38,922 nucleotides of DNA from positions 1 to 38,922 of the forward strand of contig JAJECK010000142.1 of the NCBI GenBank assembly GCA_022822085.1, written 5' to 3'. The notes below the pieces were generated by a model. That model ran no database searches. It was not told the DNA's origin and was given only the letters and a program-made list of their open reading frames with translations. Source of the stretch: Candidatus Poribacteria bacterium (GTDB lineage Bacteria > Poribacteria > WGA-4E > WGA-3G). Both the position numbers and the translations under genes were made by a program. Positions 1 through 38,922 of the stretch are shown piece by piece; positions within the stretch are counted from its first letter, which is position 1, and each line of letters opens with the position of its first letter.

Positions 1-117
1 CACTTAGATACATCAAGCAAGATATGCTACACAGCGACTGCGGAGAAAATAGATCGGGAAAACATATAACCTACAAACATTTAAAAGAGGCAGAGAATCC
101 TTAAGTTTACACCTATA

Positions 118-185
118 GGTAGAGCGAAGCGAAACCCGACACGTGATGATTATGTCTAACATGTCGGGTTTCGCTTCGCTCTACC
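118..185. repeat. Palindromic repeat, 24-bp perfect arms
   Basis: The arms at 118-141 and 162-185 are exact reverse complements around a 20-base loop. The core GTAGAGCGAAGCGAAACCC recurs as a half copy at 24331-24350. A close relative with 29-bp arms lies at 23691-23770. On the right the sequence continues into CCGACCTAC, as in that relative. The matching left extension is missing here because another element ends at 117. No run of T follows, so this is a dispersed repeat more than a clear terminator. Confidence 0.85.
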
Positions 186-212
186 CGACCTACAATATTG
201 CACTTGACAAAG

Positions 213-360
213 CACTATTCTATTACTAAGTACCCTTCCTCTTTACAAGTCCAACACTACACTCCCCACATATATGAATTAGTGCATCCACAACCTGCGT
301 AACAGTAAAATATGTGATGCTGTAACGTAGAAAACAGCTCAAAATAAAAGGACAAACTAT
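213..360 (+). repeat. Duplicated leader of the WD40 genes, copy 1
   Basis: This 148-base stretch upstream of the first WD40 gene matches 2838-2988 upstream of the second almost base for base. The shared part includes an AGGA ribosome-binding site about 9 bases before the start. It shows that the unit duplicated included the leader as well as the gene. Conservation of a non-coding leader suggests that it carries the expression signals, but I cannot pick out a promoter in it. Confidence 0.8.
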
Positions 361-2247
361 ATGGTGAAAAAATTACTGTTTTCGGTATTTATATTTGGGG
401 TTTCAATATCCCTTTTAGCACCAAACACTTTTGCTCAAGATTGGACACAATGGGGGTTACCCGATGGAGCGAAGGCACGTCTTGGTAAAGGTTCTATAAA
501 TGAAATAACGTACTCCCCTGATGGGAAGCGTTTGGCTGTAGCAGGTAGTATAGGTATTTGGATTTATGACGCACAGACAGGAGAGGAAATTAACCTAATT
601 ACAGGGCATACATCCGGTGTGAAAAGCGTGGCATTCAGTCCAGACGGTTTTACAATTGCCAGTGGCAGTGCAGATGCTTCTGTCCGTTTATGGGACGCGA
701 GAACAGGTATGCATCTTAGGTCAATGTTGGGGCACGGGAGTGGTGTAAATAGCGTTGTGTTTAGTTCAGATGGAGAGATACTCGTCAGTGGGAGTGACGA
801 CGCTACTGCTCGTATATGGGATGTCCGGACAGGGACATCGCTGCGGACACTTGCAGGACACACAGAAAGGATTTGGAGTGTTGCTATTAGTCCTGATGAC
901 AAGACAGTTGCAAGTGCCAGTTGGGATAATACAGCGCGTTTATGGGATGTACAGACTGGTAAATCTCTACGAACTCTCATAGGGCATGAGAAGCATCTCT
1001 TGGCTGTTGCGTTTAGTCCGGATGGCAAGATAATCGCCAGTACGAGTTGGGATAGGACTGTCCGTCTATGGGATAAAAAGACCGGCACCCTACTTCATAC
1101 ATTGAAGAAACATACTCACGGAGGAGTTACAGATGTTGTGTTCAGTCCTGATGGTCAGACAGTCGCAAGTTCAGGGGTTTGGGATAAAAGAGTTTGTTTT
1201 TGGGATGTGAAAACCGGTGAATTACAACAGGTATTAAAAGTGCATACGTATATGATCAGTATTGTGTTTAGTCCTGATGGTCAGACTCTTGCAACTGCAA
1301 GTTCTACTGAAACTGTGTGTCTATGGGATGTGGGAACTGGAGAACATCTTCGAGAACTGACAGGACATACGGGTAGGATCAAGGATATAGCAATCAGTTC
1401 AGATGGTTCAGCACTAGCGACGAGTAGTGGCAGCGACAATTCTGCATGTTTGTGGGATTTGCAGACAGGCGCACTACTTCACCTATTGACGGGACATACA
1501 TGGGAGGTCTCTTGTGTAGCGTTCAGTCCCGATGGCAAGACACTTGCAAGCGGAAGTTATTCAGATGATGATGACACTGTGTATATATGGGATGTGCAAG
1601 CAGGCACATCTATTCGGAAACTCAAAGATCATACGGATGGAATTGGAAGTATAGCATTCAGTCCAGATGGAAAAATACTCGCAAGTCAAGGTGTTGAAAA
1701 TACGTTGCTTTTGTGGAACATACAGACCGGTACAACGATTAGAACACTCACAGGACATACACATGAAATTGTTAGTGTAGTTTTCAGTCCGGATGGAAAG
1801 ACCCTGGCAAGTGGGAGTTGGGACAGTACTGTGCGTTTGTGGGATGTGCAGACAGGGACATCTATTAGAGAATTGATAAAACATGCTCATAGAGTCGGTA
1901 GCGTTGCGTTTAGTCCCGATGGTAAGATGCTTGCTAGCGGAAGCTGGGACGATACAGTGTGCTTGTGGGATGTACAAACGGGTACATCTATTATAGAATT
2001 GACAGGACATACGAATAATGTTGTTAGTGTAGTATTCAGTCCAAATGGTAAGTTGCTCGCTACAGGAAGTTGGGACAATACCATTCGTTTATGGGATGTG
2101 CGAACCGGTACACATCTCTTGACATTGCCAGGGCATACGGATAGTGTTACCAGCGTAGTGTTCAGTCCGGATGGTAAAACGCTCACAAGCGGGAGTTTTG
2201 ATGGCACCGTGCTGCTATGGGAACTCACACCTGACATGGCGGATTAG
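361..2247 (+). CDS. Secreted WD40-repeat protein, 14 blades (copy 1)
   Basis: A 628-residue protein with a signal peptide: charged MVKK, a hydrophobic core, and likely cleavage near residue 25 at TFA-QD. The rest is WD40 repeats. I count 14 repeat ends of the type RLWD/CLWD, each preceded by a GHT and FSPDGK segment, which fits two seven-bladed propellers in a row. Such proteins are scaffolds for protein binding; no enzyme domain is visible. The export signal places it outside the cytoplasm. It is a paralogue of the gene at 2989-4854, with the same N-terminus and leader. ATG at 361 was chosen, but the next codon is GTG, which aligns with the GTG start of the paralogue, so translation may begin at 364. 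The partner is unknown. Confidence 0.92.
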   Translation: MVKKLLFSVFIFGVSISLLAPNTFAQDWTQWGLPDGAKARLGKGSINEITYSPDGKRLAVAGSIGIWIYDAQTGEEINLITGHTSGVKSVAFSPDGFTIASGSADASVRLWDARTGMHLRSMLGHGSGVNSVVFSSDGEILVSGSDDATARIWDVRTGTSLRTLAGHTERIWSVAISPDDKTVASASWDNTARLWDVQTGKSLRTLIGHEKHLLAVAFSPDGKIIASTSWDRTVRLWDKKTGTLLHTLKKHTHGGVTDVVFSPDGQTVASSGVWDKRVCFWDVKTGELQQVLKVHTYMISIVFSPDGQTLATASSTETVCLWDVGTGEHLRELTGHTGRIKDIAISSDGSALATSSGSDNSACLWDLQTGALLHLLTGHTWEVSCVAFSPDGKTLASGSYSDDDDTVYIWDVQAGTSIRKLKDHTDGIGSIAFSPDGKILASQGVENTLLLWNIQTGTTIRTLTGHTHEIVSVVFSPDGKTLASGSWDSTVRLWDVQTGTSIRELIKHAHRVGSVAFSPDGKMLASGSWDDTVCLWDVQTGTSIIELTGHTNNVVSVVFSPNGKLLATGSWDNTIRLWDVRTGTHLLTLPGHTDSVTSVVFSPDGKTLTSGSFDGTVLLWELTPDMAD

Positions 2248-2381
2248 AAAGGACTGAAGTAATACGCTACTGTGAAGTTTCATACTTAAGAAATATACCA
2301 CGATACAAAATATTAGTTTGTCCCGCAAAACCGCATAACCAATAGGTGTCAACTTACGGATTTTTCAAATGCAGAAACCCT

Positions 2382-2723
2382 CTTTAGTCCCTAATGAAGA
2401 TTAAGAAATAGTTTGGGTAATTCTATGTTCGCCAAGACTGGGTAGGTGCGGTTTCCTAACCAATTCAGAGGATCAAACGCGTATTCTGACATAGACATCA
2501 ATTTGAGGAAATAATCCTATATTTCAGCCCCAGAGGGGTGGAATGTGTATAGTTACCAGCATCAAGCCGTGGAGTGAACCCCAGAGGGGTGACACAACAG
2601 ACATAGACACCTTTCGCCCCTCTGGGGCTTGCTTTTGAGGGCATCGTCACGTTCTATACACCTTTCGCACCTCTGGTGCTGCCATTACCTGATTTATTTC
2701 TTAATCTTCATACGGGACTAAAG
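2382..2723. mobile_element. MITE-like element with 28-bp terminal inverted repeats
   Basis: The ends at 2382-2409 and 2696-2723 are inverted copies with 26 of 28 bases matching (CTTTAGTCCC..ATGAAGATTAAGAAAT). The 342-bp interior has no coding capacity and contains the GCCCCAGAGGGG-type repeat at 2494-2690. A second element with the same GTCCC..GATGAAGATTAA ends lies at 25223-25551. Size, lack of a transposase and paired ends are typical of non-autonomous elements. The transposase that would move it is not in the window. Confidence 0.7.
2494..2690. repeat. Dispersed repeat with CCCCAGAGGGG / CCCCTCTGGGG palindromes (copy A)
   Basis: About 190 bases related to 24355-24556. Shared blocks are TCAATTT.AGG, TCCTATATTTC, GGAATGTGTATAG, a GCCCC..CTGGGGCTTG block, GGCATCGTCACG, CTATACACCTTTCGCACC and CTGGTGCTGC. 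The element contains several pairable arms (CCCCAGAGGGG with CCCCTCTGGGG), so a transcript would fold. No open reading frame is conserved between the copies. Confidence 0.7.
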
Positions 2724-2837
2724 AACCTATTTACAAATGAAAACACGGACAGTGGTTATTGTCCTAAATTATCAAATTTACGTTAAGAAATTTACTGCGA
2801 TATAAAATACCAGTTTATCCCACAAAACCGCATAACC

Positions 2838-2988
2838 CACTATTCTATTACTAAGTACCCTTCCTCTTTACAAGTCCAACACTACACTTCCTACATAGAC
2901 GAATTAGTGCATCCACAACCTGTGTAACAGTAAAATATATGATGCTGTAACGCATGAAACAGATCAAAATAAAAGGACAAAATTTATA
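2838..2988 (+). repeat. Duplicated leader of the WD40 genes, copy 2
   Basis: This is the partner of 213-360 and nearly identical to it, with a handful of substitutions and small length changes just before the start codon. It ends in AAAAGGACAAAATTTATA and then the GTG start. Confidence 0.8.
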
Positions 2989-4854
2989 GTGAAAAAATTA
3001 CTGTTTTTGGTTTTTATATTTGGGTTTTCAATATCTTTTTTAGCACCAAGCACCTTTGCCCAAGACTACATACAGTGGGGATTACCCGATGGAGCGAAAG
3101 CACGTCTCGGTAAAGGCAAGATTAGCGAAATAGCCTACTCCCAGGATGGAAAACGGATCGCGGTTGCAAGTAGTATCGGTATTTGGATTTATGACGCACA
3201 GACAGGTGAAGAACTTGATTTGCTAAGAGGTGAAACACCGGCAGCCAGAAGCGTATGTTTCAGTCCGGATGGTTCTACATTAGTAAGTGCGATTGGGTTT
3301 AAAACAATTAGTCTTTGGAATGTGCACACTGGGACACAACTACGGACATTGCATGGAGATACAAGGGCAGTCTTTAGCGTGATATTCAGTCCGGATGGCA
3401 AAACACTCGCAAGTTGTAGCGACGACAACACCGTGCGTTTGTGGGATGTCCGAACCGGGACAACCCTTCACATATTGACAGGTCATACAGATAGACCTTG
3501 GAAAGTCGCGTTTAGTCCTGATGGTTCAAAAGTTGCTTGTGCCAGTTGGGATACAACTGTGCGTATGTGGGATGTTAGAACTGGTAAACCTCTTCATACA
3601 TTAAAAGGACATACTGGATTTGTGCGTTGTGTAGCCTTCAGTCCGGATGGTAAAACCCTTGTCAGTGCCAGTTCGGATACAACTGTCCGTATGTGGAATG
3701 TATCGACAGGGAAACATCTGCAAACACTGAAAGAACACACGGATTTGGTCTGGACATTAGCCTTCAGTCCAGATGGAAAAACGCTTGCAAGTGGATCTTT
3801 TGATACTACTATTCGTCTGTGGGACGTGAAAACTGGTAGATCTTTTCGGACGCTCACAGGACATACATCACGAGTTATTGCTCTTGATTTCAGTCCTGAT
3901 GGGAAGGTGCTGGTGAGTGGAAGTTATGATGGAACGATTCGCTTGTGGAACGCAGAAACAGGGGCGCGTATTAAGACGCTTACGGAACATCTGGATTTTG
4001 TTTGGACCGTAGCATTCAGTCCAGATGGTAATACCCTTGCAACTGGTGGAAGTAGGGGCACTCGTATTCGTTTGTGGGATATGCAAAAAGGGACTCTCTA
4101 TCAGGAGTTACCTGGGCATGCGGGGAGAGTCTATAGCATTGCATTCAATGCAGATGGCAAGATGTTGGCAAGCGCGAGTCATGATAATACTATACGTCTG
4201 TGGGATATAAAAACGGGAACTACTATATTTAATCTAACAGAACATACGGATGGTGTATTATCCGTTGCATTCAGTTCAGATGGAAAATCACTTGTGAGTG
4301 GATCAGGGGACACTACTGTGCGTTTGTGGGATGTGAAAACTGGCGCACCAATTAAGTCCCTGCGGGGACATACAGATGGTGTTAATAGCGTTGTATTCAG
4401 CCCGGATGGCAAGACGCTTGCGAGTGGAAGTTGGGATAATACTGTACATTTATGGGATGTCCACAGCGGCGAACATATCCACACATTAGGGCATGGTGGT
4501 AACTCGGTGTATAGCGTTGTCTTCAGTCCAGATGGAAAAACATTGGCAAGTTCGAGTGAGGACAACACTATTACATTATGGAATGTCCAAACAGGTACAT
4601 CTCTCCGAGTATTGAGAGGACACACTCAACAGGTCGGAAGCGTTATCTTCAATCAAAATGGAAACATAATCGCGAGTGGCAGCAGAGACACTACTGTGCG
4701 TTTGTGGCATGTCCAGACAGGGACACATCTATGGACATTTACCGGGCATACGTATAATATTAATAGTGTTGTATTTAGTCCAGATGGTAAGACACTTGCC
4801 AGCGGGAGTTTTGACGGCACCGTACTTCTATGGGACCTCCCTTATGAACAATAG
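2989..4854 (+). CDS. Secreted WD40-repeat protein, 14 blades (copy 2)
   Basis: A 621-residue paralogue of 361-2247. It has the same signal peptide design (MKKLLFLVF..TFA-QD) and again 14 WD repeat ends, which fits two seven-bladed propellers. The start is GTG, preceded by AGGA. The first mature residues (QWGLPDGAKARLGKGKI) and the first blade (GIWIYDAQTGEE) are nearly the same as in copy 1, and the last blade ends in a similar GSFDGTVLLW. The middle blades differ more, as expected when repeats recombine. It is likely an exported binding scaffold; the partner and any link to host or surface interaction are unknown. Confidence 0.92.
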   Translation: MKKLLFLVFIFGFSISFLAPSTFAQDYIQWGLPDGAKARLGKGKISEIAYSQDGKRIAVASSIGIWIYDAQTGEELDLLRGETPAARSVCFSPDGSTLVSAIGFKTISLWNVHTGTQLRTLHGDTRAVFSVIFSPDGKTLASCSDDNTVRLWDVRTGTTLHILTGHTDRPWKVAFSPDGSKVACASWDTTVRMWDVRTGKPLHTLKGHTGFVRCVAFSPDGKTLVSASSDTTVRMWNVSTGKHLQTLKEHTDLVWTLAFSPDGKTLASGSFDTTIRLWDVKTGRSFRTLTGHTSRVIALDFSPDGKVLVSGSYDGTIRLWNAETGARIKTLTEHLDFVWTVAFSPDGNTLATGGSRGTRIRLWDMQKGTLYQELPGHAGRVYSIAFNADGKMLASASHDNTIRLWDIKTGTTIFNLTEHTDGVLSVAFSSDGKSLVSGSGDTTVRLWDVKTGAPIKSLRGHTDGVNSVVFSPDGKTLASGSWDNTVHLWDVHSGEHIHTLGHGGNSVYSVVFSPDGKTLASSSEDNTITLWNVQTGTSLRVLRGHTQQVGSVIFNQNGNIIASGSRDTTVRLWHVQTGTHLWTFTGHTYNINSVVFSPDGKTLASGSFDGTVLLWDLPYEQ

Positions 4855-5052
4855 GACTGAATTGTTCAGCAAGGATTCATACGACCGGCAAATCAATGTT
4901 GAAAGCGTATTAGGTATTCTACATTGATTTAAGAACGAAACTTTACTGACAAGCAATCTGTATGATTACCTTAAAATTGATATCTATCGATAAAAAATTA
5001 TTAGCGATTATACTACTCGATGTGCTATAATAATATATTGGAGGAAGTTAAA

Positions 5053-5280
5053 ATGGAACGCATCACTGTGGATCCAAGAATTCTGGGAGGAAAACCGATT
5101 ATCAAAGGAACTCGCTTATCGGTTGAATTTATCCTAAATTTACTCGCGTCCAACGTGAGTGAAGAAGAGATTCTTGAGGACTACCAACATATAACCAAAG
5201 CAGATATTAACGCTTGTCTGAGATATGCCGCGCGGTGTCATAGGAATGAAATATATCTTGAGTTGAAGTCGGAAGCATGA
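5053..5280 (+). CDS. DUF433-family antitoxin-like protein
   Basis: A 75-residue protein carrying the DUF433 signature DPRILGGKPIIKGTRLSVE, followed by EEILEDYQHIT and ADINACLRYAAR, which fold as a small helix-turn-helix. DUF433 proteins are commonly found as the first gene of a pair with a PIN-like protein and are regarded as antitoxins. I chose ATG at 5053, which has GGAGG 8 bases upstream; an upstream in-frame start at 5020 would add 11 residues without an SD. The stop overlaps the next start (ATGA, 5277-5280), so the two are translationally coupled. By analogy it should bind the partner and repress the operon. Confidence 0.85.
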   Translation: MERITVDPRILGGKPIIKGTRLSVEFILNLLASNVSEEEILEDYQHITKADINACLRYAARCHRNEIYLELKSEA

Positions 5281-5654
5281 AATTTGATGAACTACGAATC
5301 CTTACCGATGAAAACGTATCTCCGAAGGTCGTGGCTTTTCTCAGAAATAGTGGGATTGACGTGTTAGATACGAAGGAGCAGGGATGGTTCGGAAAGAAGG
5401 ATGACGAATTGCTTGAAATAGCGTATCAAGACAACCGATGGATGTTTACACATGATACGGATTTTGGAACTTTGGCGATTCATGAAGGTAAACGGTATGT
5501 AGGTATCATCCTCCTAAGAGTCAGGAATATGAATTCACAAAATATTATAACTGTCTGTAACCAACTTCTTGATCACGACATAGATATCTTGCAGGGTGCG
5601 TTAGTAGTCGTTGAAGAAACCCGAATCAGAATTAGACATAAAGATGAAGATTAA
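5277..5654 (+). CDS. DUF5615 PIN-like toxin candidate
   Basis: A 125-residue protein starting RILTDENVSPKVVAFLRNSG. It has the early Asp-Glu of PIN-like (Mut7-C related) domains, the middle block KKDDELLEIAYQDNRWMFTHDTDFG with further acidic residues, and a hydrophobic VGIILLRV strand. This is the DUF5615 pattern, a predicted RNase fold that pairs with DUF433. It overlaps the DUF433 gene by four bases. Acidic residues for metal binding appear intact (D10-E11, D60-D62 region). The toxin role is inferred from family and pairing. A degraded pair is unlikely, because both frames are clean and of usual length. Confidence 0.82.
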   Translation: MKFDELRILTDENVSPKVVAFLRNSGIDVLDTKEQGWFGKKDDELLEIAYQDNRWMFTHDTDFGTLAIHEGKRYVGIILLRVRNMNSQNIITVCNQLLDHDIDILQGALVVVEETRIRIRHKDED

Positions 5655-5721
5655 CCTTACATGAACTTAAACATATATTAAGTTCATGCTGGGTGGATGA
5701 GTAAATCTATTTTGTCAATCG

Positions 5722-6708
5722 TTAAAAAGGTGGTGCAGTCAAACGCACAAACGAACGTGACACCTCGTCCAATGTTTCGCGAATAGCATCATCCAATTCC
5801 CACCCTACACCACCGAGGGTGTCATCAAGTTGTTCAATCGTATCGCTTCCGCTGATAGCCGCGGTGACTTCAGGATGTGATACCACCCATGCAACTGCAA
5901 GCTGTGCGGGTGTTTTTCCTAATTCATCAGCAAGCCGTTTGAGCGTAGCAAGGACCTTTCCTGTGGCACCGCGCATTCTACGCTCATATTCTTCTGGGTA
6001 ACGTCTTGCCCACAATGTACCAGCAGGTGGCGGTTCATCAGGTGAATAGACACCACTCAACAAACCGACAGATAACGGACTATAACACATCACACCAAGA
6101 CCTTCCTCACGTACCAACCCGAACATCTCAGTTTCCAAATCTCTGTTGAGCAGATTATACATATTTTGAACGCACATATACGGTGTAGCATTGATACTAT
6201 CGGCAATCCAGAGTGCTTTGCAAACTTGCCATGCCTGATGGTTACAGCACCCAAGGTAACGGACCTTACCTGAGCGTACGAGATCGTCTAATGCACGGAT
6301 TGTCTCCTCTTGTGGTGTGGTGTCGTCCGTGACGTGAATTAGATAGACATCAATATGATCAGTTCCGATACGCGTTAGTGAACGGTCTATCTCCCGCATG
6401 ATATGGTATCGTGATAACCCGTAGTCATTTGGGCCTTGTCCTATGTGGCTGCAGACTTTGGAAGTAATCACCACATCATCCCGTTTCCCTTTAATCGCTT
6501 TGCCGAGAATCACCTCTGAACGGCCGATATTATCGCGATCATCCATCGGTCCATATATGTTTGCACAATCAATCAGGTTGATACCGTTGGCAATTGCATG
6601 CTCAATCAAATGTTGTGCGGCGTTCTCGTCAGCTTGTCCTCTTAATCCTAACCCTAAAGCGAGGGGACTTACCTTAACCCCTGCTTTACCAAAATTGACA
6701 TATTCCAT
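5722..6708 (-). CDS. Aldo/keto reductase
   Basis: A 328-residue NAD(P)H-dependent oxidoreductase with a TIM barrel of the aldo/keto reductase superfamily. The catalytic tetrad is visible: Asp47 and Tyr52 in IDCANIYG, Lys84 in VITSK and His125 in VYLIHV. The start of the protein (FGKAGVKVSPLALGLG) and the C-terminal cofactor region (LAVAWVVSHPEVTAAISGSDTIEQL) are standard. It is close in style to the glyceraldehyde-3-phosphate reductase/L-galactose dehydrogenase branch, but the substrate cannot be read from sequence. It lies 10 bases downstream of the pseudouridine synthase gene and may be co-transcribed with it. Confidence 0.92.
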   Translation of the reverse strand: MEYVNFGKAGVKVSPLALGLGLRGQADENAAQHLIEHAIANGINLIDCANIYGPMDDRDNIGRSEVILGKAIKGKRDDVVITSKVCSHIGQGPNDYGLSRYHIMREIDRSLTRIGTDHIDVYLIHVTDDTTPQEETIRALDDLVRSGKVRYLGCCNHQAWQVCKALWIADSINATPYMCVQNMYNLLNRDLETEMFGLVREEGLGVMCYSPLSVGLLSGVYSPDEPPPAGTLWARRYPEEYERRMRGATGKVLATLKRLADELGKTPAQLAVAWVVSHPEVTAAISGSDTIEQLDDTLGGVGWELDDAIRETLDEVSRSFVRLTAPPF

Positions 6709-6718
6709 AATCTATCTC

Positions 6719-7699
6719 CTATAAATGTGCTCGTGTTAACGTTCGTAATGCATCAATAAGTCGGTGCATATCTGCTGGTTTTGGTGCGGAAAACATCAGA
6801 GTTTCATGTGTGATAGGGTGCTCAAATTGAAGTGTCCGTGCATGCAATGCTTGTCGTCTGAGGTGTATAAGTGCATGTTTTATTGGGAGTGTGTCCGCGT
6901 CGTTCAAAGCGCGTTGTTCTCCTCCATAGATGGCATCGCCTGTGACTGGGTGTCCAATGTGTTGCAGGTGCACACGAATTTGATGTAACCGACCTGTTTC
7001 TAAAGTGAGTTGAACGAGAGAGAATTTGTTATATATTTCTAATACCTGATAATGCGTGACAGCATGCCTGCCGTTATTTTCTACTGTGGTCATGCGTCGT
7101 CGGTCACGACGGCTACGTGCGATTTGTGCATCAATCGTTCCAGTGACTTCTGATGGAATCCCACACACAACAGCAACATACTGACGAGTGATGGTGTGTT
7201 CTTCAAACTGCCCGGAAAGCGCGCGATGCACGACATCTGTTTTGGCAACTACAAGCACACCTGACGTGTCTTTGTCCAATCTGTGAACGATACCGGGACG
7301 TTCTACACCTCCAATACCAGACAAGTCGCTGCAGTGTGATAGAAGTGCGTTAACAAGTGTTCCTGAATTGACACCGCTTGCGGGATGTACGAGCATGCCC
7401 GCGGGTTTGTTCAGCACAATTAAGTGGTTGTCTTCATAAAGGATGTCAAGCGGGATTTCTTCAGGTTGTCCGGTTTCCAAAGGACGAGATTCGGGAAACG
7501 AAATACACACTTGGTCTCCAACGCGGAGTGTCTGACTCGGTTGTTTGGAGACTTTATCGTTTATGGTGACAGCCCCTTCACGAATCAGTTTCTGGAGGTA
7601 GGTGCGCGACACATCTTCGGTTGCACTGATAAGAAACCTGTCCAACCGTTTCCTTTTGTGATTTTCTTGGATGTGGTAGATTTGTGCTGCAGTTTCCAT
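6719..7699 (-). CDS. rluD: RluA/RluD-family 23S rRNA pseudouridine synthase
   Basis: A 326-residue enzyme that converts uridine to pseudouridine in RNA. It has an N-terminal S4 RNA-binding domain (about residues 15-65, RLDRFLISATEDVSRTYLQK). The catalytic domain carries the family motif HRLDKDTSG with catalytic Asp142, close to its position in E. coli RluD, and ends with GRLHQIRVHLQHIGHPVTGD. Length and domain order fit RluD, which modifies helix 69 of 23S rRNA, but RluA-family members are hard to tell apart, so the symbol is tentative. No strong Shine-Dalgarno sequence precedes the ATG. Confidence 0.9.
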   Translation of the reverse strand: METAAQIYHIQENHKRKRLDRFLISATEDVSRTYLQKLIREGAVTINDKVSKQPSQTLRVGDQVCISFPESRPLETGQPEEIPLDILYEDNHLIVLNKPAGMLVHPASGVNSGTLVNALLSHCSDLSGIGGVERPGIVHRLDKDTSGVLVVAKTDVVHRALSGQFEEHTITRQYVAVVCGIPSEVTGTIDAQIARSRRDRRRMTTVENNGRHAVTHYQVLEIYNKFSLVQLTLETGRLHQIRVHLQHIGHPVTGDAIYGGEQRALNDADTLPIKHALIHLRRQALHARTLQFEHPITHETLMFSAPKPADMHRLIDALRTLTRAHL

Positions 7700-7799
7700 A
7701 ACTGTGCGTGGATGGGAATCAATCTGCTGAAGTTGAGATGTTGTTGCCGAAGTATAGTTTGCGCCTGACTACGTTTCGCAGTATATGATTTAATACCGT

Positions 7800-8570
7800 T
7801 TATTGTGATGTAGAAGTTGAGAACTGATATTTGCCATCTGAATTTACTGAGATTTTCGGTAGGTTGCGGTGTTTTTCAAACCACTGATATCCGATCTGCA
7901 GATTTTTCCAGAATTTAACCAAGTTTGCATCCGTTCCTGCCTTTTTCATCAACTGTGACATCGTGAGCCTATCTAATTTTGATGGGAAAATGTGGATAGG
8001 AATTTTCGCCTGACTGTTAGATTTTGCATGCACCGCTAACAAGTATACCTCCTTGATATATTCATCGGTGATTGGAATACACCCAATGGTAGCACACCCA
8101 CCATGCAGGAATATATCTCCACCTAAATCGCCTTTTTTACCCAAAATCTGATCAGAACGGTTTGGATAATTGATTCCAAGAGAGAGATAGAAATTGCTTT
8201 TGGGATTAAATCTATCGATATAATAAAAACCTTCCGGTATCTGTAAATCACCTTCTCGTCTTTTTGGACCTAAACTTCCCGATGTGCGACAGATTGGGTA
8301 GTCGTAGACTTTTTTGAAGATGTCATCTGATCCTGATAAAGTCCAAACTTCTAAAACTTTTTCTTGTTTGAAAACTCGGATAAACAGATTCTGAGGTGGA
8401 TATATAAGTCCTTTGTCTTCAAACCGTTTTCGGAGTAAACCGTGCTTTTCTAACATAGCTGTGCGGACACGGGGGTACTTTTGATGTTTATCTATGAAGG
8501 TTTCTGCTTCTTTTGATGGACAAGATAATAGCATTGTGGAGACGATTAGGATAAAAATATATTGATTCAT
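7800..8570 (-). CDS. YafK-like L,D-transpeptidase (YkuD fold) lipoprotein
   Basis: A 256-residue exported protein with the L,D-transpeptidase active site HGGCATIGC, whose His and last Cys are the catalytic pair. It also has the substrate-side block GDLQIPEGFYYIDRFNP typical of the YafK/ErfK subgroup. These enzymes form or cut 3-3 links, or attach or release proteins on peptidoglycan. I chose ATG at 8570 because it gives a short signal ending in LLSC, a lipobox. A TTG at 8612 would extend it by 14 residues. The tail after residue 200 is unlike the core and may be an extra substrate-binding part. It stands alone between rluD and a decayed transposon. Confidence 0.85.
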   Translation of the reverse strand: MNQYIFILIVSTMLLSCPSKEAETFIDKHQKYPRVRTAMLEKHGLLRKRFEDKGLIYPPQNLFIRVFKQEKVLEVWTLSGSDDIFKKVYDYPICRTSGSLGPKRREGDLQIPEGFYYIDRFNPKSNFYLSLGINYPNRSDQILGKKGDLGGDIFLHGGCATIGCIPITDEYIKEVYLLAVHAKSNSQAKIPIHIFPSKLDRLTMSQLMKKAGTDANLVKFWKNLQIGYQWFEKHRNLPKISVNSDGKYQFSTSTSQ

Positions 8571-8816
8571 AAGAACTTTTTGCTCATGTAAAAAGTGTGC
8601 TGTTGTTTTCAATGAACATAATGGGGCTGCGGTATTTTCTATCGAAATGATGTGAAAACTCGTAGGCCCTCTAAACTGATCTACATCACAACTAATCGTT
8701 TAAATGCTAACATATTTAGCAAAAGGCGTCAACAAAAACTAAACGATTTTTGTTGACTTATGTGTCGAAAACGTGTACCCTCATCAAGAACAACCATTTT
8801 TACCTGGGGATATCAT

Positions 8817-9038
8817 GAGTAGGTGTCCAAGATGTCAAAAATGAGGACTTTGCGAAAAAGCACGCACCGAAACCCGCACTCGCACCCGGCACACCTATTA
8901 GTTTAGAACTTGATGAGGTGTGGTACTACATCCAAAACAAGAAAAACAAACTTGGAATATGGAAGGCACTTGATTGAAATACCGGACACCTCATAGATCG
9001 GGAATGCGGTGGATGCAACTACTTAACGGAGAAATAAC
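8817..9038 (+). pseudogene. IS1-family-like transposase remnant
   Basis: Translated in pieces, this region gives MSRCPRCQK (like the zinc-finger start of the IS1 InsA part) and then, in another frame, LELDEVWYYIQNKKNKLGIWKALD, a stop, and NTGHLIDRECG. The second piece matches the InsB-type catalytic pattern DEmW..v..KKn..W.W.AlD..TG. Stops, a frame change and a missing middle show it is dead. The small gene at 9040 starts right after it. No terminal inverted repeats were found. Confidence 0.6.
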
Positions 9039-9039
9039 A

Positions 9040-9321
9040 ATGGAACACGCAAATTGGACAGAGGGTGATTCACACAAAGCAAAACATATCTGGACAGAAT
9101 ACCAAAAACAGCATGATATTACCGAGCGTATTGGACAGACAGCTGGTATTGATCCGAAAACTGGACAGGTTTGGTTCGGCGATTCAGCACTTGAGATCGT
9201 CCAGCAACGTCTCGCTGAAGGTTTGACATCTCCACTTTTCTTTGAACGAGTCGGGTATGTATCCTACTTGCGCAAGGCTGCCGTCGTAGGGGACAGGCAT
9301 AACACCTATTCCTACAGATAA
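9040..9321 (+). CDS. Small hypothetical protein (93 aa)
   Basis: The start is ATG 9040 with a GGAG ribosome-binding site about 8 bases upstream; an upstream in-frame start belongs to the transposon remnant. The protein is hydrophilic, with a helical first half (DSHKAKHIWTEYQKQHDIT) and a compact block GIDPKTGQVWFGDSALEIV..AEGLTSPLFFERVGY..YLRK. That layout recalls short stand-alone proteins like DUF5678, but I do not recognise the family with certainty. The last residues (AAVVGDRHNTYSYR) look unlike the rest, and a one-base shift after YLRK would end the protein at once, so the C-terminus may be frameshifted. Function unknown. Confidence 0.55.
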   Translation: MEHANWTEGDSHKAKHIWTEYQKQHDITERIGQTAGIDPKTGQVWFGDSALEIVQQRLAEGLTSPLFFERVGYVSYLRKAAVVGDRHNTYSYR

Positions 9322-9327
9322 AAACAA

Positions 9328-9438
9328 TTATAGTAAAAACCATAATTACCTGGACATTGGCGAGGTTAGGAAACCTCGCCAGCAGTGGGTGGATTGTTGT
9401 TCATTGAAATGTGAACATATTTTCGGATTTTACTATAA
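9328..9438. mobile_element. Short inverted-repeat element (111 bp) carrying a GGCGAGG hairpin
   Basis: The ends TTATAGTAAAAACC (9328-9341) and GGATTTTACTATAA (9425-9438) are inverted copies with 13 of 14 bases matching. Inside lies the hairpin GGCGAGGTT-AGGA-AACCTCGCC (9359-9380), a repeat also found at 25262 and 25339. The right end with its flank (9411-9438) recurs at 25590-25617. It sits between the small gene and the converging ilvD gene, where the hairpin may also help end transcription. Confidence 0.55.
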
Positions 9439-9482
9439 ACAACTGATAATGGATTACACTACGGGTTGGAATGGGGTAAACT

Positions 9483-11162
9483 TTAGCCCGTCACAGCCCC
9501 TTCAGATGCGGAAGAGACAGAGTTTGCATATTTTGCCATCACGCCGCGTGTATAGGGAGGTTCGGGGGGTGTCCACTTTTCAAGACGTGCTTGGATTTCA
9601 GCATCGGTGAGTGTGACATCAATTCTACGTGCCTCGGCATCAATCACGATTTCGTCATCTTCTTGGAGGATAGCGATGGGACCGCCTTTTGCGGCTTCAG
9701 GTGCTACGTGGCATATCATAAAGCCGTGGGTGGCCCCAGAGAATCTGCCATCAGTCATGAGCGCAACATCTTCGCTTAAACCTGCGCCGACGATTGCTGC
9801 GGTTACACCTAACATCTCACGCATTCCTGGCCCGCCGGTTGGTCCTTCGTAACGGATCACAACAACATCCCCAGGTTTTATTTTCCCACCCTTGATTGCA
9901 GCGAAGGTGTCCTCTTCACGTTCAAAGATGCGTGCAGGCCCGCGATGGATCGTTTTTTTCTGACCTGCTAACTTGATAACACATCCATCAGGTGCCAGAT
10001 TACCTCTCAAAATAGCGAATCCGCCTGTCGGTTTTAGTGGGGAATCTACTGCTCTGACAACTTGCTGTCCATCGGTTTCGGTGGCGGCGTTTGCTTCTTC
10101 ACCGATAGTTTTTCCGGTAACGGTGAGTTCGTCGGTATGGATTAGTCCTGCCTCTGCCAGTCGTTTTGCTAAGAACTGAATCCCACCCGCTTCATATAAG
10201 TCGGTAGCGACGAACTGTCCACCGGGTTTTAAGTCTGCCATTACGGGTGTTCTCTGGCTAATGGTGTGGAAGTCTTCAAGAGTTAACGGGATTTGTGCTT
10301 CGTAAGCGATAGCGAGGAGATGGAGAACACCGTTAGTAGAACCGCCTGTTGCGGCGACGGATGTAATAGCGTTTTCAAGAGACTTTCGGGTGATAATTTG
10401 GCTGGGACGACGGTCTGCAGCGAGCATATCCATAACGAGTTGCCCGGTTTTGTATGCTTCATTATCCTTTTCTTCTACTGCAGCGGGCACACTGCCACTT
10501 CCCATCGGTGCAATTCCTAACATCTCAACCGCAGTCGCCATCGTATTGGCGGTGAATTGTCCCCCGCAAGCCCCGGGACCTGGACATCCTTTGCTAATCA
10601 GATCGTCTAATTCCTCTACTGTGATAGTGCCTTCTGAATGTTGACCGACTGCTTCAAACACATCTTGGATCGTAACATCGCGTCCCTGAAATTTACCTGG
10701 CATAATTGATCCGCCGTATAGTGTGAGGGACGGAATATCTAAACGTGCTAATGCCATTACGGTGCCGGGGACAGTTTTGTCGCATCCGCATAGTGCCACG
10801 ACAGCATCAAACATATTGCCAATGGAGACTAACTCAATTGAATCGGCAATTACTTCTCTGCTAATAAGTGAGGTTTTCATTCCTTCTGTTCCCATTGTAA
10901 TGCCATCGGAAATACTGACGGTATTGAATTCCAGAGGTGTTCCACCTGCGTCGCGAATACCTTGTTTGACTTTTGCAGCAAGTCGTCTTAAGTGGAAGTT
11001 ACAGGGACCGATCTCAATCCACGTATTTGCCACCCCGATGATCGGTTTGTCAAGGTCTTCTGGTGTCAGACCTTCATCGCCAAACATAAGCATGGTGCGA
11101 GCGGCGGCACGGTCAGGTCCATCGGTAATTACATAACTACGGGGTTTCAATTTTTTGGACAT
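9483..11162 (-). CDS. ilvD: Dihydroxy-acid dehydratase
   Basis: A 559-residue enzyme that dehydrates 2,3-dihydroxy acids to 2-keto acids in the valine, isoleucine and pantothenate pathways. The Fe-S cluster cysteines are present: Cys54 (GPCNFH), Cys127 (GCDKT) and Cys199 (GPGACGG). Conserved blocks include [25 protein letters not shown] and [19 protein letters not shown]. Length is normal for the family. ATG 11162 is preceded by AAGGAG. No other branched-chain amino acid gene is adjacent, so the pathway is scattered here. Confidence 0.97.
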
Positions 11163-11250
11163 TGGCTTGTTCTCCTTCAGAATGCTAAAGAAAGGACAGG
11201 TAAGAAACGAGATATGGTAGCAATACAGTGTTGATATTCAATAATTATGA

Positions 11251-11772
11251 TTACATTGTGAATTCATAGACAAGCTCTGTGTTCGGTGCATCTTTGAGAC
11301 GTAAAATAATCGTCCCTGCCTCCTGTCGGTAAGCTTCCTGATACATGGTTTTGATAGGTGTTAGATCGAAGTGATAATCTTCAGTTGGATATGCCTCACA
11401 GGTATCACCGTTTGCATTGTGTGCAATATAAACGTGCAGCTGCACAGGGAATGATTCAAGAAACGTTTCCGAAGCAACTAAAGTGAATTGATGGGTTTCA
11501 CATCCACCACTGTAGGATAGACTTACCTTCAGTATGTCACCATCTATCGTGGCAGTATTCAATGCAAACGCATCAGTTCCAAATCTATCACCGGCGTTAC
11601 CGATGAAAACCTTACCGACGGACGGTTCTATGTTAGGTATGTCGTCATCAACGGAAACAGATACGGTAGTATCATCGGGATCCGACTTCATCTGATTCTG
11701 TATATGCTGACACCCTATTATGAAGATGACAAGTAAACTCAAGAAAAGTCCGAAAGTGTTGTTTATTTTCAT
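11251..11772 (-). CDS. Small lipoprotein, duplicated (copy 1)
   Basis: A 173-residue exported protein with a signal MKINNTFGLFLSLLVIF and a lipobox-like IIGC at residues 18-21. The mature part has a low-complexity acidic linker (DPDDTTVSVSVDDDIP) and a beta-rich domain with SYSGGCETHQFTLV and NANGDTCEAY. The two cysteines in these blocks may form a disulphide. It is a close paralogue of the next gene upstream (11803-12327), and both have the same GGAGCAAA ribosome-binding region. I do not recognise a Pfam family with certainty; the SYGGGCE..H block resembles small secreted proteins of unknown function. Confidence 0.75.
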   Translation of the reverse strand: MKINNTFGLFLSLLVIFIIGCQHIQNQMKSDPDDTTVSVSVDDDIPNIEPSVGKVFIGNAGDRFGTDAFALNTATIDGDILKVSLSYSGGCETHQFTLVASETFLESFPVQLHVYIAHNANGDTCEAYPTEDYHFDLTPIKTMYQEAYRQEAGTIILRLKDAPNTELVYEFTM

Positions 11773-11802
11773 ATTTTTTGCTCCTTATTATGATAATCAA
11801 GG

Positions 11803-12327
11803 TTACATTTCAAATTTGTAGATAAGTTCTTCGTCTGGGGCATCTTTGAGCCGTAGAATAATCGTCCCTGCTTCTTGTTGGTATGCCTCTTGATACATGG
11901 TTTTAATTGGCGTAAGATCAAAGTTATGGTCTTCAGTTAACCATGCCGCGCATGTGTCCCCGTTAGCATTGTGTACAAGGGAAACATGGAGTTGGACAGG
12001 AAAAGATTCCAGAAATGATTCCGACACAACGAGTGTCATTTCATGTATTTCACATCCACCACCATAGGATACGTTTATTGTCAACGTATCCCCATTTATT
12101 ATTGAAGCGGTATTCAAGGCAAACTCATCAGTTCCAAATCTATCACCGGCGTTACCGATGAAAACCTTACCGACGGACGGTTCAATGTCAGGTATATTGT
12201 CATCAACTGAAACAGATACGGTAGTATCATCAGGTTCCACCTTTGTTTGATGCTGTAACTGTTGACATCCTGTTGTGAAGAGGATAAGCAAACTCAAGAT
12301 TAGGCCGATAGTGTTGTTTATTTTCAT
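11803..12327 (-). CDS. Small lipoprotein, duplicated (copy 2)
   Basis: A 174-residue paralogue of 11251-11772. It has the same N-terminus (MKINNT.GL.LSLL), linker and core (SVGKVFIGNAGDRFGTD is shared exactly), and the Cys blocks SYGGGCEIHEMTLV and NANGDTCAAW. ATG 12327 was chosen because GGAGC precedes it and because it matches copy 1. A longer in-frame start at 12411 would add 28 residues unlike a signal peptide that overlap a repeat palindrome. The stop is 30 bases from the start of copy 1, so the two form one operon. Function unknown. Confidence 0.75.
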   Translation of the reverse strand: MKINNTIGLILSLLILFTTGCQQLQHQTKVEPDDTTVSVSVDDNIPDIEPSVGKVFIGNAGDRFGTDEFALNTASIINGDTLTINVSYGGGCEIHEMTLVVSESFLESFPVQLHVSLVHNANGDTCAAWLTEDHNFDLTPIKTMYQEAYQQEAGTIILRLKDAPDEELIYKFEM

Positions 12328-12372
12328 ATTTGTTTGCTCCTTATGAATTTTGTCGTTCAAGTTGGGTATTCG

Positions 12373-12391
12373 TAGGGGCGTGGTTTCCACG
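12373..12391. repeat. Palindrome GGGCGTGG-TTT-CCACGCCC
   Basis: A short hairpin repeat just upstream of the duplicated lipoproteins. It is one of several GC-rich palindromes of this style in the window, such as 24638-24657. It is followed by the GGGTTGGGGAAC-type palindrome at 12421-12440, which lies against the MITE-like element. Confidence 0.55.
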
Positions 12392-12440
12392 CCCGATGGA
12401 CGGAAACTCACAAACCAAGCGGGTTGGGGAACACAATCCC

Positions 12441-12618
12441 ATAAGCGTCAATTTAAGAATATGTCCGCAAAGTAGTAGGCACACTCCGTGTGCCGTTCAC
12501 GATAATAGTATTCAGTAAGTAGTCCACGGATGCCGTGTGCTGTGATCTTTTCGCTTGCGGGCGGAGGACCCACGGAGTGTGCCTGCTACCTTTAAATCTC
12601 CGCTAAATTGACACCTAT
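12441..12618. mobile_element. MITE-like element with ATAAGCGTCAATTTA ends
   Basis: The left end ATAAGCGTCAATTTA (12441-12455) and the right end TAAATTGACACCTAT (12604-12618) are inverted copies with 13 of 15 bases matching. The 178-bp element contains the hairpin GGCACACTCCGTGTGCC (12478-12494) and a related inverted block near 12572-12590. It lies exactly between two GGTTGGGGAAC palindromes (12421-12440 and 12619-12643), which fits insertion at or between such repeats. An identical left end occurs at 24351. Confidence 0.65.
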
Positions 12619-12688
12619 AGGGTTGGGGAACCCAACCCCTACGTTTCAACTACCGATTTTGATTGTCAAAGTCCATTAGGGATAGTAA

Positions 12689-15070
12689 CTACTGCATTCC
12701 TAACCAACTACTCAACACACCACCATATTTTGCGATGAGCCCGGCAAACACGACAGAAACCATAGACATCAACTTGATTAGGATGTTAAGCGAAGGACCT
12801 GAGGTATCTTTGAACGGATCGCCCACGGTATCACCGACAACAGTAGCTTTGTGCTGTTCTGACCCTTTTTCACCGTATTCGTCTTTGTGTTTACCTTCTT
12901 CAATAAACTTTTTAGCGTTATCCCATGCGCCGCCAGCGTTTGCCATCATGATCGCCAAAACGAACCCTGTTGCTAAACCGCCCGCGAGTAAGCCGAGGAC
13001 CCCTGCAACATTAAATAACAATCCGACAGCGACAGGTACAACTATAGCAATAAGTGAAGGGAAGATCATTTCACGTTGTGCCCCTACAGTGGAGATACTG
13101 ACACATCGTGCGTAATCGGGTTTCTCCTCACCCTGCATTATACCAGGACTTTCCCTAAATTGGCGACGGACTTCTTCTACCATTGCTCCTGCAGCGCGTC
13201 CGACAGCCTTCATCGTCAGTGCGCAGAAATAGAATGCCATCACTGCACCGATAAATAAACCGATGAGTACTTGTGGATTCATCAATGTAACATTATAGTA
13301 ATCCATGAATTGGCTCACCGTAACTTTTAAAGTATCAATATTCCCTTCACCAGGGATATTCAACTGTTCTTTCCCTGCTAAATGGATGAGTCCGTGCCGA
13401 ATTTCTTCGAGATAAGCTGCGAGCAGTGCGAGGGCTGTGAGTGCTGCTGAACCGATAGCGAACCCTTTTCCGGTTGCGGCAGTTGTATTTCCGAGTGCAT
13501 CTAACTGGTCTGTGCGTCCTCTAACGCTATCATCCAGTTTTGCCATTTCAGCGTTTCCACCTGCGTTATCCGCAATAGGTCCGTAAGCATCAGTGGCAAG
13601 TGTAATGCCGAGTGTGGCGAGCATTCCGACAGCAGCGATACCGACACCGTAGAGCCCCATCAAGGGTTCGGTTGCCCCACCGGGAAGATAATAACTAACT
13701 GCCACTGCTGCGATAATAGTTATAACTGGAATTGCTGTTGATTCCATGCCAACTGCAACGCCTTCAATAATGACAGTTGCTGGTCCTGTTTGTGCTTGCT
13801 TGGCGATGGCGCGTGTGGGTTTATATTCATGAGAAGTAAAAATTTCTGTGACTTTACCGATAACTAATCCGGCGACAAGTCCGGCGACAATTGCGCCCCA
13901 CACTTGCCATTCGTTATTAAAACCTTCTTCTTTGCCTAAATAGAGTAAGACAGGGAGTGAGATTATTGCTATACCGATAGCACTACCGTTGATACCGAGA
14001 TTAAGTGAGCCCATTAACTGTCTCATTGTCGCGCCCTCTTTTGTACGCACCATATAGATACCTAAAATTGAGAGAAGTACACCGATACCAGCGATAATCA
14101 TGGGAGCAGAAAGGTATCTCAGTTGGAGGGTAAGATTGCCATAATCTTTAGCAGCCACTGCAGCAACACCGAGTGCGGCAGTGGCAAGAATAGAACCTGC
14201 ATAAGATTCGTATAGGTCGGCACCCATACCCGCAACATCGCCTACGTTATCGCCTACGTTATCAGCGATGACAGCAGGATTGCGCGGATCATCTTCAGGT
14301 ATGCCTGCCTCAACTTTCCCAACGAGGTCAGCACCGACATCCGCTGCTTTGGTATAGATACCGCCACCGACGCGAGCGAACAGTGCTTGTGTTGAAGCAC
14401 CCATTCCGAAACTCAGCATAATCACTGTAATTTGGGGTAGCGGGTTTTTTCCTAAGAAATCTTCACCTATCCAGGAGATTTTTGGGAAGACGTAATAGAG
14501 GACGAGAAACCATCCGGTGATGTCAAGTAATGCGAATCCAACAACTATCAATCCCATCACGGCACCAGCACGGAACGAAACCCTTAAACCGGCATTGAGT
14601 CCTTTCATCGCTGCACTTGTTGTGCGTGCAGATGCGTTGGTTGCGGTTTTCATGCCGAGGAAACCGCACAGCCCTGAGAAAAAACCACCGGTTAGGAATG
14701 CAAACGGAACGACCTGATTTTGGGCTTTTAGAGCGTAAGCCATGACGATAAAAATGATGCAAAGCACAGCAAACACTATGCCTACCACTTTATATTGTTG
14801 CCTAAGATATGCCATCGCACCTTCACGGACAGATTGTGCGATTTCACGCATTGTTTCATTTCCTTCGTCCTGTTTCATTACTGAACGATAGAAGTGATAT
14901 GCGAATCCTAAAGCGATTAGTGAACCGACTGGAGCGATCCACCATATCAGTGGCACATCAGGTGGAGAATCTGTTTGGGCAAAAGCCGTGGTGGCTAAAT
15001 TCATAACGGATATACCTATAAGCAATATCTTCCAATTTAGCCACCGTCTTATGCAAGTGATTTCACGCAT
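12689..15070 (-). CDS. hppA: Membrane-bound ion-pumping pyrophosphatase, K+-dependent type
   Basis: A 793-residue integral membrane pump that uses pyrophosphate hydrolysis to export H+ or Na+. The substrate-binding block is intact (TKAADVGADLVGKVEAG, then EDDPRNPAVIADNVGDNVGD), as are DAYGPIADNAGGNAEM and the C-terminal GDTVGDPFKDTSGP. About 16 hydrophobic segments are expected for the family and visible. The motif GNTTAA has Ala where K+-independent enzymes have Lys, so K+ dependence is predicted. H+ versus Na+ cannot be settled by eye. The N-terminus adds a signal-like first helix. ATG 15070 follows AGAGG at good spacing. Confidence 0.96.
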   Translation of the reverse strand: MREITCIRRWLNWKILLIGISVMNLATTAFAQTDSPPDVPLIWWIAPVGSLIALGFAYHFYRSVMKQDEGNETMREIAQSVREGAMAYLRQQYKVVGIVFAVLCIIFIVMAYALKAQNQVVPFAFLTGGFFSGLCGFLGMKTATNASARTTSAAMKGLNAGLRVSFRAGAVMGLIVVGFALLDITGWFLVLYYVFPKISWIGEDFLGKNPLPQITVIMLSFGMGASTQALFARVGGGIYTKAADVGADLVGKVEAGIPEDDPRNPAVIADNVGDNVGDVAGMGADLYESYAGSILATAALGVAAVAAKDYGNLTLQLRYLSAPMIIAGIGVLLSILGIYMVRTKEGATMRQLMGSLNLGINGSAIGIAIISLPVLLYLGKEEGFNNEWQVWGAIVAGLVAGLVIGKVTEIFTSHEYKPTRAIAKQAQTGPATVIIEGVAVGMESTAIPVITIIAAVAVSYYLPGGATEPLMGLYGVGIAAVGMLATLGITLATDAYGPIADNAGGNAEMAKLDDSVRGRTDQLDALGNTTAATGKGFAIGSAALTALALLAAYLEEIRHGLIHLAGKEQLNIPGEGNIDTLKVTVSQFMDYYNVTLMNPQVLIGLFIGAVMAFYFCALTMKAVGRAAGAMVEEVRRQFRESPGIMQGEEKPDYARCVSISTVGAQREMIFPSLIAIVVPVAVGLLFNVAGVLGLLAGGLATGFVLAIMMANAGGAWDNAKKFIEEGKHKDEYGEKGSEQHKATVVGDTVGDPFKDTSGPSLNILIKLMSMVSVVFAGLIAKYGGVLSSWLGMQ

Positions 15071-15143
15071 TAAATACCTCTTTTTTATGTTTTGACAATT
15101 AACTCTTTAGTACTTAGAAATTTATTATACCTGGTCATAATGG

Positions 15144-15869
15144 TTATTGATTATTTGGTTGGCGAATAAAGTTGTTCTCACCATATTTTGAGAAATAGTA
15201 ATATATGGAACGAACCGAAATATCTTTCATCACTTCAAACATTTCATCTTCTTCCCACTCCTGCCTACGGAAATAGAAACTTCCTCTATTGAACTTTCCG
15301 TTTTCCTCATTATTGAGATATGTCTTGTTTAATTTACCGAACATTGCTATAGTGGTCACTCTATCTAAAATAGAGGATCCTTTCCTAAAATCATAACCAT
15401 AACCAAAGCAAACAAATGGGAATATATTCTCATGCAAAAGTGCTGTCCTAAAACCTATAACATTCTTACCAAGTCGTTCAATTGCATTTCCTGAAGCTTG
15501 TTCATCCTTACCTTCTTTTAATCGTAAATCATTCGTACCTTGATTCTTAACCTCAGAAATGAGGATAGGGTATATGCTGTCATCATTTTTTAGGCTTTCA
15601 AGGCATAAAATACCTCCATCAGGTTTCATGTGGGTTTTGTCAGAATGGGTGTGGAATTCTATCTCTGGAAAATGAATACACAAACTGCTAACAATATCTT
15701 TTAGAAACCAAATTTTTCTATGATTTATTCTAATATTTCCAGAAAATTTCTGATTTAAGTAGTTTTCAACCCTATACAATGCTTTAATAAGACTGCTTTC
15801 CTGCTGTTTTGCTGTTGCATTAATAACTGTTCCAGTTCTTCTTTCTCGTAACCCTGCTTTACTTGACAT
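15144..15869 (-). CDS. EcoRI-family type II restriction endonuclease
   Basis: A 241-residue PD-(D/E)XK nuclease related to EcoRI/RsrI. Catalytic residues align as MKPDGGI (Asp84) and ISEVKNQG (Glu106, Lys108). The recognition segment GNAIER (residues 127-132) followed by GKN corresponds to the EcoRI segment with Glu144 and Arg145, which reads the AATT core. A GAATTC or CAATTG target is therefore likely. It is shorter than EcoRI (277 aa), mainly between the catalytic and recognition segments. AAGGA precedes ATG 15869, which lies inside the end of the methyltransferase gene (11-base overlap), so expression follows that of the protective enzyme. The region is clearly more AT-rich than its neighbours, a sign of transfer. 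Confidence 0.88.
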   Translation of the reverse strand: MSSKAGLRERRTGTVINATAKQQESSLIKALYRVENYLNQKFSGNIRINHRKIWFLKDIVSSLCIHFPEIEFHTHSDKTHMKPDGGILCLESLKNDDSIYPILISEVKNQGTNDLRLKEGKDEQASGNAIERLGKNVIGFRTALLHENIFPFVCFGYGYDFRKGSSILDRVTTIAMFGKLNKTYLNNEENGKFNRGSFYFRRQEWEEDEMFEVMKDISVRSIYYYFSKYGENNFIRQPNNQ

Positions 15870-17022
15870 TTATTTTCCTTTCTAGAAAAAATAGTTGTTC
15901 AGTAACATGTATGTTCCTACTTCTAAGGTTTCTTGAACCTCTAAAAGTATTATATGGAATTTTTACCTCATCTACATTTCCTATTTTTTTTAGCATAGAA
16001 CGCATTTCTTCAGGAGTGATAAATCCTTCATTATTAAAAGAAATAAGAAAATATTTTGCATCGGTTATATGTAATAAATGGTTAAATAATTCTTTAGATT
16101 TAGATTTAACATTATAACCTGAACGTTTCCAGTTTTTCGGTATTCCTGAAACTCTACTTATGTTCTCTGGTTCCTTGTAATGCACAATCAAGTTTAACAT
16201 AAAATAATTCGATCCGTAAGGGTGCTGGTTGTAAGGTGGATCTATGTATACAAGATCTAAATTCTTTATTTCGCCAGCTATTTTATTAGTGTCATCATGA
16301 AATACGTCGCATTTACATTCAAACCGGCTTAATATAGGTAGTTCTAACTCAATTTTACCTTTTATTCGACTTAATGCGTTAGAATTTGTGCCTCCGTATT
16401 GACCTAGCCCGGTATCCTTGTTCTTGTAGAATCCTTTGAATACACCTGAAGTGTTGGAGTGTACTGATGCTTTACTCAATAACGGACCTAATAACAAATC
16501 CCTAAATTCTAAAGGATAATCTTCTAACATTCTTCTGTAATTGTCTAATCTGCGCGCATTATCTTTTGTATAAAAAACTCGATCATTACTTGTGATATTC
16601 GATTCATTCTGTGGGGAATATAGTTTTTCTATAAAACCTTTAGGAAAATATCCGTTAACACGGGAATTCATATCATTGATAATTTGATATAAAATCTTCA
16701 TGTTGACAGAACTTCTATTCCTCAGATAACACCTTGCAATTGATGCTGCATAGTCTTCAAAATCGTTACTTGCTAAATAAGATGCATTTGATTTCATAAG
16801 TCTGGATACAATACCCGATCCACTAAAAGCATCAAAAATTCGGAGGTGTGTTTTCCCAGTTATTTTTTTTGCTTTATCTACGGCATTTTGTATATGACTT
16901 AATAACAATCGTTTATTTCCTATATATGTTATAAGTTGTTTTGATAGATAATCTAAATCTTCAACATCCAAAAACACATCTTTGTCATAAAAATCTTTAT
17001 CAATAGTTTCTTGTGAAATCAT
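15859..17022 (-). CDS. Alpha-class (D12-like) DNA adenine methyltransferase
   Basis: A 387-residue N6-adenine methyltransferase. Motifs run in the alpha-class order: the N-terminal TYIGNKR segment (residues 32-38), the AdoMet-binding FDAFSGSG (63-70), and the catalytic DPPY at 261-264 followed by NQHPYGSNYFM. A long insert between them is probably the target-recognition domain. It is the first gene of the restriction-modification operon and protects the target of the endonuclease at 15144-15869. M.EcoRI itself belongs to another MTase class (its motif is NPPF), so this pairing differs from the classic EcoRI system. AGGA lies about 10 bases before ATG 17022. Base composition is AT-rich. Confidence 0.9.
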   Translation of the reverse strand: MISQETIDKDFYDKDVFLDVEDLDYLSKQLITYIGNKRLLLSHIQNAVDKAKKITGKTHLRIFDAFSGSGIVSRLMKSNASYLASNDFEDYAASIARCYLRNRSSVNMKILYQIINDMNSRVNGYFPKGFIEKLYSPQNESNITSNDRVFYTKDNARRLDNYRRMLEDYPLEFRDLLLGPLLSKASVHSNTSGVFKGFYKNKDTGLGQYGGTNSNALSRIKGKIELELPILSRFECKCDVFHDDTNKIAGEIKNLDLVYIDPPYNQHPYGSNYFMLNLIVHYKEPENISRVSGIPKNWKRSGYNVKSKSKELFNHLLHITDAKYFLISFNNEGFITPEEMRSMLKKIGNVDEVKIPYNTFRGSRNLRSRNIHVTEQLFFLERKINVK

Positions 17023-17260
17023 CTTTAGTCACATTCCTAATAAATTATTTTGACCTATATCACTATGCCTGATTGCATTTATGCATAACGGTATTCATAA
17101 CATTAGCATTCGTTCACTATCTAAATATCCAATAAAGAAAAATATATTTCCTAACATTATCTGTATACCTGAAACTATTTCATTAGTCCTATTCCTTACA
17201 AATTATTATTATTATTTATTCCAGTTTTAAGTTGAAGTTCACAAATACTGATCATGCAAA

Positions 17261-18649
17261 TTATTCTATGTATTCCCAATTAAAGGACTTGAGTGCTTGT
17301 CCGACAAGGTATAGAGAACCTGTCACACAAATTAAATCTGTAGACGATGCTGATGATAATCCCATTGCTATCGCTTCTTTTGGGGTTTTATGGATTTCTA
17401 TATTTTGGAATATGCCCGACCAAGTATCGTGTATTGTTTCTGCAGACAGGACACGCGGGTTATTGGGAACTTGTGTTATGATCACGGAATCCGTTATTTG
17501 TGAGATTGTTTTTCCAATTGCGGCTAAGTCCTTATCTCTCATAATACTAACGATAAAAATCACCTGCGTGTAACGAAAATTGTCACGGATAGCACGACAG
17601 AGTGCTGTCATAGACACAGGTGAGTGTGCGCCATCAAGTACGACCGGCGGCGTGGACTTAATCAACTGTATGCGTCCGTGCCACTGCACGTTCTCAAAAC
17701 CCGCATATACACTGTCTTTTGTAATTTTATATCCTCTCTGTTTCAGACATTCAACCGCTGCAATGGCAGTCGTCCCGTTGACATACTGGTGATGTCCTAA
17801 TAGTGGTAGTGTGAGTTGCACATAATTCTCTGTCCCAGTTTTTACATCAAATTGTTGTGCATTCGGCACACCGTCTGAGTTGAGAATAGGATTATCGGAG
17901 TTTTCTTCATCTATATTTTTAACTTGGACGATTGGTGCGTTCCGTTCTTTTGCTACCCTTTCTATGACAGTGGATGCGTCAGGATGTTGCGGGGCAAGCG
18001 CAACGGGACATGCTTGTTTGATTATCTCCGCTTTTTCAATCGCTATCTCAGTATAGGTTTCTCCTAATATAGATGTATGTTCTAAACCGATTGTGGTGAT
18101 GACAGTTGTCACTGGAGAGACGACGTTTGTTGCGTCTAAGCGTCCTCCCAACCCGACTTCAATAACGGCAAAATCTGTTGCTTTGTCAGCAAAATAGGTA
18201 AAGGCAAGTGCTGTGTATATTTCGAAAAATGAAACGCGTCCGAATTCGGAAGCGGAAACGGTTTCAATCGCAGGTTTCAGTTTGTCAATGTAGTCTGCAA
18301 CTTCTGATTCTGATATGAGTTTGTTGTCAATCCGACACCTTTCTCGTGGTGTAATGAGATGAGGGGACGTATACAAACCCGTTTTATAGCCGGCATGTGT
18401 TAGCACTGATGCGATAATTGCTGCTGTTGACCCCTTTCCTTTACTCCCTGCGACATGGATGACTTTTAATCTTTCGTGTGGATTTCCGATCAAATCTAAT
18501 AACTGCGTGATGCGATTTAGATTGTAAAATCGTGCCTGCCGTGCAAAGTCAGGACTTCTTTCATAGTCAATGAACTGTTCTATGTAGACGAGAGCAGATT
18601 TGTAGTTCAATTTTGGGGTATTATCGGTTACAGAACATGAAGTGTGCAT
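17261..18649 (-). CDS. folC: Folylpolyglutamate/dihydrofolate synthase
   Basis: A 462-residue Mur-ligase-type enzyme that adds glutamate to folates, and in bacteria often also makes dihydrofolate. The ATP loop is GSKGKGST (near residue 68). It is followed by YTSPHL, the GLGGRLDATN block with the Mg/Lys region, and VLDGAHSP in the C-terminal domain. Length is normal. It runs toward the restriction-modification genes, separated by about 240 AT-rich non-coding bases, and may be co-transcribed with glyA upstream, which fits one-carbon metabolism. Confidence 0.95.
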   Translation of the reverse strand: MHTSCSVTDNTPKLNYKSALVYIEQFIDYERSPDFARQARFYNLNRITQLLDLIGNPHERLKVIHVAGSKGKGSTAAIIASVLTHAGYKTGLYTSPHLITPRERCRIDNKLISESEVADYIDKLKPAIETVSASEFGRVSFFEIYTALAFTYFADKATDFAVIEVGLGGRLDATNVVSPVTTVITTIGLEHTSILGETYTEIAIEKAEIIKQACPVALAPQHPDASTVIERVAKERNAPIVQVKNIDEENSDNPILNSDGVPNAQQFDVKTGTENYVQLTLPLLGHHQYVNGTTAIAAVECLKQRGYKITKDSVYAGFENVQWHGRIQLIKSTPPVVLDGAHSPVSMTALCRAIRDNFRYTQVIFIVSIMRDKDLAAIGKTISQITDSVIITQVPNNPRVLSAETIHDTWSGIFQNIEIHKTPKEAIAMGLSSASSTDLICVTGSLYLVGQALKSFNWEYIE

Positions 18650-18717
18650 AATCTAAGGTAGTTTAAAAACTAACAACGATGAATACTTCATAATGTCTCT
18701 TTTTGTTAGCGTGTGGA

Positions 18718-18909
18718 CTAATTGTCCTCACTCCTATAATATCTAACAATGATCCATAACGTTATCACAAAACCAACAAATCCTAATATAATGAACACAC
18801 TACTAATGGATTTAAAAAGTTCGGATTCAGACAAAATGTTATAAGATCCGAAAAGACCGATTATGAAGCCTGTTACACCTATTAATAGTATCCGTTCTCT
18901 CTTTTTCAT
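18718..18909 (-). CDS. Small two-helix membrane protein
   Basis: 63 residues: MKKRERIL, a hydrophobic stretch (about 7-25), a short polar turn (SESELFKS), a second hydrophobic stretch (about 33-55) and a charged tail RYYRSEDN. This is a helical hairpin in the inner membrane. ATG 18909 has a strong GGAGG 8 bases upstream; a TTG five codons earlier overlaps that site and is rejected. It sits between glyA and folC on the same strand. There is no recognised family. Confidence 0.65.
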   Translation of the reverse strand: MKKRERILLIGVTGFIIGLFGSYNILSESELFKSISSVFIILGFVGFVITLWIIVRYYRSEDN

Positions 18910-18953
18910 CTGTCTTTCCTCCAATAATGCGCGGAATCAACACCAAATACAAA

Positions 18954-20207
18954 TTAATTTAAATATTCATAAATCGGGAATTGCGTGCAGAATTCCTTAA
19001 CCTTTTCTCGGATGCGTTTTTTGACAGAACCTTTTAGTCTGTTTTCAAGTGCCTCAGTCATAAAATCTGCAATTTGGATCATTTCATCTTCTTTCATGCC
19101 GCGCGTTGTAACCATCGGTGTGCCAAGTCGGATACCACTTGTAGTTTTCGGTTTCCTTTTGTCAAAAGGAATGGTGTTTTTATTGGCAATAATTCCTGCG
19201 TCCTCAAGATGGTCTGCTGCTTGCCTACCGCTTAGTTTCTCATATTTTGACGTTAAATCTATTAACATCAAGTGGTTTTCTGTACCACCACTGACCAATC
19301 TGAATCCGTTTTCAATTAACCTTTGAGCGAGTGCTTTCGCATTTTTAACTATTTGTTCTTGATATGCTTTAAACTCAGGTTCGCTCGCTTCTTTGAATGC
19401 GACTGCTCTGGCAGCAATTGTGTGTAGGAAGGGCCCGCCTTGTAGGCCTGGGAATACTGCTCTATCAATTTTTGCTGCATGTTCTTCTTTACACATAATC
19501 ATTGCACCGCGAGGACCGCGTAGGGTTTTGTGTGTTGTTGTCGTAACTACATCACTATATGGGACAGGATCCGGATGTACACCACCTGCGATAAGTCCAG
19601 CAATATGTGCTATATCTGCCAGCAAGTAGGCATCAACAGAATCAGCGACTTCACGCCAGGCAGCAAAGTCAAAGTGTCGTGGATATGCAGTTGCCCCGAC
19701 AACAATCAGTTTCGGTTGATGTTCTTCGGCAAGGCGACCTACGACATCCATGTCAATCAACTCCGTTTCTGCGTCTACACCGTAAGCCACTACATTGTAG
19801 TAACGTCCAGAAAAGTTGACTTTGTCCCCATGGCTGAGATGTCCACCGTGGCTGAGAGACATGGCTAAGATGGTATCGCCAGGGTCAAGTAGTGCATGAT
19901 ATGCTGCCATATTCGCTTGTGTGCCCGCATGTGGTTGGACGTTGACGTGTTCGGCACCGAAAAGTGCTTTTGCACGTTCAATTGCAAGCGATTCCACACT
20001 ATCCATAAACTCACAACCGTTATAGTAACGTTCACCAGGATATCCTTCAGCATATTTATTACCGAGGATACTCCCTTGTATTTCCATCACTGCCCGACTG
20101 GCGTAGTTCTCCGATGGGATCAGCATCAGTGTATTTTGCTGACGTGCTAAGTCATTGGCGGTAATTTGGACTATTTGTGGGTCTACGTCTGCCAATAATT
20201 TATTCAT
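18954..20207 (-). CDS. glyA: Serine hydroxymethyltransferase
   Basis: A 417-residue PLP enzyme that interconverts serine and glycine with tetrahydrofolate. The PLP lysine is Lys227 in [13 protein letters not shown]. Other conserved parts are [49 protein letters not shown] and the C-terminal [14 protein letters not shown]. Length is standard. It shares strand and theme (folate one-carbon metabolism) with folC downstream. The Shine-Dalgarno before ATG 20207 is weak. Confidence 0.97.
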
Positions 20208-20817
20208 TTTTTCTCACTGTTGTTACTTGACATCAGATTGTAAAGTTAAAATAGTATCACAAAATTGACACAATTACAAGAAAAGTTGATATATAAATGC
20301 CTATATGTTAAATGAGTGGTAACGGATTTTCGTTACTTCTATTTTGGTAGTGCTTAGTTGTTTGGTAAAATTATTCTTGTGGGAGAAGTCGTGTGTTGCC
20401 GCCCCGAGATTCATTGTGGAGTTTTTGATGTTTGAAAATACTATTTTTGGTTAAGGTTGAATGGGTTGAGGTATATTTACGATTTGTGCCAGTTAACTGA
20501 TTGTTCTTGTTGTTTTCACACATATTGGTTTCTTCATATAAACATATCGCCCCTATCCAAATCAACGTCAAATGCGCGTATCGCATTTGGTGGAACTGAA
20601 GACAGCAAAAATAAGGGAATTATTATCAATAAATTTTCTTTTGTGAAATAAGGTTTTACAAAAAGTTATTTAGTGCAACTTGTTAGGTTAAGTTTGGTTT
20701 ATGATCCACCAACCTACGAAATTTTGTAAGTTCAGGGAATTAATGCTTCCCATAGGGGTAGTAAAACATGTTTTTGCTGCGGATATTTATGAATACCTCC
20801 ACAGGTCAAGGTGTTAC
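20208..20817. other. Gene-free region downstream of the three-gene operon
   Basis: About 600 bases with no supported gene; the short frames here lack ribosome-binding sites and protein-like composition. The region holds one copy (20479-20552) of a repeat whose partner lies upstream of the operon at 23822-23895. I saw no riboswitch-like structure before glyA. Confidence 0.6.
20479..20552 (+). repeat. Direct repeat flanking the three-gene operon (right-of-glyA copy)
   Basis: It aligns without gaps to 23822-23895, with about 56 of 74 bases matching by eye. The first half, starting ACGATTTGTG and containing AGTTAACTGATTGTT, is the best conserved (about 42 of 50). Both copies have the same orientation, and the operon 20818-23635 lies between them. 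Confidence 0.6.
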
Positions 20818-21681
20818 CTATTTTGACTGAATGAAGTTTTGAATCACATTTTTCAAGCCCCTTGGATCCAATTGTTCAAAAAATTTAGTGTCCTTAATGC
20901 CCATAGCATTTAACCATGTTTCCCAATACGCTTGAATAATGTCAAAATCTTGGAAATGCTTCACTCCATTTTCTTCGCGTAGTCGTATTTCAAGCATCAA
21001 GAATTTTATATTAAAATCGCTGAAGTTTCCAACGGGTGATAACCCTTCATTTCCGTTCTTTATCTTGTTGACTGCTTCTGAATCATCACGCAACGCTCCA
21101 ACCTTCATATATGTTCTTTTGGGACGCCTCTCTTCAATATCATTATCAAAGTTGAGGTAGCCATCAGAAAGACAGATTATCAGGTTCTGGTGGTTTTTGG
21201 AAAAGGAAGACTCCGCTTTAGATCTAAACCAATCCCAAATATCTGAACCTGTCTGCGGGTGTTGCTGGACATGATTATACATTTTAACAATATAATCTTT
21301 AAATTGGTCTTTCCTATTTAGAAATGGTTCATATTCATCACGATTCTTTGGTGCTGCAATTGTCAATCCTTGCATGACATTATTCGGGGGGGATGGAACT
21401 GTGGGTTGATCTGGAACTACGAAAACAAGTTTGTGCGGCTTAAAAATATTTCCCATAATGTCGTTTCTGTCAACAAGTCCATAAAACTGATCAACAATCT
21501 CATTTAAAATAAAAATGTCTTGCTCCTTTTGATCTGGATGTCTCTCGTTAGAAACACGATCTGACGTATCAATAATAACAACGATGTTTACGGGAGAATC
21601 TGCCTTAATATCGGAATGACTTACATTTAGAAAAATCAGAAATAGGACATAGATTACAATAGCTGCATTAATTCTTCTCAT
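20818..21681 (-). CDS. Exported vWA-like protein, third gene of the operon
   Basis: A 287-residue protein with a signal peptide or N-terminal anchor (hydrophobic 7-22). The mature part looks like a von Willebrand A fold: first strand NIVVIIDTSDR (Asp38, Ser40, with Asp41 where a second Ser is usual in the DxSxS metal site) and a later strand LIICLSDGYLNFD carrying the second metal Asp. Metal binding is therefore plausible but altered. The end is helical. It follows the coiled-coil membrane protein by 11 bases with a good AAAGGAG site, so it belongs to the same operon. I infer a periplasmic or surface sensing or binding role; the exact function is unknown. Confidence 0.72.
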   Translation of the reverse strand: MRRINAAIVIYVLFLIFLNVSHSDIKADSPVNIVVIIDTSDRVSNERHPDQKEQDIFILNEIVDQFYGLVDRNDIMGNIFKPHKLVFVVPDQPTVPSPPNNVMQGLTIAAPKNRDEYEPFLNRKDQFKDYIVKMYNHVQQHPQTGSDIWDWFRSKAESSFSKNHQNLIICLSDGYLNFDNDIEERRPKRTYMKVGALRDDSEAVNKIKNGNEGLSPVGNFSDFNIKFLMLEIRLREENGVKHFQDFDIIQAYWETWLNAMGIKDTKFFEQLDPRGLKNVIQNFIQSK

Positions 21682-21692
21682 ACAAAACTCCT

Positions 21693-23207
21693 TTAAACTG
21701 TATGAAGTGTTGTTTTAAAATTCTCTAACACTCGCTTTTTAAGTTCTTGGATCTCTAATATTTGGCTTGACATTTCCTGGGGTTGAAGATCGGTTCTACA
21801 TTGTGATATATATCGATACCAACCCGTCACGAATTCATCAGCCTGTGCTTCCATCTTCTTTATATCGATAACTCTGTTGCGTTGTCCTTTTAAGTGTGTG
21901 TCAATATCAGATTCGCAACGATCAATTTCCATTTGTAGACTATCAACCTGCTCGTTGAGCAATTGAATTTCGTCTTGAATACTTTGGATTTCAGCATCTA
22001 ATCCAGCGATTTGGGCTTCAATCGGATGCCGATATGTTTTTAGGAGCGACTCCGAATAGGTTCGTTTCTCTTCATCAAGTCGACTCAAGCCATCTTCTAA
22101 AATTTGGAGTTCAGTGTTTAAAACAGACAATTCAACCAATTTATCATTCTGCTCCGCTCTAATCTGCATTTCCATCTGCTTAGACTTATCAGATTGTGGT
22201 CGGATGTTTTCCCATAATCCCAATACAAAACTTAACCCGAATCCTAACATAACAGAAGTGCCTAACCCTAAAAGTGCAAAAAGACCGAATAGTAAGAAAA
22301 AGGGTTCTGGATCTCCAACTTTATCTTGTTCTACAGCTATGGTTGTAGCAATTCGCCATCCAATTGTTCCTTCAATGATGATAGCTGCAATCAAAAAACC
22401 CAAAAAATGCACCCATTTTTTCTGCTCCTCGGTAAGATAGGTTACAATGACAAGGAAGATGAAGATAGAGGGAAACATCAGAATCAGCCAATCGCGCGGA
22501 TCATCATCACCAGTGGATTTCCATGACCTATCAAACGCTTTATAATCAATAAGAGCAGTTAGATCCATGTCTTCACCAGATTTAACAGTTTTTTCTCCCG
22601 CAGACACATAAAAGAGATAGAGATAACCAAATAGAAAAATAAGGACAACTGTGCCAAAGATCGCAAGAATGAGTTTGGGCAGCCGCTGTAATATATTAGA
22701 AACTCTGTGTCGTAATTTAGAAAACCAATTTTCAGAGGTTTGATGAACCGCACCATCAGTGTTTAAAGTATCTAATTCAACTTGGGTTGGTGATTCTAAA
22801 TCTGTTTCGATTTTAGCAATTTCTAATTTCTTGGATTCTATATCTGAAATCTTTACTTCAATTTTTTCGTTTAGTTCCACAATACGTGAACCTTCCGATG
22901 TCTCCAAGATTTCTACTGGGGATTCCATTTTTACTTTGAGCTCGGCTAATTCTACCTTCTTTGTTTCAAGTTCTTTGGTTGCCTCTTTGATAGTATTTTG
23001 CCGTAGGGTTTTCTGCTGCTCAAGTTGTTCTTTATCCTCAACCAAATCCTCTATTTCTGCTTGATAATAATCATCGTTAAATGCGATTTCAAGATTCTCA
23101 TCACGGATAATGACATTAAGATGTTCTTGTAATGCCTCTGTAATCCCTCTGCCTGCAGCTGCACAAGCAAAACCACTGTCCGCACTATAATGAGGTTTAC
23201 CGTTCAA
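21693..23207 (-). CDS. Four-TM protein with two long coiled coils, second gene of the operon
   Basis: 504 residues. A short N-terminal part (residues 1-45, with a DSGFACAAAGRGI segment) precedes a charged coiled coil (about 48-140). Four membrane helices follow (about 178-203, 240-258, 265-290 and 303-332), then a second coiled coil (about 340-455). Both coils should lie on the same side of the membrane. Translation begins at TTG (23207) behind AGGAGGA, overlapping the stop of the preceding gene (TTGA). The plan recalls membrane parts of signalling or defence complexes, but I recognise no family. Sequence on either side of the coils does not look like an enzyme. Confidence 0.75.
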   Translation of the reverse strand: MNGKPHYSADSGFACAAAGRGITEALQEHLNVIIRDENLEIAFNDDYYQAEIEDLVEDKEQLEQQKTLRQNTIKEATKELETKKVELAELKVKMESPVEILETSEGSRIVELNEKIEVKISDIESKKLEIAKIETDLESPTQVELDTLNTDGAVHQTSENWFSKLRHRVSNILQRLPKLILAIFGTVVLIFLFGYLYLFYVSAGEKTVKSGEDMDLTALIDYKAFDRSWKSTGDDDPRDWLILMFPSIFIFLVIVTYLTEEQKKWVHFLGFLIAAIIIEGTIGWRIATTIAVEQDKVGDPEPFFLLFGLFALLGLGTSVMLGFGLSFVLGLWENIRPQSDKSKQMEMQIRAEQNDKLVELSVLNTELQILEDGLSRLDEEKRTYSESLLKTYRHPIEAQIAGLDAEIQSIQDEIQLLNEQVDSLQMEIDRCESDIDTHLKGQRNRVIDIKKMEAQADEFVTGWYRYISQCRTDLQPQEMSSQILEIQELKKRVLENFKTTLHTV

Positions 23208-23635
23208 AATTGTTCCTCCTCTTTAGGTGCTGTTTTACTTCTATTGGAAAGTTTGCTAAAACGTGTCAGAAATTGTGATGTCCACTTTCTCCAAAGACTG
23301 TCAGAACTAACACAATTGGCATGCGTTGGCTGACGTTTATGAACTTCTTTAAGTCTTTGTATTGCTTCTGATGGGTCTGGAAATGTGAAAAACTCACGAT
23401 CTTTGTTAGGACGCAACTCATCGAGTTCTTGATGTATCAAGGCTTCAAGCTCCTTTGGATTGTCACATAATTCTTCATGAACAACATCAAAAGGCATTGG
23501 CACACCGGTTCCGACGCTATCATTATACCCATGATAAAGTTGATCCGCTCGATCTTGTGCAGTTTGTGTTTCAGTAAACCCGATTTTTACTAAGCCTGGC
23601 ATACTCTTGTTCGTCAAGATATAAACACTTCCCAT
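23204..23635 (-). CDS. T5orf172/GIY-YIG-like protein, first gene of the operon
   Basis: 143 residues. The first 95 match the T5orf172/MUG113 pattern of the GIY-YIG superfamily: GSVYILTNKSMPGLVKIGFTE (Tyr5 and the KIG strand), an Arg in QDRADQLY, VPMPFDVVHEE, the acidic ELEALIHQEL and REFFTF. Related domains are DNA-binding or nuclease modules found in phage and defence proteins. The last 45 residues are basic and poorly ordered. The stop overlaps the TTG start of the coiled-coil gene, so the stoichiometry of the two proteins is probably linked. Nuclease activity is not proven, because some T5orf172 domains lack full catalytic sets. Confidence 0.8.
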   Translation of the reverse strand: MGSVYILTNKSMPGLVKIGFTETQTAQDRADQLYHGYNDSVGTGVPMPFDVVHEELCDNPKELEALIHQELDELRPNKDREFFTFPDPSEAIQRLKEVHKRQPTHANCVSSDSLWRKWTSQFLTRFSKLSNRSKTAPKEEEQF

Positions 23636-23690
23636 AGTGGCTGCCTTTCGAATAATAATACCATTTCTACTTTATAATGGCCCCTTTTTC

Positions 23691-23770
23691 GTAGGTCGGG
23701 TAGAGGCACGAAACCCGACAGGATAGACATAATCATTCCGGGTCGGGTTTCGTGCCTCTACCCGACCTAC
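23691..23770. repeat. Palindrome with 29-bp perfect arms
   Basis: The arms 23691-23719 and 23742-23770 are exact reverse complements around a 22-base loop. It has the same family core (ACGAAACCCGAC and TAGAG) as the palindrome at 118-185, with GCA in place of CGAAG in the stem. The compensating changes in both arms keep pairing perfect, which points to selection for structure or recent gene conversion. It lies 55 bases upstream of the three-gene operon. Confidence 0.9.
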
Positions 23771-23821
23771 GGAAGAATGGTCCAAAAATAATTAGAATTG
23801 TTATAACAGTAATCTACTGTA

Positions 23822-23895
23822 ACGATTTGTGTTAGTTAACTGATTGTTTTTTATATTTTCACAGATATTGTTATTTGTAATTACGGATATCGTCC
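23822..23895 (+). repeat. Direct repeat flanking the three-gene operon (upstream copy)
   Basis: Partner of 20479-20552. Its last bases (ATATCGTCC) form the left end of the inverted-repeat element 23887-24035. Confidence 0.6.
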
Positions 23896-24035
23896 GGATG
23901 GGACTAAAGATCACTCAAATCAAAAGATATACGGTCAAATCCTCATCCTTGTGTGGAACAATGTTTAAGAAACATTTGTTTATCACAAATCGTAAAGTTA
24001 ATTGTAAAATCCCTATAGTCCCGTCCAGATGATAT
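23887..24035. mobile_element. Inverted-repeat element of 149 bp
   Basis: The ends 23887-23909 (ATATCGTCCGGATGGGACTAAAG) and 24013-24035 are inverted copies with 18 of 23 bases matching. The GGGACTAAAG part also occurs in the ends of the 2382-2723 element, so the two may share a transposase. The interior has no gene. Confidence 0.5.
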
Positions 24036-24180
24036 GTTTTATGAAACACTTTGATAGTCGGGAATCGGAGTTCCCTCGGACCACGTTAGAATATCAAGTT
24101 AATTGTATAATCCACTATATTATCAATCAACACCAAATGGGTTTGGCGGAGTGTACGAATTGTGTTCTGCCTGATTGGTG

Positions 24181-24213
24181 TTGAGTGCCCTATTGTGCCC
24201 TATTGTGCCCTAT
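24181..24213. repeat. Three tandem copies of GTGCCCTATT
   Basis: Three direct copies of a 10-base unit, followed by a T run. It is a simple slippage-type repeat in the gene-poor stretch. Confidence 0.7.
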
Positions 24214-24350
24214 TTTTCGGATTTTTGGAATTACCCGATCCTTGTACTGTCTATGTTTAGAGGGTTTTTTGGGTTGCTTGTGACTCAGATTCGGGCACTG
24301 GTGGATAGTCCAAGTTAAACTTGTCCATCGGGTAGAGCGAAGCGAAACCC

Positions 24351-24600
24351 ATAAGCGTCAATTTAAGGGTATATTCCTATATTTCTTATATATTTTAGCG
24401 CCAACGGTGCGGAATGTGTATAGTCCGCAATATCAAGATTAGACCGAATCCCAGGGGGTATACAACAAAGATAGGCACCTGTCGCCCCGCTGGGGCTTGT
24501 TTTTTGGCATCGTCACGTCTATACACCTTTCGCACCGCTGGTGCTGCTGTCATTACAAATTAGCATTTTGTGTTAATACCACACACTAAATTGACGTATA
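24351..24600. mobile_element. MITE-like element with ATAAGCGTCAATTTA end, carrying the GCCCC repeat (copy B)
   Basis: The left end ATAAGCGTCAATTTAA (24351-24366) is identical to that of the 12441 element. The right end TAAATTGACGTATA (24587-24600) pairs with it over 10 perfect bases. The interior 24373-24556 is the second copy of the repeat at 2494-2690 (CTATACACCTTTCGCACC, GGCATCGTCACG). It abuts a half copy of the 118-185 palindrome on the left, so insertion probably broke that repeat. Confidence 0.65.
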
Positions 24601-24637
24601 AGGGGCGAGGTTACCTCGTTTCCTATATAGAAAGGGT

Positions 24638-24657
24638 TCTTCTAAACGGGCGGGGAG
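24638..24657. repeat. GC-rich hairpin GGGCGGGG / CCCCCGCCC
   Basis: A short palindrome next to the right end of the element 24351-24600, in the same style as 12373-12391. Confidence 0.5.
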
Positions 24658-24865
24658 CCCCCGCCCGGACAAATGATTTATGAGATACGCTCTAAATAAC
24701 CCTTGTTAAAATACGGGAAACTTGCAGATTCAGCGTTTTTATAGTAATACCAATTCTATAAATGTTTATCCCATGAAGAGTTGTTATGCTTGTCTTGAAG
24801 GACTGCACAAACTGGAGTTTATGGGACATTAAAGAGACTTTAATTATTAGAAATGGTATTATCTT

Positions 24866-25051
24866 GAGGCGATTGAAACATCGCGCTATCTACAAGCATA
24901 TCCGCAAAAACGTAAAACAGTCATTGAGCCGGTTTTTAGTCTGCTATGTGAACTCATAGGAACAGATAATAATCAGAAACAACTGCCAGTGATAAACCTC
25001 ATTTATAAGTCAATAAAGAATATAGAAACAAATAAAATATATATTCTTTAG
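24866..25051 (+). pseudogene. Transposase C-terminal remnant
   Basis: The frame reads EAIETSRYLQAYPQKRKTVIEPVFSLLC, then ELIGTDNNQKQLPV and a stop. R-K-x-x-IEPVFSLL followed by an N/Q-K-QLPV tail is typical of the last DDE segment (with its Glu) and C-terminus of IS4-like or related transposases. No start codon, ribosome-binding site or upstream catalytic part is found, so this is a fragment. The family assignment is tentative. Confidence 0.5.
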
Positions 25052-25222
25052 AATGATATTTTTGCAAATTATACGACATAATACGTATGTTTGTCAAATT
25101 AAATTACACAAAAAGCAAAATTCCATCTTTTTTCAGGTGGGAGGTGGTTTCTTTTGTGGGAGGGGGTTTTCTTGTGGGAGGGGGTTTAAACCGATTTCAT
25201 CACATTATTGACTAGAGCGTAT

Positions 25223-25551
25223 CGTCCCCAGATGAAGATTAAGATAATATTTCGGTAATGTGGCGAGGTTAGGAAACCTCGCCAGCGGCTGGAGTGCAAG
25301 AAGCTGGAGTGCAAGAATGTGGGTATACCGTTTAATGTGGCGAGGTTAGGAAACCTCGCCAGCGGCTGGAGTGCAAGAAGCTGGAGTGCAAGAATGTGGG
25401 CATACCGTTTAATGTGGCGAGGTTAGGAAGAAATCAACGGGACCAATGCCATTTAGGCATTCCCCGCCTCGCCAGCGGAGGAGCGAAACCTGCCTCGTAC
25501 GGATAAAAAAGTACCGAATTAATAAATTAATCTTCATCCAGTTTGTGGGAC
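25223..25551. mobile_element. MITE-like element with GTCCC..GATGAAGATTAA ends
   Basis: GATGAAGATTAA (25231-25242) is inverted at 25527-25538, with GTCCC (25224) and GGGAC (25547-25551) outside. The ends match those of the element at 2382-2723, and both continue inward with a GGTAAT block. The interior carries the 77-base tandem repeats instead of the GCCCC repeat. No coding sequence is present. Confidence 0.6.
25260..25428. repeat. 77-base tandem repeat, two full copies and a broken third
   Basis: Copies start at 25260, 25337 and 25414 with an exact period of 77. The first two differ by one base (GGGTATACC versus GGGCATACC). Each starts with the hairpin GGCGAGGTT-AGGA-AACCTCGCC and includes two copies of GCTGGAGTGCAAGAA. 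The third is interrupted within the hairpin after AGGA by about 35 bases, then resumes with CCTCGCCAGCGG. Confidence 0.85.
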
Positions 25552-25664
25552 AGCACAATCAGGCGGTTTAGGTTTAACGAACCAAAAGTGTGCATATATT
25601 TTTGGATTTTACTATAATAACGGGAGTAAGGTAAAAGTTGGATTTTTCCTACTGTGCCTCTATG

Positions 25665-28600
25665 TTATCTCTCTTCAAGCACCTGAATCGTCCCATGCAA
25701 ATAACAATCCAACGGCACACCATCAGCGAAGTCACCCTTAATCTCAACATGAAACTGCATGGTAGGCGTAAGCGTTGGGACTTTGAGGAAAACTGTTTTG
25801 CCATCTTCAGAGAGTGTAGCAGATTGAACGGGGTGTTCGTCTCTACCCTCTTCACCAGAACGTTTTAACTGTGGTGAACCGTAGTTTTTGGACCAGCGAT
25901 ACTCCCAACTTTGTACTCGCCAATTCTCTAAATTTGCTACGGATTCTGGGTTAAGCGACGTATAGAAATCGATGATTAGACCGTCTTTGACAGCGCGGAA
26001 CGATTTTGGGGTGCGGAGTGGGGCACCCGTCATACGGACACGGTAGAAACCGGTGTCTGCTTGTTTTTCTGATGACCAACCGAACAGCCCTGCGATATAG
26101 AGATCTCCAGTGATTGGATGGAATCGTCCACGCATCACACCTGTGGGAAACTCCAACCCCATTTCGGTAAGTGCACCTTGTACAGTGTCCCCGATTTTCT
26201 GCTGAAGAACCGTGTATATTTTCCCAGTGCCGTAACTAACAGAGAGTATAGAATCTGCCATTTCTCCCCATGTGTCTGTTGGAATCCAGACTAATGTAGC
26301 AGGAGAACGGTCAACAAACGGAGCAACCCAGCAGAGAGGCGGTTCGTAAGTAGTTGGTGGATCATCACCGGGTGGATGCCACCCCCATAGATTGCCGTAG
26401 AATTTACCGTGGTCAGTGATACGGTTAATTCGATTGGCAGGCATCCAGAAACCTTCCTGATCTGTGCCATATAATATAGGACCCGGACTGATCCCAAGTC
26501 CATTTGATGCACGAAATCCGTAAGCGATGACATCGGATTTCTCTCCATCTGATGACACTCGGATGAGTGTGCCGTGATGCGGGTGTTGAGCAGGTAGGCC
26601 GTGTCGAGCAGATTTCATGAAGTAGAAATTGCCGGCTGCATCAGTCTGTAAGTCCATAACCTGTTCATGGAAGTGTTCACTGTTGTTAACGTCATTGTTA
26701 AAATTTTCGTAGAAGTCAATTTCGCCATCTCCGTTGAGATCAACGAGCCGGGTGAGTTGGTCACGACCTGCGACGTAAATCTGTTCATCAACAATTTTAA
26801 GCCCGAGCGGTTGATTCAGTCCTGTTGCGATTCGTTGCCATACGAGTGTGTCCAAAGTTTCATTGAGTCCGGTAACTGTCCAGACATCACCGTTCCAAGT
26901 AGAAAGTGCTGCGCGATTACCATCTGAGAAGAAGTCAAACCCGCCGAAACGGATCCACGAATCCCACGGGTTTTCTTCAGGCCAATCTATCTTGTCAATA
27001 GCGAATGGTTGACTGGGGTCAATTCCATCGTTTGCTGCAAACCGTGCGAACTCAGAAAGTTCCGATTCGCTGCCATTCCAGACAAGAACTGTTGCGGTTG
27101 TGCCTGCGGGGAGTTGAAGTGAAACGTGTTCGGAGTCTACCACCCATTTCGCCCCTTCAATCTGTTGGACGATGGCTGCTGCAGTTATAGGTGGTTCTTG
27201 AAGACCTTTATAGAGTTTTCGCATATCTTCTGCTGAGAGCACTCGGTTGTACAGATGCAAGTCATCAAGTTTACCTTCTAACCGTGGGGACTGTTCTGGG
27301 AAGTTCTCTGCAGTGAATCCGAGTCGCCAGACATCATCTTCCAATGCATCATCTGGTTTGAGTGTGCCTTCGGCGACAATCTCTCCGTCCAAAAACAATT
27401 TCACTGCCCCCGTTTGATGTCGCCACGTCAATCCGACATGATGCCATGTGCCGTCGGTCACTAATTCTTCATTTCCTAAACTACTTGTAACGACACCGAT
27501 CCAACCGACATCAAACGCCAATTGTCCATTCCTGATAAAGAAGGTTTTGCCATCTGGGATCCACTCTGGTTCCTCAAGTGCTTCGGAGAAGATAGAACCA
27601 TCTTCCTCAGTGCTAATCCATACGGCGAAGGTGAGGTCGTTGGTGTCAAAATCGAGGGGGAAGTTCTCGTCAAAACGTGCTTCCGAATCACCGTCAAAGA
27701 CAAGACAATTGCCTTCGTGCCCGGTTTCCCAACGAACTTCATCAAGGATGATTGCTGCCTCTTCCTGTGTGTCACTTTCAGTGTGTATTCCAGAACCTTC
27801 GTCAAAACGCCAGTGTCCTATCAAGGTGGGATCAGCATCCTGTTTTCGTATCGGTTTGGAATTGTCGGCATCAGAAGGCGGCATCAGAGCTGCTATGTGT
27901 TGATCTGTACTGCCGACACCATTGGGAATTGGAGACAAATCATCTATTGAAAGTACTTTCGGGATGTATCCTTTTTTATACAAAGTCATTCCAGCACCTG
28001 TTTTCAACGTATCAAACTTAAGCCGTTGTTGTATATTGGTGTGTCCTGTCGTCCTCAGTTTTTCCGACCAACGTTGCGGTCCTCCTTTAATCATCGTCGT
28101 TAGATCCGGTACAGGAGGAGAGGTATTAACGAACTCTTCCCATGTGTCTAAATCAAGTGTATCATGTCCTGCTGGGGTGATCAGAATTTTGGCTGATATG
28201 GATCCTTGAGATGCCGGAAATCTAACCCGTATCTCTTCACTTACTATTTCCAATTGTGTTTTTTCTGGTGCGTCGACCAAAGCAGCGAGAAGACAGCCTG
28301 GTCCACCAAGTTCTGTGTTCGGTGGACACAGAGCGATGGCAGTACCATGTGACAATCTGGGTAAAAGAATTGCTGCACCGTCAGTCATTGTTGCAATACG
28401 GACAAGTGTGCTTGATGTGGAGGGACCGAGATGGAAAGTTCGAGCAAAAGTGTCCCCTTTTTCTCCGCTTTCAAGCGATGGGGTTTCCAGCACAGAACGT
28501 GTGCCAACTGTATACGACAAAATAACCTTGTCACCGTGAAGATATAATCCTTTCCAATGTGCCCAATCTCTGGGAAGAGGTCCAAAGGGAAGAGTTCGGG

Positions 28601-29759
28601 TATCCTCAAAACTGTCGTCTTTTGCCCACCCGGGACCTACCCGATTTTCCCACAGTAGATCTCCCGCTATAGATGGATAACTCTGATGCCGACCGTCAAA
28701 TTCAACATCAGCAAAGTCAATCAACCCACCTATCCAACCTGCGGAATAACGCAATAGGTCTGTGTCAAACAGGACAGCACCCCCGGTCCGATCTGGCGTA
28801 AGCGGAATAACAATACCCTTGTAGGTGAGGTTTTTGTCATTCGCTGCAACTGCTGTGGAGAGAAAAGGCCCATAATCCATGTCTCGCCATTTTTCTCCGG
28901 TTTTAGCACGCCACCCTGGAGCATAACGGTGCGGAGCCTCGCGTTCAAGACACCAATAAACACCGTTAACAATGAGTCGTCGAAAGTCACTCACACTGAA
29001 GTCCTCTGGGTGTCCCATCGTAGTTGTGAACACACGTCCACCACCTGAATGGGTGTGTGTCCAAGCGATGGGGTTCACCGTTTCATCACCGCTGTGCTCT
29101 CCTTCTGGAAGTACGGGTCGACCTTGCACCAAGACTTTAGCATCTTTCGGTGGATAGTCTGGTCGCACGTGGTAAGTCCAAGATCGGACGTGGAATTCAG
29201 GTCTCACACCTGCCAGGACTGGATGTTCCCCAACGGTTGTAGCATCAGTGCTAGCACCGTGTCCGTAGTGGTAAATCCACGGGGCACCGAGTTCGCGGGC
29301 ACCGAAGCTGTTCCACTTCGCCGCTCTCGGATCATCTTCATCGTAATTAAATGCATGTGTAGTTGTGCGGAAAGCTACGATGGGGCCGCCACGGTCAATG
29401 TATTCTTGTAATAGGGCAAGTTGGTTCTCGGGGAGTTGACGGAATCGCAAATACAAAACGAGTAGGTCAGCAGTTTCAAGAGCTTCAAGACCATTGATGC
29501 TGTTCCCTTCACCGCCATGAAGCTCTTCATCGATGAGAACTGTGGTACGGAAGTCGTAGTGGTCTTTCAACACCTGAGCTAATGCGGGCATCGTTACTTC
29601 AGAACGATACTCACCTTCACCTACAACGAAGACGAGATGCGGTTGTGCATGAGCGATAGATGCTAATGGACCAAGTGTGATCAGGATGACTAATAGATAA
29701 GATGAAACCCTTCTGCCTTTTTGGAAGAAGGTGTTGAGTGAGTAATATAATTTTGACAT
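25665..29759 (-). CDS. Giant secreted ThuA / DUF6797-like / LamG / sorbosone-dehydrogenase-like propeller protein
   Basis: 1364 residues with a signal peptide (basic KKGRRVSSY region, hydrophobic core, cleavage near AHA-QP, residue 38). In order: a ThuA-like glutamine-amidotransferase fold (about 40-260, LVFVVGEGEYRSEVTMPAL..); a DUF6797-like beta domain (about 285-480); a LamG/concanavalin domain (about 645-835, LIGHWRFDEGSG and LYNRVLSAEDMRKLYKG); and a six-bladed NHL/L-sorbosone-dehydrogenase-like propeller (about 925-1210, GFDFFSDGNRAALSTWNGDVW and ANGLGISPGPILYGTDQEG). Planctomycete relatives often add a haem CxxCH domain; none is visible here. It probably binds or oxidises carbohydrates outside the cytoplasm. 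GGAAGGA precedes ATG 29759. Confidence 0.88.
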   Translation of the reverse strand: MSKLYYSLNTFFQKGRRVSSYLLVILITLGPLASIAHAQPHLVFVVGEGEYRSEVTMPALAQVLKDHYDFRTTVLIDEELHGGEGNSINGLEALETADLLVLYLRFRQLPENQLALLQEYIDRGGPIVAFRTTTHAFNYDEDDPRAAKWNSFGARELGAPWIYHYGHGASTDATTVGEHPVLAGVRPEFHVRSWTYHVRPDYPPKDAKVLVQGRPVLPEGEHSGDETVNPIAWTHTHSGGGRVFTTTMGHPEDFSVSDFRRLIVNGVYWCLEREAPHRYAPGWRAKTGEKWRDMDYGPFLSTAVAANDKNLTYKGIVIPLTPDRTGGAVLFDTDLLRYSAGWIGGLIDFADVEFDGRHQSYPSIAGDLLWENRVGPGWAKDDSFEDTRTLPFGPLPRDWAHWKGLYLHGDKVILSYTVGTRSVLETPSLESGEKGDTFARTFHLGPSTSSTLVRIATMTDGAAILLPRLSHGTAIALCPPNTELGGPGCLLAALVDAPEKTQLEIVSEEIRVRFPASQGSISAKILITPAGHDTLDLDTWEEFVNTSPPVPDLTTMIKGGPQRWSEKLRTTGHTNIQQRLKFDTLKTGAGMTLYKKGYIPKVLSIDDLSPIPNGVGSTDQHIAALMPPSDADNSKPIRKQDADPTLIGHWRFDEGSGIHTESDTQEEAAIILDEVRWETGHEGNCLVFDGDSEARFDENFPLDFDTNDLTFAVWISTEEDGSIFSEALEEPEWIPDGKTFFIRNGQLAFDVGWIGVVTSSLGNEELVTDGTWHHVGLTWRHQTGAVKLFLDGEIVAEGTLKPDDALEDDVWRLGFTAENFPEQSPRLEGKLDDLHLYNRVLSAEDMRKLYKGLQEPPITAAAIVQQIEGAKWVVDSEHVSLQLPAGTTATVLVWNGSESELSEFARFAANDGIDPSQPFAIDKIDWPEENPWDSWIRFGGFDFFSDGNRAALSTWNGDVWTVTGLNETLDTLVWQRIATGLNQPLGLKIVDEQIYVAGRDQLTRLVDLNGDGEIDFYENFNNDVNNSEHFHEQVMDLQTDAAGNFYFMKSARHGLPAQHPHHGTLIRVSSDGEKSDVIAYGFRASNGLGISPGPILYGTDQEGFWMPANRINRITDHGKFYGNLWGWHPPGDDPPTTYEPPLCWVAPFVDRSPATLVWIPTDTWGEMADSILSVSYGTGKIYTVLQQKIGDTVQGALTEMGLEFPTGVMRGRFHPITGDLYIAGLFGWSSEKQADTGFYRVRMTGAPLRTPKSFRAVKDGLIIDFYTSLNPESVANLENWRVQSWEYRWSKNYGSPQLKRSGEEGRDEHPVQSATLSEDGKTVFLKVPTLTPTMQFHVEIKGDFADGVPLDCYLHGTIQVLEER

Positions 29760-29870
29760 ATTTTATCCTTCCGGGATGAATAGATTAGGTTAACTATGTA
29801 ATAGTTCATCATAACGTAACTGTAACGTGAGTTTGATAATAGGACAGGACAGATGGACTGCTCTTAAAGT

Positions 29871-29950
29871 CCCCCTTGATAAGGGGGATTTAGGGGGTTA
29901 AATACTGAAATAGCGACTTCTAACCCCCCTAATCCCCCTTATCAAGGGGG
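29871..29950. repeat. Long inverted repeat, 30-bp arms
   Basis: The arms 29871-29900 (starting CCCCCTTGATAAGGGGGATT) and 29921-29950 pair with 28 of 30 bases. Each arm itself contains a CCCCCTT..AAGGGGG hairpin. It lies between divergent genes. This palindrome style is widespread in repeat-rich bacterial genomes; no mobile gene is attached. Confidence 0.85.
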
Positions 29951-30089
29951 GAATGCGTTTGTCTTATCAAAAGTGAATTCTTTTATCAAACTGGCGTTAA
30001 CTGTACGACAATGGCAAAGCAGCAAAAGTATAATGGGTATTAGAAAAAATGTCAATAGAGAGATATGGACATATGGACAGGAATATCAC

Positions 30090-30118
30090 TTGAAGATAAT
30101 ATTTGAATCCGTTATAGT
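30090..30118 (+). promoter_or_regulatory. Promoter of the S58 peptidase gene, predicted leaderless
   Basis: TTGAAG (30090-30095), a 17-base spacer and TATAGT (30113-30118). The start codon of the peptidase begins 7 bases after the -10 box, where transcription normally starts. No Shine-Dalgarno sequence is present, so the message would begin at or next to the AUG. Confidence 0.55.
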
Positions 30119-30124
30119 GATTGC

Positions 30125-31054
30125 ATGGGATTAGAAAATGAGACACTCACAGCGATTGATGGAATTCATGTCGGACATGCGACTGATGCAGATGCCCGGA
30201 CAGGGTGTACCGTTATCATCTGTGCGGAAGGAGCGACAGCGGGTGTTGATGTGCGTGGTGCGGCACCCGGCACACGAGAGATAGAATCAATTCGTCCTGG
30301 TCGTTTGATTCAAAAAGCACATGCGGTGCTTCTAACAGGTGGAAGTGCTTTTGGATTGGATGCTGCGGGGGGTGTAGTCCAATACCTTGAAGAGAATGAC
30401 ATAGGTTTCCCTGCTGGTTCTGTTCGTGTACCGATTGTGCCTGCTGCTGTGATTTTCGATTTGCATGTCGGTGATGCATCCGTGCGTCCTGACAGCCGGA
30501 TGGGGTATCAAGCGTGTGTTAATGCGTCAGATGCTCCTGTTGCGATGGGTACTGTTGGTGCGGGAACGGGTGCTACTGTTGGTAAAGCACCTGGTGTTAC
30601 ACCTTCTGTTGGTGGTGTAGGTTCTGCGTGTATATTTCTTGAGAACGGTTTAGTTGTTGCTGCGCTTACAGTTGTGAATGCCCTGGGGAACGTTGTAGAT
30701 CCTGGGACTGGGGAAATTGTTGCTGGTGGAAAGGTAGACGGTAGTTTTGTTGACATCACGGAACGTCTTTTAGATGCGAATATCGTTCCCGGAACAAACA
30801 CGACTATCGGAGTTGTCGGGACGAATGCTATGCTTTCAGTTGCGGAAGCGACACGGGTAGCAGAGATGGCACACGACGGCATAGCGCGTGCGGTCCGTCC
30901 ATCACATACGATGTTTGATGGGGATACGTTGTTTACGCTTGCTACAGGGACACATTCTGGCAGCAGTGTTAATAGTATCGGTATTCTTGCTGCGGAGGTA
31001 GTTGCTGAGGCTATTGTTAATGCTGTAACGACTCTTTCTGTGTCTGATGTGTGA
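30125..31054 (+). CDS. P1/S58-family peptidase (DmpA-like)
   Basis: A 309-residue self-cleaving hydrolase of the S58 family (DmpA aminopeptidase, NylC). The N-terminal ITAIDGIHVGHATD and CTVIICAEGATAGVDVRGAAPGT blocks and LTGGSAFGLDAA are diagnostic. The segment PGTNTTIGVVGTNA aligns with the autocleavage site, which places the new N-terminal nucleophile at Thr226 after Asn225, as in NylC, whereas DmpA uses Ser. It probably hydrolyses small peptides or amides in the cytoplasm. There is no signal peptide. Confidence 0.9.
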   Translation: MGLENETLTAIDGIHVGHATDADARTGCTVIICAEGATAGVDVRGAAPGTREIESIRPGRLIQKAHAVLLTGGSAFGLDAAGGVVQYLEENDIGFPAGSVRVPIVPAAVIFDLHVGDASVRPDSRMGYQACVNASDAPVAMGTVGAGTGATVGKAPGVTPSVGGVGSACIFLENGLVVAALTVVNALGNVVDPGTGEIVAGGKVDGSFVDITERLLDANIVPGTNTTIGVVGTNAMLSVAEATRVAEMAHDGIARAVRPSHTMFDGDTLFTLATGTHSGSSVNSIGILAAEVVAEAIVNAVTTLSVSDV

Positions 31055-31067
31055 ATTTCAAGAATGT

Positions 31068-32663
31068 TTATTGTGTTTGTGAAGGTATTTCTTGTATAAC
31101 AGGAATGACATAACTGTGTATTGTAAGACCTTCTTGTATTTCTGTCTCTACCAACGGTACGGGTTGTTTTCGGTGGTCAAAAACGATGTAGTAACCTTCA
31201 ACAGCCTCCTCCGATTTAAGATATGCTGCGAGTTGTTTTTTTCCTACTTGATAGAGACTTTCTCCTTCCCAAATTTTGGTTTCAACAATATATTTTCGCT
31301 GATTGTGGAGAATAAGTAGGTCTATTCTGCCTCGTCCTGTTTGCACTTCAAGATACATAGTACCACGTACCAAGCGGACAAACTGATCAAGATAGGTGTA
31401 GAGAAGATATTGACCAACAAATTCTTGTGGAGTCTGCGGCACTTGGAGGATGCGATGTCCAGCCCGTGAAATAAAACTCTGGAAATTATCTAAGAGTGGC
31501 TGCATCTGTATGTTTCCATCATGGGTGAGGAAATCTAAAAAATTAGACGAGGAATCATCAGAAAAGTAGTCATTCTCTAATCCATTTATTGGGAGTTGGA
31601 ACGCCTGTATGATTCGATGGTGGTATATGGGGTTAGCAATTTCACATATACCATCTGAACCTTCTGCGATAATGCCATAAGTAGTGAGTTCATCAATAAG
31701 TTCATTGTCCAGATTGAATCCTATGCCTTTCTCATAAGAAGTAATTTTCATCAGGATGTCTTCAAAACGTGGTTCCCTTCGGATATTGGTAATAAGATGG
31801 TCTATGTTAGTGTTCCGTTCCCGAAGTAGTCGTGTGTGTGCTTGTGTGAAGTGTTCCATTTGAAGCGTTTCAGTTTTTGAGATGTTAAGTTCATCGGTGA
31901 GTATCTGTGCCAATCGGTTCACAAGAAACGGTTGCCCAGCTGTTTGTTTGTGAAGTGTCTCAATAACTTTAGGTGTGATAGTCTGTCCGATTTCGTCCAT
32001 ATATTGTGCAAAGAGTTCACGTACTTGTTCGAGTGTGAAGTTTGGCAAAGCAAATTCATCTTGTATGTTGAAAGGAGAAATAGATCGGTTATAGTTGAGT
32101 TGTGCAATACTCTTTACTCCAACAATTCCAAGACTGTAAGGACACCGCTTTTCAGGGTCAGATAGGTAGATACGGCGTAATGAGTGAAGGAAGTCAGACA
32201 CTGCCTCTTGTGGGATACCATCAAACTCATCAATAATGATAATAATGCGTTGATTGTCTAATATGTTTGCGAATTTTTGAAAAAAATGTCTTAAGGAAAC
32301 GTGATTAATTACATTTGTGCTTTCCAAAAATTGAAATATAGGATCAGACATGATGTCGTGTTTTTGACAGACATTTTCAATTTCTCTGCATATATCTTGA
32401 TAGAGGTAGTCGTAAAATTCGGATAGACTGACGTTTTTATATTCCTCAAAATCCAGTTGAATAGGAAAGTAGTTAATGTCTTCGTCTATAAGTGCCTCGA
32501 GTGCCCATCGGAAAAATGTTGTTTTTCCTGTCTGTCGTGGAGCGAAGATAACGATATACCGTCCCTGTTTGACACGGTTGACAAATTCCGAAAGTTCCCC
32601 ACTACGACTAACGACGTAGTTCCGATCAGGCGATACAGGACCTTGAGTCTCAAAGGTTTTCAT
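31068..32663 (-). CDS. AAA ATPase fused to a PD-(D/E)XK nuclease domain
   Basis: 531 residues. The N-terminal AAA-like domain has Walker A APRQTGKTT (Lys47) and Walker B IIIIIDEFDG (about 150). A winged-helix-like middle follows (about 230-350). The C-terminal nuclease-like domain has Asp448 (GRIDLL), then Glu461 and Lys463 (IVETKIW), a complete D-x12-E-x-K set. This is the common AAA-ATPase/PDDEXK_9 type, often present in many diverged copies per genome. Proposed roles include mobile-element or defence functions, none firmly shown. It converges with the S58 peptidase gene, 13 bases from its stop. Both active sites look intact, so it is not a pseudogene. Confidence 0.88.
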   Translation of the reverse strand: MKTFETQGPVSPDRNYVVSRSGELSEFVNRVKQGRYIVIFAPRQTGKTTFFRWALEALIDEDINYFPIQLDFEEYKNVSLSEFYDYLYQDICREIENVCQKHDIMSDPIFQFLESTNVINHVSLRHFFQKFANILDNQRIIIIIDEFDGIPQEAVSDFLHSLRRIYLSDPEKRCPYSLGIVGVKSIAQLNYNRSISPFNIQDEFALPNFTLEQVRELFAQYMDEIGQTITPKVIETLHKQTAGQPFLVNRLAQILTDELNISKTETLQMEHFTQAHTRLLRERNTNIDHLITNIRREPRFEDILMKITSYEKGIGFNLDNELIDELTTYGIIAEGSDGICEIANPIYHHRIIQAFQLPINGLENDYFSDDSSSNFLDFLTHDGNIQMQPLLDNFQSFISRAGHRILQVPQTPQEFVGQYLLYTYLDQFVRLVRGTMYLEVQTGRGRIDLLILHNQRKYIVETKIWEGESLYQVGKKQLAAYLKSEEAVEGYYIVFDHRKQPVPLVETEIQEGLTIHSYVIPVIQEIPSQTQ

Positions 32664-32770
32664 ACTTTTGCTCTCTATACAGTTCTTACCGTACCATTTT
32701 ATCAGTTCACTGTGTGAAAATCAATCGATCATTTTGCAGGTGTGTCCAGTTTGCCATGAATCAATGGTTA

Positions 32771-32789
32771 CGGCACACGGCGTGTGCCT
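32771..32789. repeat. Hairpin GGCACACGGCGTGTGCC
   Basis: This short palindrome is related to the ones at 12478-12494 and shares the flank CCTACTAC. It lies 10 bases from the stop of the phosphodiesterase gene and may end its transcript. Confidence 0.5.
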
Positions 32790-32798
32790 ACTACTTTT

Positions 32799-34196
32799 CT
32801 AAATTGGATTGCCCTGCATTGCATCGGGGATGTCAAGACCGAATTCTTTTAGCACTGTGGGGGCAATGTCGTATATGCTTTTTGTGCTCACAAGTCCATC
32901 TATTTGCTTATTGTCTTTGATGATAAATATGCCATTTTCAGCGTGGTTGCAATCGTCAGGACCGGTGTCGTTTTCGTCGGTGTAGATGCTGTTGTATCCG
33001 ACACTTCCCACTGAACGCCAATAGAGATCTCCGAAGTAGACGATTAAGTCAGGTGGTATATTGCGGCACTCTCGATATACCTTCTCTGGTTTAAATACGC
33101 GTGTCCTGATGTTCTGTCCCGATTCGTCAACTATGGCTTCAAGTTGTTCCTTTAATTCATCACGGACATTTTCATAATGTTCTGCTTGCACAATTCCGTG
33201 TGGTTCTCTTCCAATGACGTTGATAAAGATGCGACCGTAATATCCGCCTTCACCCCACGCTTTTGTTTGCTGCCAATCAACCATATCTGTTGTGAATCGG
33301 GTAATTCCGTGTGGTTCGGTTTTATGCGTGAGATAGCCGTGTTTTTGTAACCATTCGTTGACACAGATGCCACCCTCCATCCTTTTTGCTCCATGGTCGG
33401 AGACAATCATGACAGTGGTGTCATCATCAACATGCGACAACATCTCTCCGAGTTCGTCATCAAGCGTTCGATAGTAGTTTCGCATTGTGTCAGCAAAAGG
33501 TGAGTTCGGTTCATACTTCGGATGCGTTTTATCCCAATATCTCCAGAAAGCGTGATGGAGTCTGTCAGACCCCATTTCAACCATCATGAAGAAATCCCAC
33601 GGTTTTTTCTCAAGTAGATACCGAGCGAATTTGAAACGTGCGTGTGTCATTTTGAAGAGTTGCTGTTCCAATTCTGCACGTTTATCAGTACGGAAATTTG
33701 GTATATCAATCATATAGTTTGGTGAAATTTGTTGAATTTCACGGCTTAACCTTGTTGGGAATGTCCACTGTAGGTTTCGGTCTGCTGTAGGAGTATTGGG
33801 ATTAACTGGTGTGAGGAAACTGGTTACCATCCACCCTGGGAAGGGCTTAGCGGGATAAGTGAGTGGTACACCTAAGACGACCGAACGTTTCTGTTTTTGC
33901 CCGAGCAGTTCCCAGAGTGTCGGCGCGTTGATATCATGCGCGTTGGCAATGCTGAGTGCATTGTATGAGTAATCTGAACGGTTGCGAAATCCGTATATAC
34001 CGAGTTCACCTGGGTCACGGCTCGTCATCATGCACATCCAGGCAGGTACAGTGATAGGTGGGACCGTGCTATCTAATTGTCCATAGTTCCCTGCTTGCAT
34101 CAATCGGTGCGTGTTGGGCATGTCGTCTTTGAACGCGTCAAAGACCAGTTCGGGGGCGGCGCAGTCCCATCCGATAATCAGTACCCGTTTTTTCAT
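32799..34196 (-). CDS. Type I phosphodiesterase/nucleotide pyrophosphatase-like protein
   Basis: 465 residues of the alkaline phosphatase superfamily. The metal and nucleophile residues are visible: Asp11 (IIGWDCAAP), Thr49 (PPITVPAW) as nucleophile, the EMGSDRLHH block, and VSDHGAK with the two metal ligands. It cleaves phosphodiester or phosphate bonds; the substrate is unknown. It lies 9 bases downstream of the sulfatase stop on the same strand, so the two are co-transcribed and may act on the same sulfated or phosphorylated glycan or lipid. No signal peptide is visible, so it may act in the cytoplasm. Confidence 0.9.
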   Translation of the reverse strand: MKKRVLIIGWDCAAPELVFDAFKDDMPNTHRLMQAGNYGQLDSTVPPITVPAWMCMMTSRDPGELGIYGFRNRSDYSYNALSIANAHDINAPTLWELLGQKQKRSVVLGVPLTYPAKPFPGWMVTSFLTPVNPNTPTADRNLQWTFPTRLSREIQQISPNYMIDIPNFRTDKRAELEQQLFKMTHARFKFARYLLEKKPWDFFMMVEMGSDRLHHAFWRYWDKTHPKYEPNSPFADTMRNYYRTLDDELGEMLSHVDDDTTVMIVSDHGAKRMEGGICVNEWLQKHGYLTHKTEPHGITRFTTDMVDWQQTKAWGEGGYYGRIFINVIGREPHGIVQAEHYENVRDELKEQLEAIVDESGQNIRTRVFKPEKVYRECRNIPPDLIVYFGDLYWRSVGSVGYNSIYTDENDTGPDDCNHAENGIFIIKDNKQIDGLVSTKSIYDIAPTVLKEFGLDIPDAMQGNPI

Positions 34197-34205
34197 ATTT
34201 GCCCT

Positions 34206-35558
34206 TTATGCCCAACGCGGATTTCTTCCGCCAAATCGTTGTTCGCTGATGTTCCACAATTCTGTCAATCCGAGTTGTCGGATGTGGTCTAAACCTGCGA
34301 TGCATGGATCGTTAATTCGGGTTAACCATTGCTGGAGTTCTGTTTCTAATTCTTCCCGTAGTGTTTGTGAGTTAGGATCGTCAATCAGATTGTTCATTTG
34401 ATACGGGTCGTTATCATTGTCGTAGAGGAGCCACCCCGTTCCATCGTAGTGGCGTGCGTATGTATGGCGATGTGTTCGGACACCGCGCCATTCAGTGAGG
34501 CCGAAATTGAAACCTTCACTACCGTGCAATGGGAGTTCAAGTAGAACAGATTGCGGTTCTTCAATAGTTTTCCCGAGCATTGCATCTGACAGGTCAATGC
34601 CTTCTACACCGTCTGGGATTGATAGATCGCACAGAGATAGCATGGATGGCATAAAATCAACGAGACTTAATAGGGTATCACGGGTAACCCCAGTTGGGAT
34701 TTTGCGGGGATAGCGGACCATGAAAGGGATGCGACTGGATTCGTCCCATGGTCGTTCTTTTCTGTTGTGTCCGTGGCTGCCGAGCATGTCTCCGTGGTCA
34801 GATGTGTAGACAAGGATAGTGTCTTCGGCGATGCCAATTTCATCAAGTGCGTCCATCAATCTTCCGAGGTTTTCATCTAAAGCGGTGATATGTGCGTAGT
34901 ATCCAGCGATGTCCTTACGGTATGCGGGTGTGTCCACAGCATTTGGACGGAGTTGTATTTCGTTGGGTGGATACATCTCTTTGTATCGTTCGGGTACGTG
35001 TTCGTAAGGGTTGTGAGGTGGTCCCCAACTTACATAGAGACAGAAAGGTTCATCGGCATGGTCGCGACAGTATTGGATCGCCTGATCGGTTTGGAATTCG
35101 GGTTCGTATCCATCAATCTGCATTTTGTTTCCATCGGAGTCGTGATAGGGTGCGTTGAAATAGTTATGATGACAATTCCATCCGACCCAATGATCAAACC
35201 CGAACCGCATTTCAGGAGTGATAAACTTATCTCTCGGCTGACCACCGAGGTGCCATTTTCCGATATATCCTGTTGCATAACCGTCCTCTTTGAAGACTTG
35301 CGCAATGCCTGTTTCAGTCAACGGTAGTGGTAAATCGTTGGAAACGGCTTTGTGGCTGAGCGGGTGTTTGCCGGTCAGCAGGCATCCGCGCGCGGGCACA
35401 CATATTGGGACGTTGGTGAAGGTGTTGGGAAAAAACATTCCTTCCTCAGCGAGTTTATCCATGTAGGGTGTTTTTACTTGCGGGTTACCTGCACAACCGA
35501 CATCACATTGACGGTGTTGGTCGCCAAAAACGAAAATTAGGTTTGGTTTGCGTTTCAT
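34206..35558 (-). CDS. Formylglycine-dependent sulfatase
   Basis: A 450-residue arylsulfatase-type enzyme that removes sulfate esters. The formylglycine motif is C53-V-P-A-R57 followed by GCLLTGKHP. Metal ligands include Asp13 (FVFGDQH) and the later YTSDHGDMLGSHG. ATG 35558 was chosen because of GGAGGAATA just upstream and the normal MKRKPNLIFVFGDQ start; the open frame extends 52 codons further but lacks protein-like sequence. It is the middle gene of a FemAB-like/sulfatase/phosphodiesterase operon. The anaerobic or aerobic maturase is not in the window. The role in degrading sulfated host polysaccharides is inferred. Confidence 0.94.
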   Translation of the reverse strand: MKRKPNLIFVFGDQHRQCDVGCAGNPQVKTPYMDKLAEEGMFFPNTFTNVPICVPARGCLLTGKHPLSHKAVSNDLPLPLTETGIAQVFKEDGYATGYIGKWHLGGQPRDKFITPEMRFGFDHWVGWNCHHNYFNAPYHDSDGNKMQIDGYEPEFQTDQAIQYCRDHADEPFCLYVSWGPPHNPYEHVPERYKEMYPPNEIQLRPNAVDTPAYRKDIAGYYAHITALDENLGRLMDALDEIGIAEDTILVYTSDHGDMLGSHGHNRKERPWDESSRIPFMVRYPRKIPTGVTRDTLLSLVDFMPSMLSLCDLSIPDGVEGIDLSDAMLGKTIEEPQSVLLELPLHGSEGFNFGLTEWRGVRTHRHTYARHYDGTGWLLYDNDNDPYQMNNLIDDPNSQTLREELETELQQWLTRINDPCIAGLDHIRQLGLTELWNISEQRFGGRNPRWA

Positions 35559-35580
35559 TATTCCTCCTGTGTTTTTCTCA

Positions 35581-36690
35581 TTATTGTAGCCACGTATAAA
35601 TTCTCCGTAACGTTCCTTCACTATGTGTCCATATCGATTTTTTGAATGGTGAGATGGTTTTGGTATAACTATAGAAATCAGTACGTTTGGCACGATACTG
35701 CTCTTTGTGTGCAATCAATCCCGGACTTTCTGGCGGTGATGCCCCAAAGTCTACGCATTCATATCCATGTTCACATGCCCAAGTGATGATGTGATGAAAA
35801 ATGGCATTATTTGGACGGTATTGTAAATAATCAGGTAGTGAAGCCTCACACCATAGAGTGACAGTCTGGTTGTAATATAGATAAAGTAATCCAGCAATGA
35901 TTGATTCTTGATATTTAGCGATTGCAAGTTTAGCAATACCATTCTGTAGAAGCATCTTCATGAGTGTCTGTGGCTTCGGAGTGCCCCCTAAACGTTTCAG
36001 CGTCATAAGATACATGTCATAGAATGTAGATAGGTCTTCGTCTGAATCTGTATTGGTCACTTCCACACCCGATTTTTGTGCTTTACGGATTGCACCTCGG
36101 ACCCTTTTATTATAGGCGTTCCAAAGTGTGTCAATATCCGTATTGGTCTTTAATAGATGTGTGAACCTTTCCGTTCTTTCATATCCATATTCTGTTAGAC
36201 TATCACCGGACTTTGTGCTATCTGTCGGTGAAAGTGTCCAGTTAAGTTCACACCAACCTTTTTCTACTGAAAGCGTTTCAAGGTAGGTCTCAATCGTTGA
36301 GATTACATCTTTTGGATTGACTTGTGCTGAATCTATGATTTTTGGTCCTCCAAACAGATTCCACGGCATTGAATTCCACATGCGAATTCCCGGTATCGGG
36401 TGAAAGACAAACGCGGGTAATCCACCAAGGACCTTCTCATCTTGTTTGATCAACAGATAGACAGGATCCAACTGCTTGAAGGAGGCTGCAAGTGCATCAC
36501 GCCATGCCCCGCTCTGGAAAACGGTAGCATTTGAACATTGCTTGATAACGGAATCCCAATCGTCGCGATTTTGAGGTGTAAGGGGTGCTAAAGTGTACAC
36601 GAATATATTGTAGTTGAAATAGGACTTTTTGGCAAGTATGGGTTTTGGTTGGATACGTAAAGGTATAGTATAAAAATTAACACACCACAT
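35581..36690 (-). CDS. FemAB-like / GNAT-fold acyltransferase
   Basis: About 369 residues with a double GNAT-like fold of the FemAB/Acetyltransf_6 (BioF2-like) group. Features are TVFQSGAWRDALAASF near the start, a RGAIRKAQKSGVEV segment in the middle, and the C-terminal YYNQTVTLWCEA..YLQYRPNNAIFHHIITWACEHGYECVDFG typical of the family. Such enzymes transfer amino acids or acyl groups to peptidoglycan or sugar substrates. The start is uncertain: ATG 36690 has no Shine-Dalgarno sequence, and TTG 36717 and an internal GTG near 36603 are alternatives. Residues before about 40 look non-conserved. It begins the operon with the sulfatase, 22 bases away. Confidence 0.8.
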   Translation of the reverse strand: MWCVNFYTIPLRIQPKPILAKKSYFNYNIFVYTLAPLTPQNRDDWDSVIKQCSNATVFQSGAWRDALAASFKQLDPVYLLIKQDEKVLGGLPAFVFHPIPGIRMWNSMPWNLFGGPKIIDSAQVNPKDVISTIETYLETLSVEKGWCELNWTLSPTDSTKSGDSLTEYGYERTERFTHLLKTNTDIDTLWNAYNKRVRGAIRKAQKSGVEVTNTDSDEDLSTFYDMYLMTLKRLGGTPKPQTLMKMLLQNGIAKLAIAKYQESIIAGLLYLYYNQTVTLWCEASLPDYLQYRPNNAIFHHIITWACEHGYECVDFGASPPESPGLIAHKEQYRAKRTDFYSYTKTISPFKKSIWTHSEGTLRRIYTWLQ

Positions 36691-36702
36691 ATTGATTTTA
36701 AT

Positions 36703-36731
36703 TTGAAATATATTCAAAAAGATGGTATAAT
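36703..36731 (+). promoter_or_regulatory. Near-consensus promoter for the Y RNA / rsr unit
   Basis: TTGAAA (36703-36708), a 17-base spacer and TATAAT (36726-36731) on the plus strand, the best sigma-70-like site seen in the window. Transcription should start near 36738. The site lies inside or at the start of the diverging FemAB-like gene. Confidence 0.7.
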
Positions 36732-36782
36732 ATATCTGCTTGAGTCGTTTTCATCAGAAATCTCCTGTTGTAAAACATCTTA

Positions 36783-36904
36783 CTCTGGGTCGATCGAATG
36801 CGTTATCTCAGGTCGCAGGTTCGACTCCTGCCGGTAGGTAGAATGTAATGTGAAACCTACTGTAGCTCAGCGGTAGAGCGATGTATTCCGCTTCTTATCC
36901 AGAG
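36783..36904 (+). ncRNA. Bacterial Y RNA with tRNA-like module (YrlA type)
   Basis: The ends pair (36783-36790 with 36897-36904, eight pairs). An internal loop follows, then a six-pair helix (36796-36801 with 36883-36888) and three pairs (36805-36807 with 36880-36882) next to a bulge GTT. The head mimics a tRNA in permuted order: a T arm with GCAGG-TTCGACT-CCTGC (36815-36831); a seven-pair acceptor stem (36832-36838 with 36856-36862) closed by 17 bases instead of having free ends; then TA and a D arm GCTC-AGCGGTA-GAGC (36865-36879). Bacterial Y RNAs bound by Rsr/Ro60 are known to have an end-paired stem plus a tRNA-like module, and rsr begins 92 bases downstream on the same strand. No anticodon arm of normal form exists, so this is not a tRNA gene. 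The mature ends are not known. Confidence 0.82.
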
Positions 36905-36912
36905 ATTCTTTG

Positions 36913-36975
36913 TGCGGGCCGAAGTATTGCGTTAACACTTGAACTGTCCCGCAATACACTCCTTGCCCGCATTTT
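36913..36975 (+). terminator. Hairpin with T run between the Y RNA and rsr
   Basis: Outer stem TGCGGGC/GCCCGCA (36913-36919 with 36965-36971) and inner stem GTATTGCG/CGCAATAC (36924-36931 with 36950-36957), followed by TTTT (36972-36975). It could end the Y RNA transcript, with partial read-through into rsr whose ATG is 20 bases later. It could also be a second structured part of the RNA or a control element of rsr translation. Confidence 0.55.
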
Positions 36976-36995
36976 CATCAACGTCGGTGATTACC

Positions 36996-38639
36996 ATGAG
37001 TTATTTACGTAAATATGCCCCACTGCATCCACACCAACGTCAACCTTTAGACGAAAAGCAGATTGAGAATTCTGCTGGTGGATACGTTTATCCTGTTTCT
37101 ATTTGGACAAACCTTGATAGGTTCCTAATCTTGGGAACTGAAGGTGGTTCTCATTACGCTCAGGAACAGGATTTGACTAAGGAGAATGTAGACTCTGTTC
37201 TGAAGTGTATTGCAGAGGATGGTGTTCAGGTAGTTGAACGAATTCGTGAGATTTCTGTTTCTGGTCGTGCACCGAAGAATGATCCCGCATTATATGCGAT
37301 GGCACTTGCTTTCACTCACGGGAACGCTGACACGAAGCGGAAGGTGCAAGAGGTGTTCTGTGATGTTGCACGTATCGGAACGCATCTCTTCAGTTTCGTT
37401 GCGTTTGTTGATGGTATGCGTGGGTGGGGTAGGTCACTACGACGGTTAGTTGGCGATTGGTATCGGACGAAAGATGATGAGGCATTGGCATATCAAGTGT
37501 TGAAGTATCAGTCCCGTAGCAAATGGCGACATGCTGATGTTCTTGCGAAATGCCATTATGGTGAGAACCGGGGTATCTATCGTTGGATGAAAGGACTTGG
37601 TCCTGAAGAACGGACTGTTCAACGGACAAGAGATGATGGAACACAGTTATCTACTACTTACGATGCAACAGATGCTTTGCCTAAATTGCTTGCCGGTTAT
37701 GAAGAGCTGAAACAAACAAAGAAACTCGCGGATGTTATCAGATTGATTGTAACACATGAATTTACACACGAAATGGTGCCGAATGAATGGAAGGATGATG
37801 TAGAAGTTTGGGCAGCATTATTAGAAAATATGCCAGTGATGGCAACAGTGCGAAATTTGGGTAAGATGACTCAGGTTGGGTTAATTAAACCTTTTGCATC
37901 AGCGGTGCAGACTGTGTTGGAAAGACTTTCATCGGATGCTATCAAACGTTCGCTTATACATCCTATTCAGATTCTGATGGCATTGATTACATATAGGTCT
38001 GGCAAGGGTGTTAGAGGTAGTTTGACGTGGGAACCTGTTCCACAGATTGTTGATGCGTTGGATGCTGCATTCTACATGGCATTTGACAACGTTGAACCGA
38101 GTGGAAAGAACACACTTTTGGCACTTGATGTTTCCGGTTCAATGGGGTCTGGCACTGTTGCTGGGTGTCAGGGACTTACTCCGCGGAATGCTTCTGCTGC
38201 AATGGCACTGGTAACTGCCCGAACAGAACCGAATTACCATATTTTTGGATTTTCAGAGAATTTTGTACGGCTGCCAATTACTGCAACAGATAGGTTAGCG
38301 AGTGCTGTTGATGCAGTTTCTAATATACCGATGGGAAAGACCGATTGCTCACTTCCTATGTTATATGCCCTGAAAAATAGACTTGAGGTGGACGTGTTCA
38401 TTATCTATACGGATAATGAAACGTGGTTTGGCGACATTCATCCGAAAACTGCATTGGATATGTATCGGGAAGAGATGAAGAGACCCTCCAAATGTGCCGT
38501 TGTTGCGATGGTAGCAAACAAGTTTTCTATTGCTGATCCGACTGATGCGGGTATGTTGGATTTTATCGGTTTTGATACCGCGACACCTGCTGTGTTGAGC
38601 GATTTCGTCAGAGATGCTGATATTTCTGATACTGTCTGA
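36996..38639 (+). CDS. rsr: Ro60-family RNA-binding protein (TROVE domain)
   Basis: 547 residues. The TROVE domain (about 1-350, starting MSYLRKYAPLHPHQRQPLDE) is a HEAT-like ring that binds Y RNAs and misfolded RNAs through its central hole. The C-terminal vWA domain has an intact MIDAS: Asp378-Val-Ser380-Gly-Ser382 in LLALDVSGSM, and later FIIYTDNETWFG. Bacterial Rsr works with exonucleases such as PNPase in RNA quality control and stress recovery. I chose ATG 36996, with GGTGA five bases upstream and the usual N-terminus; an upstream TTG frame runs through the hairpin. The adjacent Y RNA supports the assignment. Confidence 0.95.
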   Translation: MSYLRKYAPLHPHQRQPLDEKQIENSAGGYVYPVSIWTNLDRFLILGTEGGSHYAQEQDLTKENVDSVLKCIAEDGVQVVERIREISVSGRAPKNDPALYAMALAFTHGNADTKRKVQEVFCDVARIGTHLFSFVAFVDGMRGWGRSLRRLVGDWYRTKDDEALAYQVLKYQSRSKWRHADVLAKCHYGENRGIYRWMKGLGPEERTVQRTRDDGTQLSTTYDATDALPKLLAGYEELKQTKKLADVIRLIVTHEFTHEMVPNEWKDDVEVWAALLENMPVMATVRNLGKMTQVGLIKPFASAVQTVLERLSSDAIKRSLIHPIQILMALITYRSGKGVRGSLTWEPVPQIVDALDAAFYMAFDNVEPSGKNTLLALDVSGSMGSGTVAGCQGLTPRNASAAMALVTARTEPNYHIFGFSENFVRLPITATDRLASAVDAVSNIPMGKTDCSLPMLYALKNRLEVDVFIIYTDNETWFGDIHPKTALDMYREEMKRPSKCAVVAMVANKFSIADPTDAGMLDFIGFDTATPAVLSDFVRDADISDTV

Positions 38640-38727
38640 ACAGGTGAGGGGCGGAGATCCCGCGCTACAATATAGATGACGGTTTTGGGTTATCTCAAAT
38701 ACATCTAAAAAGAAAAAACTATTAAAT

Positions 38728-38769
38728 AAACGCCTATGGTGCGGTTAGCAAACCGCACCATAGGCGTTT
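38728..38769. terminator. Perfect 19-bp hairpin between convergent genes
   Basis: The arms 38728-38746 and 38751-38769 (AAACGCCTATGGTGCGGTT and its complement) flank a 4-base loop AGCA. A-rich sequence comes before and TTTT at the end, so it can work on both strands between rsr and the minus-strand gene that follows. The GGTTAGCAAACC core resembles the GGTTAGGAAACC hairpin repeats, so it may be a domesticated repeat. Confidence 0.65.
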
Positions 38770-38818
38770 TCGGTAATTATACTGATATTTCTCAAAAGTT
38801 GTTGAATATCAGTATTTA

Positions 38819-38922
38819 TCAAGGTTCTTTTGGGTTTAGTTCATGAAAATGCGTTATGATCTCAAGTAACATGTGTCTTCGTCCAGTGAGTTCAAGTTGT
38901 ATTTGATGGAACGTGCGACGCT
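38819..38922 (-). CDS. 3' end of a protein gene cut by the window edge
   Basis: The minus-strand frame gives RRTFHQIQLELTGRRHMLL then EIITHFHELNPKEP and a stop at 38819-38821. The composition is protein-like and helical, and the frame stays open to the edge. It is too short to identify. The other minus-strand frames stop early. Confidence 0.4.
   Translation of the reverse strand, partial: RRTFHQIQLELTGRRHMLLEIITHFHELNPKEP

Follow-up and report, generated by a model that had tools for sequence, protein, structure and literature searches.

The Y RNAs bound by Ro60 present a recognition site that comprises a lower helix, a single bulged cytosine and a larger bulge on the opposite strand (PMC4726728). 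In the bacterial systems that have been studied, an RNA of the YrlA type tethers Rsr to PNPase and serves as a substrate for DusA and TruB (PMC8394870); in Salmonella, two adjacent Y RNA genes occupy an rsr-yrlBA-rtcBA operon, with YrlA encoded between rsr and rtcBA (PMC7790460). According to one review, the Deinococcus radiodurans Y RNA has no upper stem of the vertebrate kind, and bacterial Y RNAs are not homologous with vertebrate ones (PMC4726728). UUAUC and UG-CA elements, by comparison, have been described for both stem-bulge RNAs (sbRNAs) and vertebrate Y RNAs (PMC4450293, PMC4726728).

Here we analyse the region upstream of an rsr gene in a member of Candidatus Poribacteria; a literature search, with the primary papers on bacterial Y RNAs outside its scope, returned no paper joining Poribacteria and Y RNA. 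Judged from sequence comparison, positions 36783-36970 very probably constitute a two-module Y RNA unit, in which a YrlA-type Y RNA (M1) is followed by a mini-Y RNA (M2). A preliminary description of this DNA had recognized the first of these modules.

Results

An rsr gene preceded by structured RNA

The window, by which we mean the whole stretch of 38,922 nucleotides analysed here, is a single contig (G000:C154) of the 5.6 Mb draft genome of a sponge-associated Poribacterium. Its rsr product matches the entries 1yvp (E 2e-122) and 2nvo (E 4.5e-120) and is homologous to Xenopus Ro60 and Deinococcus Rsr over almost its full length; relatives of the gene at 72-89% identity all come from Candidatus Poribacteria. 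One-to-one alignment with Xenopus Ro60 shows that K170, R174 and H187 are kept, at positions which we take to be Y-RNA contacts in the Xenopus protein. A complete PNPase gene is encoded in the same genome. Upstream, on the minus strand (32799-36717), lie two sulfatase/phosphodiesterase-type genes and a FemAB-like acetyltransferase gene, the 5' end of which adjoins the putative Y RNA promoter. The features of the locus are listed in Table 1.

Table 1. Features predicted in and around the Y RNA unit of the window.
Feature	Position	Strand	Evidence or remark
Sigma-70-type promoter, TTGAAA-17-TATAAT	36703..36731	+	11/12 consensus matches
Short 5' leader hairpin ahead of the Y RNA	36738..36782	+	fold; absent where the -10 box of relatives abuts the Y RNA
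M1, YrlA-type Y RNA	36783..36904	+	RF02553 full-length, 31.4 bits; covariation; R1 133.6 bits (window in training set)
M1 basal helix	36783..36790 (CUCUGGGU) with 36897-36904 (AUCCAGAG)	+	U-A to C-G change at the fourth pair
M1 Rsr/Ro60-type site	bulged C 36791; GA 36792-36793 opposite UU 36895-36896	+	R2 match
M1 second helix	36796..36802 (GAAUGCG) with 36882-36888 (UGUAUUC)	+	changes on both sides in 3/7 pairs
T arm, GCAGG-TTCGACT-CCTGC	36815..36831	+	G-C to A-U compensatory change in 5 copies at one T-stem pair
Acceptor-type stem, 8 pairs	36832..36862 (36832-36839 with 36855-36862, 15-nt loop)	+	changes on both sides in 7/8 pairs
U8-A9 equivalent and D arm, GCTC-AGCGGTA-GAGC	36863..36879	+	loop retains A14 and G18-G19 equivalents
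M1-M2 linker, 9 nt	36905..36913	+	8-10 nt in 18/18 poribacterial units
M2, mini-Y RNA without tRNA-like module	36914..36970	+	GCGGGC-C-GA-A-GUAUUGC...GCAAUAC-ACUCC-UU-GCCCGC
GGTGA, likely rsr ribosome-binding site	36986..36990	+	~15 nt 3' of M2; GGTG/GGGA-type sequence in most relatives
rsr, Ro60 orthologue	36996..38639	+	TROVE and Ro60 vWA domains; PF25045 214.8 bits, PF05731 120.3 bits

M1 is a predicted YrlA-type Y RNA

The tRNA-like part of M1 runs from a T arm through a loop-capped, acceptor-like stem to a D arm. As the preliminary description had it, a complete T arm (36815-36831) precedes a complete D arm (36865-36879 for the arm itself), and the ends of the RNA pair in a bulged helix, here 36783-36793 with 36895-36904, followed by 36796-36802 with 36882-36888. 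The loop-closed acceptor stem was likewise found, with eight pairs in place of the seven originally counted.

Fourteen genomes of the genus bear rsr, our own included, and in every one of them the element, single or in two copies, immediately precedes that gene. Comparison of these upstream regions, which had been proposed as a check on the structure, revealed compensatory changes: across 18 copies, 13 of the 34 pairs in M1 are altered on both sides, a count that none of 500 shuffles reached. Cells of the alignment pair in 96.7% of cases over the 18 copies, versus 38-48% when the partners are slid. For the bulged end helix taken by itself the figure is 96%, with one compensatory change; the A-U pair beside the bulged C is lost in 7 of the 18 copies.

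The covariance-model search suggested earlier gave a divided answer. The Rfam model for YrlA, RF02553, spans 36786-36912 end to end, yet at 31.4 bits (E 4e-5 for the stretch) the match lies below the family cut-off of 69 bits, a value that 29 other rsr loci which we scanned likewise fail to reach; the cut-off is not a structural definition. Since tandem tRNA genes in the same genome score equally well (31.1 bits), the RF02553 match taken by itself is unspecific and constitutes weak evidence; the decisive support comes from comparison among genomes.

We note separately the results of R1, a covariance model built on poribacterial M1 copies (the window among them) and run over whole genomes. Matches of 96-134 bits, values that are partly a product of construction because R1 and the model R2 described below were both trained on poribacterial sequences, occur in the 14 rsr-bearing genomes of the genus only and always upstream of rsr. 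The next-best match, at 59 bits, again lies beside rsr, in a class-level relative (G050), and genomes lacking rsr yielded nothing above 41 bits, the three loci inspected at or below that score being tandem tRNAs. In other phyla, including Verrucomicrobiota, Armatimonadota and Chloroflexi, R1 detects YrlA-like RNAs at rsr loci, with scores of up to 78 bits and invariably on the rsr strand. Taken together, covariation, the full-length RF02553 match, strict co-occurrence with rsr within the genus and the R1 matches in other phyla support the original proposal of a Y RNA of the YrlA type immediately preceding rsr, which we place at 36783-36904.

M1 shares with the YrlA family (RF02553; Salmonella, Mycobacterium) a basal Rsr-binding-type stem that encloses a T arm, a capped acceptor-like stem and a D arm, as well as linkage to rsr (PMC8394870). 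It differs in scoring below the Rfam cut-off (31.4 of 69 bits), in having a mini-Y module 8-10 nt downstream, and in its location upstream of rsr, as opposed to the position of Salmonella YrlA between rsr and rtcBA (PMC7790460).

M2 is a probable mini-Y RNA with a second site of predicted Rsr-binding type

The preliminary description had treated 36914-36970 as a T-tailed hairpin. A very stable hairpin is indeed present (folding z = -4.6), with pairing in 99.3% of cells, compensatory changes at three pairs and an internal loop whose sequence is conserved among relatives; the T tail did not hold up as a conserved terminator, in that the tail reads ATTTTC and most relatives lack a T-run. The earlier account was also incomplete, as inspection of the hairpin revealed the arrangement described for Ro60 sites (GCGGGC-C-GA-A / ACUCC-UU-GCCCGC). 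The bulged C is kept in 17 of 18 aligned copies and is replaced by A in the remaining one (L023b).

Two further models bear on this assignment. In other phyla, R2, which was trained on poribacterial M2 hairpins alone, aligns to YrlA RNAs along their basal stems and accommodates the tRNA-like part as a loop insertion; it also matches the basal helix of M1 itself (36785-36902; 12.3 bits, E 0.006). Across 60 genomes its matches fall solely beside rsr, in 11 relatives and our own genome, with none in the rsr-lacking genomes among the 60. R3, built from mini-hairpins of other phyla with no Poribacteria in training, finds M2 at exactly 36914-36970 (39.2 bits, E 1e-5 over 0.47 Mb). At rsr loci, 86 of 87 R3 matches lie on the rsr strand, and across 85 genomes of the phylum the model detects this element only. 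We conclude that 36914-36970 is most probably a mini-Y RNA, a second module of predicted Rsr-binding type.

Two relatives depart from the pattern. One (L029) has M1 and no recognisable M2; where M2 would be, at L029:2863-3000, there is a different long imperfect hairpin. In the other (G012, locus L031), rsr appears broken, M2 has a degenerate lower stem and the tRNA-like module of M1 is doubled, such that a single Rsr-type basal helix surrounds two tandem tRNA-like modules (L031:2718-2913). The joint occurrence of a broken rsr and a degenerate M2 stem would fit a dependence of M2 on Rsr, with draft-assembly errors as a possible source of either.

The two modules form a unit that recurs at rsr loci

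Six genomes carry the M1-M2 pair twice, as a duplicated block, and in one of them (L025) the two subtypes stand in reversed order. An identical order of Y RNA, linker, mini-Y and rsr, with linkers of 9-12 nt, is found in Verrucomicrobiota (L035, L081, L041, L043); multi-module Y arrays with 7-9 nt linkers occur at L036, L037, L043 and L045. The Salmonella yrlB-yrlA pair resembles M1-M2 in consisting of two adjacent Y RNA genes at an rsr locus (PMC7790460) and differs from it in order and in the fixed linker of M1-M2, a comparison made by gene order.

Some loci show additional variation. At L027:2877-3000 and L022:2406-2573, Y RNA modules are separated from one another, or M2 from rsr, by insertions with GGAGGGAACTCCGATTCC-type inverted repeats. 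At L058:2716-2821, an Rsr-type stem surrounds a T arm and a capped stem, apparently without a D arm; this RNA is a possible intermediate between YrlA and mini-Y.

A putative sigma-70-type promoter precedes the unit

The TTGAAA-17-TATAAT promoter claimed at the outset is present at 36703-36731, and sites scoring 11-12 of 12 precede the first unit in 11 of the 14 related genomes. The start of the RNA had been placed at 36738, which comparison with relatives does not bear out: the Y RNA proper begins at about 36783, and in three relatives (L020, L022, L023) it begins 8-9 nt after the end of the -10 box. The distance from M2 to the rsr start codon is 15-26 nt in most genomes, about 25 nt in the window and 124 nt in L027. 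Because this gap is usually so short, rsr is probably co-transcribed with the Y RNA unit, and we infer that the unit is transcribed from its own sigma-70-type promoter, with transcription probably continuing into rsr, and that the modules are then processed from the transcript.

Alternative readings of the two modules

The succession of T arm, acceptor strand, loop, acceptor strand and D arm in M1 is also that of a permuted tRNA, and M1 might accordingly be a circularly permuted gene from which a functional tRNA matures by processing. The outer ends of M1, however, form an Rsr-type bulged helix and leave no anticodon arm; ARAGORN reports no tRNA at M1, and the element co-occurs with rsr and has matches at rsr loci across phyla. 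We reject this reading for want of an anticodon arm and consider it extremely improbable, in agreement with the preference for a Y RNA expressed in the preliminary description. A decayed tandem tRNA pair, of which M1 would retain the T arm of the first gene and the D arm of the second, draws on the scores of tandem tRNA junctions, 28-41 bits for R1 and 31 bits for RF02553. Against it, the acceptor halves of M1 form a helix together, in which 7 of 8 pairs covary; M1 scores 96-134 bits with R1, and its conservation as a unit is confined to genomes with rsr. The covariation of the acceptor halves refutes a tandem tRNA remnant as the present state of M1, a reading to which we give almost no credence, although a tandem tRNA pair is possible as the evolutionary origin of M1. 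Junctions of this kind account for several matches that were discarded: the second RF02553 match in our own genome (G000:C115) is a tRNA-Thr/tRNA-Gly junction, and tandem tRNA-Asn pairs explain the 41-bit R1 matches in G019 and G022; none of these was counted as a Y RNA.

For M2, the strength of the hairpin, the ATTTTC that follows it in the window and a T7 run in L027 could point to an intrinsic terminator of the Y RNA transcript, with a separate promoter serving rsr. We reject a conserved terminator because the tail in the window is just ATTTTC and the T-run is missing after M2 in most relatives. The internal loop sequence is moreover conserved, a terminator scan found no plus-strand terminator at M2, and the roughly 25 nt between hairpin and ATG leave no room for a promoter, the sole promoter-like site nearby (36932-36960, 9/12) lying inside M2 itself; the terminator reading is thus very unlikely. 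A better case can be made for M2 as a cis-acting element of the rsr mRNA, whereby Rsr would bind a hairpin in its own leader and repress translation, leaving M1 as the sole functional Y RNA. In most genomes 15-26 nt lie between the end of M2 and the rsr ATG, many Verrucomicrobiota have a comparable mini-Y as the final element ahead of rsr, and the site is of predicted Rsr-binding type. Yet in genomes with two units an M2 also follows the first M1, distant from rsr; mini-Y matches occur downstream of rsr, outside any leader, at L079, L042, L083, L057 and L075; and in L027, 124 nt separate M2 from the ATG. We regard an exclusively cis-acting M2 as unlikely, though worth serious consideration, and a leader role could be compatible with a Y RNA role of the same module.

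Some mini-Y RNAs resemble animal stem-bulge RNAs

We compared the mini-Y hairpins with the Y RNA families of animals. Among 29 rsr loci from other phyla, six (L045, L079, L039, L032, L035, L043) have mini-Ys that score above the cut-off of 38 bits of RF01656, the nematode stem-bulge RNA family, with values of 39.4-44.9 bits. These six share with nematode sbRNAs and vertebrate Y RNAs a lower stem with a bulged C and a GC-clamped upper stem with UG-CA, together with GGUUAUC at the start of the loop and CAACUUG on the 3' strand. In 12 whole bacterial genomes, RF01656 gave ten matches, one per genome, of which nine are the mini-Y beside rsr; fourteen control genomes gave none. The tenth match, L096:2734-2800 (G063:C4), comes from the genome of L037, where it is part of a second Y-Y-miniY locus with the same module order; that locus ends at the contig end, before any rsr is visible.

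M2 of the window matches none of the nematode and vertebrate Y RNA families, RF01656 included. It differs from RF01656 in having GUUAAC (UUAAC) for GUUAUC (UUAUC) and an upper stem one pair shorter, and its loop is far smaller than that of the animal RNAs; the link between the window and the sbRNAs thus runs via R3 only. The likeness of the mini-Ys to sbRNAs could reflect either common descent or convergence on one protein surface. We tentatively raise, as a possibility that we rate below even, that the mini-Y beside rsr, with 36914-36970 as a diverged member, is a bacterial homologue of the animal Y and stem-bulge RNAs. The lower Ro60 site, the UG-CA upper stem and the UUAUC motif would then already be bacterial, in polycistronic arrays with linkers of about 9 nt; animals would have received Ro60 and its RNA together, the motifs would predate the DNA-replication role credited to them in animals, and the tRNA-like version may have come from a tandem tRNA junction.

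tRNA genes around rsr in other phyla

In other phyla, tRNA arrays flank rsr together with its Y RNAs. Across 52 loci (328 kb), 150 tRNAs lie on the rsr strand versus 6 on the opposite one, and at least three tRNAs occur at 19 of the 52 loci, with 20 at L070; loci with such arrays include L070, L036, L037, L043, L045, L077, L032, L050, L048, L052 and L073. No tRNA array was found at the poribacterial rsr loci. The arrays suggest that rsr islands are tied to tRNA replacement or repair. Tandem tRNA junctions (L085 1221-1366, L086 1166-1309, L002) score 28-41 bits with YrlA-type models, and the permuted tRNA-like module could have been born as such a junction.

Discussion

In the arrangement that we propose, the ends of M1 would form an Rsr-binding bulged helix around a middle part that would act as a circularly permuted tRNA mimic, and each module would most likely load one Rsr ring. 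By analogy with the RYPER particle of Deinococcus radiodurans, in which the Y RNA tethers Rsr to PNPase (PMC4726728, PMC8394870), and with the window protein being homologous to 2nvo, M1 would tether Rsr to PNPase and gate its substrates. M2 has the same predicted site and no tether, and so could occupy and load, or gate and block, an Rsr ring while PNPase is not recruited. Because M2 adjoins the ribosome-binding site and start codon, feedback on rsr is permitted as well, and M2 may couple the level of Rsr to rsr translation.

With M1, the known YrlA family gains a member from a lineage new to it. What look like new features are the two-module unit with its fixed linker and the sbRNA-like mini-Y, although the Salmonella yrlB-yrlA pair may represent the same idea. 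Bacterial Y RNAs have been nearly invisible to annotation, with the Rfam YrlA cut-off reached at none of 30 rsr stretches (the window and 29 loci); the models R1-R3 recover Y RNAs at rsr loci across phyla, and Poribacteria supply 18 covarying copies of the full locus of promoter, YrlA-type RNA, mini-Y and rsr. The rsr-adjacent mini-Ys that exceed the nematode sbRNA cut-off, usually as the sole match in their genome, make the published statement that bacterial and vertebrate Y RNAs are not homologous (PMC4726728) open to test. Since M2 lacks the tRNA-like tether, the tethering and gating roles of a Y RNA should be separable by experiment.
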